Shown: positions 1-59,203 of the stretch, one piece after another | Layout: each line of letters begins with the position of its first letter | How positions within the stretch are numbered: the stretch's first letter is position 1 | From: Planctomycetota bacterium | GTDB taxonomy: Bacteria > Planctomycetota > MHYJ01 > JACPRB01 | Length of the DNA: 59,203 nucleotides | Direction of reading: 5' to 3' | NCBI GenBank assembly: GCA_035574235.1 | Contig: DATLZA010000175.1 | Coordinates: forward strand, 1 to 59,203 | The notes under the pieces: generated by a model | Told to the model about the DNA's origin: nothing | Databases searched by the model: none | What the model saw: the letters and a program-made list of their open reading frames with translations, nothing else | Program-made: the position numbers and the translations under genes

Positions 1-519
1 GCGGAAGCGGCCCGGGCGCTCGGGGGTCTCGATCTTCTCGTCAACAATGCGGGGCTGGCCGATCCCCGCGGATGGACGGATGATCTCGAGAAGATGACGG
101 ACGATCTCTGGATGAGGGTCCTGCGGACGGATCTTCTCGGAGCGTTCAAATGCAGCCGGGCCGCGGCGCGCCTCATGCGGCGGGGGAAGATCATCAACGT
201 CGCTTCCATCCCGGCGCTCGTGGGGGACCGGGAGGGGCTCGTCTACGCCGCCGCGAAGGCGGCCGTCGTCGGAATGACGAAGTCGCTCGCGGTGCTTCTG
301 GCGCCGCGGATCCAGGTGAACTGCCTGGCGTTCGGCTCGCTGGCGACCTCGTGGGTCGAGTGGCTCTCCCCGGCCCGGCGCGCGGCCTACCGGCGGGCGA
401 TCCCTCTGGGACGCTTCGGGACGCCGGAGGAGGCGGCGCAGGCGGCGCTCTTCCTGGCGGAAAACGACTGGGTGACGGGCCAGACGCTCGTTCTGGACGG
501 CGGGGAGGCGCGGGTGTGA
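1..519 (+). CDS. Short-chain dehydrogenase/reductase (FabG-like), 5' end cut off
   Basis: The reading frame is open from base 1, so the N-terminal Rossmann glycine motif lies outside the window and 172 residues are visible. An NNAG motif is at visible residues 15-18. The catalytic triad is clear: Ser69, Tyr82 and Lys86 (Y-A-A-A-K). The C-terminus reads TGQTLVLDGG, typical of NAD(P)H-dependent SDRs of the FabG group. Members reduce keto groups on acyl carriers, sugars, steroids or pterins in the cytoplasm. The stop codon overlaps the GTG start of queC by 4 nt, so the two are translationally coupled. A pterin-like or deazaguanine substrate is possible from context but is only inference. Confidence 0.85.
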   Translation, partial: AEAARALGGLDLLVNNAGLADPRGWTDDLEKMTDDLWMRVLRTDLLGAFKCSRAAARLMRRGKIINVASIPALVGDREGLVYAAAKAAVVGMTKSLAVLLAPRIQVNCLAFGSLATSWVEWLSPARRAAYRRAIPLGRFGTPEEAAQAALFLAENDWVTGQTLVLDGGEARV

Positions 520-1103
520 GGAAGGCGCTCGTCTTGGTCTCCGGAGGGATCGACTCCGCGGTGGCGCTTTGGTGGGCGCGGGACCGGTACCGCGTCACGG
601 CGCTGTCCTTCGAGGGGCCCGCCCGGCCGCGCGGGGAGCGCCGCGCCTGCGGCGAGATCGTGCGCCGCGCGGGCGTTCCGCATCTGACGGTTCCGGCGCC
701 GTACCTGCGGCCGCGTCCGTCGGGATACATTCCGGCGCGGAACCTGGTGTTTCACGGCATCGCGCTGTCCATCGCCGAAGACCGGGGCATGGAGGCGGTT
801 GTGGCGGGGCACAACCGGTCGGATGCGAAGATCTTCGAGGACGCCCGGCCGGAGTTCTTCCGGCGCCTGGAGCGCCTGGCCGGACGCGTCCGGATCGAAC
901 TTCCTCTGGCGCACTTCACGGACGCGCAGGTGGTGGCTCTGGGCCTGCGGTGGGGCGTGCCCCTCGAGGCGACGTGGAGCTGCTACCGGAACGGCTCCCG
1001 GCCGTGCCGCCGTTGCAGCGCCTGCCGGGATCGGCTAGAATCCTTCCGCGTCGCCGGAAGCGAGGATCCCCATGAAAGTCGGCGTTCTCGAGCATTTCGA
1101 TAG
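516..1103 (+). CDS. queC: 7-cyano-7-deazaguanine synthase QueC
   Basis: QueC converts 7-carboxy-7-deazaguanine to preQ0 with ATP and ammonia, on the pathway to queuosine. The protein is 195 aa from GTG at 516, which overlaps the upstream TGA (GTGA). The N-terminal PP-loop SGGIDS is at residues 9-14. The C-terminal zinc-binding cysteines are C156, C164, C167 and C170, in the family spacing C-x7-C-x2-C-x2-C. At 195 aa it is slightly shorter than typical QueC (about 220-230 aa). Its end overlaps queD by 32 nt. The next enzyme present is QueD, and QueF lies far away at 42.3 kb. QueE is not seen in the window. Confidence 0.88.
   Translation: MRKALVLVSGGIDSAVALWWARDRYRVTALSFEGPARPRGERRACGEIVRRAGVPHLTVPAPYLRPRPSGYIPARNLVFHGIALSIAEDRGMEAVVAGHNRSDAKIFEDARPEFFRRLERLAGRVRIELPLAHFTDAQVVALGLRWGVPLEATWSCYRNGSRPCRRCSACRDRLESFRVAGSEDPHESRRSRAFR
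1013..1041 (+). promoter_or_regulatory. Sigma-70-type promoter inside queC for queD
   Basis: TTGCAG at 1013-1018 is followed after 17 nt by TAGAAT at 1036-1041. The expected start near 1048 gives queD a leader of about 24 nt with a purine-rich ribosome-binding stretch. It is predicted from sequence only. Confidence 0.45.
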
Positions 1104-1407
1104 CATGCATCTCCTGCCGGGCCACCCCAAGTGCGGGGTGCCCCACGGGCACACCTATCGCGTGGAGGTGGTCGTCGAGGGTCCCGTCCGGGACGGGATG
1201 GTCGTCGATTTCGACGTCCTCAAGCGGTCGCTCCGCGAGATCCTGAAGACCTACGACCACACGGATCTCAATCGTCTCCTCCCCATGCCCTCCTGCGAAA
1301 ACATCGCGCTCGATCTTCTGGCCCGGCTCAAGAGCCGGGTTCCGCACGAGAAGATGTCCGTCCGCGTCTGGGAGGGCGACGGCAAGTGGGCCGAGTGCGA
1401 GGGGTAG
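1072..1407 (+). CDS. queD: 6-carboxy-5,6,7,8-tetrahydropterin synthase QueD
   Basis: QueD makes 6-carboxytetrahydropterin from 7,8-dihydroneopterin triphosphate, the first committed step to deazaguanines. This 111-aa protein has the usual length. Zinc ligands His13, His25 and His27 are present, the last two in the H-G-H motif preceded by the catalytic Cys21 (C-x3-H-G-H). DHTDLN and the PSCENIA/WEG segments of the T-fold active site follow. It overlaps the 3' end of queC by 32 nt and may also have its own promoter inside queC. The pairing with QueC favours QueD over a biopterin synthase role. Confidence 0.9.
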   Translation: MKVGVLEHFDSMHLLPGHPKCGVPHGHTYRVEVVVEGPVRDGMVVDFDVLKRSLREILKTYDHTDLNRLLPMPSCENIALDLLARLKSRVPHEKMSVRVWEGDGKWAECEG

Positions 1408-1429
1408 GCCGCCGGGTCGAAAATCCCTC

Positions 1430-1458
1430 TTGACCCGGCCGGCGGAGCCGGGTAAGGT
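1430..1458 (+). promoter_or_regulatory. Predicted nadA promoter
   Basis: TTGACC at 1430-1435, a 17-nt spacer and TAAGGT at 1453-1458 form a sigma-70-like promoter. The expected start is near 1465, inside the palindrome that follows. Confidence 0.45.
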
Positions 1459-1459
1459 A

Positions 1460-1482
1460 CTTAGTGTAAGATTGACACTAAG
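1460..1482. promoter_or_regulatory. Palindromic operator over the nadA transcription start
   Basis: CTTAGTGT (1460-1467) and ACACTAAG (1475-1482) form a perfect 8-bp inverted repeat with a 7-nt spacer. It begins two bases after the predicted -10 box and ends 12 nt before the nadA ATG. A repressor bound here would block initiation. De novo NAD synthesis is commonly repressed when NAD is plentiful, by factors such as NrtR, NiaR or NadQ. Which family acts here cannot be told, as no regulator gene lies nearby. Confidence 0.6.
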
Positions 1483-1494
1483 AGGAACCGCCGG

Positions 1495-2463
1495 ATGACG
1501 GCCGAAACGGAACGCCGGGAGATCGTGGAGGACATCCTCCGCCTCAAGAAGGAACGGCGGGCGGTCATCCTGGCGCACAACTACCAGCGCGGCGAGATCC
1601 AGGACGTGGCGGACTTCCTGGGGGATTCCCTCGGGCTCACCCAGGCCGCGGCCCGCACCGACGCGCGCGTCATCGTCTTCTGCGGCGTCCACTTCATGGC
1701 CGAGACGGCCGCGATCATGAACCCCGACAAGATCGTGGTCATTCCCGACCGGGAGGCCGGATGCTCCCTGGCGGCCATGATCTCGGGGGAATCGCTCCGG
1801 CGCTGGAAGGCCGAACATCCCGGGGCCGTGGTCGTCTCCTACATCAACTGCACCGCCGAGGTGAAGGCGGAAAGCGACTACATCTGCACGTCCACGAACG
1901 CGCTCAAGATCGTCGAGGCGATCCCGCCCGACCGGGAGATCCTCTTCGCGCCCGATCAGTTCCTGGGCACCTACATCATGAAAAGGACCGGCCGCCGCAT
2001 GCACCTCTGGCCGGGTTACTGTCACGTCCACAACAAGATCAAGACCGACAGGATCCAGGACCTCAAGAAGGAACATCCCGACGCGAAATTCATCATGCAC
2101 CCCGAGTGCGGGTGCCTGACCTCCTGCATGCCCCTGGCGGACAAGATCGTTTCGACCGAGGGCATCATCCGCACCGTGCGCGAGTCGCCGGAGCGGAAGT
2201 TCATCGTGGGGACCGAAGTGGGGATCCTCCACCGCCTGCGCAAGGAGAATCCCGAGAAGGTCTTCTTCCCCGCGGCCGAGGAGGCCTCCTGCGAATTCAT
2301 GAAGCTCAACACGCTCGAGAAGCTCCTGGCGTCCCTCGAGGACCTCGAATACCGCGTCACGGTTCCCGAGGAGATCGCCCGCAAGGCCCGCCGGGCCATC
2401 GAGCGGATGCTCGAAATCAGCGACCCGGGAGGATACGTGCGCAAGCCCGATCCGGCCGATTGA
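1495..2463 (+). CDS. nadA: Quinolinate synthase NadA
   Basis: NadA condenses iminoaspartate with dihydroxyacetone phosphate to quinolinate for NAD synthesis, using a 4Fe-4S cluster held by three cysteines. The 322-aa protein has the normal length. Conserved blocks seen in order are HNYQRGEIQDVADFLGDSL near the start, CGVHFMAE, PDQFLGTYI, GYCHVHNKI, HPECGC, STEGI, GTEVGILHRL and the C-terminal CEFMKLNTLEKLL. It starts at ATG 1495, 12 nt after a palindrome overlapping the predicted transcription start. No nadB or nadC is adjacent, so it appears to stand alone. Confidence 0.95.
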   Translation: MTAETERREIVEDILRLKKERRAVILAHNYQRGEIQDVADFLGDSLGLTQAAARTDARVIVFCGVHFMAETAAIMNPDKIVVIPDREAGCSLAAMISGESLRRWKAEHPGAVVVSYINCTAEVKAESDYICTSTNALKIVEAIPPDREILFAPDQFLGTYIMKRTGRRMHLWPGYCHVHNKIKTDRIQDLKKEHPDAKFIMHPECGCLTSCMPLADKIVSTEGIIRTVRESPERKFIVGTEVGILHRLRKENPEKVFFPAAEEASCEFMKLNTLEKLLASLEDLEYRVTVPEEIARKARRAIERMLEISDPGGYVRKPDPAD

Positions 2464-2515
2464 CGCCGGTGGTATAGTAGGGCGTGGGGCGAGGCGCGCC
2501 CCTCGGGAGGGAACG

Positions 2516-2890
2516 ATGCTCGACCGTGTGGGCGGGGGATTCAAGGAGTACGCGGCGCCGTCGCTGCGGCTGGGACTGGCGCTTGTTCTCATTCTGTACG
2601 GCGCGCGGCTCCTGCCGCCGTCGGAGCGCGTCGGGGAGCTCGTCGCCCTCGCCGTCACCCTTCTCGGAGGGCTCTTCATCCTGATCGGCTTCCTCACGAG
2701 GTGGGCCGCGGCCGCCGTGCTCGTCTGGTCCGCCTACAAGATCTTCAACGGCCCCGGGACCTCCGCCTTCATCCATTTCCACAGCCAGCTCTGGCTGGCC
2801 CTGCTCTCGATGAGCTTCGCGCTGTTCGGTCTGGGCGGCGGGAAGTGGAGCCTGGACGTCTCGAGCAAGCGCAAGAAGGACGAAGGTTAG
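2516..2890 (+). CDS. DoxX-family small membrane protein
   Basis: This is a 124-aa protein with about four hydrophobic helices (roughly residues 15-32, 40-60, 64-80 and 92-110) and a basic, Lys-rich tail. The pattern is that of the DoxX/SURF4-like family, whose members are often linked to thiol or quinone redox but usually lack a defined reaction. TATAGT at 2473-2478 may be the -10 box. A GGGAGGG Shine-Dalgarno at 2505-2511 precedes the ATG. It stands alone between nadA and the molybdenum enzyme cluster, so context gives no function. Confidence 0.65.
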   Translation: MLDRVGGGFKEYAAPSLRLGLALVLILYGARLLPPSERVGELVALAVTLLGGLFILIGFLTRWAAAAVLVWSAYKIFNGPGTSAFIHFHSQLWLALLSMSFALFGLGGGKWSLDVSSKRKKDEG

Positions 2891-2915
2891 AGGCACGGAA
2901 ATCCGGAAAACCCGC

Positions 2916-2944
2916 TTGGTCCGGCCCGTCCGCCGTGGTAGGCT
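2916..2944 (+). promoter_or_regulatory. Leaderless-type promoter for the mocA-like gene
   Basis: TTGGTC (2916-2921), 17 nt, then TAGGCT (2939-2944), with only 6 nt to the GTG start at 2951. Transcription would begin at or next to the start codon. Confidence 0.55.
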
Positions 2945-2950
2945 GAGGCC

Positions 2951-3580
2951 GTGACCGAGGCGCGCGACGTCACCCCGATTCTTCTGGCCGCCGGGGCCTC
3001 CACGCGCATGGGCCGGCCGAAGGCGCTCCTGGATTTCGACGGCCGCACGGTCCTCGATCTGGCCCTGGACGCGGTGCGCGGGCTGGGCACGCCGGTGGTG
3101 GTCCTGGGCGCCGCGCGGGAGGAGATCCAGGCGCGCGTGCCGCTCGGCTCGGTGCAGGTCGCCTACAACGACGACTGGGAGCGCGGCCAGACCTCGAGCC
3201 TGAAGGCGGGGCTTTCCTGCCTGGCGCCGGCCGCGGCGGCCTTCCTCTTCCACCCCGTGGACTTTCCGCTCGTGAGTCAGGAAGAAGTGGGTCGGCTCGT
3301 CGAGGCGTTCCTGGGCTGCAAGGACCCGCGCAAGGCGATCTTCATCCCCTCCTACGGCATGCAGCGCGGCCATCCCGTGCTCTGCCGCCGGGAGCTCGCC
3401 CCGGAGTTCCTGGCCCTGCCCGACGACGCTCCCGCGCGCACCGTCATCAACTTCCACCCGCAGAGAATCGCGTACGTGGACTACGACCAGGCGTATATTC
3501 TCATGGACATGGACACCCCCCAGGATTACGCCCGGTGCCTGGAAGCCTACCGGGAGCGCCGGAGGCGGCAGGATCGATGA
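2951..3580 (+). CDS. mocA: MocA-like molybdenum cofactor cytidylyltransferase
   Basis: This 209-aa nucleotidyltransferase of the MobA/MocA fold has the signature LLAAGASTRMGRPK near residues 11-24 and the metal-binding HPVDFPL segment near the middle. MocA-type enzymes attach CMP to molybdopterin to give the MCD cofactor used by xanthine-dehydrogenase-family hydroxylases. The adjoining hydroxylase genes support MocA over MobA (GMP). The start is GTG 2951, with a -10 box 6 nt upstream and no Shine-Dalgarno, which suggests a leaderless message. Its stop overlaps the XdhC-like start (ATGA), so the two are coupled. Confidence 0.85.
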   Translation: MTEARDVTPILLAAGASTRMGRPKALLDFDGRTVLDLALDAVRGLGTPVVVLGAAREEIQARVPLGSVQVAYNDDWERGQTSSLKAGLSCLAPAAAAFLFHPVDFPLVSQEEVGRLVEAFLGCKDPRKAIFIPSYGMQRGHPVLCRRELAPEFLALPDDAPARTVINFHPQRIAYVDYDQAYILMDMDTPQDYARCLEAYRERRRRQDR

Positions 3581-4407
3581 GGGCGATCCAGGAACGGATC
3601 CTGCGGCTTCTCGACGAGGGCAAGGCCTTTGCGGTGGCGACCGTGGCCGAGGCCCGCGGAAGCGTCCCGGGAAAGCCCGGCGCCAAGATGGTCTATCTCG
3701 AGGACGGCACCCAGTACGGCACGGTCGGAGGCGCGGGCCTCGAGGAGAAGGTCAAGGCCCTCTGCCGCAAAGCCCTCGAGGAGCGCCGGGGCGGCCTTCA
3801 CTCGTTCGATCTCATGTACTATAAGGAAGGAGCGCTCGACAGCCTGTGCGGCGGGAGCGTCCGGATCCTGATCGAATACATGGCTCCGACTCCGCACCTG
3901 CTCATCGCCGGCGGCGGCCATTGCGGCCTGGAGATCGCGCGTCTGTGCGATCAGCTCGGGTATTTCTATTCGGTCCTCGACGACCGCGCCGAGTACGCCT
4001 CGCGGGAACGCTTTCCGAACGCGCGGCGCGTCCTTCAGGCGACCCCGGAGGAGTTCTTCGCGCGCGAGGATCTCTCCCCCTACTCGCACGTGGTTCTCGT
4101 GGGCTGGTCCCACAAGATCGACACGGAGCTGCTCTTCCACCTCGTGCAGAAATTTCCGAGGTGGATCGGCGCCATCGCCTCCAAGACCAAGCGCCTGGAG
4201 ATGTTCCGGCGGCTCCGGGCCCGCGGAATTCCGGAGGAGGCGCTCGGGCGCGTGGCGGCGCCCGTGGGGCTTCCCATCGGCGCGGAGACCCCGGCGGAGA
4301 TCGCCGTGAGCATCCTGGCGCAGATCATCCAGACCGTGAAGAATCCGTCCGGAAGCCATGAGCCCAGCCAAGAGGCGGAGCCCGCCGGCCGCGGGACGGC
4401 GGACTAG
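3577..4407 (+). CDS. XdhC/PaoD-like molybdenum cofactor insertion chaperone
   Basis: XdhC-family proteins bind the molybdenum cofactor, see to its sulfuration and insert it into xanthine-dehydrogenase-type enzymes. The 276-aa protein has the N-terminal XdhC/CoxI block (VATVAEARGSVPGKPGAKM, CGG motif) and the C-terminal Rossmann-like domain beginning LLIAGGGHCGLEIA. VGLPIGAETPAEIAVSILAQI near the C-terminus is diagnostic. I chose ATG 3577, overlapping the upstream stop, over a GTG at 3535 inside mocA. Its 3' end overlaps the next gene by 50 nt. It is the likely partner of the hydroxylase large subunit at 5619. Confidence 0.88.
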   Translation: MRAIQERILRLLDEGKAFAVATVAEARGSVPGKPGAKMVYLEDGTQYGTVGGAGLEEKVKALCRKALEERRGGLHSFDLMYYKEGALDSLCGGSVRILIEYMAPTPHLLIAGGGHCGLEIARLCDQLGYFYSVLDDRAEYASRERFPNARRVLQATPEEFFAREDLSPYSHVVLVGWSHKIDTELLFHLVQKFPRWIGAIASKTKRLEMFRRLRARGIPEEALGRVAAPVGLPIGAETPAEIAVSILAQIIQTVKNPSGSHEPSQEAEPAGRGTAD

Positions 4408-4891
4408 GACGCTGGTCGCGGCGGCGCTGGCCGCCGCGTTCGGCGCCGCGCCGGCGGACGCGCAGGAGGGGGAGGCCCGTCCCCCGGCCGCGCCGTTCGA
4501 AGGCCGGGGGCGCCTGGTCTGCCTGCTCGAGGAGATGAAGGAGCGCCACGGACTGGAGCTGCCGCCGCTGCACGCGCACCTCGTCGGGTTCCGGGTGGAC
4601 GACGGACCGGGACGACCTCCCCGGTACCTGACGATCCTGCGGACGAAGTCGTCCGAGGCGCTTTTTTCGGATCCCCGATTCCAGGGGCGGGATCTTCGCC
4701 TCCTGGGGCGGCTTTTTTCCGAGGGCGCGCTCCTCGAAGTCGCGCACATTCAGGGGTGGCGGGACGGGACGCTCGTGGAGCTTTACTATTGGTGCGATGT
4801 CTGCCGGATCCGCGAACCCGTGCCGGGGGCGTGTTCGTGCTGCCAGGATCCGGTCGAGTTCCGGGAGACGCCCGTCGAGCCGCGAAAATAG
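4358..4891 (+). CDS. Exported Cys-rich protein of unknown function
   Basis: The 177-aa protein has a basic start, a hydrophobic stretch at residues 18-30 and an A-D-A-Q cleavage-like site near residue 36, so it is probably exported. The C-terminal part carries YYWCDVC, then a C-x-C-C-Q-D-P cluster 11 residues after the second Cys. Five cysteines within about 19 residues could bind a metal or cluster. It overlaps the XdhC-like gene by 50 nt in another frame, a long overlap for unrelated genes, and precedes the Tat-exported 2Fe-2S subunit. A role linked to the exported aldehyde oxidoreductase is plausible but not shown. Confidence 0.65.
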   Translation: MSPAKRRSPPAAGRRTRTLVAAALAAAFGAAPADAQEGEARPPAAPFEGRGRLVCLLEEMKERHGLELPPLHAHLVGFRVDDGPGRPPRYLTILRTKSSEALFSDPRFQGRDLRLLGRLFSEGALLEVAHIQGWRDGTLVELYYWCDVCRIREPVPGACSCCQDPVEFRETPVEPRK

Positions 4892-4892
4892 G

Positions 4893-4920
4893 TTCGCGTC
4901 GCGCGCTCGAGGCGTATAGT
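4893..4920 (+). promoter_or_regulatory. Predicted promoter of the molybdenum hydroxylase operon
   Basis: TATAGT (4915-4920) is preceded at 16 nt by a weak TTCGCG (4893-4898). The expected start near 4927 gives a 38-nt leader with a GAAGGAG ribosome-binding site before ATG 4965. Confidence 0.4.
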
Positions 4921-4964
4921 AGAGGGACCGCCGGGCTCGCCCCGGCGACCGAAGGAGCTGCACG

Positions 4965-5612
4965 ATGAACGAAGACCCGAAGTCGCCCCGCGCCCGGGAA
5001 TTCAGCCGCCGCGCCTTCCTCCAGAGCGCGGGGCTGGCGGGCGTGGCGGCCGGTTGCGCCTCGACGCCGTCGGAGTCCGCCGGCGGGACGCCCCCGCAGG
5101 GGCTCGGGCCGGGCGCCGTGCCGGTGACCCTCAAGGTCAACGGCCGCGAGATCCGGCTGGAGCTGGAGCCGCGCGTGACGCTCCTGGACGCGCTGCGGGA
5201 CCACTTCGAAGCGGGCGGCGGACGTCCCGTGGATCTGACGGGGTCCAAGCGCGTGTGCGACCGGGGCTCCTGCGGCGCCTGCACGGTGATCCTCGACGGC
5301 CGCACGGCGTACGCCTGCTCCATCCTGGCCGTGGACGCCCAGGGACGCGAGATCCGCACGGTCGAGTCCTTCGAGAAGGCGGGGGCGCTCCACCCGGTGC
5401 AGGAGGAGTTCCTGGCCTGCGACGGGCTGATGTGCGGCTTCTGCACGCCGGGCTTCGTGGTGTCCTCGGTGGCGCTTCTCGAGCGCAATCCCTCGCCCAC
5501 GCGCGAGGAGATCCGCCGGGCGCTCGACGGAAACATCTGCCGCTGCGGTACGCAGCCGCGCAGCCTCGAGGCGGTCGAGAAAGCCGCCGCCCGCATGAAG
5601 GGGAGGAGGTAG
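4965..5612 (+). CDS. paoA: Tat-exported 2Fe-2S subunit of a PaoABC-type aldehyde oxidoreductase
   Basis: This is the electron-transfer small subunit of a molybdenum hydroxylase, 215 aa. The N-terminus has the twin-arginine signal SRRAFLQ (residues 14-20) followed by a hydrophobic run and AAGC, a possible lipobox. The plant-type 2Fe-2S domain shows C-x4-C-x2-C (VCDRGSCGAC). The second, helical cluster domain has CGFCTPG and later CRCGTQ. A Tat signal on the small subunit is the hallmark of the periplasmic PaoABC (YagTSR) group rather than cytoplasmic xanthine dehydrogenase. It is followed within 6 nt by the molybdenum subunit. Confidence 0.88.
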   Translation: MNEDPKSPRAREFSRRAFLQSAGLAGVAAGCASTPSESAGGTPPQGLGPGAVPVTLKVNGREIRLELEPRVTLLDALRDHFEAGGGRPVDLTGSKRVCDRGSCGACTVILDGRTAYACSILAVDAQGREIRTVESFEKAGALHPVQEEFLACDGLMCGFCTPGFVVSSVALLERNPSPTREEIRRALDGNICRCGTQPRSLEAVEKAAARMKGRR

Positions 5613-5618
5613 ATCGCC

Positions 5619-7715
5619 ATGCCCGAGTGGCCCAAGGAACGCCGGATCATCGGGACGGCCGTCCCCCGCGTGGACGGCGCGCTCAAGGTGACGGGAAAGG
5701 CCAAGTACTCCTACGACCGCGTCTTCCCGGGGCTTCTTCACGCCAAGATCCTGCGGTCCCCCCACGCGCACGCCAAGATCCGAAGCCTGGACCTCTCCGC
5801 CGCGGAGAAGATGCCCGGCGTCAAGGCCGTGCACGTCATCAAGAACGCGGGCGCGGAGCTCCGCTTCGTGGGGGACGAGATCGCCGCCGTGGCCGCCGAA
5901 ACCGAGGAGCAGGCGCGCGACGCGGCGCGGGCGATCCGGGTGGAGTACGAGGTCCTGCCCCACGCGGTCACCGAGGAGGACGGCCGCAAGAACGTGACCG
6001 AGGCTCCCCAGGAGCAGAAGGCGGGAGACGTCGAGGCCGCGCTGCGCGGCGCGGCGGCCGCGATCGAGGGGACGTACGGATCCCCCGTCATCACCCACCT
6101 TTGCCTGGAGACCCACGGTCTCGTGGCGCAGTGGAGGAGCGAAAAGGAATTCGTCGTCTACTGCTCCACGCAGAACGTGAGCGGCGTGGGGCGCGACCTG
6201 AAGGGCCGCTTCCGCGACATGCCCGACCTCAAGGTGGTCTGCGAGACGCCTTTCATGGGCGGCGGCTTCGGCAGCAAGTTCGCCGCCGGCGTCGAGGGCG
6301 AGGTCGCGGTGCAGCTTTCCCGCAAGACCCGCCGGCCGGTCAAGCTCATGCTCGAACGCGAGGAGGAACAGATCGCCGGGGGCAACCGCCCGTCCCTCTT
6401 CGCGCGCGTCAAGGCCGGGGCGGACGCCCAGGGGAAGCTGGTGGCCTTCGACGCGGACTGCTGGGGCACGGGCGGCTACTCGGGCGGCCTGGGCCAGCGG
6501 CTGCCGTACATCTATGCGCCGCAGACCCGGCGCGTGCGGACGCTCCCCATTCCCACGAACTGCGACCGCCAGCGCGCCTGGCGCGCCCCGGGGAGCCCTC
6601 AGGCGTCCGTCATCATGGAACAGGCGATGGACGACCTGGCCGACAAGCTCGGCATCGACCCCGTGGAGTTCCGGATCAAGAACCTGCCGGACAACAACCT
6701 CAAGCCGATCTATGAGCGGGAGCTCAAGCTCGGAGCCGAGCGGATCGGCTGGGCCCGCCGGCACAAGCGCGGGGACGAGACCCCCGGTCCGCTCAAGCGC
6801 GGCCTCGGGTGCGCCCTTTCCACCTGGGGCGGCCGCGCCCACGACTCGCAGGCCACGACAACCCTTCATCCCGACGGCCGCGTCGAGGTCCGCTGCGGGA
6901 CGCAGGACCTGGGGACGGGGACGACGACGCTCGTTCCCCTCGTGGCCGCCGAGATTCTCGGGCTCGAGGTGAAGGACGTCACCCCGCTCATCGGGACCTC
7001 GGACTATCCTCCGTCGGGGGCCAGCGGCGGCTCGACGACGTGCGGGGGCGTGAGCCTTTCGGTCGCCATGAGCGCGAAGAAGGCGCTCGAGGAGCTTTTC
7101 AAGAAGGTCGCTCCGGAGCTCGGCGCGGATCCCAAGGATCTTCAGGCGCAGGGCAAGCGCGTCTTCGTCCGGGGGAATCCGCAGAAGGGGCTTTCCTGGA
7201 AGCAGGCCTGCGCGCTTCTGGGGCAGCAGCCGGTGACCGCCGCCGGAAGCCGCGCCGAGGCCCCCGCGGGGATGTCGAGCGAGGGCGTCGGCGGCGCCCA
7301 GTTCGCCGACGTGACGGTGGACGTCGAAACCGGCGTCGTGCGGATCAACAAGATCGTGGCGGTGGCCGACTGCGGGATGGTGATGAACCGTCTCCTGTGC
7401 GAGAGCCAGGTCTACGGCGGCGTGGTCATGGGCGTCTGCCACGGTCTGTTCGAGGAACGCCGGATGGATCCGCGCACGGGCCGGATGCTCAACCCCGACA
7501 TGGAATGGTACAAGGTGGCGGGTCACTCCGATCTCGGGGAGATCGAGGTGCATCTGCTGGACTATCCCGAGCGCGGGGTGATCGGGATCGGGGAGCCCCC
7601 GGTCATTCCGACCGCCGCGGCGATCGCCAACGCGGTGGCCAACGCGATCGGCGTGCGGGCGGGGATCGTGCCTCTGACCCCGCGGCGGGTGCTGGAGGCC
7701 CTGGCGGCCAAATAA
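5619..7715 (+). CDS. paoC: Molybdopterin-binding large subunit of a PaoABC-type aldehyde oxidoreductase
   Basis: The catalytic subunit, 698 aa, hydroxylates aldehydes or N-heterocycles at the Mo-MCD centre. GGGFGSKF marks the Moco-binding region, and RAWRAPGSPQA the active-site loop. GIGEPP near the C-terminus supplies the Glu that acts as general base in this family. The absence of a signal peptide fits export as a folded complex with the Tat-tagged small subunit. The order here is A-C-B, not A-B-C as in Escherichia coli paoABC. The substrate cannot be read from sequence; aldehyde detoxification is the family role nearest in architecture. Confidence 0.9.
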   Translation: MPEWPKERRIIGTAVPRVDGALKVTGKAKYSYDRVFPGLLHAKILRSPHAHAKIRSLDLSAAEKMPGVKAVHVIKNAGAELRFVGDEIAAVAAETEEQARDAARAIRVEYEVLPHAVTEEDGRKNVTEAPQEQKAGDVEAALRGAAAAIEGTYGSPVITHLCLETHGLVAQWRSEKEFVVYCSTQNVSGVGRDLKGRFRDMPDLKVVCETPFMGGGFGSKFAAGVEGEVAVQLSRKTRRPVKLMLEREEEQIAGGNRPSLFARVKAGADAQGKLVAFDADCWGTGGYSGGLGQRLPYIYAPQTRRVRTLPIPTNCDRQRAWRAPGSPQASVIMEQAMDDLADKLGIDPVEFRIKNLPDNNLKPIYERELKLGAERIGWARRHKRGDETPGPLKRGLGCALSTWGGRAHDSQATTTLHPDGRVEVRCGTQDLGTGTTTLVPLVAAEILGLEVKDVTPLIGTSDYPPSGASGGSTTCGGVSLSVAMSAKKALEELFKKVAPELGADPKDLQAQGKRVFVRGNPQKGLSWKQACALLGQQPVTAAGSRAEAPAGMSSEGVGGAQFADVTVDVETGVVRINKIVAVADCGMVMNRLLCESQVYGGVVMGVCHGLFEERRMDPRTGRMLNPDMEWYKVAGHSDLGEIEVHLLDYPERGVIGIGEPPVIPTAAAIANAVANAIGVRAGIVPLTPRRVLEALAAK

Positions 7716-7726
7716 GGGAGCCGAGC

Positions 7727-8707
7727 ATGAAAGCCTTTACCTATCACAGCCCCACGAGCGAGCAGGCGGCCGTGAAGCTCCTGGGCGCCGGGGCGGTTCC
7801 GCTGGCCGGCGGCTCGAGTCTGCTGAATCTTCTGAAGGAGCGCGTGCTGGAGCCCGAGCGGGTGGTCAACCTCAAGGCGATCGCGGGGCTGGCCCGGATC
7901 GAGCCGGCGGGCGAGGGCCTGCGGATCGGGGCCAACGTGACGCTCGCGACGCTCCTCGAGAGCGCGGAGGTTCGGCGGGCCTATCCGGCGCTCGTCCAGG
8001 CGGCCGAGACCGTGGGCACGCCGCAGATCCGCAACGTGGCGACGGTCGGCGGGAATCTGTGCGCGCCGCCGGCCTGCTGGTACTACGTGCACGAGGGATT
8101 CCCCTGTCCGCGGAAGGGCGCGGCGCAGGCCTGTCCCGCCAAGGCCGGCGAGAACGAGTATCACGCCATTTTCGCGACCGACGGGCCGTGCGTCGCGGTG
8201 CACGCCTCGAGCCTGGCGCCGGCGCTGGTGGCCCTGGGAGCGCGGGTGCGGATCGCGGGGCCGGGAGGGGCGCGCGAACTCGAGATCGAGAAATTCTTCC
8301 GACTTCCCAAGGCGGGAGAGCACCGGGAAAACGTCTTGGCGGCCGACGAGATCGTGACGCACGTCGCGCTGGGGCCGGCGCGGCCCCGGAGCGCCACGTA
8401 CGTGGTGCTTCACAAGGAATCCCACGACTGGCCGGTGGGGCTGGCGTCGGTGAGCCTGGAGATGGAGGGCGACGCGGTGCGGGCCGCCCGGGTGTGCCTG
8501 GGGGCGGTGGCGCCGGTGCCCTGGCGCGCGGCGGGAGCGGAGGCGGCGCTCGCCGGCAAGAAGGTGACGGCCGAGGTCGCCGCGCAGGCCGCGGAGGCGG
8601 CGGTGGCGGGGGCGGCGCCCCTGGCCCAGAACGCGTACAAGGTCGGGATCGCGCGGGCCGCGGTGCGGCGGGCGATCCTCCTGGCGGCCACGGGCAAGTG
8701 GATGTAG
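7727..8707 (+). CDS. paoB: FAD-binding subunit with extra 4Fe-4S loop, PaoB-type
   Basis: This 326-aa subunit carries FAD between the 2Fe-2S clusters and the external acceptor. The FAD motifs PLAGGSSLL near residue 25 and ATVGGNLCAP near residue 110 are present. Right after the second, Cys112, Cys117, Cys127, Cys136 and Cys155 lie in an inserted loop containing GENEYHAIF. Such a loop binds a 4Fe-4S cluster in PaoB and in 4-hydroxybenzoyl-CoA reductase beta subunits and is absent from ordinary xanthine dehydrogenases. This supports the PaoABC assignment. ATG 7727 follows the paoC-like stop by 11 nt with a GGGAG site. Confidence 0.88.
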   Translation: MKAFTYHSPTSEQAAVKLLGAGAVPLAGGSSLLNLLKERVLEPERVVNLKAIAGLARIEPAGEGLRIGANVTLATLLESAEVRRAYPALVQAAETVGTPQIRNVATVGGNLCAPPACWYYVHEGFPCPRKGAAQACPAKAGENEYHAIFATDGPCVAVHASSLAPALVALGARVRIAGPGGARELEIEKFFRLPKAGEHRENVLAADEIVTHVALGPARPRSATYVVLHKESHDWPVGLASVSLEMEGDAVRAARVCLGAVAPVPWRAAGAEAALAGKKVTAEVAAQAAEAAVAGAAPLAQNAYKVGIARAAVRRAILLAATGKWM

Positions 8708-8718
8708 GAGGGGCGGAC

Positions 8719-8964
8719 ATGCCGAACGAGACGAACCGGTGGTGCCTTCACCTGCGGTGCAAGGAGATGTATTACTCCTCGCCGGCGGAGCCGCCCTCCG
8801 AGCGCGAGCAGGAGGAACGGCGCCTCTACGGCGAATGGGACAACCGCTCCTACTGGTGCCACTGCACCCAGACGGGCGTGGGGCCGGACGATCGGCTGGT
8901 GAGCCGATCGGAGTGCAGCCGGCCGGATCGAAAGTGCTACCGGGGGCTGGAACACCTGGCGTGA
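8719..8964 (+). CDS. Small Cys-rich protein at the end of the oxidoreductase operon
   Basis: The 81-aa soluble protein starts 11 nt after the FAD subunit behind a GGAGGGG ribosome-binding site, so it belongs to the operon. Six cysteines (WCLHLRC, then WCHC, SEC and KC) and several Tyr/Trp suggest a small metal-binding or structural domain. I recognise no family. It may be a redox partner or assembly factor for the exported enzyme, by position only. Confidence 0.6.
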   Translation: MPNETNRWCLHLRCKEMYYSSPAEPPSEREQEERRLYGEWDNRSYWCHCTQTGVGPDDRLVSRSECSRPDRKCYRGLEHLA

Positions 8965-9050
8965 GACCGGCGCGGGTTCCGCCCGGGACCTTGATTCGCG
9001 CGCGGGCGGAGCGGAAAATGGAAGCGTTGATCGGTACGGAGGGAACGACC

Positions 9051-9710
9051 ATGCGGTTTCTCGGAGCGATTCTGGCGCTCGGGCTGGCCTCGGCGGCGCC
9101 GGCGGCTTCGGACGGCGCGCCGTCGGTCCGGGGCCTTTACGTCGAGGCGCGCAGCTGCGACGTCTGGACGGGCCCGTGCTTCTCGAACTCGGAATTCAAC
9201 GTCGTGGGCAACCTCGCCGTGGTGGGCTGGACGGTGACGGAAGGGGTGTGGGACGGCGTCCGGCTGGACGGCCGTTCGGTGGTGGCCGTGATCGAGGCGG
9301 AGGGGACGCTCATGACGACGGTGGAGGGCCGCACGCGGGCGGGCCTCTATGTGGACGCGGGGGCCACGTCGGAGCAGGCGCGGGCGCTCGAGGCGATGGC
9401 GCGGGCGCTGGCGCCGGGGCATCTCGGGCGGATCGTGCGGGTGGAGCGCCGGCCCATCTCGATCCGTGTGGAGGGCGCGGAGGCCACGCTCTCGGTCGGC
9501 CGCGACGAGGCGGTGGTCCGCACGGGGCCGCTGGGACATTGCGACGCCGTCTGCGGCAACGAGCAGCAGGCGTACGCTCCGATCGGCGCCGGCGCGCGGG
9601 TGCTCTGCGCGAAGGCCCTGGAGCACGCGTATCGGGGCACGGTGATCGAGGACCGCAGCTGGAGCTATCCGAACCGGCGCAGCGCCATGGTGGGGAGCTT
9701 CGAGCGGTAG
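9051..9710 (+). CDS. Exported DUF1326 domain protein
   Basis: The 219-aa protein starts with a signal peptide (MRFLGAILALGLASAAPAAS). The mature N-terminus RGLYVEARSCDVWTGPCF is typical of DUF1326, a domain of unknown function common in Planctomycetota, Acidobacteria and actinomycetes. The rest is beta-rich, with Cys pairs near residues 164-168. I chose ATG 9051, with GGAGGG 8 nt upstream, over an in-frame ATG at 9018, because only 9051 puts the signal peptide at the N-terminus. It may be co-transcribed with the following gene. Confidence 0.72.
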   Translation: MRFLGAILALGLASAAPAASDGAPSVRGLYVEARSCDVWTGPCFSNSEFNVVGNLAVVGWTVTEGVWDGVRLDGRSVVAVIEAEGTLMTTVEGRTRAGLYVDAGATSEQARALEAMARALAPGHLGRIVRVERRPISIRVEGAEATLSVGRDEAVVRTGPLGHCDAVCGNEQQAYAPIGAGARVLCAKALEHAYRGTVIEDRSWSYPNRRSAMVGSFER

Positions 9711-9784
9711 CGGCGCGCGGATTCCGGGGATTTCCGGAGCGGCGGCGTCGTATCTCCTTTCATCGCGAGAAAAGAGGGTCCTTC

Positions 9785-10432
9785 ATGAAGATCCGGACGG
9801 TCGGGGTCTTTCTCGTTCTGACGGCGGCGCCGGGGGAGTATGTGCTGGAGCCGCTGGGGGAGGCGGCGCCGGGGGAACTCGCCGCGGGGGTGCGGGGGGA
9901 ACTGGCGGCTTCGGGCTTCCGGGCGGCCCAGGGGGGCAAGCCGTTCGTGGATCTCTGGCTCCGGAAGGAGGTGCCGCTGGGTCCGGCGCGGGATCTTCTG
10001 GGGGTGCGCTATCCGAAGCTGGAGGACGGGGTGCTTCTGGGGGCGGTGCGGTATCACGCGGAGGGGGCGGATTTCCGGGGGACGAAGATTCCGCCGGGCG
10101 TGTACACGCTTCGCTACATGACGCAGCCGGAGGACGGGGACCATCAGGGGACGGCGGAGAGCCGGGACTTCGCGCTGCTTTTGCCGGCCGGGGAAGACGG
10201 ATCCGCGGCGCGGCTGAAGGCGGAGGAGGCGGTGCGTCTTTCGACCAAGGTGTCGCGCAAGAAGCATCCGGCGGTTCTTTACCTGGCGCCTCGCGAAGGG
10301 GGGGAGGGGGCGGCGCGGCTGGGTCGAGATGAGGAGAAGGGGTGGTGGTTCTTCGAGGTCCGGATTCCGGCCGCGGGGGGAGGGGAGGCGGTGAGGCTGG
10401 GGCTCGTCTTCGTGGGCAAGGCGGCCGAATAG
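9785..10432 (+). CDS. Hypothetical exported protein
   Basis: The 215-aa protein has a short hydrophobic N-terminus (MKIRTVGVFLVLTAAPG) that may be a signal peptide or anchor. The body is beta-rich with the phrase IPPGVYTLRYMTQPEDGDH near residues 100-118. That pattern occurs in uncharacterised exported proteins of soil bacteria. No catalytic motif is visible. It starts 74 nt after the DUF1326 gene and could be co-expressed with it. Confidence 0.55.
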   Translation: MKIRTVGVFLVLTAAPGEYVLEPLGEAAPGELAAGVRGELAASGFRAAQGGKPFVDLWLRKEVPLGPARDLLGVRYPKLEDGVLLGAVRYHAEGADFRGTKIPPGVYTLRYMTQPEDGDHQGTAESRDFALLLPAGEDGSAARLKAEEAVRLSTKVSRKKHPAVLYLAPREGGEGAARLGRDEEKGWWFFEVRIPAAGGGEAVRLGLVFVGKAAE

Positions 10433-10481
10433 CGGGCGCCTCAAGGGGCCGGCGGGGCGTTGCCGATTCTCTTCCTTAAGG

Positions 10482-11180
10482 ATGCTCTATCGCCGGCCGA
10501 TCGTTTACATTCCGCCGTACAGCTACTGCGACCGGGTGTGCGCGCGGTGCGCGATCGACAAGACCCGGTGTCTTCTCTATCAGGTCGAGATGGACGACTA
10601 TCTTCATCGGGTGATCGACGGCGAGGAGGAGCCGGCGCCGGAGGAAGCGGCTCGCCGGATCGTGAGGCGGGCGGAGGCGGCGGCGCGTTCGGTGGAGGAG
10701 CGCGCGCGGGCGCTGGGGGCGGGGCAGGAGATTCCGGCGCGGCGAACGGAGGAGCGGCCGGAGGCCGCCGGTCCGGCGGCCGATCCGCTGCTCGGGCGGG
10801 CGGAGGCGCTCGTGCGGGAGGGGGCGGCGTTCCTGCGGGAGCGAGGAGAGGCGCTCGGGGGGGAGGAGCGGGCGCGGGTGCGGCACGCGCTTTTTCTCGT
10901 GCCCGGGAAGCTGGAGCGGGCGGCGCGTCCGGCGGGGGACGCCTTCGAGGAGGCCGACGCGATTCTTCAGGCGCAGGCGGCGCACCGGGCGCTCGGGGTG
11001 GTGGCGGAGGCAGCGGGGGCGGGGGAGCTTCGGGCGCGGGCGGAGGGGCTCCGGCGCGAGATCGAGGCGCGGTGGCTAATCCGGCCCTCGGAGCTTCTGG
11101 AACCGGTGCGGGACGGCGTCTGGTGGGGTCCGCTCCGGGACGTGACGGGGACGCTGCGTCGCCTGGCGGGCGGGTTCTGA
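10482..11180 (+). CDS. Hypothetical protein with N-terminal four-Cys motif
   Basis: The 232-aa protein opens with YCDRVCARCAIDKTRC, a C-x3-C-x2-C-x6-C arrangement (residues 16-31) that could bind zinc or an iron-sulfur cluster. The rest is a long Ala/Arg/Glu-rich, probably alpha-helical stretch with charged heptads. I do not recognise the family. It lies 68 nt upstream of the AlkD-like gene, which has its own promoter. Confidence 0.55.
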   Translation: MLYRRPIVYIPPYSYCDRVCARCAIDKTRCLLYQVEMDDYLHRVIDGEEEPAPEEAARRIVRRAEAAARSVEERARALGAGQEIPARRTEERPEAAGPAADPLLGRAEALVREGAAFLRERGEALGGEERARVRHALFLVPGKLERAARPAGDAFEEADAILQAQAAHRALGVVAEAAGAGELRARAEGLRREIEARWLIRPSELLEPVRDGVWWGPLRDVTGTLRRLAGGF

Positions 11181-11236
11181 GCCCGTGTGAGGTTTTCTTT
11201 TCCTTCATTTCCGGTCCGATCGGCGGGTCCGTCCGC

Positions 11237-11242
11237 TATAAT
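11237..11242 (+). promoter_or_regulatory. Consensus -10 box directly before the AlkD-like gene
   Basis: A perfect TATAAT ends 6 nt before the TTG start codon at 11249, placing the transcription start at the codon itself. No clear -35 box is seen. This decides the unusual TTG start. Confidence 0.6.
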
Positions 11243-11248
11243 GCAATA

Positions 11249-11974
11249 TTGAAGGCGGACTTCGGACCGGGGGTGGGATTGGCGGGTGCGACGCGGCGGG
11301 AGGTGGAGGAGGTGCGCCGCCGGCTGCGGGAGCGGGCGGATGCGCGCGCGGCGCGGCTTCTGCGGGCGGGCGGGAAGACGCCGCACCGGGTGATCGGGGT
11401 GGTTCCCCCGGCGGTGCGGGAGGTGGCCCGCCAGGTCGCGCGCCGGCACCGGCGGGACGCGGGGCTTTCGGCGCTTTTCGGGGTGGCGCGCGCGCTCTGG
11501 CGGAGTCCCTGGCACGAGGAGCGTTCGGCGGCGATCCACATGCTGGCGGTCCTGTCGCGGCGGCTGGAGGCGCGGCACTGGGGGGAGTTCAAGCGCTGGA
11601 TCGGGCAGGCGCGGACCGCCGAGCACTGCGACGCGATCGCCACGGGGCTTCTCGGGCCGCTCGTCAAGCGGGACCGGAGCTGGTGCCGGGTGCTCAAGCA
11701 TTGGGCGCGGTCGCGCAACCCCTGGGAGCGGCGCGCGGCGGCGGGGGCGGTGTTCCTGCGGGTGCGGCACATGGGGGACGTGGAGGCGGGGCTGGAGATC
11801 TGCGAAGCCCTGATGCGGGACCCGTCCCCCGTGGTACAGGAGGGGGTGGGAGCGCTCCTTCAGGAGGCGCAGGCGGTGGACGCGAGAGCGACGGGAGAGT
11901 TCCTCGAGCGCTGGCGCGCCAAGGCGCGCCCCGAGATCCTGCGCGCGGCCGGGGCGGACCCTACGGACAAATAA
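11249..11974 (+). CDS. alkD: AlkD-like DNA alkylation repair protein
   Basis: AlkD-type glycosylases are HEAT-like repeat proteins that excise bulky or positively charged alkylated bases. The 241-aa protein has the family size. The central section (ALWRSPWHEERSAAIHMLA, then WVKH-type repeats such as KRWIGQARTAEHCDAIATG and W-A-R-S-R-N-P-W-E-R-R-A) matches the family signature. The start is set at TTG 11249, because TATAAT ends 6 nt before it and no Shine-Dalgarno precedes a later ATG or GTG. It is a single gene, probably constitutive. Confidence 0.78.
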   Translation: MKADFGPGVGLAGATRREVEEVRRRLRERADARAARLLRAGGKTPHRVIGVVPPAVREVARQVARRHRRDAGLSALFGVARALWRSPWHEERSAAIHMLAVLSRRLEARHWGEFKRWIGQARTAEHCDAIATGLLGPLVKRDRSWCRVLKHWARSRNPWERRAAAGAVFLRVRHMGDVEAGLEICEALMRDPSPVVQEGVGALLQEAQAVDARATGEFLERWRAKARPEILRAAGADPTDK

Positions 11975-12113
11975 ACGGGGGTGCTGACATGCCCTCCCAA
12001 GGCCCCCTATAGGTTCGGTCCGTAAGTCACATCTATCCCCTTGGACTCGAGTTCCTTCCGGCTAGCTTCCGGCTTTCGTGTCAGCGCATTAGAAAAGTTA
12101 ATCTCGTTTGTTC

Positions 12114-12141
12114 TTGACATTAGATGAATAAATAGTATTCT
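12114..12141 (+). promoter_or_regulatory. Promoter of the lysR-gltBD unit
   Basis: TTGACA (12114-12119), 16 nt, TATTCT (12136-12141), and only 7 nt to the LysR ATG. This is the best sigma-70-type promoter in the window and predicts a leaderless lysR mRNA. The surrounding 80 nt are AT-richer than the neighbourhood. Nothing else was recognised in 11975-12113. Confidence 0.75.
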
Positions 12142-12148
12142 GTCGCGA

Positions 12149-13102
12149 ATGCAGTTTGAGTCGCTCAAGGTGTACTGTGACGTGGCGCGGTACCGGAGCT
12201 TCTCCGAGGCCGCTCAGGCCAACGGCATTTCCCAGTCCGCCGCCAGCCAGATCGTCCTTCAGCTGGAGAAACGGCTGGGCGTGCGGCTTGTGGACCGCTC
12301 GCGGCGGCCGCTCGTTCTGACTGCGGAAGGCAGGGCCTACTACGACGGCTGCAAGCGCCTCGTCGAGGAATACCTCGAGGTCGAAGCCCGGGTGCGGACC
12401 CTGAGCGACCGGTTGGCCTCCCGCATCCGTGTAGCCGCGATTTACTCGGTGGGCCTGCGCGACATGAACCAGTACGTCGAGCGGTTCACCGCGCGGCACC
12501 CCGGGGTCCTCATCGAAATCGACTACCTCCATCCCGACCGGGTCTACGAAGCCGTCCTCGAAGGAACGGCCGATTTCGGGCTGGTTTCCTTTCCCCGCCG
12601 TTCCCGCAAGCTGACGGCGCTTCCGTGGCGCGAGGAGGAGATGGTCCTGGCCTGCGCGCCCGCCCATCCGCTGGCGGGGCGCGCGTCCGTGCGCCCCGGG
12701 GACCTGGCGGGCCAGAAGTACGTGGGTTTCGACCGGGGACTGGCGATCCGGAAGGAAGTGGACCGTTTCCTCCGCGAACACGGCGCGGCCGTGGACGTGG
12801 TCCTCGAGTTCGACAACATCGAAAACATCAAGGATGCCGTGGAGGTCTCCGCCGGCGTGGCGCTTCTGCCGCTGCCGGCCCTCCAGCGTGAAATCCAGGC
12901 CGGGACGCTCGCCGCCGTGCCGCTGGAGGGCGCGCGCTTCGTGCGCCCCCTGGGCATCATCCACCGGCGCAACCCCCGGCCCTCGGTCAACGCCCGCCGC
13001 TTCATCGAGCTGCTCCGCCGGCCCGACGAGCCGGCCGCCGCGCCTCCCGGCGCCGCGGCCCCGCCCGCGGCCCTCGCCGGAGGGGCCTCGAGGGCGTGCT
13101 AG
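12149..13102 (+). CDS. LysR-family transcriptional regulator upstream of gltBD
   Basis: This 317-aa regulator has an N-terminal winged helix-turn-helix (residues about 1-60; SFSEAAQANGISQSAASQ is the recognition region) and a periplasmic-binding-fold effector domain (about 90-300). A Pro/Ala-rich tail is added at the C-terminus. It is transcribed in the same direction as gltB, 41 nt upstream. LysR proteins next to glutamate synthase genes (for example GltC) usually control them in response to 2-oxoglutarate or glutamate, so that role is likely here by analogy. The start lies 7 nt after the -10 box. Confidence 0.85.
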   Translation: MQFESLKVYCDVARYRSFSEAAQANGISQSAASQIVLQLEKRLGVRLVDRSRRPLVLTAEGRAYYDGCKRLVEEYLEVEARVRTLSDRLASRIRVAAIYSVGLRDMNQYVERFTARHPGVLIEIDYLHPDRVYEAVLEGTADFGLVSFPRRSRKLTALPWREEEMVLACAPAHPLAGRASVRPGDLAGQKYVGFDRGLAIRKEVDRFLREHGAAVDVVLEFDNIENIKDAVEVSAGVALLPLPALQREIQAGTLAAVPLEGARFVRPLGIIHRRNPRPSVNARRFIELLRRPDEPAAAPPGAAAPPAALAGGASRAC

Positions 13103-13143
13103 GGCGGTCTTCCGGAAAGGTTTCCAAGTAGGGAGTGGGTCCC

Positions 13144-17748
<4,605 letters not shown>

Positions 17749-17776
17749 GTTCCGCATCGCGAACGAAAGGCGATCC

Positions 17777-19261
17777 ATGGGCAAACCGACCGGCTTTATG
17801 GAGTTCCCGCGGGAGGCCCCGCCGTACCGGCCTCCCGCCGAGCGCGTGGGCGACTGGAAGGAGTTCCACATCCACGTGGAGGAGGAAAAGCTCCGCCGGC
17901 AGGGCGCGCGCTGCATGGACTGCGGCGTCCCCTTCTGCCACACGGGCACGCTCCTGGGGGGCATGGCCTCCGGGTGTCCGATTCACAATCTGATCCCGGA
18001 GTGGAACGACCTGGTCTACCGCGATCGCTGGCGGGAGGCGCTCGACCGGCTTCATAAGACGAACAATTTCCCCGAGTTCACGGGTCGGGTGTGTCCGGCG
18101 CCCTGCGAGGGCTCGTGCGTCCTGGGGATCAACGACAGCCCCGTCACGATCAAGACGATCGAGTGCGCGATCGTGGACAAGGGCTTCGAGATGGGCTGGA
18201 TCCGGCCGGAGCCGCCCGAGCGCCGGACGGGGAAGAAGGTGGCCGTGGTGGGCTCGGGGCCGGCGGGGCTCGCCTGCGCCGCCCAGCTCAACCGGGCGGG
18301 GCACCTCGTGACCGTCTTCGAGCGGGACGACCGCATCGGGGGCCTTCTCATGTACGGCATCCCCAACATGAAGCTCGAGAAGGGGATCGTCGAGCGGCGG
18401 GTCCGCCTCCTGGAGGAGGAGGGGGTGATCTTTAAGACCGGCGTCGAGGTGGGGAAGAACTACCCCGCGGACCGTCTTCTGCGGGAGTTCGACGCCGTGG
18501 TGCTGGCGATCGGGGCGACCAAGCCGCGGGATCTGCCCGTCGAGGGGCGCTCCCTCCGGGGGATCCACTTCGCGATGGAGTTTCTCCTGAAGAACACCAA
18601 GAGCCTCCTCGACAGCGGCCATCGGGACGGGAATTACATCTCCGCCCGGGACAAGGACGTGATCGTGATCGGCGGCGGCGACACGGGGACCGACTGCGTG
18701 GGGACCGCGATGCGCCACGGCTGCCGGTCGCTCGTCCAGTTCGAGATCCTTCCGCGGCCGCCTCTGGAGCGGGCGCCGGACAATCCGTGGCCCCAGTGGC
18801 CGCGGGTGTACAAGCTCGACTACGGCCAGGAGGAGGCGGCGGCGCGCTTCGGCGGCGACCCGCGGGTGTACGCGATCACGACCAAGCGCTTCGTGGGCGA
18901 CGCGGAGGGGCGCGTCCGCGAGGTCCACACGGTGCAGGTCCGATGGGAGAAGGGCCACAACGGCCGTCCCGCGATGGTCGAGATTCCGGGGACCGAGAAG
19001 GTCTGGCCCGCGCAGCTCGTGCTTCTGGCGCTCGGGTTCCTGGGCCCGGAGGAGTTCCTGCTCAAGCAGCTCGGGGTCGCCACGGACGAGCGCTCCAACG
19101 CCAAGGCGGAGTTCGGCTCGTTCGCCACGAGCGTCCCGAAGGTCTTCGCCGCAGGGGACGCGCGGCGGGGACAGTCGCTCGTCGTCTGGGCGATCGCCGA
19201 AGGCCGCCAGTGCGCCCGCGAGGTGGACCGCTACCTCATGGGACGGACCGCGCTGCCCTGA
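17777..19261 (+). CDS. gltD: Glutamate synthase small subunit GltD
   Basis: GltD supplies electrons from NADPH through FAD and two 4Fe-4S clusters to GltB. The 494-aa protein has the N-terminal cluster cysteines (CMDCGVPFC, then CPAPCEGSC). The FAD dinucleotide fold [15 protein letters not shown] is near residue 155, and the NADPH fold [11 protein letters not shown] near residue 296. The C-terminal [20 protein letters not shown] completes the FAD site. It starts 28 nt after gltB in the same operon. The short 12-nt gap at its end converges on the zinc-finger gene read from the other strand; no terminator hairpin is obvious there. Confidence 0.96.
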
Positions 19262-19273
19262 GTTGTTCGGGGG

Positions 19274-19663
19274 CTAGCGTTCTTCCTCCTTCAGGCGGCA
19301 GTTCCGGCACTGGCGGGCGTAGGGAATCGCCTCCAGTCGCTCCCGGGCGATGGGGCGCCCGCAGTCTTCGCACCGGCCGTAGGTGCCCTCCCGAAGTCTC
19401 GCCAGAGCCTCGTCGATCTCCCGCAGCTCCCGGGCTTCCTCGGAGCGAAGCTCCAGGGCCAGAGTCTGCTCGAACTGATCCGTTCCGAGGTCCGCCAGGT
19501 GGTTGGGCAGCGTGGAGATCTCCCCCGTCTCCGACGTCGACTCCCGCTCCAGGCGCCCCAGCCGTTCCAGGAGCTCCGTTCGGCGTTCTCGAAGAAGCGC
19601 TTCGAAGCGTTCAAGCTCCTCGGGCGCCAGAACTTCGCGAGGCGAAACCGACAGAACCGCCAT
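19274..19663 (-). CDS. TraR/DksA C4 zinc-finger protein under a sigma-54 promoter
   Basis: The 129-aa protein has a coiled N-terminal part rich in Leu, Glu and Arg and a C-terminal zinc finger C-x2-C (CEDCG) ... C-x2-C (CRNC). This is the arrangement of the DksA/TraR family, which bind RNA polymerase through the secondary channel. The acidic coiled-coil tip residues cannot be judged without a model. A GGGAGGTG ribosome-binding site precedes the ATG. The only promoter seen is of sigma-54 type (19693-19707), with the nitrogen dyad about 120 bp further upstream. This suggests induction under nitrogen limitation, which would be an unusual control for a DksA-like factor. Confidence 0.85.
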   Translation of the reverse strand: MAVLSVSPREVLAPEELERFEALLRERRTELLERLGRLERESTSETGEISTLPNHLADLGTDQFEQTLALELRSEEARELREIDEALARLREGTYGRCEDCGRPIARERLEAIPYARQCRNCRLKEEER

Positions 19664-19692
19664 TTCCCATCACCTCCCGGAAAGGCGCTAAA

Positions 19693-19707
19693 GCAAGTTT
19701 CGCGCCA
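19693..19707 (-). promoter_or_regulatory. Sigma-54 promoter of the TraR/DksA-like gene
   Basis: On the minus strand TGGCGC (19707-19702), five bases and TTGC (19696-19693) followed by T give the invariant GG-N10-GC spacing of -24/-12 promoters. The expected start near 19681 leaves a leader of about 18 nt to the ATG at 19663. Confidence 0.7.
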
Positions 19708-19810
19708 CGGGTGTGATGAGAAGATGTGCATAACACGTTGAATGTAAAAGCGTAAGAATGAAGGCTGCATGGAACCTTCGATGAGGCTGTAAAACGGGCA
19801 GATTGAGGGC

Positions 19811-19840
19811 TTGACATGGCAGGGTACCGAAATGTAGGGT
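19811..19840 (+). promoter_or_regulatory. Sigma-70 promoter of the NifA-like regulator
   Basis: TTGACA (19811-19816), 18 nt and TAGGGT (19835-19840) form a promoter whose spacer and -10 box are overlapped by the left arm of the 42-bp dyad. The expected start is near 19847. Binding to the dyad should interfere with initiation, that is, negative autoregulation. Confidence 0.5.
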
Positions 19841-19866
19841 GTGGCCTCCTTCGGTACGTAACGGTA
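19825..19866. promoter_or_regulatory. Nitrogen-regulon dyad, copy A
   Basis: TACCGAAATGTA (19825-19836) and TACGTAACGGTA (19855-19866) start exactly 30 bp apart. Together they read TACCG-N4-GTA-N18-TAC-N4-CGGTA, a large inverted repeat. It lies about 120 bp upstream of the sigma-54 promoter for the TraR/DksA gene and overlaps the sigma-70 promoter of the NifA-like gene. Copies B and C have the same arrangement. It is probably the binding site of the NifA-like activator. Confidence 0.75.
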
Positions 19867-19901
19867 GGATCCTTCGAGGATCCCTTCCACGAGGTGGGAT
19901 C

Positions 19902-21467
<1,566 letters not shown>

Positions 21468-21504
21468 CGCGGACGTCCTGAAACCGTCTTTCCCTCCCGC
21501 GCTG

Positions 21505-21510
21505 TATACC
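21505..21510 (+). promoter_or_regulatory. -10 box directly before the lipoprotein glycosidase gene
   Basis: TATACC ends 7 nt before ATG 21518; no clear -35 box or Shine-Dalgarno is seen. It is consistent with a leaderless transcript. Confidence 0.4.
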
Positions 21511-21517
21511 CGGAACG

Positions 21518-22621
21518 ATGATCCGGAGGATCCCGGCGCTGCTCCTGGCCGCCGCGCTCGGATGCCGAAACGACGGCGGCGACGGCGCTCGCGCCCGTCC
21601 CTTTCTCATGGGCTTCAGTCCCTGGCCGTACGATGCGACCCTCGAGGCCAAGGACTGGGTCTACGCGCGCATCCACGCCGAAGGAGACATCGTTTCGCAC
21701 CATCTGGAGGAAGGGGTACCGTGGCCGGACATGGCGGACGGGCGCGGCTTCTCCGGTTCGTTCCTCGCGGAGCTCGAGGACCGCCGGAACCGGCGCGTGC
21801 CGGGGAAGAAGACGCTCATTCAGATCAACCCCTTGAACGTCTCCCGGACGGGTCTGGCCGCCTTCCGCGGCGCCACGCCCAACGAGCCGCTCCCTTCGCC
21901 CTGGGACGGATACGCCCTCGACAGCCCCCAGGTCAAGAGCGCCTTCCTGACCTACGCGCGCCAGATGGTGGAGTTTTTCGAGCCCGACTGTCTGCTCATC
22001 GGCGTCGAGGTCAATCTGCTCATCCGGAACAATCCCTCGCTCTGGCCGGCCTACGTCGATCTTCACCGCCATGTCTATTCGGGCCTCAAGGCGCTCTTTC
22101 CCGAACTTCCGGTGGCCGTGTCCTTCTTCAGCGTCCCGTTTTTCCCGGAAGCGTCGCCGGCCGACGACCTGGCCGCCCAGCGGGCGGGGCTGGCCGACCT
22201 GACGCCCTGGCTCGACTTCGTGGCCTTTTCGGTCCATCCCTTCATGAGCGCGTTCCTGGCCGACACGTTTCCGGACGACTCCTTCGACCGCCTCTTCGCG
22301 GAGACGGCCCGGCCGATCGCGATCTCGGAGAGCAGTTACCCCGCGCAAGTGTGGTCGAACGCCGCAGGAACGACGTGGTACGGATCGCCGGAGAAGCAGG
22401 ATGCCTTTCTCGCCAAGATGCTCTCGGCGGCGGACCGGCGCCGCGCGCGGTTCGTCATCTGGTTCTGCATCCGCGATTACGACGCCCTCTGGAACGGCGT
22501 CCTCGGACGCTCGGAGGAGGCGCTCGTCTGGCGGGACACGGGCCTCTACGACGAAGCGGGGGCGGAGCGTCTTGCGCTGCGCTCGTGGCGCTCGTACCGC
22601 CTCCGCCCGTGGGCTCCCTGA
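21518..22621 (+). CDS. Putative lipoprotein glycoside hydrolase (clan GH-A-like barrel)
   Basis: The 367-aa protein has a short signal ending in a lipobox-like ALGC at residue 16, so it is probably membrane-anchored. The rest reads as a TIM barrel: LIGVEVNLLIRN near residues 168-179 resembles the strand-4 acid/base segment, and IAISESSYP near residue 269 the strand-7 nucleophile segment of clan GH-A enzymes such as GH53 galactanases. Neither Glu can be confirmed without alignment. It has no obvious link to the flanking nitrogen genes. The gene uses a start just 7 nt after a -10-like box. Confidence 0.6.
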   Translation: MIRRIPALLLAAALGCRNDGGDGARARPFLMGFSPWPYDATLEAKDWVYARIHAEGDIVSHHLEEGVPWPDMADGRGFSGSFLAELEDRRNRRVPGKKTLIQINPLNVSRTGLAAFRGATPNEPLPSPWDGYALDSPQVKSAFLTYARQMVEFFEPDCLLIGVEVNLLIRNNPSLWPAYVDLHRHVYSGLKALFPELPVAVSFFSVPFFPEASPADDLAAQRAGLADLTPWLDFVAFSVHPFMSAFLADTFPDDSFDRLFAETARPIAISESSYPAQVWSNAAGTTWYGSPEKQDAFLAKMLSAADRRRARFVIWFCIRDYDALWNGVLGRSEEALVWRDTGLYDEAGAERLALRSWRSYRLRPWAP

Positions 22622-22655
22622 TTCCCCGGGCTTCCGCTTTCCGGTCCGTTCGCTT

Positions 22656-22697
22656 TACCGCGCCGTATCTTTTCGGGCGGGATCCTACCAAACGGTA
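22656..22697. promoter_or_regulatory. Nitrogen-regulon dyad, copy B
   Basis: TACCGCGCCGTA (22656-22667) and TACCAAACGGTA (22686-22697) start exactly 30 bp apart. The centre lies about 80 bp before the sigma-54 start of the nitrate/nitrite operon, a normal enhancer distance. GGGATCC precedes the right half, as GGATCC does in copy C. Confidence 0.75.
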
Positions 22698-22729
22698 TCC
22701 CGACGGGGCCGCGCTCCGGGGGCGCCGGC

Positions 22730-22745
22730 TGGCATGAAGGTTGCT
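22730..22745 (+). promoter_or_regulatory. Sigma-54 promoter of the nitrate/nitrite assimilation operon
   Basis: TGGCAT (22730-22735), five bases, TTGC (22741-22744) and T match the -24/-12 consensus with GG-N10-GC spacing. The expected start is near 22756, 25 nt before the small ORF at 22781. Confidence 0.8.
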
Positions 22746-22780
22746 TCTCTCTCGTCGGTTTAAGATCCAGGGTCGGTCCC

Positions 22781-22972
22781 ATGGAACCTCGGGAGGAGCC
22801 GTTGAAGCCGTTGACGCCTCGGCAGCGCGAGCTGATGCGCCTGATCCAGGGCCTCGCCCCGGACGCGCGGCATACGATCAAGATCGTCTGCCGGGGATCC
22901 GAGCCCTGGGAGATCCAGGAGATCGTCGAACATCGAAAGATCGGAGACGTGAAGCCCGACGGCGCCAAGTAG
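22781..22972 (+). CDS. Small protein at the head of the nitrite/nitrate operon
   Basis: This is a 63-aa acidic/basic protein with a predicted helix (LTPRQRELMRLIQGLAP) followed by TIKIVCRGSEPWEIQEIVEHRKI, likely a beta hairpin. It faintly resembles the DUF2292/YezD type of small protein found before sulfite and nitrite assimilation genes, but I cannot confirm that. It is the first cistron after the sigma-54 promoter. It is separated from the nitrite reductase by a hairpin and terminator, so it would be made even when the downstream genes are attenuated. It could also act as a leader cistron. Confidence 0.55.
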   Translation: MEPREEPLKPLTPRQRELMRLIQGLAPDARHTIKIVCRGSEPWEIQEIVEHRKIGDVKPDGAK

Positions 22973-22986
22973 CGCAGAAGGGGTTT

Positions 22987-23011
22987 TCCGGCGCCCCGAG
23001 AGGGCGCCGGA
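22987..23011 (+). ncRNA. Leader hairpin upstream of the nitrite reductase terminator
   Basis: TCCGGCGCCC (22987-22996) pairs perfectly with GGGCGCCGGA (23002-23011) around a CGAGA loop. It is followed at 23012-23017 by GCCGGC, which can pair with the GCCGGC in the 5' arm of the terminator below. The region therefore has the parts of an attenuator: a leader hairpin, a possible antiterminator strand and a terminator. Confidence 0.55.
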
Positions 23012-23036
23012 GCCGGCACGGAGCCCACTCGAACTC

Positions 23037-23077
23037 AAGCCGGCGTCCCCGCGAGGGGATGCCGGCTTTTGTTTTTT
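23037..23077 (+). terminator. Strong intrinsic terminator directly before the nitrite reductase gene
   Basis: A 14-bp stem (23037-23050 with 23055-23068, one G-U pair) with a GCGA loop is followed by TTTTGTTTTTT. It ends 16 nt before the nitrite reductase ATG at 23093, leaving no room for a separate promoter. Read-through must therefore be conditional, or a weak promoter is hidden within the small ORF. Confidence 0.8.
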
Positions 23078-23092
23078 CGGATCGCACGAGCC

Positions 23093-26000
23093 ATGTGGGT
23101 CGCGGTTGCGCGGTTGGAGGACCTGCCTCCGCAAAGCGCGCGGGTGGCGCGCGCCGGAGGGCGCGAAATCGCTCTCGTCCACGGCAAGGACGGAATCTTC
23201 GCGCTCGACAACGTCTGCCCTCACGCGGGAGGCTCACTGGGGGAGGGCGTGGTGCAGGGGAACGGCGTCACCTGCCCCCTCCACGGCTGGCAGTTCGACG
23301 GCCCTTCGGGGAAATGTCTGACGGAAAAAAGAGCCCCTCAGGAACGCTACGCCGTCCGCGTGGAGAAGGCCGAGATCCTCGTGGAGCTGCCCGATCCCGC
23401 GGGTCCGACCGCCGCGCCGGCCTCCGAGTGGATCGCCGTGGCCGACGCCTCCGAGATGCGGCCGGGCACCGTGCGCGCCGCCAAGGCGGGCGCACAGGCC
23501 GTGGTTCTGGCCGCCACCGACCAGGGCGTCTTCGCCCTCGCCCAGGCCTGCTGCCACGAAGGCGGCCCCCTCGGAGAAGGCACCCTCGAGGGCAAAATCC
23601 TCACCTGCCCGTGGCACAACTGGCAGTTCGACTGCCGCACCGGAAAGTGCCTCACGGACAAGCGGTTCTCTCAGAAGACCTTCGAAACCAAGGTGGACGG
23701 AGGCAAAGTCTGGGTGCGTCCCGGCGCCGCCCCGCCGCCTTCGGCCAAGACGCCGGAAGATCCCGCCGTCGCCCTGAGCTCCGTCGAACAGTGGAAGCGG
23801 GCCAAGCACGGAATCGACGTCTGGCCGGACGTCCTGCGCTACGCGCGGGAGAAAACGCCCATGGACCGCATCGAGGTCCCCGACCTCGAGCGCATGAAGT
23901 GGTACGGCTTCTTCTATCGCAAGAACAACGACAACGACCGCTACATGGTCCGCGTCCGGATCCCCGGCTGCGAGATGACCAGCGAGCAGGCCCGCGCGCT
24001 CGCCTACATCGCCTACGAATCCGGGTACAGCATCCTCGACGTGACGACCCGAGGCAACATCCAGATCCAGGGCTTGACGATCGACAAGCTTCCGGCCGTC
24101 CGCGCGGCGCTGGAGCGCGTGGGACTGACCGCCCGACAGTCCGGACACGACAACGTCCGCAACGTGACCTCCCACCCCTACAGCGGCATCGACCCCGAGG
24201 AGCTCCTCGATACGAGGGATCTGGCCCGCCAGATCCAGGACCTCGTCATCGGCGACCGCGACTTTTCCGATCTTCCCCGCAAATTCAACATCGCCCTGGT
24301 AGGGCGCCCTTCGGCCCCCGCGCACGCCTGGACGCAGGATCTATGCTTCGTCGCCGCCCGCGGGCCCGACGGGTCGATCGGCTTCCGGCTGCTGCTCGGA
24401 GGCAACCAGGGGCAGGCGCCCCGCCTGAGCTGGCCGATCCCCGTGTTCGTCCGTCCCGGCGAAGTCCGCGAGGTCGCCGCCGCCGTTCTGCGCACCTTCC
24501 GCGAATGCGGCTGGCGGCACAATCGGCACCAAGTGCGCTTCCGGTTTCTCATCGAGCGCCTGGGGCCCGACGGGGTGCTTCTCGAGATCGAGAAACGCCT
24601 GGGCCGGGAAATGACGCGCTTCCCCCAGCCGCCTCCGCCCCCGGCGGGCGAAGAGGATTTCATCGGGTGGTTCAAGCAGAAGCAGGACGATCTCTGGGCG
24701 CTCGGGGTGTGCGTTCCCGTCGGGCGCCTCACCTGGGACCAGATGGAGGGCCTGGCCCTCGTGGCGCGCCAGTACGGCTCGGGGACCCTGCGGACGACCT
24801 ACGACCAGAACCTCGTTCTGCCGGGGATTCCTTCGGCGGTGCGCCCGAAGGTGGGCTATGCCATCGCCCGCTACGGCCTGAGCTTCGAGCCGGATTCCTG
24901 GACCCGAAACACCGTGGCCTGCACCGGCAAGCAGTTCTGCAACCTCGCGGTCACCGAGACCAAAGGATACGCCTACCGGCTGATCGAGGAGCTGCGCCGC
25001 CGCAAGGTGCCGCTTCACGGAATTCACCTGGCGATGAGCGGATGCCCGAGTTCCTGCGCCATGAGCTACACGGCCGACATCGGCCTCAAGGGCGTCAAGA
25101 TCCGCCGGGGGCTTCGGGTGGTGGACGCCTTCGACGTCTATCTGGGCGGCGGCTGCGCGGGCGAGATCCAGATGGGGGTCCTTTACCGGAAGGCCGTGCC
25201 GTTCGACCAGCTTCCCGAGCTTCTCGAGCGGGTGGTGCGGGAATTCTATCTCCGGCGCGGCGACAACGACACGTTCAGCGCCTACTGGCGGGCGCGCCTG
25301 CGCGGCGCCAAGGCCGAAAAACCCAAGGAGGATCTGCCCCGCTGGCTGTGCGGGGCGTGCGGACACCTTCACGTGGCGGAGGATCCGCCCCCCTTCTGTC
25401 CGGTGTGCGCGGCGCTGCGGGCCCGCTTCGAGCCCGCGCCTGAAGAAAGTCCCGCCTCCGAGACCCCGCCAACCGGCCCGTGGGCGTGCGGCTCCTGCGG
25501 GCATAAGCCCGAGGGGGATCCCCCCGAGCTCTGCCCCGTGTGCGGCGCTCCCCGGAGCGGGTTCCGCCGCGGAGCTCCGGCCGCCGCCCGGCCCGCGCCC
25601 CCCCCGGCGGGGAAGCGCCTTCTCATCGTGGGCGGAAGCATCGCCGGCCACACCGCCGCACAGACGGCCCGGGAACTCGACCCCGCCTGCCGCATCACCC
25701 TCGTCACCGACGAAAAGCATTCCTTCTACAACCGCCTCAATCTCACCCGATATCTCGCCGAGGAGGTCAAGCGCGACGATCTCTTCGACTACACGGCCGA
25801 CTGGTACGCCGAGCGCCGCATCGAGGTCCTGACGGGCGCGCGCGTGATCGGCCTGGATCCCGTCAAGAAGACGGCCCTTCTCGACGAAGGCCGCGAACTT
25901 CCGTTCGACGCCTGCATCCTGGCCCACGGAAGTTCCGCCGCCCTGCCGCCCTTCTGGCGGCCCGACGTGCCGGGCGTGTTTCTCCTTCGGACGCTCGAGG

Positions 26001-26800
26001 ACGTCGAGGGGATTCTGGGACGGGCCAAGCCGGGAGCCCGGGCGGTCGTCATCGGCGGCGGCGTCCTGGGACTCGAGGCGGCGTACGGAATCGTCAAGCG
26101 CGGCGGCTCGGTGCGGGTCTTTGAGCTCGCGCCCCGGCTCATGCCCCGGCAGCTCGACCTCGCCGCGGCGGCTCTCTTCGCGGAGAAGGTCCGCCGGAAG
26201 GGAATCGAAGCTCATTGCGGCGCGGCCGTGCGGACCCTCTCGGAGGGCGTTCTTGAGCTTTCCGACGGACGGCGGTTCGAGTTCGATCTGGCGGTGGTGT
26301 CCACCGGCATCCGCCCCAACATCGACTGGGTGAAACGCTCCGGGCTCCACTGTGCGCGAGGGGTGCTCGTGGACGATCGGATGCAGACGTCCGCCGAGGG
26401 GATCTTCGCGGCGGGGGACGTCGTCGAATGGCGCGGCCAGGTCGTGGGGCTTTGGGGAAACGCGATCGAGCAGGCCAAAGTGGCCGCGGCGGGCGCCGTC
26501 GGGAAACTCGCCTTTTTCCAGGGGTTCCTGCCGGTGACGATCCTCAAGTGTCTGGGGATTCCCCTCGTTTCCATGGGCGAAATTCTCGAGGACGGAGGCG
26601 GGGTGACCTCCCACGTGCGGAACGACGCCGCCGCGGGCACGTACCGGCGCGTCATCTTCCGCCACGGGATTCCGGTCGGCGGGATCCTTCTGGGAACGTC
26701 GGCGGGGATGGGCGAAATGCGCAAGCTCATCGAGGGAGGCCTGGAGCTCGAGAAGCTCAAGAAGAAGGTCGCCCCCGAGGAGGCGGTGGCCGTCCCATGA
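23093..26800 (+). CDS. Multi-domain NAD(P)H nitrite reductase: Rieske-Rieske-siroheme core-two rubredoxin ribbons-FAD reductase
   Basis: This 1235-aa chain joins parts normally split among proteins. Rieske 1 has Cys42/His44 and Cys61/His64; Rieske 2 has Cys153/His155 and Cys172/His175. Residues about 225-735 form a ferredoxin-type nitrite/sulfite reductase with the siroheme-4Fe-4S ligands Cys610, Cys616, Cys651 and Cys655. Two rubredoxin-like ribbons follow (Cys753/756/769/772 and Cys799/802/814/817). From about 841 to the end is an NirB/rubredoxin-reductase-like FAD-NAD(P)H domain (IVGGSIAG at 845-852, later AAGDVVEW). It should reduce nitrite to ammonium in the cytoplasm with NAD(P)H. ATG 23093 has no Shine-Dalgarno; an in-frame TTG at 23069 lies inside the terminator and is unlikely. 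Confidence 0.88.
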   Translation: MWVAVARLEDLPPQSARVARAGGREIALVHGKDGIFALDNVCPHAGGSLGEGVVQGNGVTCPLHGWQFDGPSGKCLTEKRAPQERYAVRVEKAEILVELPDPAGPTAAPASEWIAVADASEMRPGTVRAAKAGAQAVVLAATDQGVFALAQACCHEGGPLGEGTLEGKILTCPWHNWQFDCRTGKCLTDKRFSQKTFETKVDGGKVWVRPGAAPPPSAKTPEDPAVALSSVEQWKRAKHGIDVWPDVLRYAREKTPMDRIEVPDLERMKWYGFFYRKNNDNDRYMVRVRIPGCEMTSEQARALAYIAYESGYSILDVTTRGNIQIQGLTIDKLPAVRAALERVGLTARQSGHDNVRNVTSHPYSGIDPEELLDTRDLARQIQDLVIGDRDFSDLPRKFNIALVGRPSAPAHAWTQDLCFVAARGPDGSIGFRLLLGGNQGQAPRLSWPIPVFVRPGEVREVAAAVLRTFRECGWRHNRHQVRFRFLIERLGPDGVLLEIEKRLGREMTRFPQPPPPPAGEEDFIGWFKQKQDDLWALGVCVPVGRLTWDQMEGLALVARQYGSGTLRTTYDQNLVLPGIPSAVRPKVGYAIARYGLSFEPDSWTRNTVACTGKQFCNLAVTETKGYAYRLIEELRRRKVPLHGIHLAMSGCPSSCAMSYTADIGLKGVKIRRGLRVVDAFDVYLGGGCAGEIQMGVLYRKAVPFDQLPELLERVVREFYLRRGDNDTFSAYWRARLRGAKAEKPKEDLPRWLCGACGHLHVAEDPPPFCPVCAALRARFEPAPEESPASETPPTGPWACGSCGHKPEGDPPELCPVCGAPRSGFRRGAPAAARPAPPPAGKRLLIVGGSIAGHTAAQTARELDPACRITLVTDEKHSFYNRLNLTRYLAEEVKRDDLFDYTADWYAERRIEVLTGARVIGLDPVKKTALLDEGRELPFDACILAHGSSAALPPFWRPDVPGVFLLRTLEDVEGILGRAKPGARAVVIGGGVLGLEAAYGIVKRGGSVRVFELAPRLMPRQLDLAAAALFAEKVRRKGIEAHCGAAVRTLSEGVLELSDGRRFEFDLAVVSTGIRPNIDWVKRSGLHCARGVLVDDRMQTSAEGIFAAGDVVEWRGQVVGLWGNAIEQAKVAAAGAVGKLAFFQGFLPVTILKCLGIPLVSMGEILEDGGGVTSHVRNDAAAGTYRRVIFRHGIPVGGILLGTSAGMGEMRKLIEGGLELEKLKKKVAPEEAVAVP

Positions 26801-27817
26801 TCGCCTACTTCCGATCGCTCGATCCGAAGGGGGTCCGCGCCGGCCTCCTCGCGGTGGCGGCGCTCGGGGCGGGAATCGTCCTGGGCTCCCGCACGCTGCG
26901 GTATTACGATCCGATTCTCCTGACGTACACCTTCGGGACGCTCTTCTCCGCCTTCGCGGTGGCGTACCGCTACGCGGTGTGGCTCCAGCGGCCGGCGACG
27001 CGCATGTACGCCGGACGGGTGCCGGAGCTTCTGCGACGGGGCGGCTGGGGACGGAACCTCGCGTTTCTGGCCCGCGCGGCCTGGGAGAACCTCCTGGCTC
27101 AGCGCTTCATTCGCCGGCGCGGCCGGCTCCGCTGGGTGACGCACTTCCTCATCGCCTGGGGCTGTGCCCTGGCGGGGGCCGTGACCTTTCCACTGGTCTT
27201 CGGATGGCTCCACTTCGAGAGCGTTCCCGAGCGGCCGGAAATCTACCGGGTGCTCTTTCTGGGGGTCGCGGTGGGAAGCTTCGACACGTCGTCTCCCGTG
27301 CGGTACGTCCTCTTCAATCTTCTCAATCTTTCGGCGGTCCTCGTGATCGTGGGGGTGGCTCTGGCGCTTCGCCGGAGGCTGCGGGATCCGGCGTCCCTGG
27401 CCCGCCAGCAGTTCGGAAACGATCTTGTGCCGCTCATCCTGCTTCTGGCGATTTCGGTGACGGGGCTCATGCTCACCTTCAGCACGCACGCGCTTGGAGG
27501 CGCCGGCTCCCAGGTGCTTTCCCTCGTTCATGCCCTCACGGTGTGCGCCACGCTCCTTTATCTGCCGTTCGGGAAGCTCTTTCACATCGTCCAGCGGCCG
27601 CTCCATCTGGCGGTGCATCTCTACCGCCGCGCGGAGGAGAAGGAGCCCGCCGCCCGCTGCCGTCGCTGCGGAGAGGCCTTCGCGCCGGCGCGGCAGATGG
27701 AGGATCTGCGACAGGTTCTGGCCGCGTCCGGATTGGCGCTTGAGGTCGATGTATGCCCCCGATGCCGGCGGCGCGCGATCGGCGTGAGCCAGGGGCGGTT
27801 CCTGGCGGAGGCGCGCC

Positions 27818-27825
<8 letters not shown>
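26797..27825 (+). CDS. NarI-like cytochrome b membrane protein with C-terminal zinc ribbon
   Basis: The 342-aa protein has about six membrane segments (near 14-31, 40-62, 114-138, 168-190, 209-230 and 238-262). His116, His139, His231, His245, His263 and His270 are candidates for heme b or quinone sites, as in NarI, DsrM or HdrE subunits. A soluble tail holds a four-Cys knuckle (Cys288, Cys291, Cys320, Cys323). Its ATGA start overlaps the nitrite reductase stop and its end overlaps the nitrate reductase by 8 nt. It probably passes quinol electrons to the nitrate reductase or ferredoxin, which would be unusual for an assimilatory enzyme. Confidence 0.7.
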
Positions 27826-29982
<2,157 letters not shown>

Positions 29983-29986
<4 letters not shown>

Positions 29987-30612
29987 TCGATCCGGAGCTG
30001 GAGTTCGTCCTGGATCCCTCGCGCTGCATCGGCTGCCGCGCGTGCGTTCACGCCTGCGCGGAATGCGAGACGCACCGGGGAATCTCCATGATCCACCTCG
30101 AGGAGGCGGACCGGGCGGAGTCCACCCAGACGGTGCCGGTGGTGTGCCTGCACTGCGAGGATCCGGCCTGCGCCAACGCCTGTCCCGCCGATGCGATCAA
30201 GAAGACCGACGACGGCGTCGTGCAGTCGGCGCTGCAGTCGCGCTGCGTGGGGTGCTCGAACTGCGTTCTGGCGTGCCCGTTCGGGGTGCCCCGCTACGTC
30301 GCCCGGATCGACCAGATGATGAAGTGCGACCTGTGCTACGACCGCACGTCGGCCGGCAAGCGTCCGATGTGCGCCACGGTCTGTCCGAGCGGGGCGCTCT
30401 GGTTCGGGCCTCGGCGGGCGCTCGAGGGGACGCGCCGGGAGCGGCCCGCGTACCGGTTTCGGTTCGAGGGCCAGGTCGTGCGGACGAAGGTGGGCATGAT
30501 GGTCCCTCCGGGGGCGGATGAGCTGGACGTGGCCCGCTGGATGGGGGAAGGAGGAGGCGATGGCCGGAACGCCGGCGTGGAAGGACGACTTCCCGATCTC
30601 GTGGGCCGATGA
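29983..30612 (+). CDS. Four-cluster ferredoxin-type electron transfer subunit
   Basis: The 209-aa protein has four groups of C-x2-C-x2-C-x3-C type ([33 protein letters not shown] and CDLCYDR...CATVC). This is the NrfC/HybA/DmsB-type polyferredoxin pattern, with four 4Fe-4S clusters. It starts at GTG 29983, overlapping the nitrate reductase stop, and is the natural electron-transfer partner between that enzyme and the membrane subunit or Rieske protein. No signal peptide is seen, so it should be cytoplasmic. Confidence 0.88.
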
Positions 30613-31048
30613 CCACTACGTGACGCGGCGGGAGTTCACGAAGTCGCTGGTTCTGGTTTCGGGGGCGGCCTGCGCGGCCAACGGGACGCTGGCGGCGCTC
30701 GGGCTGCGCGACGCGCGGGCGGCGGCGCCGGAGCCCGTGCGGATCGGGACGGTGCGGGATCTTCCCGTCGGGGGTTCGCGGGTGTTCGAGTATCCGGGGC
30801 CGGGGGCGCCGTGCCTGCTCGTGCGCCTCGAGGAGGACCGTTTCGAGGCGTTCGGACAGAAGTGCACGCACCTGGGCTGCCCGGTGGTTTTCCGCGCGGC
30901 GACCCGGAAGCTTCACTGCCCGTGCCACGAAGGCTACTTCAGCGCCGAGGACGGGCGGGTGCTGGCGGGCCCGCCGCCGCGGCCGCTGCCCCGGATCGAG
31001 CTGGAACGCCGAGGAGACGAGCTGTGGGCGATCGGGATTCGTCGCTGA
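30560..31048 (+). CDS. Rieske 2Fe-2S protein with Tat-type signal anchor
   Basis: The 162-aa protein has an N-terminal TRREFTKSL twin-arginine motif (residues 22-30) and a following hydrophobic segment. Its C-terminal Rieske domain has Cys102, His104, Cys120 and His123 as ligands, plus Cys107 and Cys122, which form the disulfide of bc1-type Rieske proteins. It should be a periplasm-facing, membrane-anchored electron carrier. ATG 30560 has a GGAGGAGG site; an in-frame ATG at 30518 is less likely. It overlaps the ferredoxin gene by 53 nt. With the NarI-like protein it suggests a quinol-linked electron route. Confidence 0.85.
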
Positions 31049-31287
31049 GAGCGCGGCGCGCCGAGCGGGCGCGGGAGATGTCCGTGATCTACGCCGTGAT
31101 GGCGTGCCTGGTCCTTCTCATCCTCGTGCAGTTTCTTCTCCTCATGGCGGCGGTGGACGGATATCTGGCGGGACGGTGGGCGGGGCTTCTGCCGGCGGCG
31201 GGAGGCTCGGCGCTCTGCTTCGCGGCCTCCTGCGCGCTGGTCCGCTGCGTGGTTCCGCGACGGGAAGGGGGGCCGCGATGCGGATAG
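31024..31287 (+). CDS. Small two-helix membrane protein in the nitrate operon
   Basis: The 87-aa protein has a basic N-terminus and two membrane helices (about 20-42 and 48-70). GTG 31024, with GGAG 7 nt upstream and overlapping the Rieske gene, is preferred over ATG 31078, which is too close to its own GGAG. It looks like small membrane proteins (DUF6755-like) found beside Rieske/cytochrome b genes, though this naming is uncertain. It may stabilise the membrane electron-transfer complex. Confidence 0.55.
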   Translation: MGDRDSSLRARRAERAREMSVIYAVMACLVLLILVQFLLLMAAVDGYLAGRWAGLLPAAGGSALCFAASCALVRCVVPRREGGPRCG

Positions 31288-32522
31288 GGGACTTCCTGAG
31301 GTCGGGACACAAGCCGACGCTTCTTCTGGCCTTCCTCTACTTCGACGTGAGCTTCATGGTGTGGGTTCTCGTGGGGGCGCTCGGGATCTTCATCGCCGAG
31401 GAGTTCGGGCTGACGCCGGCTCAGAAGGGGCTGATGGCCGCGGTGCCGATCCTGGGCGGGGCGCTTCTTCGCGTGCCGATGGGGATTCTGGTGGATCGAG
31501 TCGGGCCGCGGCGGGCGGGGATTCTCGGTCAGATCGCGGTGCTGGCGCCTTTGGCCTGGGGGTGGCTCGGGGCCGCGCGTTGGGGCGAGGTGCTGGCCCT
31601 GGGCCTGCTCCTGGGGGTGGCGGGAAGCAGCTTCGCGGTGGCGCTGCCTCTGGCGGGGCGCTGGTATCCGCCCCGTCATCAGGGGCTGGCGATGGGGATC
31701 GCCGGGGCGGGCAACAGCGGGACGGTGGTGGCCGCGCTTCTGGCGCCGCGGCTGGCGGAGTCGTGGGGCTGGCGGGCGGTGTTCGGCGGTGCGCTTCTGC
31801 CGGCGCTCGTCGTGCTGGGGCTTTTCGTTCTTTGGGCGCGCGAAGCGCCGGGCCGTCCGGCCCCCCGGCCGCTCCGGGCGTATGTCGATCTCTGGAGAAA
31901 GCGCGACACGCTCGGGTTTTCGCTCCTTTACGCGGTCACGTTCGGGGGCTTCGTGGGACTGGCGAGTTTCCTGGCGGTGTTCTTTCATGATCAATACGCA
32001 ATGGGGCGGATTGCGGCGGGAAATCTCGCCGCCTTGTGCGTCTTTGCGGGAAGCTTCATGAGGCCGGTGGGAGGATTCCTGGCGGACCGGTGGGGCGGGT
32101 TGCGGGTTCTGGTCCTGGTTCTGACGGGGGCGTCGCTGGGGTTGGGGGCGGCGGGGCTGGGTCCGCCCGCGGCGGGGGCGGCGGCGCTGCTGGTGGGCGC
32201 GCTCGCCTGTCTGGGGCTCGGAAACGGCGCGGTTTTTCAGCTCGTTCCGCAGCGTTTTCGGGAGGATCTCGGCGCCGCCACGGGCATGATCGGCGCGGCG
32301 GGCGGCCTGGGAGGCTTTCTGGTGCCGAACGTGCTGGGGCTGTGCCGGGAACTGACGGGAGCTTACGCGGCGGGGTTTTTTGTCCTGAGCCTGGCGGGGG
32401 CTTACGGAGTGGCCCTCCTGGGGTGGCAGCGGGAGCGGTGGGGGCGTTCGAAGGTCGAGCCGGGCGTACATCCGCCGGAGCCGTCCGCGCTTCGGCCCGC
32501 GGAGGCGGGTTCGCGTGGTTGA
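31278..32522 (+). CDS. narK: NarK-type nitrate/nitrite transporter
   Basis: This 414-aa major facilitator superfamily protein has about 12 membrane helices. The nitrate-porter signature regions are present: AGAGNSGTVVAALLAP in helix 5 and AAGGLGGFLVPNVLG in the second half. The conserved substrate-site Arg lies in LRVPMGILVDRVGPRR. It imports nitrate for the reductases encoded upstream, or exports nitrite. ATG 31278 overlaps the preceding stop, and the end overlaps the transposase-like gene by 8 nt. Confidence 0.9.
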   Translation: MRIGDFLRSGHKPTLLLAFLYFDVSFMVWVLVGALGIFIAEEFGLTPAQKGLMAAVPILGGALLRVPMGILVDRVGPRRAGILGQIAVLAPLAWGWLGAARWGEVLALGLLLGVAGSSFAVALPLAGRWYPPRHQGLAMGIAGAGNSGTVVAALLAPRLAESWGWRAVFGGALLPALVVLGLFVLWAREAPGRPAPRPLRAYVDLWRKRDTLGFSLLYAVTFGGFVGLASFLAVFFHDQYAMGRIAAGNLAALCVFAGSFMRPVGGFLADRWGGLRVLVLVLTGASLGLGAAGLGPPAAGAAALLVGALACLGLGNGAVFQLVPQRFREDLGAATGMIGAAGGLGGFLVPNVLGLCRELTGAYAAGFFVLSLAGAYGVALLGWQRERWGRSKVEPGVHPPEPSALRPAEAGSRG

Positions 32523-33543
32523 TCGGGAGCTGGAGGCGTTCCTGGAGGAGTTCGATTCGTGCGCCACGGCGCCCACGCGGCGGCTGATGGGGGCGTACGT
32601 GCGCGGACAGCTGGCGCCGCTGGAGCGCAAGACGGTGCGGTCGCTGGCGCGCGCGGCGGGCGTGGCGGCGCGGACGCTCCAGGAGTTTCTGTCGCTGCAC
32701 CGGTGGGACGAGGAGCGGGTGCGGTCGCTCGTGGCGCGAATCGGGGCGCGCCGGCACGGGGCCGCCGCCGAGGCCGCGTTTCTGCATCTTTCGGGCCGGC
32801 CCAAGAAGGGAGACCGCACGCCGGGCGTCGACCGGCAGCATTGTCCCTCCACGGGGCGCGTCGAGAACTGCTGTGTTCTCGTTCACCTGGGGCGGGTGGA
32901 CGGGACGTTTCGATGTCTTCTGGAGAGCGACGTCTCTCTGTCCGAGCGTTGGGCCCAGGAGGAGCGTCGCCTCCGGGCCGGCATTCCGGAGGGGGTTGCC
33001 GGGCGCTCGAAGGGGCGCGTGGCGCTGGATCTCCTGGAGCGCGCCGAGCGGCGGGGGCTTCGGTTCGGCTGCGTTCTGGCGACGCGCGACCTGGGGCGGG
33101 AGCCGGAGTGGGTGGAGGAGGTGGCTCGCCGGGGACGGGCCTTCCTCGTCGAGGTTCCGGGGGATTTCGCAGGGCGCGCCGCGGGAAGAGAAGGGCCGGT
33201 CCGCGATCTGGCGGGCGCGGGGGATGCGCTTCTGGCTTTCGCCTTACGCGGAAATGAAGAAGATCGGCCGCTGAGACTGCTGGCGCTCCGGGAGGGCGGG
33301 TATTTTGTGACCAACCTTCCGGGTTCGCTCGAGGATCTGGCTGAACGCGCGCGGGACGTGGCGCGTCTCGAAAAGGCGTTCGCGGCGGACCGGCGCGCGG
33401 TGGGGCTGGAGGAGTTCGAGGTCCGCGGCTACCGTTCGCTGCGGCGGCACTTGGCGCTTTCGGCGGTGAGTCTTCTTTATTTGGCCTTGAGGCGCCAGGA
33501 ATCGCCGATGGCCCGGCCGTTCGAGGGGCCCGTGGCGCTCTGA
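32515..33543 (+). CDS. Domesticated IS701-type transposase relative lacking catalytic Asp residues
   Basis: The 342-aa protein matches the IS701/DDE_5 transposase layout from end to end: YVRGQLAPLERKTV and LQEFLSLHRWDEERVR in the N-terminal domain, then RPKKG...GVDRQHC...GRVENC, W-A-Q-E-E-R-R-L-R-A-G-I-P, and the C-terminal FEVRGYRSLRRHLALS. The first Asp, normally just before the PKKG block, is replaced (FLHLSGRPKKG, 89-99). The second, normally in an A-D-x-x-Y-G motif, reads LATRDLG (188-194). Glu286 of the third motif remains. GTG 32515 overlaps narK by 8 nt, no inverted repeats were seen, and it is the last cistron of the operon. It is probably an exapted DNA-binding protein, with function unknown. 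Confidence 0.75.
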   Translation: MVDRELEAFLEEFDSCATAPTRRLMGAYVRGQLAPLERKTVRSLARAAGVAARTLQEFLSLHRWDEERVRSLVARIGARRHGAAAEAAFLHLSGRPKKGDRTPGVDRQHCPSTGRVENCCVLVHLGRVDGTFRCLLESDVSLSERWAQEERRLRAGIPEGVAGRSKGRVALDLLERAERRGLRFGCVLATRDLGREPEWVEEVARRGRAFLVEVPGDFAGRAAGREGPVRDLAGAGDALLAFALRGNEEDRPLRLLALREGGYFVTNLPGSLEDLAERARDVARLEKAFAADRRAVGLEEFEVRGYRSLRRHLALSAVSLLYLALRRQESPMARPFEGPVAL

Positions 33544-33562
33544 AGGCGCAAGTAGCGCATCA

Positions 33563-33604
33563 TACCGAAGAGTGTCTTTTTCCATCGGATCCTACCGCCC
33601 GGTA
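33563..33604. promoter_or_regulatory. Nitrogen-regulon dyad, copy C
   Basis: TACCGAAGAGTG (33563-33574) and TACCGCCCGGTA (33593-33604) start exactly 30 bp apart; the right half extends to the perfect inverted repeat CCTACC-GCCC-GGTAGG. The left half has GTG instead of GTA at its inner edge. The centre lies about 137 bp before the predicted sigma-54 start of amt. Confidence 0.75.
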
Positions 33605-33605
33605 G

Positions 33606-35660
<2,055 letters not shown>

Positions 35661-35679
35661 GAATCCCGTCTTCCGGGAG

Positions 35680-35712
35680 GGTCCGCCGACGGGGAGCGGA
35701 CCGCGGCGGACC
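35680..35712 (+). other. Overlapping alternative hairpins between glnK and glnD
   Basis: GGTCCGC (35680-35686) can pair with GCGGACC (35696-35702), or GGTCCGCCG (35680-35688) with CGGCGGACC (35704-35712). The two are mutually exclusive. No U-tract follows, so a simple intrinsic terminator is not supported. It may stabilise the 3' end of the glnK mRNA. Confidence 0.35.
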
Positions 35713-35775
35713 CCCCGGCATTCCGGCCCCCTGGAGGGAGGAGGAAACGGGCCTCCGGACGCAAGGAGGCGCCGG

Positions 35776-35804
35776 TTGCCCCGCGGGCCGGCCGCCGATA
35801 TCAT
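35776..35804 (+). promoter_or_regulatory. Leaderless-type promoter of glnD
   Basis: TTGCCC (35776-35781), 17 nt and TATCAT (35799-35804), with 9 nt to ATG 35814. There is no dyad or sigma-54 element, so glnD appears constitutive, unlike the genes around it. Confidence 0.55.
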
Positions 35805-35813
35805 GCGGGTCCC

Positions 35814-38435
35814 ATGGGCGAAGTCCTGGCCGCGGGCGGCCTGAAAGAGGGCTTGGCGCGGGAGCGCCTCCAGATCGAGGCGCTGCACCGCGCCGGCGCT
35901 CTCGGCGGACAGGTGTCCTCCGCCCTGACCGACCTGTACGACCGCGCCGTCGGCCGCGCGTACCGCGAGGCGGTCGAGCGCCTGCCCGCCGCCGAGCGCC
36001 CCCATGTCCTTCGGGAGCTGGCGCTCGTCGCCGTCGGCGGCTACGGGAGGGGCGACATGGCCCCTTACTCGGATGTGGACCTCCTTTTCCTCCATGTCCG
36101 CCGCCCCCGGGCTTCGGTTCTCGAGCTCGTCTCGGCGCTCGTGCGGGATCTTTGGGACGCGGGACTCAAGCTCTCCCAGAGCGTCCGCTCCCCTTCGGAC
36201 GCGATCGCGTTTGCGCGGAAGGACTTTCCGCTGCGCACCTCCCTCATGGAGGCGCGGCTCGTCGTGGGAAGCGCCGCGCTCTTCGCCGAACTTCAGCGCC
36301 GCTGCCACCGTCTGATCGCCTCGTCGTCGCTGGAGCGCTTCATCGACGCCTGCCTTCAGGAGCGAGCCCAGGAGCACCGCGACACGGTGGCCAGCGTCAA
36401 CCTCCTGGAGCCCAACGTCAAGAAGAGCCCCGGCGGACTGCGGGACGTGCACCTCTTGCGCTGGATCGCCCTGTCGCGGTACGGGACGCGCGATCCGGAA
36501 ATGCTCCGCGTGGGCGGCGTGCTCACGGCCGAGGACGCTCAGACGCTTTCGGCGGGCGCCGAGTTTCTCTATCGTATCCGCCACGAGCTTCACTTCCACG
36601 CCCGCGGGGCCCAGGACGTCCTCACGCGCGAGGAGCAGGTCCGCATCGCCCGCTGGCTCGGGTTCGAGGATCAGGGGCCGCTCCTGGGCGTGGAACGCTT
36701 CATGCAGCAGTACTACCGGCACACGACGGCGGTCCACGACCTGGCGATGCGCTTTGCCGCCGGGGCGCGCCGGCGGGGACTGGCCCGCCGGGCGCTGGAC
36801 CGTTTCCTCACCCGGCGGGTCGAGGAGCATTTTCTCCTGGGCCGCGAGACGATCGCGATCGATTCCCAGGCCCCTCCGGAGGAGCTGCGCCGGGCGGATG
36901 TTCTGCTGCGCCTTTTCGACCTGGCCCGCAAGCACGGCGTGGCCGTCGCCCACGAGACGCTGGAGCGCGTGCGCGCCGCCGCGCCGGGCTGCGAGCTGAC
37001 GCCGGAGGCGCGCCGCCGGTTCCTGGAGATCATGGCGGACCCCGAGGGGCTCGGCGGCCTGGTCCGGAACCTCCACCGGGTGGGACTTCTGGGGCGCTTC
37101 ATCCCCGCCTTCGAGCACGCCCGCTGCCTGATGCAGTTCAACCAGTACCACAAGTACACCGTGGACGAGCACTCCATCCGCGCCCTCGAGGCCGCCGCCG
37201 CGCGCGCCCGCGACCCGGGTCCCATCGGACAGGCCTACCGGGAAACCCGCCGCAAGGACGTTCTCCACCTGGCCGTCCTCCTGCACGACATCGGCAAGGG
37301 GCGCGAGGAGGATCACAGCGAGGTGGGACGGCGGATCGCCGAGGAACTGGGACGGGAGCTGGGGCTCGACGAGCACGACCGCGCCCAGCTCGTCTTCCTC
37401 GTCCACAAACACCTCCTCATGGCCCACACCGCCTTCCGGCGCGACGTCGCCGACGTCAAGACGATCGTCCAGTTCGTCCGGGCCGTGGGGACCCTGGAGA
37501 CGCTCCGGATGCTCTACGTCCTGACGGCGGCCGACACGGAGGCCGTCGCGCCCGGAAGCTTCACGGGATGGAAGGAGTCGCTCCTGACGGAGCTCTACAT
37601 GCGCGCGTCGGAGGAGCTCTCCGGTTCCGCTCCGGTGGCCGACGAACGCCAGCGCGCTGAGGCCGTGCGTTCGGCGCTTCGCGCGCGCCTGGCCGTCCGG
37701 GAGCCCCTCGAAGCCCTGGAACGCCGCCTGGCGGCCATGCCCGACGCCTATCTTCTGCGCACCGATCCGGAAACGCTGGCGGCTCACCTGCGCATTCACG
37801 CGGAGCTCGATTCCGAACGGGGCGTCCGCGTGGAATCGGTCTATCTCAAGGAGACGGGACTGACCCAGTACACCGTCTTCGCGCGGGAATCGCTCACCCC
37901 CGGAATCTTCTCGAAGATCACCGGCGTCCTGGCCGCCGAGCGCTTCCAGATCGTCGACGCCCAGATCGTGACCTGGTCGGACGGATTCGTCGTGGACGCC
38001 TTCCGAGGCGTGGACACCGATTTCCCGGGAGAACCCCCGCCCTACCGCCGGACTGAAATCGCCGGCCGGATCGAGGAAGTCCTGCTCGGGCGGCGGACGG
38101 TGGAGGCGCTCTTCGCCGCCCGGCGGGCTCCCTCGCCGCCGAACCCGCTGCGGGTCTCCTCGGGTTCCACCCAGGTCGAGATCGACAACGCCAGCTCCGA
38201 CCGCTACACCATCGTCGAGGTCTTTGCGGACGACCGCCTGGGACTTCTCTACACGATCGCCCGGACCCTCTTCGAGATGGGGTTGTCCATCTCGTCGGCC
38301 AAGATTTCCACGCGGCTCGACCAGGTGGTGGACGTCTTCTACGTCACCGACCGCCAGGGGGCCAAGCTCACCGACGGCGAACGGAGCGAAGCGGTCCGGC
38401 GACGCCTCCTGGAAGTTCTGGACGCCTTCCGATAG
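35814..38435 (+). CDS. glnD: PII uridylyltransferase/uridylyl-removing enzyme GlnD
   Basis: GlnD modifies and demodifies PII in response to glutamine. The 873-aa protein has all four family modules. The nucleotidyltransferase domain has GGYGRGDMAPYSDVDLLFL near residues 73-91. A helical linker follows, then the HD domain (HD at 491-492 in LHDIGKG) and two C-terminal ACT domains that bind glutamine (roughly 690-770 and 800-873). Its targets are the two adjacent PII proteins, both with the modifiable Tyr. The reading frame begins 9 nt after a -10 box. Confidence 0.95.
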   Translation: MGEVLAAGGLKEGLARERLQIEALHRAGALGGQVSSALTDLYDRAVGRAYREAVERLPAAERPHVLRELALVAVGGYGRGDMAPYSDVDLLFLHVRRPRASVLELVSALVRDLWDAGLKLSQSVRSPSDAIAFARKDFPLRTSLMEARLVVGSAALFAELQRRCHRLIASSSLERFIDACLQERAQEHRDTVASVNLLEPNVKKSPGGLRDVHLLRWIALSRYGTRDPEMLRVGGVLTAEDAQTLSAGAEFLYRIRHELHFHARGAQDVLTREEQVRIARWLGFEDQGPLLGVERFMQQYYRHTTAVHDLAMRFAAGARRRGLARRALDRFLTRRVEEHFLLGRETIAIDSQAPPEELRRADVLLRLFDLARKHGVAVAHETLERVRAAAPGCELTPEARRRFLEIMADPEGLGGLVRNLHRVGLLGRFIPAFEHARCLMQFNQYHKYTVDEHSIRALEAAAARARDPGPIGQAYRETRRKDVLHLAVLLHDIGKGREEDHSEVGRRIAEELGRELGLDEHDRAQLVFLVHKHLLMAHTAFRRDVADVKTIVQFVRAVGTLETLRMLYVLTAADTEAVAPGSFTGWKESLLTELYMRASEELSGSAPVADERQRAEAVRSALRARLAVREPLEALERRLAAMPDAYLLRTDPETLAAHLRIHAELDSERGVRVESVYLKETGLTQYTVFARESLTPGIFSKITGVLAAERFQIVDAQIVTWSDGFVVDAFRGVDTDFPGEPPPYRRTEIAGRIEEVLLGRRTVEALFAARRAPSPPNPLRVSSGSTQVEIDNASSDRYTIVEVFADDRLGLLYTIARTLFEMGLSISSAKISTRLDQVVDVFYVTDRQGAKLTDGERSEAVRRRLLEVLDAFR

Positions 38436-38479
38436 CGCTCTCGGGTGTTAAGGATCATGGGGGCGGAGAAGGAGGGTTC

Positions 38480-39916
38480 ATGGGACGGTTCGTCGCCTGG
38501 GGTCTCGTCCTGGCCGCGTTCGGGGGACCGTCGGGGGCTCAGGAGGAGTCCGGCGCGGGCCTCCGCGCCGGCGCGGCCGCGAGCAACATCACGCCGTTTC
38601 TGGGCGAGCCGATCGTGGGCGGCTGGGATTCGCCTCCGGCCGCGCACATTCACGACGAGCTTCACGCCCGCTGCCTGGCGCTCGACGACGGCCGCACGCG
38701 GCTTCTCTTCGTCGTCTGCGACAACGTCGGAGTGTCCCGCGAGGTCTTCGACGAAGCCCGCGGGTTGATCGAAAAGGAGACGGGCGTCCCCGGGGCGCAT
38801 GTCCTTTTGTCCTCGACGCACACGCATTCGGCGACGTCCGCGCGCGGCCGCGGCCCGCTGGGAGGGGGGCCGCTTTCGGACTACGCGCGCTTCCTCGCCC
38901 GCCGGATCGCCGACGCCGCCCGCCGGGCGCTCAACCATCTGGAGCCCGCCCGGATCGCCTGGGGATCCGTGCAGGCTCCGGAGCATCTTTTCAACCGCCG
39001 CTATTTCATGAAGCCCGGCGTTGCGATTCCCAACCCGTTCGGCGGCGAGGACCGGGTGCTCATGAATCCCGGGGTGGGGAACCCGAATGTGGACCGGCCC
39101 GCCGGCCCCGTGGATCCCGAGCTGGCCTTCCTCTCCGTGCGCGCCCGCGACGGCCGGCCCCTGGCGCTTCTGGCCGTGTATTCGCTGCATTACGTGGGCG
39201 GCGTCCCCGCGGGGCACGTGTCGGCGGACTATTTCGGGGTTTTCGCCGAGCGTGTGGGCGAGCTTCTGGGAGCGTCCCGCCACGACCGCCCCTTCGTCGG
39301 GATCCTGGCCAACGGCACCAGCGGGGACGTCAACAACATCGACGTTCTCGGGAAACCCGAGCGCCTGCCTCCCTACGAAAAGATGCGCCGGGTGGCCGAC
39401 GCGCTGGCCGAGAAGGTCGCCCGGGCCGAGCGGGAGCTGGTCGGGGACGACCGATGCACGCTCGGGGCCCGGATGCGGGACCTGGTGCTCAGGGTGCGCA
39501 AGCCCACGGCGGAGCAGCTCGCCCGCGCGCGGGAGGTGCTGGCCCGGCCTCCGGACGCCAAGCCGAGGCATCCGCGGGAAGCGGTCTACGCGCGCCGGGC
39601 GCTTGAACTTTCCGAGGCGCCCGAGGAGGTGTCGGTGCCCCTTCAGGCGGTGCGGGTCGGGGACGTGGGCATCGCGGCCGTTCCGTTCGAAGTGTTCACC
39701 GAGATCGGCCTGGAGCTCAAGCGCCGCATTCCGCTGCCGCGCCGGTTCACGGTCTCGCTGGCCAACGGGTCCTACGGGTACCTGCCGACGCCCGAGCAGC
39801 ACGCGCTCGGAGGGTACGAGACCTGGCTGGGGACCAACCGCGTGGAGGTCGAGGCCTCCGTCAAGATCGTCGAAGGGCTCCTGCGTCTTTTCGACGAGCT
39901 CGCGGGGCCGCGTTAA
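38480..39916 (+). CDS. Exported neutral-ceramidase-like protein
   Basis: The 478-aa protein has a signal peptide (MGRFVAWGLVLAAFGGPSGAQ). The neutral/alkaline non-lysosomal ceramidase fold is shown by GAAASNITPFLGEPIVGGW at the start, the zinc-site SSTHTHSA near residue 111 and the NGTSGDVN segment near residue 277. Planctomycetota commonly carry many such genes of unknown substrate, so hydrolysis of a ceramide or another amide is only suggested. It is placed between glnD and the second amt without obvious functional link. Confidence 0.75.
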   Translation: MGRFVAWGLVLAAFGGPSGAQEESGAGLRAGAAASNITPFLGEPIVGGWDSPPAAHIHDELHARCLALDDGRTRLLFVVCDNVGVSREVFDEARGLIEKETGVPGAHVLLSSTHTHSATSARGRGPLGGGPLSDYARFLARRIADAARRALNHLEPARIAWGSVQAPEHLFNRRYFMKPGVAIPNPFGGEDRVLMNPGVGNPNVDRPAGPVDPELAFLSVRARDGRPLALLAVYSLHYVGGVPAGHVSADYFGVFAERVGELLGASRHDRPFVGILANGTSGDVNNIDVLGKPERLPPYEKMRRVADALAEKVARAERELVGDDRCTLGARMRDLVLRVRKPTAEQLARAREVLARPPDAKPRHPREAVYARRALELSEAPEEVSVPLQAVRVGDVGIAAVPFEVFTEIGLELKRRIPLPRRFTVSLANGSYGYLPTPEQHALGGYETWLGTNRVEVEASVKIVEGLLRLFDELAGPR

Positions 39917-39918
39917 GG

Positions 39919-39948
39919 TTGTCGGGCCCGGTCCTGAAAAGCTAGAAT
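39919..39948 (+). promoter_or_regulatory. Sigma-70-type promoter of the second amt-glnK pair
   Basis: TTGTCG (39919-39924), 18 nt and TAGAAT (39943-39948). The start near 39955 gives a 55-nt leader. No GG-N10-GC element and no nitrogen dyad are seen here, in contrast to the first amt-glnK pair. Confidence 0.5.
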
Positions 39949-40009
39949 GTCCGGCCGGTCGTTGAGGCCGTACTTTCGTCGCGCGGGACCTCTTTCAAGG
40001 GGGATAGGG

Positions 40010-41765
<1,756 letters not shown>

Positions 41766-41774
41766 GCGGCGGGG

Positions 41775-41802
41775 TTGACGGCGACCGACGGATCGATAGG
41801 AT
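41775..41802 (+). promoter_or_regulatory. Leaderless-type promoter of greA
   Basis: TTGACG (41775-41780), 16 nt, TAGGAT (41797-41802), 9 nt to ATG 41812. Confidence 0.6.
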
Positions 41803-41811
41803 AAGGCACCT

Positions 41812-42285
41812 ATGGACCGCATTCCCATGACGCGGGAGGGGTACGAGCAGATCCGCAGGAAACTCGACCACCTCAAGAACGTGGAACTTCCCCGCCTCCA
41901 GAAGGCGCTGGGAGAGGCGCGCGAGCTGGGGGATCTCTCCGAGAATTCGGAGTTCGACGCCGCGCGCTCCGAAATGTGGAACGTGGACCAGCAGATCGCG
42001 GAGCTGGAACAGAAGCTCGCCCTGGCCGACGTCATCGACCCCTCGGCTCTGAAACTCGACGCGATCGCCATCGGCGCGTTCGTGCGGGCGGAGGACCTGG
42101 AAACGCGCCGGAGGGAGGAGTTCCTGCTCGTGGGGGAAGGGGAAGTCCGCAACGACGTGGACACGGTCTCGGTCGTCTCCCCCCTCGGTCAGGCCTTCCT
42201 GGGCAAGAAGGTCGGGGACGTGGCCGAGGTCCAGGCGCCCCGGGGGCGGATCCGCTACCGGGTCCTCGAGTTCCGGTATGGCTAG
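41812..42285 (+). CDS. greA: Transcription elongation factor GreA
   Basis: GreA stimulates RNA cleavage by backtracked RNA polymerase. The 157-aa protein has the N-terminal coiled coil with ELGDLSENSEFDAAR, where the acidic tip residues insert into the secondary channel. The C-terminal FKBP-like domain has VSPLGQAFLGKKVGDV. Full length and typical. Its stop overlaps the queF start by 8 nt. Confidence 0.95.
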   Translation: MDRIPMTREGYEQIRRKLDHLKNVELPRLQKALGEARELGDLSENSEFDAARSEMWNVDQQIAELEQKLALADVIDPSALKLDAIAIGAFVRAEDLETRRREEFLLVGEGEVRNDVDTVSVVSPLGQAFLGKKVGDVAEVQAPRGRIRYRVLEFRYG

Positions 42286-42700
42286 TCGCGGCGGCCCTCC
42301 CGGGAAGCGCCGGCAGGCCCGCACGTACGCCTCGGCCGCCCGCTCGGGGCTGGACGCTCCGTTGCCGCGGATCGAGACGTGGGAGAACCAGTTCCCCCGG
42401 ACCACGATCACCATCGTCGATCCGGAGTACAACGCCATCTGTCCCAAGACGGGCCTGCCGGATTTCGGGACGTTGACCGTCCAGTACGAGCCGGACCGGA
42501 AAGTGATCGAGCTGAAGTCCTTCAAGCTCTACATCACCGCCTTCCGGAACCTGGGGATCTTTTACGAGAACGCGGTCAACCGCGTGCTCCGGGACCTCGT
42601 GGCCGCGTGCGATCCCGTGTGGATGGCGGTGACGGGGGAGTTCGCCGCCCGCGGAGGCATCCGCACGCGCGTGGACGTGCGCTACGAGCGGGGGCGCTGA
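42278..42700 (+). CDS. queF: preQ0 reductase QueF (NADPH-dependent)
   Basis: QueF reduces the nitrile of preQ0 to preQ1. The 140-aa protein is of the short, YkvM-like type. Cys in ICPKTGLPDFGT is the thioimide-forming nucleophile. KSFKLYITAFRNLGIFYENAVN carries the QueF motif (E-x-K-S-x-K) and the Glu of the nitrile site. It is coupled to greA by an 8-nt overlap, 41 kb away from queC-queD. Its 3' end overlaps the convergent MOSC gene by 19 nt. Confidence 0.93.
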   Translation: MASRGGPPGKRRQARTYASAARSGLDAPLPRIETWENQFPRTTITIVDPEYNAICPKTGLPDFGTLTVQYEPDRKVIELKSFKLYITAFRNLGIFYENAVNRVLRDLVAACDPVWMAVTGEFAARGGIRTRVDVRYERGR

Positions 42701-43122
42701 ACGGCCGCCTCGGGGCCAACCGCGTCTCCCACCCGCACTTCCCCCGACGCGACCACGCGGGCGAGCAGGCCCCGGCGGTTTCCGATCCGCGCGCGCAGGC
42801 CCGGCCGCACGGAATCAATGAAGGCGCACGGCTCGCAGGGCTTGGTGATCTCGAGGACCGCCGAGCCCACGCGCAGAAGCGTGCCCGGCGCCAGCGCCGT
42901 CAGATCGATCCCCCGCGTGACGATGTTTTCGCGGACTTCGCCGGGGGACAGGCCGAAACGGTCGCAGTCCTCTTGCGCCATGAGGAGCACCTGGCGGGAG
43001 CTTCCGGGGCGCGCGTGGTGGTCCCCCTCGATGCCCAGCCCCGCGACGAGGCGCAGGCTCGGGCGCGCCTCCATCGGCCGCCGTCCCCCGGGACAGCGCT
43101 GGAGGTGGATCACGAGGGCCAC
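42682..43122 (-). CDS. MOSC-domain protein
   Basis: The 146-aa protein contains a MOSC domain: GIEGDHHARPG near residues 29-39, IVTRGIDLTAL, and the C-terminal KPCEPCAFID, whose first Cys is the proposed molybdenum- or sulfur-carrying residue. MOSC proteins bind molybdenum cofactor or carry sulfur for metal-sulfur clusters. The start is set at GTG 43122 because TATAAT (minus strand, 43134-43129) ends 6 nt before it; a longer in-frame GTG at 43152 lies upstream of that promoter. It may be an N-hydroxyl or cofactor-linked reductase by family analogy. The hydroxylase cluster at 3-9 kb also uses this cofactor. Confidence 0.8.
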   Translation of the reverse strand: MALVIHLQRCPGGRRPMEARPSLRLVAGLGIEGDHHARPGSSRQVLLMAQEDCDRFGLSPGEVRENIVTRGIDLTALAPGTLLRVGSAVLEITKPCEPCAFIDSVRPGLRARIGNRRGLLARVVASGEVRVGDAVGPEAAVQRPRS

Positions 43123-43128
43123 CGGGCC

Positions 43129-43134
43129 ATTATA
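43129..43134 (-). promoter_or_regulatory. Consensus -10 box of the MOSC gene
   Basis: TATAAT on the minus strand, 6 nt before GTG 43122. It decides the short start and implies a leaderless mRNA. Confidence 0.55.
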
Positions 43135-43156
43135 GCGTCGGCCGGGCGGCACGTCC

Positions 43157-43315
43157 CTATTCGTCCCGGTCGCCTTCGGCCTTTTGGGTTCCCTCGCGCA
43201 GATGGCGCTCGATACGGTCGATTTCGAGGAGGAATTCCTCCCGGAATCCTGCGGAGACCGGCGGGCGGCGCGGAGTCCGGCCTCGGGTGCGCCGAGCGGG
43301 TTTCTTCTTTCTCAT
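43157..43315 (-). CDS. Small basic protein, 52 aa
   Basis: This short ORF starts at ATG 43315 with GAACGAGGA upstream. It has a Lys/Arg-rich N-terminus (MRKKKPARRTRGRTPRRPP) and an amphipathic C-terminal helix (EEFLLEIDRIERHLREG). It could bind nucleic acid. It ends 34 nt before the MOSC gene start and has no recognisable family. The composition is plausible for a real protein, but a chance ORF in GC-rich DNA cannot be excluded. Confidence 0.4.
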   Translation of the reverse strand: MRKKKPARRTRGRTPRRPPVSAGFREEFLLEIDRIERHLREGTQKAEGDRDE

Positions 43316-43384
43316 TCCTCGTTCTCCCCTTTCTTTTCGAGCGCTCCCGCCGGAGCCGCGTTATGGATCCGCCCGCCGGCGCCG

Positions 43385-43413
43385 TTGCCCGGCCCCGTGG
43401 GATCGGGTATCCT
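43385..43413 (+). promoter_or_regulatory. Leaderless-type promoter of the CCA-adding enzyme gene
   Basis: TTGCCC (43385-43390), 17 nt, TATCCT (43408-43413), 8 nt to ATG 43422. Confidence 0.6.
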
Positions 43414-43421
43414 GCGGGCGA

Positions 43422-44826
43422 ATGAAGCTGGATCCGGATCCGTCGCTCGGTCGCGCGCTTGAGATCGCCCGCGCCGTTCGGGACGCCGGGGGGCGCGCCT
43501 ACCTGGTCGGGGGGCTGGTCCGCGACCGCGTTCGGGCGGCGCTTCTCGGGGAGCCGCCCTCGGAGGCGCGGGATTTGGATCTCGAAGTGTACGGCCTGCC
43601 GGGAAACGCCCTGCGCTCGCTTCTGGAGCGGTTCGGGCGGGTGGACACGGTGGGAGAATCGTTCCGGGTCTACAAGATCGGCGACGTGGACGTGAGCCTT
43701 CCGCGGCGCGACCAGAAGAGGGCTCCCGGCCACCGGGGCTTTACGATCGAGGGGGATCCGGACATGTCCGTGCGGGAGGCCAGTCGACGCCGGGATTTCA
43801 CGATCAACGCGCTTCTCTGGGACCTCCTGACGGGGGAAGTGCTGGATCCGTGGGGCGGGATCGAGGACCTTCGCGCCCGGCGGCTGCGCGCGGTAGACCC
43901 CGCCACGTTCGGAGAGGATCCGCTCCGGGTGCTCCGGGCGATGCAGTTCGCGGCGCGCTTCGAGTTCGCGATCGATCCGGGGACCGTGGCCCTGGCGCGC
44001 GGCATCCCGCTCGAGGAGCTTCCGGCGGAGCGCCTCTGGGGGGAATTCGAGAAGCTGCTCCTCCGGGCGCGGCGCCCGTCGATCGGCCTGGCGGCGGGGC
44101 TCGAGATGGGCGTGATGGACCGGCTTTTTCCGGAACTTAAGGCTCTGGTAGGGTGTCCGCAGGAGCCGGCCTGGCATCCCGAGGGCGACGTGTGGGTCCA
44201 CACGCTTCAGGCGGTGGACGTGGCCGCGGGTCTCGTCGAAGATCTTTCCTACCCCCGGAAGGCGGCGGTTCTTCTGGGAACGCTCTGTCACGACCTGGGA
44301 AAGCCGCCGACCACGCGGGTGATCGACGGCCGGATCCGGTCGCTTCATCACGAGGAGGAAGGCGTGCCGCCCGCGCGGCGGCTTCTGGACCGCCTGAATG
44401 TCCACACGCTGGACGGCTTCGACGTTCGACGGCAGGTCCTGGCGATTGTGGCCAATCACCTTAAACCGGGGCTCTTCTACAGGGAGCGGGACCGGCTGGG
44501 GGACGGCGCCTTCCGGCGCCTGGCCGCCAAGTGCGAGCTCGATCTGCTCTATCGCGTGGCCAAGGCGGATTCGCTGGGCCGCCGGGCTCCGGGAGCGCCG
44601 GAACCGGACGCGGAGGCGCAGGAATGGTTCATCCGCAAGGCGCGGGAGCTGGCGGTGGAGCACGGGCCGCCGAGGCCGCTCCTGATGGGGCGCCACCTTC
44701 TCGAGATGGGGGTGGCGCCGGGGCCGGCCATGGGGCGGCTCCTGCACGAAGTCTACCAGCTTCAGCTCGACGGGCAGGTCCGCACGCTCGAGGAAGCGCG
44801 GGAGGCGGCGCGGCGGCTTCTCGGCG

Positions 44827-44852
<26 letters not shown>
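43422..44852 (+). CDS. cca: tRNA nucleotidyltransferase / poly(A) polymerase family enzyme
   Basis: The 476-aa protein has the class II nucleotidyltransferase head: YLVGGLVRD near residue 28 and DLDLE near 49, the two metal-binding acids. [10 protein letters not shown] and a [15 protein letters not shown] neck follow. A HD domain is present (LCHDLGKPP near residue 291 and HHEEEG). HD-containing members add or repair the tRNA CCA end. It could alternatively be an A-adding or CC-adding enzyme; the class cannot be settled by eye. The 3' end overlaps the convergent cimA by 26 nt. Confidence 0.85.
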
Positions 44853-46446
<1,594 letters not shown>

Positions 46447-46672
46447 GATCCGACCCTCCATGTCCCGGGCCGCGAGGCCTCGTTCGGGTTCGATGAATGA
46501 GGAAAAGGTCAACGGGTGGGGGCTCCACGCCCGGATTCCGGGCCCGGAGCGGGCGGGCGGCGGCGCCGGGCCGCGCCCGCGCTAGGTAATTCGACGGAGG
46601 TCCGTTCCGGCGAAGCCTCGCATAGGTTTCCTAACATCTCCGATCGGGACTGGTTTTTCAAGAGGAATATGC

Positions 46673-46678
46673 TAGAAT
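46673..46678 (+). promoter_or_regulatory. -10 box directly before a small membrane protein gene
   Basis: TAGAAT ends 7 nt before ATG 46686; no good -35 box. Confidence 0.45.
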
Positions 46679-46685
46679 CCGCAGG

Positions 46686-46988
46686 ATGTCGCTCAGCCTC
46701 ATTCTCCTCACGCTGGCCACCACCGTGGTCTTCGAAGTTCTCACCTGCGCCGGCCGGTTCTTCCTGGGCTTGCGCTCGTGCGAGATCGCCCCGCGCTACA
46801 CGCGCTACACGCTCGGGGTGCGGATCCATCACGGGTACGTGGGCGCCGTGGCCATGCCGCCGGGCTTCATGGTCTCCTCGGATCCCGTCTTTTCGCCCGT
46901 CCTTCTGGCGGTGGCGGGCGGTCTTGTCCTGTCCGATCTCGTGCATCACTTCGTTGTTCTCCCCCTGATCACCGGCGAATTCGATTAG
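46686..46988 (+). CDS. Small membrane protein of unknown function
   Basis: The 100-aa protein has hydrophobic segments near residues 3-22, 48-60 and 70-92. The loop between them has a conserved-looking RYTLGVRIHHGYVG. Two adjacent His and a C-terminal VHHFV could bind a metal or lipid head group. The family is not recognised. No coupling to neighbours is visible; it is followed by the structured RNA unit. Confidence 0.6.
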   Translation: MSLSLILLTLATTVVFEVLTCAGRFFLGLRSCEIAPRYTRYTLGVRIHHGYVGAVAMPPGFMVSSDPVFSPVLLAVAGGLVLSDLVHHFVVLPLITGEFD

Positions 46989-47138
46989 ATCCCGCGATTT
47001 CCCCGGACGCCTGAACCGCCCTTCGGCTATACTCTCCTCAACGCGCAGTGGGGGCTAAAGATACGCCGGTCGACGCGCCCCTGGAGGCGCCGGCCGTATT
47101 CGAGGCGCGTCCCTCCCTGCGGGAAAGGAGGTGATCCA

Positions 47139-47177
47139 GTGCAGGTGGGTGAAAGTATTCGGAGGCTCTCGAGCTAG
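47139..47177 (+). CDS. 12-codon ORF behind a perfect extended Shine-Dalgarno
   Basis: GTG-initiated, 12 residues, TAG-terminated. The spacing from GGAGG to GTG is 7 nt, so it should be translated efficiently. It could be a leader peptide, or the truncated head of a bS21-like gene; after the TAG the same frame reads PREPRYSEPRE, loosely like the bS21 tail. Confidence 0.4.
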   Translation: MQVGESIRRLSS

Positions 47178-47232
47178 CGGGAGCAGGCGTGCTCTCGCCT
47201 GCCGCGGGAGCCACGGTACTCTGAACCTCGCG

Positions 47233-47272
47233 AAGGGGCCCCGTCCGGAAACGGCCGGGGCCCTTTCTTTTT
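47233..47272 (+). terminator. Intrinsic terminator of the structured transcript
   Basis: GGGCCCCGTCCG (47236-47247), loop GAAA, CGGCCGGGGCCC (47252-47263) with one mismatch, flanked by AAG and TTTCTTTTT. It ends before the 3' end of the convergent propeller gene. Confidence 0.8.
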
Positions 47273-47289
47273 CGGCCCGGGCGCGGGAG

Positions 47290-48306
47290 TCACCGCCAGT
47301 CCGCCAGGAAGACGTTGAGGTCGCGCCGCGGATCGCGCGCGCCGCGGTTGGAGATGAAGACGAGCCGCCGGCCGTCCGGGGAGAAGTGGGGAAAGCTGTC
47401 GAATCCTTCGTGCCGCGTGAGCCGCCGGAGGCCCGTGCCGTCGGGACGGATCGCGTAAAGGGAGAAGCGGCCCGGCGCGTCGGCCTCCAGGTTGGAGGCG
47501 AAGACGATCGTCCGCCCGTCGGGGTGGAAGCAGGGAGCCCAGTTGGCCTTGCCGTTCCGCGTCAGCGCCCGCTCTTCGGTGCCGTCCGGGCGGGCCAGGT
47601 AGATTTCGAACCGGCATCGATTCGGACGCAGCACTCGCCGCGAGAGGAGCCTCCGATATTCTTCCTCTTCTTCGGGAGTCTCCGGATAAAAGGCGCGGTA
47701 GACCAGCCATTGTCCGTCGGGCGAGAAGAAGGCGCCGCCCGCGTAGCCGCGCCGGTGGTTCACTTTCCGGAGGCCGGTCCCGTCCACGTTCATCGTGTAA
47801 AGACCGATCCCGCCGTCGCGGTGGGAGGTGAAAACGATGCGCCGGCCGTCGGGAGCGACGGTCGCCTCGGCGTCGTAACCGTCGTGGTCGGTGAGCTGCC
47901 GGAGCGTGCCGTCGGTTTCGCGGAGGAAAAGGTCGAACGTGCGGTGGAACGCCCAGGCGTAGCCTTCGCGGCGGTCGGGCGGGGGGGGAGGCTCGGCCCC
48001 GTGGTGATGGGTGGAGGAGAAGATCATCCGCCCGTCCGGAAGGTAGTAGGCGCAGGTGGCCTTCCCGCGGCCGTCGGTGATCCGCCGGAGCGCGCGCGTT
48101 TCGAGGTCCAACTCGTAGATCTGGTCGGCCGCGTCTCCGGGGCGGACGGCCATGAGGACCAGGCGTCGTCCGTCGAAGGAGAAGTAGGCTTCCGCGTGGG
48201 TCCCGCCCTCGGTGAGGGGACGCGGGTCGCGGGGGTAGGGCTCGGGCGGCCCGGGCTCGAGCGTTCCGCATCCGGCCAGAAAGAGCGCAAGCCCCATGCG
48301 GCGCAT
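47290..48306 (-). CDS. TolB-like beta-propeller lipoprotein
   Basis: The 338-aa protein has a very short signal ending in LFLAGC (Cys13), a lipobox. The body is made of repeated PD40/WD40-like blades with S-P-D-G-R-x-L-V-F or similar motifs (for example APDGRRIVFTSHRDG, SPDGQWLVYRA, HPDGRTIVFASN, SPDGRRLVFISNRG), about six blades. Such proteins act as protein-binding or peptidase-associated scaffolds at the envelope. An acidic insertion EEEEE lies near residue 210. The start at 48306 lies 8 nt after TAGGAT, with TTGACG 17 nt further upstream. Confidence 0.78.
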   Translation of the reverse strand: MRRMGLALFLAGCGTLEPGPPEPYPRDPRPLTEGGTHAEAYFSFDGRRLVLMAVRPGDAADQIYELDLETRALRRITDGRGKATCAYYLPDGRMIFSSTHHHGAEPPPPPDRREGYAWAFHRTFDLFLRETDGTLRQLTDHDGYDAEATVAPDGRRIVFTSHRDGGIGLYTMNVDGTGLRKVNHRRGYAGGAFFSPDGQWLVYRAFYPETPEEEEEYRRLLSRRVLRPNRCRFEIYLARPDGTEERALTRNGKANWAPCFHPDGRTIVFASNLEADAPGRFSLYAIRPDGTGLRRLTRHEGFDSFPHFSPDGRRLVFISNRGARDPRRDLNVFLADWR

Positions 48307-48314
48307 GAGGGCTC

Positions 48315-48343
48315 ATCCTACGTCGCCGGCCCGCGGGCGTCAA
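48315..48343 (-). promoter_or_regulatory. Leaderless-type promoter of the propeller lipoprotein gene
   Basis: On the minus strand TTGACG (48343-48338), 17 nt, TAGGAT (48320-48315), 8 nt to ATG 48306. Confidence 0.65.
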
Positions 48344-48382
48344 CGACCCCCCTTTTTTCGCGCGGCCGGGGCCGTCGCCGGG

Positions 48383-48388
48383 TAGAAT
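48383..48388 (+). promoter_or_regulatory. -10 box directly before the 80-aa protein gene
   Basis: TAGAAT ends 5 nt before ATG 48394. The region 48307-48393 holds divergent promoters for this gene and the propeller gene. Confidence 0.5.
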
Positions 48389-48393
48389 GGGGC

Positions 48394-48636
48394 ATGCCTC
48401 GGAAACGCCGGCGCCGGCCGTTCGTGGTCGGAAAGGACTTCCGGACCGACGGGAAGGAGCGCGTCACGCGGGGCGAGGACTACGTGGTGCACGGGGGAAC
48501 GGCGCTCACGCACGAGGAGACCGTGGACCTCGTCAACGAGTTCTCCAAGCGGCTGCGCAAGGAAGGCTCTCCCGACGCCTCGACCGCCGCGGAAATCCTG
48601 CGCGAAGTGCTCTACGAACGCCGCCGCCGCAACTGA
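48394..48636 (+). CDS. Small basic protein of unknown function
   Basis: The 80-aa protein has a strongly basic start (MPRKRRRRPF), a central VHGGTALTHEETVDLVNEFSKRL helix and a Glu/Arg-rich C-terminal helix. No family is recognised. It may bind nucleic acid or a partner protein. It converges on the Nudix gene and overlaps it by 25 nt. Confidence 0.55.
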   Translation: MPRKRRRRPFVVGKDFRTDGKERVTRGEDYVVHGGTALTHEETVDLVNEFSKRLRKEGSPDASTAAEILREVLYERRRRN

Positions 48637-49097
48637 CGCCGGAGCGCCCGCCGCAGCCAGGGCGTCAGGCGCCCCGCGGGACGCGCCGCGAAGAGCCAGG
48701 CGTCCACTTCGCGGGGGTTGGGACGCACGCGTTCGACCGTTCCGACGAAGACGGCGCAGATTTCGTTTTCGCCGTCCCCGCGGTATCGCGCCGTGTACGC
48801 GAAGCGGTCCACCTCGCGCAGCCGCGGCCGCACGCCCATTTCCTCGAAGACGCGCCGCCGCGCCGCCCGCGCGTAGGTCTCGCCTTCCTCCACATGGCCG
48901 GCGACGGTTCCGTCCCAGTATCCCGGCCACAGCCACTTGCGCCGGTGCCGCCGCGCCAGAAGAAGCTCCCCGCGGCGGTTGTAGAGCATCACGAGAAAGG
49001 CGCGATGGCGCCGGCCGCGGCCCTCGTGGCAGGCGCGCCGCGAGGCGGTGCCGATCACGCGGTCGCGCGCGTCCACGAGGAGGAGCCGGCGGGGCAT
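48612..49097 (-). CDS. Nudix hydrolase, isopentenyl-diphosphate isomerase-like
   Basis: The 161-aa protein has a HRAFLVMLYN strand, W-P-G-Y-W-D-G-T-V-A-G-H-V and a Nudix box GHVEEGETYARAARRRVFEEMG with the essential R-x-x-x-E-E-x-G core. The overall pattern (HRAF, GHxxxGE) resembles type 1 IPP isomerases and the YfcD-like group, which remove phosphates from unknown nucleotide-like substrates. The Cys of the IPP isomerase active site is not obvious, so YfcD-like is safer. The promoter TTGACA-N17-TCTAAT ends 8 nt before the ATG. Confidence 0.75.
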   Translation of the reverse strand: MPRRLLLVDARDRVIGTASRRACHEGRGRRHRAFLVMLYNRRGELLLARRHRRKWLWPGYWDGTVAGHVEEGETYARAARRRVFEEMGVRPRLREVDRFAYTARYRGDGENEICAVFVGTVERVRPNPREVDAWLFAARPAGRLTPWLRRALRRQLRRRRS

Positions 49098-49105
49098 CGG
49101 GGCCC

Positions 49106-49134
49106 ATTAGACGGCCGGCCGCGCCGGGTGTCAA
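49106..49134 (-). promoter_or_regulatory. Leaderless-type promoter of the Nudix gene
   Basis: On the minus strand TTGACA (49134-49129), 17 nt, TCTAAT (49111-49106), 8 nt to ATG 49097. Confidence 0.55.
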
Positions 49135-49151
49135 GCGGGCGGACGGCTCCC

Positions 49152-49179
49152 TTGTATTTTATGATTTATAAGTTATAAT
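49152..49179 (+). promoter_or_regulatory. Promoter of the flagellar export operon
   Basis: TTGTAT (49152-49157), 16 nt, TATAAT (49174-49179) in an AT-rich island. The start near 49186 gives a GC-rich leader of about 73 nt to fliO. No sigma-28 or sigma-54 consensus is seen. Confidence 0.6.
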
Positions 49180-49258
49180 TAGCCGGGACGGCTCTCTCCG
49201 GGCGGCGCGGGGCGCGCGCCGCGCGGGGGCGGGCCGTGTCCGAGGAGAGGGGGGACGC

Positions 49259-49849
49259 ATGGCGATCGCCTTCGCGCTTTTCGGCTGGATGTTCGGGACG
49301 CCGGCGGCTCAGGATCCGGCGTCCGCCGGACCGACCGTGGCCCTGCCGCCGGGACTTCCGGAACCCGCCCCCGCGGTCATCCCCCCGCCTCCCCCGCCCT
49401 CCACGGCGCCTCTGCTTCCGGATCCGGCCCCGAGCGCCGGGCTCGGCGGCTTTCTCGTGGGCTCCTTCGCCGTCCTCGGCCTTCTGGGAGGCGCGTTTCT
49501 CCTGCTTCGCCGCTTCGCCCGCGGAACGCGGCTTCTCGGCGGAGGCGCCATCGAAGTCCTCGCCCGCCGCGCCCTGGGGCCCCGCCAGGAGGTCTTCCTC
49601 GTCGACGTCGGCCCGCGCGTCTTCCTCATCGGGGCCACCCGCGACCGGCTGGCCCCCCTCGGGACGTTCGCGCCCGAGGAGGCCGCGGAGCTGAGGGCGC
49701 GCCTCGGCGCCGCTCCTGCGGAACCCGCCCCGCGTCCGGCCTCCCCCGTCCCCGCCCCGCCCGCCGGAGAGGACGACGGGGATCCGTACGACTCGCTCGT
49801 CGAAGAGCTCGCGGAGATTCGAAAAACGGTCCACGCCTGGAAGGCCTAG
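49259..49849 (+). CDS. fliO: Flagellar protein FliO-like
   Basis: The 196-aa protein has an N-terminal signal-like segment, a Pro/Ala-rich stretch (residues 20-60), one membrane helix (about 62-85) and the FliO cytoplasmic block IEVLARRALGPRQEVFLVDV followed by VFLIG. FliO helps FliP form its ring during assembly of the flagellar export gate. The C-terminal half is a low-complexity Pro/Ala tail. It is the first gene of the export block; fliM/fliN are not in the window. Confidence 0.85.
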   Translation: MAIAFALFGWMFGTPAAQDPASAGPTVALPPGLPEPAPAVIPPPPPPSTAPLLPDPAPSAGLGGFLVGSFAVLGLLGGAFLLLRRFARGTRLLGGGAIEVLARRALGPRQEVFLVDVGPRVFLIGATRDRLAPLGTFAPEEAAELRARLGAAPAEPAPRPASPVPAPPAGEDDGDPYDSLVEELAEIRKTVHAWKA

Positions 49850-49871
49850 GGACCGCGCCCGGGGGACCCTC

Positions 49872-50651
49872 GTGAAACGGAAAGGGGCGACGATTCTGGC
49901 GTGCCTGGCCGGTCTGGCCGCGGCGGCCGCGTCGGCTCACGCGGCGCAGGAGCCGGGGTTCGACCCGCTCCGCCTGGCCCGCGACGCGGGCAAACCGGAG
50001 AACGTCCGCGGAGCCCTCGACCTCGTCGTGGGACTCACGGTCCTTTCGCTCGCCCCGGCCCTCCTGGTCCTGGTCACGTCGTTCACCCGCATCGTCATCG
50101 TCCTTTCCTTCGTCCGGCGCGCGATCGGCGCCCCGGAGCTTCCGCCGAATCCCGTCCTGACCGGCCTGGCCCTCCTTCTCACGTTCATGGTCATGGCTCC
50201 CACCTTCGGAGCCGTCAAGCGCGATGCGCTCGATCCCTATACGCAGCCGGCCCCGGAGCGCCGCATCTCCCAGGAGGAAGCCTTCCGGCGCGCCTCGGGA
50301 CACCTGCGCGCCTTCATGTTTCAGCACGTCCGCGTCCGGGATCTCGGGCTCTTCATGGATCTGAGCCGCCAGCCCCGCCGGGAGCGCGGCTGGACGCCGG
50401 ACGACGTCCCGACCGAAGTCCTCATTCCCGCCTTCGTCACAAGCGAACTGCGCCGGGCCTTCGTGATGGGCTTCGCGATTCTCCTGCCGTTTCTCGTCAT
50501 CGACCTCGTGGTCTCGGCCGTCCTCGTCGCGCTGGGCATGTTCGTCCTGCCCCCCGCGGTGGTCTCGCTGCCCTTCAAGGTCCTGCTGTTCATCCTGGTG
50601 GACGGGTGGAACCTCGTCGTGGGATCGCTGGTGAAGAGTTTCCATGGATAG
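49872..50651 (+). CDS. fliP: Flagellar export gate protein FliP
   Basis: The 259-aa protein has a signal peptide (residues 1-27) and the FliP helices. VVGLTVLSLAPALLVLVTSF and TSFTRIVIVLSFVRRAIG are nearly invariant in the family. The C-terminal PAFVTSELRRAFVMGFAILLPF is also typical. FliP pentamers with FliQ and FliR form the export gate. It starts at GTG 49872 behind GGGGGACC and overlaps fliQ by 8 nt. Confidence 0.95.
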   Translation: MKRKGATILACLAGLAAAAASAHAAQEPGFDPLRLARDAGKPENVRGALDLVVGLTVLSLAPALLVLVTSFTRIVIVLSFVRRAIGAPELPPNPVLTGLALLLTFMVMAPTFGAVKRDALDPYTQPAPERRISQEEAFRRASGHLRAFMFQHVRVRDLGLFMDLSRQPRRERGWTPDDVPTEVLIPAFVTSELRRAFVMGFAILLPFLVIDLVVSAVLVALGMFVLPPAVVSLPFKVLLFILVDGWNLVVGSLVKSFHG

Positions 50652-50922
50652 CGCTTCGGTCTCGCTCGCGGTGGACCTGGCCCGGCAGGCGCTCTGGGTG
50701 GCGGCGAAGCTGTCGCTGCCGGTGCTTCTGACGGGCCTGACCGTCGGCCTGGTCGTCGCCGTCCTCCAGGCGGCCACCCAGGTGCAGGACGCCACGGTCA
50801 ACCAGGTGCCCAAGATGCTGGCCGTGGGGGCCGCGCTTTTTCTGGCGATGCCCTGGCTTCTGGCGACGCTGGTCGAGTACTGCGTCGCGCTGGTGCGCGA
50901 CATGGGAGCCTGGTTCCGGTAG
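50644..50922 (+). CDS. fliQ: Flagellar export gate protein FliQ
   Basis: The 92-aa protein has two membrane helices and the family core LTVGLVVAVLQAATQVQDATV. It forms the outer part of the export gate. The length is the family's usual one. It overlaps fliP and is separated from fliR by 7 nt. Confidence 0.93.
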   Translation: MDSASVSLAVDLARQALWVAAKLSLPVLLTGLTVGLVVAVLQAATQVQDATVNQVPKMLAVGAALFLAMPWLLATLVEYCVALVRDMGAWFR

Positions 50923-50929
50923 GCGGACG

Positions 50930-51715
50930 ATGGAGAAGATCTTCGAGCTCGGCCGGGCGGAGGCGCCCTTCTTCGCGCTGACGTTTTTCCGCGCGTCCGG
51001 GCTCGTGCTTCCGGCCCCGGTTCTCGGAAGCGCGAGCCTTCCGGCGCCGCTCAAAGCCTTTCTCGCGCTCGCCCTGGCGGCGGTGTTCTTCCCGTGGGTG
51101 GGCCGCCCGGCCGCTCCCCCTTCGGGCATGGCCGCTTTCTTCCTGGCCGCCGCCGGGGAATTCGCCGTGGGCGCCTTCGTGGGATTTTCGGCCTGGATCC
51201 TGTTCGCCGCCGTGCGCTCCGCCGGCCGCCTGCTCGATCAGGAGCTCGGAATCTCCGCGGCGTCCCTCCTGGATCCCCTGACGCCCGAGTCCTCGTCGGT
51301 CCTGGCCGGCTTCAAGGTCCTCCTGGCCGCGGTTCTTTACCTCCTCATCGACGGCCATCACCTCCTCATCGCGGCCCTGGCCGACAGCTTCCGCGCCGTT
51401 CCCCTGCCGGCGGCGGGTCCGTCCGAGACCACGCTCCTTCAGGCGGCCCGGTCGCTTCCCGCGGATCTTTTCCGCATGGCCGTCCAGATCGCCGCGCCGG
51501 CCTGGACGGCGGCCTTCCTCGTCACGATCGCCGCCGCCTTCGCCGCGCGGGCGGTCCCGGACCTCAACGCCTTCGCCCTGTCCTTCGCCCTGCGGCTCCT
51601 CGTCGGCGTCCTGGTTCTGGCGGCGGGCGTGGGGCTTTTCGCCGAGAACTTTCGCGCGCTTCATGAGGCGCACTTCGGAGCCGTGCGCGGACTCGTCGCG
51701 CGGTGGGGAGGATGA
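50930..51715 (+). CDS. fliR: Flagellar export gate protein FliR
   Basis: The 261-aa protein has about six membrane helices and the FliR signatures FRASGLVLPAPVLGS and GFSAWILFAAVRSAGRLLDQE. It completes the FliPQR gate with FlhB. The next gene begins 6 nt later. Confidence 0.92.
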   Translation: MEKIFELGRAEAPFFALTFFRASGLVLPAPVLGSASLPAPLKAFLALALAAVFFPWVGRPAAPPSGMAAFFLAAAGEFAVGAFVGFSAWILFAAVRSAGRLLDQELGISAASLLDPLTPESSSVLAGFKVLLAAVLYLLIDGHHLLIAALADSFRAVPLPAAGPSETTLLQAARSLPADLFRMAVQIAAPAWTAAFLVTIAAAFAARAVPDLNAFALSFALRLLVGVLVLAAGVGLFAENFRALHEAHFGAVRGLVARWGG

Positions 51716-51721
51716 GCCGCC

Positions 51722-52795
51722 GTGCCTGAGGACCGGTTCGACGAGCGGACGGAACCCGCGACGCCGCGGCGGCGCCAGGAGGCGCGCGCCCGCGGCCATG
51801 TGGCCCGGAGCGCGGACCTGGCGGCGGCGGTCGTTCTGCTCGGCGGCGTGGCGGCGCTGGCCGTCTTCGGACGGTCGCTGGCGGGGGGACTTTTCGACTT
51901 CACGCGCGACGCGCTGGGAAATCTGGCCGCCGCGACGGCGGAAGGGGACGCGCCGGCGGTCCGGCTCCGGGCGGCTTTCCATGCGGCCCTGGCGGCTTCG
52001 CTTCCGGTGGTCGCGATTCCGGCGCTTGCCGCCGCGGCGGCCAGCGTGGCGCAGGTGGGATTTTTGTGGGCCTGGCCGGCGGTGGCGCCGGACTTGGCGC
52101 GGCTGGATCCGGCGGCGGGACTGGGGAGGATCTTCTCGGGCCGCGCCCTCCTGCGCGCGGGGGCCGCCCTGGCCAAGGTCGCGGCGGTCGCGGCGGTGGC
52201 GGGCCTCACGCTCTGGGCCGAGCGGGAACGCGTCGCCGCGCTCGGGGCCCGGTCCGCCGAGGAGCTCGCGCGGGCGTGGTCGGGCGCGACGGCGGTTCTG
52301 GCGCTGCGGGCGGGCCTGGCGCTCCTGGCGCTCGGGTTGGCGGACTACGCGGTCGCACGGTGGCTCTACGAGCGCGACCTGCGCATGAGCCGCGCGGAGC
52401 GGCTCGAGGAGCAGCGGCGCACGGAGGGGGATCCGCGCGTGAAGGAACGCCGCCGCGCGCTCCGCCGCGGGTTTGTCGCCGCGGCCGCGCCGCAGGGAAC
52501 CCTCGAAGGGGCGGCCGTTCTCGTCGTGGAGCCGGATCGGGCCGCCGTGGCTCTGAAGTACGACCCGGAGCGCGATCCGGCGCCCGTCGTGGCGGCCCGT
52601 GCGACCGGTCGCGCCGCCGAACGCCTGCGGGAAGCGGCCCTCGCGGCGGACGTGCCGGTCGTGGAGCGCGGGGTGGCGCGGACGCTCTGCCGCAAGGTCG
52701 AGGTGGGCCGGCCCATCCCCGAAGGGGCGTTCCCGGAAGTGGCGGAAATCCTGGCGTTCATCGTCCGCCTCAAGGGCGGGGCGCCGGCATCGTAG
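51722..52795 (+). CDS. flhB: Flagellar export switch protein FlhB with altered self-cleavage site
   Basis: The 357-aa protein has the FlhB N-terminus (DERTEPATPRRRQEARARG), four membrane helices and the linker MSRAERLEEQRRTEGDPRVK. The segment that normally reads N-P-T-H reads V-E-P-D-R-A-A-V-A-L-K-Y-D: Glu270, Pro271, Asp272, Arg273. The family self-cleaves between Asn and Pro by Asn cyclisation to switch substrate specificity. Glu cannot do this, so cleavage should be lost or altered. The rest of the C-terminal domain aligns well, and the reading frame is intact. It starts at GTG 51722. Confidence 0.92.
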   Translation: MPEDRFDERTEPATPRRRQEARARGHVARSADLAAAVVLLGGVAALAVFGRSLAGGLFDFTRDALGNLAAATAEGDAPAVRLRAAFHAALAASLPVVAIPALAAAAASVAQVGFLWAWPAVAPDLARLDPAAGLGRIFSGRALLRAGAALAKVAAVAAVAGLTLWAERERVAALGARSAEELARAWSGATAVLALRAGLALLALGLADYAVARWLYERDLRMSRAERLEEQRRTEGDPRVKERRRALRRGFVAAAAPQGTLEGAAVLVVEPDRAAVALKYDPERDPAPVVAARATGRAAERLREAALAADVPVVERGVARTLCRKVEVGRPIPEGAFPEVAEILAFIVRLKGGAPAS

Positions 52796-52808
52796 GGAGG
52801 AGGCGAGC

Positions 52809-53018
52809 ATGGAGGCGAAGCTGAGGCTGACGGTCGCCGGGGGCGAGGCGATCGACCTTGTCCTCAAGGGCCCGGCGCGGGCCATCGAGGAGCTGATCGA
52901 GCGGCTGCGGGCCATGGCGGGGCCGCTCGACGTGACCGGCGGGCAGTGCTGCTGGTCGATGACGGGGAAGGACACGACGGTCCACCTCGTGGTGGATTCC
53001 GACCGGGCGGCGTCGTAG
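52809..53018 (+). CDS. Small hypothetical protein in the flagellar operon
   Basis: The 69-aa protein starts 13 nt after flhB behind GGGAGGAGG and ends 28 nt before flhA. LRLTVAGGEAIDLVLKGPA and VDSDRA look like beta strands around a helix ELIERLRAMAG; the middle has TGGQCCWSM. No family is known to me. Its fixed place suggests a role in export or in the flagellar regulator set. Confidence 0.65.
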   Translation: MEAKLRLTVAGGEAIDLVLKGPARAIEELIERLRAMAGPLDVTGGQCCWSMTGKDTTVHLVVDSDRAAS

Positions 53019-53046
53019 GACGGCCCGGCTCGGAGGAGAACACGGA

Positions 53047-55131
53047 ATGCGTTGGGCGGAAGGGCTCGGCAAGCACCGGGACGTGGCGCTCGTCCTGTCG
53101 GTGCTGGCGATCCTGGGGACGATCTTCGTCCCGCTGCCGCCCTTCGTCCTGGATGCGCTCCTGACGCTGTCCCTGACGGCCTCGCTTCTGATCCTGGTGA
53201 CCGTGATCCACGTCCGGGATCCGCTGGAGCTTTCCGCCTTTCCGGCGGTGCTTCTTCTGACGACGGCGTTCCGCCTGGCCCTCAACGTGGCCACGACGCG
53301 GCAGATCCTGGCCAACGCCGGGCAGGAGGGGACGGGCGCGGCCGGCCGCATGGTCGAGGCCTTCGGCCGGTTCGTGGCGGCCGACGAACCGGTGATCGGC
53401 TTCGTGATCTTCGGGATCCTGGTTCTGGTCAATTTCGTGGTGATCACGAAGGGGGCCGGGCGGATTTCCGAAGTGGCCGCGCGGTTTGCCCTGGACGCGC
53501 TGCCGGGCAAGCAGATGGCCGTCGACGCGGATCTCAACGCGGGGCTGATCGACGAGGCGGAGGCCCGGCGGCGGCGCGAGCGGATCGCGCGGGAGGCGGA
53601 CTTTCACGGGGCCATGGACGGGGCTTCGAAGTTCGTGCGGGGCGACGCCGTGGCGGGCCTCGTGATCACCTTTCTCAACATCGCGGCCGGTTTCGCGGTG
53701 GGCTGCCTGCGTCACGGGATGAGCGCCGCGGACGCGCTTTCGACCTACACGATTCTGACGATCGGGGACGGGCTGGTAACCCAGGTGCCGGCGCTCGTGG
53801 TTTCGCTGGCCGCGGGTCTCATGGTCTCGCGGGCGGCGGCGCGGGAGGACCTGGGCCGCGAGGTGTTCGGGCAGGTTTTTTCCGAGCGGCGGGCGCTCTG
53901 GACCGGCGCGGGCTTCCTGGGAGCGCTCGCGGCGACGGGCCTCCTTTTCGGGAGCGGCCTCCCGGTGGTGCCGATGGCGGCGGGGGCGGCGCTTCTGGCC
54001 TGGGGGGCGCGCGCCCTGGCGCAGGCCGAGAAGGCCGCCCGGGAACGGGAAGCGGCGGCCGCCCGCGCTCCGGCGGCTCCCGCGCCCGAAAAGGTGGAAA
54101 GCCTGCTGCGCGTCGAGCCCGTGGAACTCGAGGTGGGCTACGGCCTCGTGCGGCTCGTGGAGCCCGCGCAGGGGGGCGATCTCCTCGACCGGATCTCGCG
54201 CCTGCGCCGGCAGATGGCCGTGGAGCTCGGCCTCGTGGTGCCGCCCGTGCGGGTGCGGGACAACGGGCAGCTTCCGGCCGCCGGGTACGCGATCCGCATC
54301 TACGGGACGCCCGTGGCCGAAGGGACGCTGCGCGCCGACCGCCTGCTGGCGATGGACGCGGGCGGCGCCTCGGGGGCGCTCGAGGGGGAAAAGACGCGCG
54401 AGCCGGCCTTCGGGCTTTCGGCCTTCTGGATCGCGCCGTCCGATCGCGGCCGCGCCGAAGCGCTGGGCTACACGGTGGCCGAACCGGCGGCCGTTCTGGC
54501 CACGCACCTGGGCGAGGTGCTCCGCCGGCACGCCCACGAGCTTCTGACGCGGGATGAGGTGCAGAGTCTGCTCAAGACGCTCAAGGAGACGCGGCCCGCC
54601 GTGGTGGAGGAGGTCGTGCCGGCGATCCTCAAGCCCGGCGAAGTTCAGAAAGTCCTCCAGAATCTTCTGCGGGAAGGCGTCTCGATCCGCGATCTCGGGA
54701 CGATCCTCGAGGTTCTGGGCGATCATGCGCCGCGCTCGCGGGATCCCGAGGCGCTCACGGAGCACGTCCGGCGGGCGCTGGCGCGGACGATCTGCCGCGC
54801 CCATCTGGAAAAGGACGGGCGGATGCGCGTCATCACGCTCGACCCGAAGCTCGAGGATCTGATCCGGTCGGCGACGGAGCGGACGGAGCGGGGCGCGGAG
54901 CTCGGCCTGGCGCCGGCGGTGGCGGCCCGGCTGGCGGAGCGCCTGAAGCGGGAAGCCGAGCGGCTGGAGGCGGCGGGGCATGCGCCGGTGATCCTCTGCT
55001 CTCCCGCGGTGCGCCCGCACGTGCGCCGGATCGCGGAGGCGGTGCGTCCGGGCATGGCGGTGCTTTCCTACGGCGAAATCGTTCGGGACGTGCGCGTGGA
55101 GGCTTGGGGCACGGTAACGGCGGACGCCTAG
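53047..55131 (+). CDS. flhA: Flagellar export protein FlhA
   Basis: The 694-aa protein has eight N-terminal membrane helices. The FHIPEP region has PLELSAFPAVLLLTTAFRL and ITKGAGRISEVAARFALD, followed by the conserved PGKQMAVDADLNAG loop. The C-terminal cytoplasmic domain (about 345-694) docks export substrates. It is full length and closest to flagellar rather than virulence SctV proteins, in keeping with flhF and fliA next to it. Confidence 0.95.
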   Translation: MRWAEGLGKHRDVALVLSVLAILGTIFVPLPPFVLDALLTLSLTASLLILVTVIHVRDPLELSAFPAVLLLTTAFRLALNVATTRQILANAGQEGTGAAGRMVEAFGRFVAADEPVIGFVIFGILVLVNFVVITKGAGRISEVAARFALDALPGKQMAVDADLNAGLIDEAEARRRRERIAREADFHGAMDGASKFVRGDAVAGLVITFLNIAAGFAVGCLRHGMSAADALSTYTILTIGDGLVTQVPALVVSLAAGLMVSRAAAREDLGREVFGQVFSERRALWTGAGFLGALAATGLLFGSGLPVVPMAAGAALLAWGARALAQAEKAAREREAAAARAPAAPAPEKVESLLRVEPVELEVGYGLVRLVEPAQGGDLLDRISRLRRQMAVELGLVVPPVRVRDNGQLPAAGYAIRIYGTPVAEGTLRADRLLAMDAGGASGALEGEKTREPAFGLSAFWIAPSDRGRAEALGYTVAEPAAVLATHLGEVLRRHAHELLTRDEVQSLLKTLKETRPAVVEEVVPAILKPGEVQKVLQNLLREGVSIRDLGTILEVLGDHAPRSRDPEALTEHVRRALARTICRAHLEKDGRMRVITLDPKLEDLIRSATERTERGAELGLAPAVAARLAERLKREAERLEAAGHAPVILCSPAVRPHVRRIAEAVRPGMAVLSYGEIVRDVRVEAWGTVTADA

Positions 55132-55153
55132 GCGCCCGCCCTGGAGAGAGGGG

Positions 55154-56272
55154 ATGCAGATACGTCGGTACGTGGGAACGGACGAGGCGGAGCTCCTCCG
55201 TCGCATCCGATCGGAGCTCGGGCCGGACGCGGTGATCCTGCATTCGGCGTACGGCCGCCGGTCGGGGTGGCTGGGACTGTTCGGGCGCCCGCGGATCGAA
55301 ATCGTGGCGGGCGGCGGCTTCAAGATCGTGCGGGACTTTGCGGGGCCGGCGGCCCGGGGCCAGAGTCCGCCGGCCGGGCGGGGGGGGGCGGCGCCGGACG
55401 CGCTGCGCCGGGAGATCGCGGAGATCCGGCGGCTGATCTCCGAAACGCAGGCGCGGGTCGAACGGGCGCGGGGGGTGGACGGCCCGCCCGAGCTGGTCGA
55501 AGAGTACGCGACCCTGGCGGCCTCGCGGGTCTCGGAGGATCTGGCGCGGAAGATGGTGGCCCGCCTGCGGGCGGCGCTTCCGCCCGGGGAGCTCCGCGAC
55601 CGGGCGCGGCTGCGCGCCTCGATCCGGGATCTGGTCAAGGGGATGATCCGCTGCACCGAAGGGATCGCGCTGCGGCCGGGACGATGCGTGCGGGTGGCCT
55701 TCATCGGGCCGACGGGAGTGGGCAAGACCACGACGATCGCCAAGCTGATCTCGATCTACGCGCATCGGGGGCGCGAGGTCGCCGTGATCACGAACGACAC
55801 GTACCGGATCGCCGCCGCCGAGCAGATCCGGAGAGTGGCGCAGCTCGTGGGCGTGCCCATCCGGGTCTGTCCCCGGCCGGCCGACGTGGAGCGGGCGCTG
55901 GAGGAATTCGCGGGGCGGGATCTCGTGCTTCTGGACACGGCGGGGCGCAGCCAGCGCAACGCGCGGCGCCTTGAGGAGCTGCGGGAGGTGCTGGCCGCCG
56001 CCCGCCCCGATGAGACGCATCTGGTGGTGTCGATGACGACGCAGCCCGAGACCGTGGTGGAGGTCGCCGAGCGTTTCGCCCCGTGCGGCTACGACCGGCT
56101 GGTGATCACCAAGCTCGACGAAGCGATCAAAGTCGGGGTGGTGCTCGACGTCCTGTCGCGCGTGCAGGCGGAGCTGTCCTTCGTGACCACGGGGCAGGAG
56201 ATCCCCAGGGACATCGAGGTGGCGGATTCGGAACGCCTGGCGTCGCTGATCCTCGGGGAGGAGTCGCTATGA
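55154..56272 (+). CDS. flhF: Flagellar GTPase FlhF
   Basis: FlhF is an SRP-type GTPase that sets the place and number of flagella. The 372-aa protein has a short, Arg-rich N-terminal region. The NG domain has IGPTGVGKTTTIAKL (P-loop), LLDTAGRSQRN and ITKLDEA (G4 motif). It overlaps flhG by 4 nt (ATGA). Confidence 0.95.
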   Translation: MQIRRYVGTDEAELLRRIRSELGPDAVILHSAYGRRSGWLGLFGRPRIEIVAGGGFKIVRDFAGPAARGQSPPAGRGGAAPDALRREIAEIRRLISETQARVERARGVDGPPELVEEYATLAASRVSEDLARKMVARLRAALPPGELRDRARLRASIRDLVKGMIRCTEGIALRPGRCVRVAFIGPTGVGKTTTIAKLISIYAHRGREVAVITNDTYRIAAAEQIRRVAQLVGVPIRVCPRPADVERALEEFAGRDLVLLDTAGRSQRNARRLEELREVLAAARPDETHLVVSMTTQPETVVEVAERFAPCGYDRLVITKLDEAIKVGVVLDVLSRVQAELSFVTTGQEIPRDIEVADSERLASLILGEESL

Positions 56273-57189
56273 ACGCGCTGGAGAAACGGAACTTCGGAAA
56301 GATCGTGCCCGAGGATCCGCCGCTGGCGCCGGCCCGGGACCAGGCGGAAGGAGTGCGGCGGCTGGCGCGGTCGCGGCCGCGGCACGCGCGGGTTCTGGCG
56401 GTCACCAGCGGCAAGGGCGGCGTGGGGAAGACCAACGTGGCGGTGAACCTCGCGATCGGCATAGCCCAGCGGGGCAAGAAGGTGGTGCTGGTGGACCTCG
56501 ACCTGGGGCTGGCGAACGCGGACATCCTGCTCGACCTGACCTCGAAGTACACGCTGGCGCAGGTCCTGACGGGGCGCAGGACGATCGAGGAGGTGACGCT
56601 CCCGGCGATGGGGGGGATCCGCGTCGTTCCGGGGGCCAGCGGCGTGGAGCGGCTGGCGAACCTCTCCGACGTGGAGCGCGAGGCGCTCCTGGCGAGCTTC
56701 GACGCGCTTCACCGGGACGCGGACGTCGTGATCTTCGACACGGGCGCCGGGATCTCCCGGAACACGACCGCGTTCCTGGCGGCGGCGGATGATATAATTG
56801 TGGTAACGGTTCCGGAGCCCACCGCCGTCGTGGACGCGTACGCCGTCCTCAAGATGGTCAGTCGAGAGGGGGATCACGGCAACCTGTACATCGTGATCAA
56901 CCAGTGCGCCGGCCGGGAGGAAGCCGAGCGGTTCGCCGGGGGGATCGCCGTGACGGCCCACAAGCTGCTCAACGTGTACGTGGAGAAGCTAGGGTACATC
57001 GTGGCCGATCCCCGGGTCCCGCAGGCCGTCCGGCAGCGCCGGCCGTTTCTGCTGGCCTATCCGGGCTGCGCCGCGAGCGCCTGCCTGCGGTCGATCGCCG
57101 ACCGGCTGGTTCTGAGCGCGGCGCGCCCCGCGGCGGAGGAGCGGCCGTCCTTCGTGCGGCGTCTCTGGGCGGCGATCGCGGGGAGGTAG
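56269..57189 (+). CDS. flhG: Flagellar number regulator FlhG (MinD-like ATPase)
   Basis: The 306-aa ParA/MinD-family ATPase has the deviant Walker A VTSGKGGVGKTNVAVNLA near residue 44 and VLVDLDLGLANADILL after it. FlhG binds FlhF and limits flagellar number. A basic N-terminal extension (residues 1-40) precedes the P-loop, as expected for an FlhF-activating region. The C-terminus is Arg-rich and may bind membrane. ATG 56269 overlaps flhF. Confidence 0.92.
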   Translation: MNALEKRNFGKIVPEDPPLAPARDQAEGVRRLARSRPRHARVLAVTSGKGGVGKTNVAVNLAIGIAQRGKKVVLVDLDLGLANADILLDLTSKYTLAQVLTGRRTIEEVTLPAMGGIRVVPGASGVERLANLSDVEREALLASFDALHRDADVVIFDTGAGISRNTTAFLAAADDIIVVTVPEPTAVVDAYAVLKMVSREGDHGNLYIVINQCAGREEAERFAGGIAVTAHKLLNVYVEKLGYIVADPRVPQAVRQRRPFLLAYPGCAASACLRSIADRLVLSAARPAAEERPSFVRRLWAAIAGR

Positions 57190-57195
57190 GGGGAG

Positions 57196-57432
57196 ATGAA
57201 CGCGCGTCGGATGGGGGCGATCCTCGGAGGGATTCTCGGAGGGGCGGCCGGTCTGGCCGCGGCGTCCGAAGTGCCGGCGGCCCAGGCGCTCTTGCGGGCG
57301 CTGGCCGCCGCGGCGCTGGGGTACGGGCTCGGGAGCGTGGTCTTCGGGCCGTTCGGTCGGGGCCTTCTCGAGGAGGGGGCGGCCGGAGGGGCGGGAGCGG
57401 AAAAGGATTCGATCGGGACACCCAAAGGATAG
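57196..57432 (+). CDS. Small membrane protein between flhG and fliA
   Basis: The 78-aa protein has a Gly/Ala-rich helix with glycine zipper spacing (GAILGGILGGAAGLAAA) and a second hydrophobic helix, then a soluble tail. Unknown family. It sits in a tight row with 6 nt and 16 nt to its neighbours, so it is in the operon. It could be an accessory membrane protein of flagellar placement. Confidence 0.6.
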   Translation: MNARRMGAILGGILGGAAGLAAASEVPAAQALLRALAAAALGYGLGSVVFGPFGRGLLEEGAAGGAGAEKDSIGTPKG

Positions 57433-57448
57433 GAGAGAGGGGGAAGCC

Positions 57449-58225
57449 ATGGCTTACGCGACGAAGCGGTCCAAGGAGGAAGTGGCGCGCCTGTGGGAGG
57501 AGTTCCGCCGGACGCGCGATCCGAAGATCAAGAACATCCTGTCGGAGGAATACCTGCCCATCGTCCGATACGTAGCCGAGAAGATGATCGAACGCCTGCC
57601 GCACAACGTGCAGGTGGAGGATCTCATCGGCGCGGGCGTCTTCGGGCTTTTCGACGCGGTCGAGCGGTTCGACGTCACGCGCGGGGTGAAGTTCGAGACC
57701 TACTGCGTGGGACGCATCCGGGGCGCGATGCTGGACGAGCTGCGCCACATGGACTGGGTGCCGCGCCTGACGCGCGCGCGGGCCAACCGGCTGGAAGAGG
57801 CCTACGCGAAGCTCGAGAAGGAGAACGGCCGGCCGCCCACGGACGTGGAGCTGGCGCGGGAGCTGAAGATCTCGCTCGACCAGCTCGACGAGCTCTATCG
57901 CGAAGTGAGCGGCGCGTCGCTCGTGTCGCTCCAGCGGCGCACCCTCGAGAAGGATCCCAGCCAGCTCGGCGTGGACGTCATGGAGGACGAGAAGATCGAG
58001 GGCCCGCTGCCGGCCAACACGCGCAAGGATCTGGTGGAGTTCTGCCAGAAGAAGCTGTCCGCGAAGGAGCGCTACATCCTCATGATGTACTACTTCGAGG
58101 ACCTCACGCTCAAGGAGATCGGCCGGGTCCTGGGGCTCTCCGAGTCGCGCGTGTGCCAGCTTCACGCCAAGCTCATCGCGCGCCTGCGGGCGTACCTCAA
58201 GCACAAGAAGGTGGAGATCGCGTAA
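57449..58225 (+). CDS. fliA: Flagellar sigma factor FliA (sigma-28)
   Basis: The 258-aa sigma factor has regions 2 (VEDLIGAGVFGLFDAVERFD), 3 (RPPTDVELARELKISLDQLDEL) and 4 (LKEIGRVLGLSESRVCQLHAKLIARL) of the WhiG/FliA type. It directs late flagellar gene transcription. GAGGGGG precedes the ATG. No anti-sigma FlgM is in the window. Confidence 0.94.
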   Translation: MAYATKRSKEEVARLWEEFRRTRDPKIKNILSEEYLPIVRYVAEKMIERLPHNVQVEDLIGAGVFGLFDAVERFDVTRGVKFETYCVGRIRGAMLDELRHMDWVPRLTRARANRLEEAYAKLEKENGRPPTDVELARELKISLDQLDELYREVSGASLVSLQRRTLEKDPSQLGVDVMEDEKIEGPLPANTRKDLVEFCQKKLSAKERYILMMYYFEDLTLKEIGRVLGLSESRVCQLHAKLIARLRAYLKHKKVEIA

Positions 58226-58242
58226 GGGCGCGCGGCCGGGAC

Positions 58243-58271
58243 TGGCCCGCCGGGCCGTTTCGTGCTACACT
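58243..58271 (+). promoter_or_regulatory. Leaderless-type promoter of surE
   Basis: TGGCCC (58243-58248), 17 nt, TACACT (58266-58271), 8 nt to GTG 58280. Confidence 0.45.
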
Positions 58272-58279
58272 CGGCGCCC

Positions 58280-59026
58280 GTGAAGATCCTGCTTTCGAAC
58301 GACGACGGCGTTTCGGCGCCCGGGCTCCATGCGATGGCGGCCGCGCTCCGGAGGCTGGGCCAGGTCACGATCTGCGCCCCCGAGGGGCCCAAGAGCGGCG
58401 CCTCGAGCTCGCTCACCCTCTACCGGCCGCTCATGGTCACGAAGGTCGCCGACGGCTGCTGGAGCGTCAGCGGCAACCCGGCCGACGCGGTGAAGCTGGC
58501 CGTCCGAGAGATCCTGGACGGGCGGCCCGATGTCGTGGTCAGCGGCATCAACAACGGTCTCAACACGGGCTCGAACGTCCTTTACTCGGGAACCGTCGCG
58601 GCCGCCCTGGAGGGGGCCCAGGCCGGCGTTCCCTCGTTCGCCGTGTCCCGCAAATTCGCGGACCACGAGGATTTCCGGGCCGAGGCGCGGCTGGCCGCGC
58701 GCCTCATCGAGCGGATCCTGGCCCGGGCGCCGCGGCCGGGGACGGTCTACAACGTGAATCTCCCGCCGGGAAAGCCGCGCGGCGTCCTCGTCACGGTCAC
58801 GGAGCTCAAACCGTACGTGGACCGCTACGAGCGGCGGCGGGATCCCCGCGGCCGGACCTACTACTGGCTGCGGGGCGAGCCGCCGCGCCTGCCGAGCCGC
58901 AACGGCCGTCCGACCGACGACTGGGCCATCGCCCACGGGTACGTCTCCGTGACGCCCTTGCGCCGCGACCTGACCGACCGCGACCTCCTGGAGACGCTCT
59001 CGGGCGTCTTCCCCGCCAAGGGGTGA
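58280..59026 (+). CDS. surE: 5'/3'-nucleotidase SurE
   Basis: SurE hydrolyses nucleoside monophosphates with a divalent metal. The 248-aa protein starts ILLSNDDGVSAPG, where the adjacent Asp pair binds the metal. SGINNGLNTGSNVLYSGTV, with the metal Asn and Ser, follows. GTG 58280 fits the -10 box 8 nt upstream; an in-frame TTG or ATG further upstream would start within the promoter. Confidence 0.94.
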   Translation: MKILLSNDDGVSAPGLHAMAAALRRLGQVTICAPEGPKSGASSSLTLYRPLMVTKVADGCWSVSGNPADAVKLAVREILDGRPDVVVSGINNGLNTGSNVLYSGTVAAALEGAQAGVPSFAVSRKFADHEDFRAEARLAARLIERILARAPRPGTVYNVNLPPGKPRGVLVTVTELKPYVDRYERRRDPRGRTYYWLRGEPPRLPSRNGRPTDDWAIAHGYVSVTPLRRDLTDRDLLETLSGVFPAKG

Positions 59027-59033
59027 CGGGCCG

Positions 59034-59203
59034 ATGCTTTCCGAGTACGTTCGGGACGCGCTCGCGGCGCTTCGGCGCGGGCGCCTCGTGCGCACCCCGC
59101 CGGTGATCGAGCGCGTCCGGGGGCCGTACGTCACGATCGGCGGGCGGGAATTCCTCGGGTTCGCCTCGAACGACTACCTCGGGATCGGCCGGGATCCCCG
59201 CCT
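59034..59203 (+). CDS. bioF: 8-amino-7-oxononanoate synthase or KBL-like aminotransferase, 3' end cut off
   Basis: Only the first 56 codons are in the window. GGREFLGFASNDYLGIGRDP is the usual start of the alpha-oxoamine synthase family (BioF, KBL, SPT). ATG 59034 follows surE by 7 nt with GACGGG upstream. BioF (biotin) is the commonest function; the substrate cannot be fixed from this part. Confidence 0.7.
   Translation, partial: MLSEYVRDALAALRRGRLVRTPPVIERVRGPYVTIGGREFLGFASNDYLGIGRDPR

Follow-up and report, generated by a model that had tools for sequence, protein, structure and literature searches.

The stretch of DNA analysed here, called the window below, spans 59,203 nucleotides of a Planctomycetota genome and carries on its forward strand a short unit (47028-47272) with a complete complement of the 3' tail of 16S rRNA. 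The unit is real. It is neither an artefact, nor an rpsU gene, nor a leader acting in cis. From sequence comparisons we propose, with a probability of about one half, that it encodes a stand-alone, translated small RNA that would capture the 30S subunit and that belongs to a widespread single-copy family.

Organization of the RNA unit

The unit is composed of a -10 box, a structured leader of about 80 nt, a Shine-Dalgarno (SD) run, a mini-ORF, hairpins and a terminator, as read from the sequence (Table 1). An earlier sequence-only reading had listed the same parts, from the -10 box and leader through SD, GTG, 12 codons and TAG to the hairpins and terminator, and all are confirmed. It had also placed the GTG at optimal spacing after the SD. 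Both elements are present, but they overlap by one base, a G that ends the 17-mer and opens the GTG.

Table 1 Features of the RNA unit in the window
Feature	Position	Strand	Basis or remark
-10 box TATACT	47028-47033	+	TAGACT in G004, TATACT in G001
Transcription start, predicted	near 47040-47041	+	from the -10 box
Structured leader	47041-47121	+	CGCAG/CUGCG closes the minimum-energy fold; SD left mostly open
GAAAGGAGGTGATCCAG, exact 17-nt complement of the genome's own 16S rRNA 3' tail	47123-47139	+	
Mini-ORF VQVGESIRRLSS: GTG (47139-47141), 11 further codons, TAG (47175-47177)	47139-47177	+	
Internal SD-like GGAGG, 9 nt ahead of the stop codon	47161-47165	+	
Stem P1, 5' arm GGCTCTCG, end of the ORF	47164-47171	+	fold; covariation in 31 members
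Inner hairpin, between stop codon and P1 3' arm	47178-47203	+	fold
Stem P1, 3' arm CGGGAGCC	47205-47212	+	fold
Intrinsic terminator, long GC hairpin (47234-47263) and T-rich tail	47234-47272	+	scan

Scanning the unit yielded one terminator (0.3 expected) and no full two-hexamer sigma-70 promoter. The promoter assignment therefore depends on the -10 box, which is kept in two relatives. The fold of the RNA is more stable than those of 200 out of 200 shuffled sequences (z = -3.2). If transcription begins at 47040/47041, the SD is predicted to lie largely open, flanked by the leader domain and by the hairpin that follows, and a local GGA/UCC pairing shuts part of it only. For a transcript beginning at 47044, the prediction buries the SD more.

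The gene upstream of the unit is a 100-aa ORF without Pfam match. The downstream gene, a PD40 beta-propeller (Pfam; minus strand, 47290-48306), is convergent and thus leaves the RNA no cis target. The sequence-only reading had considered a leader-peptide RNA. The layout of hairpin and ORF recalls attenuators and, by eye, a same-strand ORF may follow the unit in one relative (G001). However, a leader or attenuator acting in cis on the next gene is highly improbable in view of the convergent gene and of the mixed orientation of the downstream ORF in the family: among the 47 members with enough flank, it is the same in 27 and opposite in 18, and two have no such ORF. Within 200 nt past the stop, terminator-like sites were found in 62 of 108 members, compared with 9 for the opposite strand over this interval and 3 for the 200 nt upstream. 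Further along the window, Pfam identifies a FliP gene (49872-50651), followed by ORFs that we take to be more flagellar export genes.

The V-x-V-G-E-S start of the mini-ORF had suggested a decayed rpsU. This likeness is superficial and the idea can practically be abandoned. An intact rpsU exists elsewhere in the genome (C51:41651-41809, 57 bits, 74-aa open frame). Searching PF01165 in six frames, with stops read through, gave no S21 match at the unit up to an E-value of 10. Moreover, about 32 codons at most fit before the terminator, and the peptides of relatives lack the shared residues and do not track bS21.

The complement of the 16S rRNA tail

The full match to the 16S tail noted from the sequence proved exact against this genome's own 16S rRNA: the 17-mer is perfectly antisense to its 3' end (C143:35707-35723, 100%; located by a 16S model match). 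A given 17-mer should arise about 5e-4 times by chance in 4.06 Mb, both strands included. The genome has a single instance of AAGGAGGTGRTCC followed by a start codon. An origin as an inverted copy of the 16S gene was considered and rejected. The match stops past the tail, where GCAGGT continues it in part, and relatives differ there.

Such a long run pairs with the 16S tail far more strongly than a usual SD, and it spans the whole single-stranded tail where initiation needs less. This excess would fit an RNA that matures or protects 16S rRNA by pairing with its 3' tail in 30S particles that are either immature (pre-30S) or resting, its ORF serving to test or clear mature ribosomes. We consider such a role distinctly unlikely, as no tie to rRNA processing was seen and protection needs no ORF.

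Close relatives and the family in the phylum

DNA searches found the unit in two of four genomes of the same family, G004 and G001. The G004 copy is 79% identical over query positions 26-213, with the full SD, a leader of similar length and a 12-codon ORF ending in TGA. The G001 copy (L003:1460-1640, contig C385) keeps the core, the hairpin and a 12-codon ORF with a TTG start and a TAA stop. A stretch of about 66 nt, covering part of the leader and the front of the SD, is missing from it, which leaves GGTGATCC, 8 nt of 16S complement. Since hairpin and ORF persist there without most of the SD, either the full SD is dispensable or this copy is decaying or misassembled. The TAG and the hairpins singled out in the sequence-only reading thus fare differently: the position of the stop and stem P1 are kept, but the TAG itself is not.

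A covariance model of the window, G004 and G001 sequences (R1) weakly flagged G016, from another family of the same class (E = 0.04). The anatomy is the same: full SD, ATG, 11 codons (MDSHKRRWLPT), TAG, a stem enclosing an inner hairpin, and a terminator. Other weak R1 matches in the class (G002, G006, G008, G010) were left out of the membership.

Across the phylum, a strict pattern (complete 16S-tail complement plus start codon) occurs in 16 of 392 genomes, once in each. Fourteen of these sites open ORFs of 11-19 codons and two enter longer genes. A looser pattern is found in 88 of the 392 genomes. Of 85 distinct sites examined, 62 open, at the first start, an ORF no longer than 35 codons, and some of these 62 are coincidences within genes; in the other 23 the first-start ORF exceeds 35 codons. 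Thirty-one members align well and share, in order, the SD, a start codon, a variable ORF, GAGG or GGGG with GGCUG, the stop, CGACGGGCC and GCAGCC. The CGACGGGCC segment is conserved in most relatives and absent from the window. In these 31 members, P1 (GGCUGC/GCAGCC) has 86% of cells paired, with 21 double-change cells. None of 500 shuffles scored as high and slid alignments gave 30-56% pairing. Taken singly, just 16 of 57 sequences reach p = 0.05, and the case for P1 is therefore one of covariation.

A second covariance model (R2) was built on the 31 members; the window trains both R1 and R2. A covariance model search had been suggested in the sequence-only reading. With an E-value threshold of 0.01, R2 retrieves members from 139 of the 392 genomes of the phylum, from 98 of the 217 that are of high quality and from 93 of 267 genera, nearly always as a single copy. 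The 253 genomes without match may reflect loss, divergence or incomplete assemblies. About 24 bits of the R2 score come from the SD alone, so that SD conservation among R2 matches is partly circular. The window unit shows the family features, namely an extended SD, a first-start ORF of 9-19 codons, P1 around the stop and a terminator.

Internal anti-SD sequences occur in 21 of 57 phylum members (20% in shuffles). A self-sequestering switch based on them was rejected as a general feature of the phylum; the arrangement is clear in Rhodobacteraceae only (15/18). In seven loci (L345, L347, L349, L351, L353, L237 and L238) a downstream GGATCACC has the sequence of part of the 16S tail, and in most of them GATCC follows shortly after; this segment may be an internal partner of the SD. 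In G293, contig C1 (several sites, for example 1076355-1076371), a repeated, transposase-like gene begins with MAMLQLEINDWAQENFGACQLGDVRRTRRAVK, and AAGGAGGTGGTCCCATG provides its SD and start.

The position of the stop is conserved, the peptide is not

Reading frames were compared in 60 R2 matches lying outside the SD-pattern results, a subset of all such matches. The first start after the SD opens an ORF of 9-19 codons in 58 of the 60 (10-17 observed), against 6 of 120 when the start is shifted by one or two bases; because related genomes are not independent, these counts, like those on the stop given below, are not probabilities. After removal of near-duplicates the figures are 43/45 and 6/90. 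L359 (28 codons) and L360 (5 codons) fall outside the range. Starts in the 58 are GTG (35), ATG (15) and TTG (8), and stops are TAG (35), TGA (12) and TAA (11). That the ORF is under selection, with all three start and stop codons in use, is well supported by these comparisons.

An ordinary base-pairing small RNA, with the SD run as seed or by-product and an incidental ORF, would account for a stand-alone transcript with a terminator, and Rfam labels the relatives as sRNAs. A start within the SD spacing window followed by an in-frame stop at the frequencies above would not be expected of an incidental ORF. We regard this explanation as rather unlikely.

The stop was also placed relative to the GAGG motif. 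Once duplicates, 16S antisense sites and sites near locus ends were removed, 96 sites were left, of which 46 have the motif and were tested. An in-frame stop lies 7-14 nt past GAGG in 37 of the 46, whereas the first stop of the other frames does so in 3 of 92. Among the 37, the motif is read in the three frames 27, 2 and 8 times. One and the same RNA motif, GAGGTGG, is accordingly read as RRW, RGG or EVV, and peptides are unrelated across the family.

A translated short ORF in a small RNA is also a feature of dual-function small RNAs and leader peptides. Here, the 12-residue peptide could be the product and the very strong SD a mere booster of its expression. Selection on the ORF agrees with this, as do peptides that are similar within lineages (an 18-codon VHHEVLEKxVGT type in Rhodobacteraceae, a GSTR-containing one in Betaproteobacteria) and the recurrence of VDSYCCSQKGGCS in one planctomycete genus. 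We nevertheless find a peptide-coding role unlikely, given the shifting frame of GAGGTGG and the divergence of the peptides within a single family, from VQVGESIRRLSS in the window to VGSSHGSRRLSR in G004 and LRSGQSIRRLSG in G001. The window family differs from dual-function RNAs and leader peptides in that its peptide is unconserved, it has no cis target and the position of the stop relative to the hairpin is kept.

Together, the frame test, the stop-to-GAGG spacing and the P1 covariation indicate that translation and the position of the stop are conserved. Conservation falls on the stopping point of the ribosome and not on the peptide. Because mini-ORF and in-frame stop are both selected, the RNA is probably translated and not merely bound. 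Because the stop position is kept and the peptide is not, it seems made to catch and position ribosomes, not to produce a peptide. A decoy or sensor engaging the 30S anti-SD had been among the earlier suggestions. It emerges strengthened, once amended to take in selection on the mini-ORF and on its in-frame stop.

A possible mode of action

In our proposal of a translated, 30S-capturing RNA, the full duplex with the 16S tail would capture a 30S subunit, and initiation would take place at the GTG. Translation of the throw-away ORF would then open the 5' arm of P1. Once the ribosome had reached the stop codon, the internal SD-like motif would sit at an initiation-like spacing and could pair again with the anti-SD. 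Ribosomes can be slowed by internal SD-like sequences. This second pairing may hold the terminating ribosome, or its 30S subunit, at a fixed place. As P1 would be opened by a translating ribosome, occupied and empty RNAs should differ in their fold. Most likely, the RNA would serve as a titrator or sensor of free 30S subunits and have its output through the 3' hairpin region or through RNA stability. Alternatively, the output in trans could be exposure of the CGACGGGCC segment in most relatives. The trans-acting output is the least certain step of the proposal.

Similar RNAs beyond the phylum

The window matches no Rfam family at its curated cut-off, and 6S RNA, SRP RNA, tmRNA and riboswitches were discarded as candidates since none appears even among its weak Rfam matches. 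Two Rfam families, Ms_IGR-5 and CC2171, nevertheless share the anatomy of the present RNA family and are its probable relatives.

Ms_IGR-5 (RF02471) is an actinobacterial sRNA with no stated function in the part of its descriptions considered here. Its consensus contains GGAAGGAGGUGGUCC, and both the long SD and GUGAGGUGGCUGCCCGCUAG are present in it. As in the window family, there is a short ORF, ending in ..UGUGAGGUGGCUGCCCGCUAG, with the stop 11 nt past GAGG and a hairpin and a terminator downstream. The window fits this layout (AAGGAGGUGRUCC plus a short ORF, stop about 9-11 nt past GAGG) with AAGGAGGTGATCC and GGAGG + 9 nt + TAG, but the frame of the Ms_IGR-5 ORF and the sequence of its stem are unlike those of the window. 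Ms_IGR-5, with a cut-off of 45 bits, is absent from the 12 Rfam matches of the window up to an E-value of 10. A relative from the phylum, L272, scores 42.7 bits with the same model (E = 1.1e-6), and a Candidatus Methylomirabilota MAG (L147:3319-3522), outside the name-giving Actinobacteria, reaches 63.8 bits. According to one report, ribosome footprints cover Ms_IGR-5 homologues in two mycobacteria, M. abscessus and M. smegmatis, and footprints were also seen on most characterized E. coli ncRNAs (PMC4974804). By analogy, the Ms_IGR-5 footprints would support ribosome engagement of the family.

CC2171 (RF01867), a Caulobacter sRNA, resembles GAAAGGAGGUGAUCCAGUG near its 5' end and finishes with a terminator. 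The window has both elements, but a leader of about 80 nt precedes its SD. It scores 31.2 bits (E = 4e-5) where the cut-off is 75; the match is restricted to the SD run and the terminator, and the closing stem differs. A Brevundimonas locus with a 21-codon ORF (L086) lies above the CC2171 cut-off. The Betaproteobacteria toxic sRNA (RF02278) and Bordetella S17 resemble the window unit as small stand-alone RNAs with a terminator; RF02278 is absent from the window's Rfam matches. S17 is reported to contain a 32-residue ORF, and these RNAs reportedly act through sequences complementary to mRNA ribosome-binding sites, unlike the window RNA with its complement to the 16S tail (PMC11722255). This candidate was set aside for its different mode of action.

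Scanning the genome collection with GAAAGGAGGTGATCCNRTGV, with T after the start codon excluded, returned at least 80 named loci. Among the 80 listed, the ORF does not exceed 35 codons in 63, one of which (L128) runs off its contig. The other 17 have longer ORFs, including several ordinary genes and two that are open at a contig end. The loci listed include Phycisphaerales, Pirellulales, Gemmataceae, Rhodobacteraceae-type, Brevundimonas, Reyranella and Betaproteobacteria, as well as records titled Deltaproteobacteria, Acidobacteriales, Myxococcota and Methylomirabilota.

All 18 Rhodobacteraceae-type RNAs listed have the full 16S-tail complement and exactly 18 codons, and in most of them an anti-SD mimic (CCTCC/CACCTCC) lies downstream. 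Their representative L071 has no Rfam match at the cut-off. The loci are L071, L075, L076, L078, L080, L083, L100, L113, L115, L117, L118, L119, L123, L131, L133, L135, L143 and L145. Betaproteobacteria-type RNAs, also stand-alone, share this SD, and their ORFs have 24-32 codons; GGATCA, a 6-nt candidate for an internal anti-SD, is present in 13 of the 17 listed in the scan, and the RNAs of L104 and L148 gave no Rfam match. These loci are L077, L081, L089, L092-L094, L096, L101, L104, L108, L112, L121, L124, L136, L146, L148 and L150. R2 scores some loci, for example L086, L072, L148 and L147, at 24-28 bits, the level of the SD alone. Scores of 31-37 bits for the delta, Acidobacteria and Rhodobacteraceae loci and L138 are suggestive of cross-phylum homology but are no proof; the alternative is convergence.

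We tentatively put forward, as a possibility less secure than the proposal for the window RNA itself, a cross-phylum RNA class whose members would recruit a ribosome by pairing with the entire 16S tail, have it translate a mini-ORF without meaning and make it park or terminate at a point set by a hairpin. Such RNAs would gauge free ribosomes in trans. The class would include CC2171 and Ms_IGR-5, as yet unrecognised as members, and would span Planctomycetota, Actinobacteria, Methylomirabilota, Acidobacteria and alpha-, beta- and delta-proteobacteria. To our knowledge, no described RNA regulator resembles such a gauge. Searches of titles and abstracts in the open-licence literature found no paper on such RNAs. 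If the proposal is true, many bacteria possess an RNA devoted to reporting on, or buffering, their free 30S subunits, a quantity central to growth control. The orphan families Ms_IGR-5 and CC2171 and the unnamed ones of Rhodobacteraceae and Betaproteobacteria would then share a function. The frame-independent stop offers a clean, testable signature: mutations should be harmful when they affect the stop and not when they affect the peptide.

Two further observations concern the scan. The alphaproteobacterial GTGTCT form, deliberately left aside by the scan pattern, is found in five contigs of the viral collection, with ORFs of 14-33 codons. The Rhodobacteraceae-type locus L135, with its 18-codon RNA, comes from a record titled Oceanobacillus and is probably a contaminant or a mislabelled contig.
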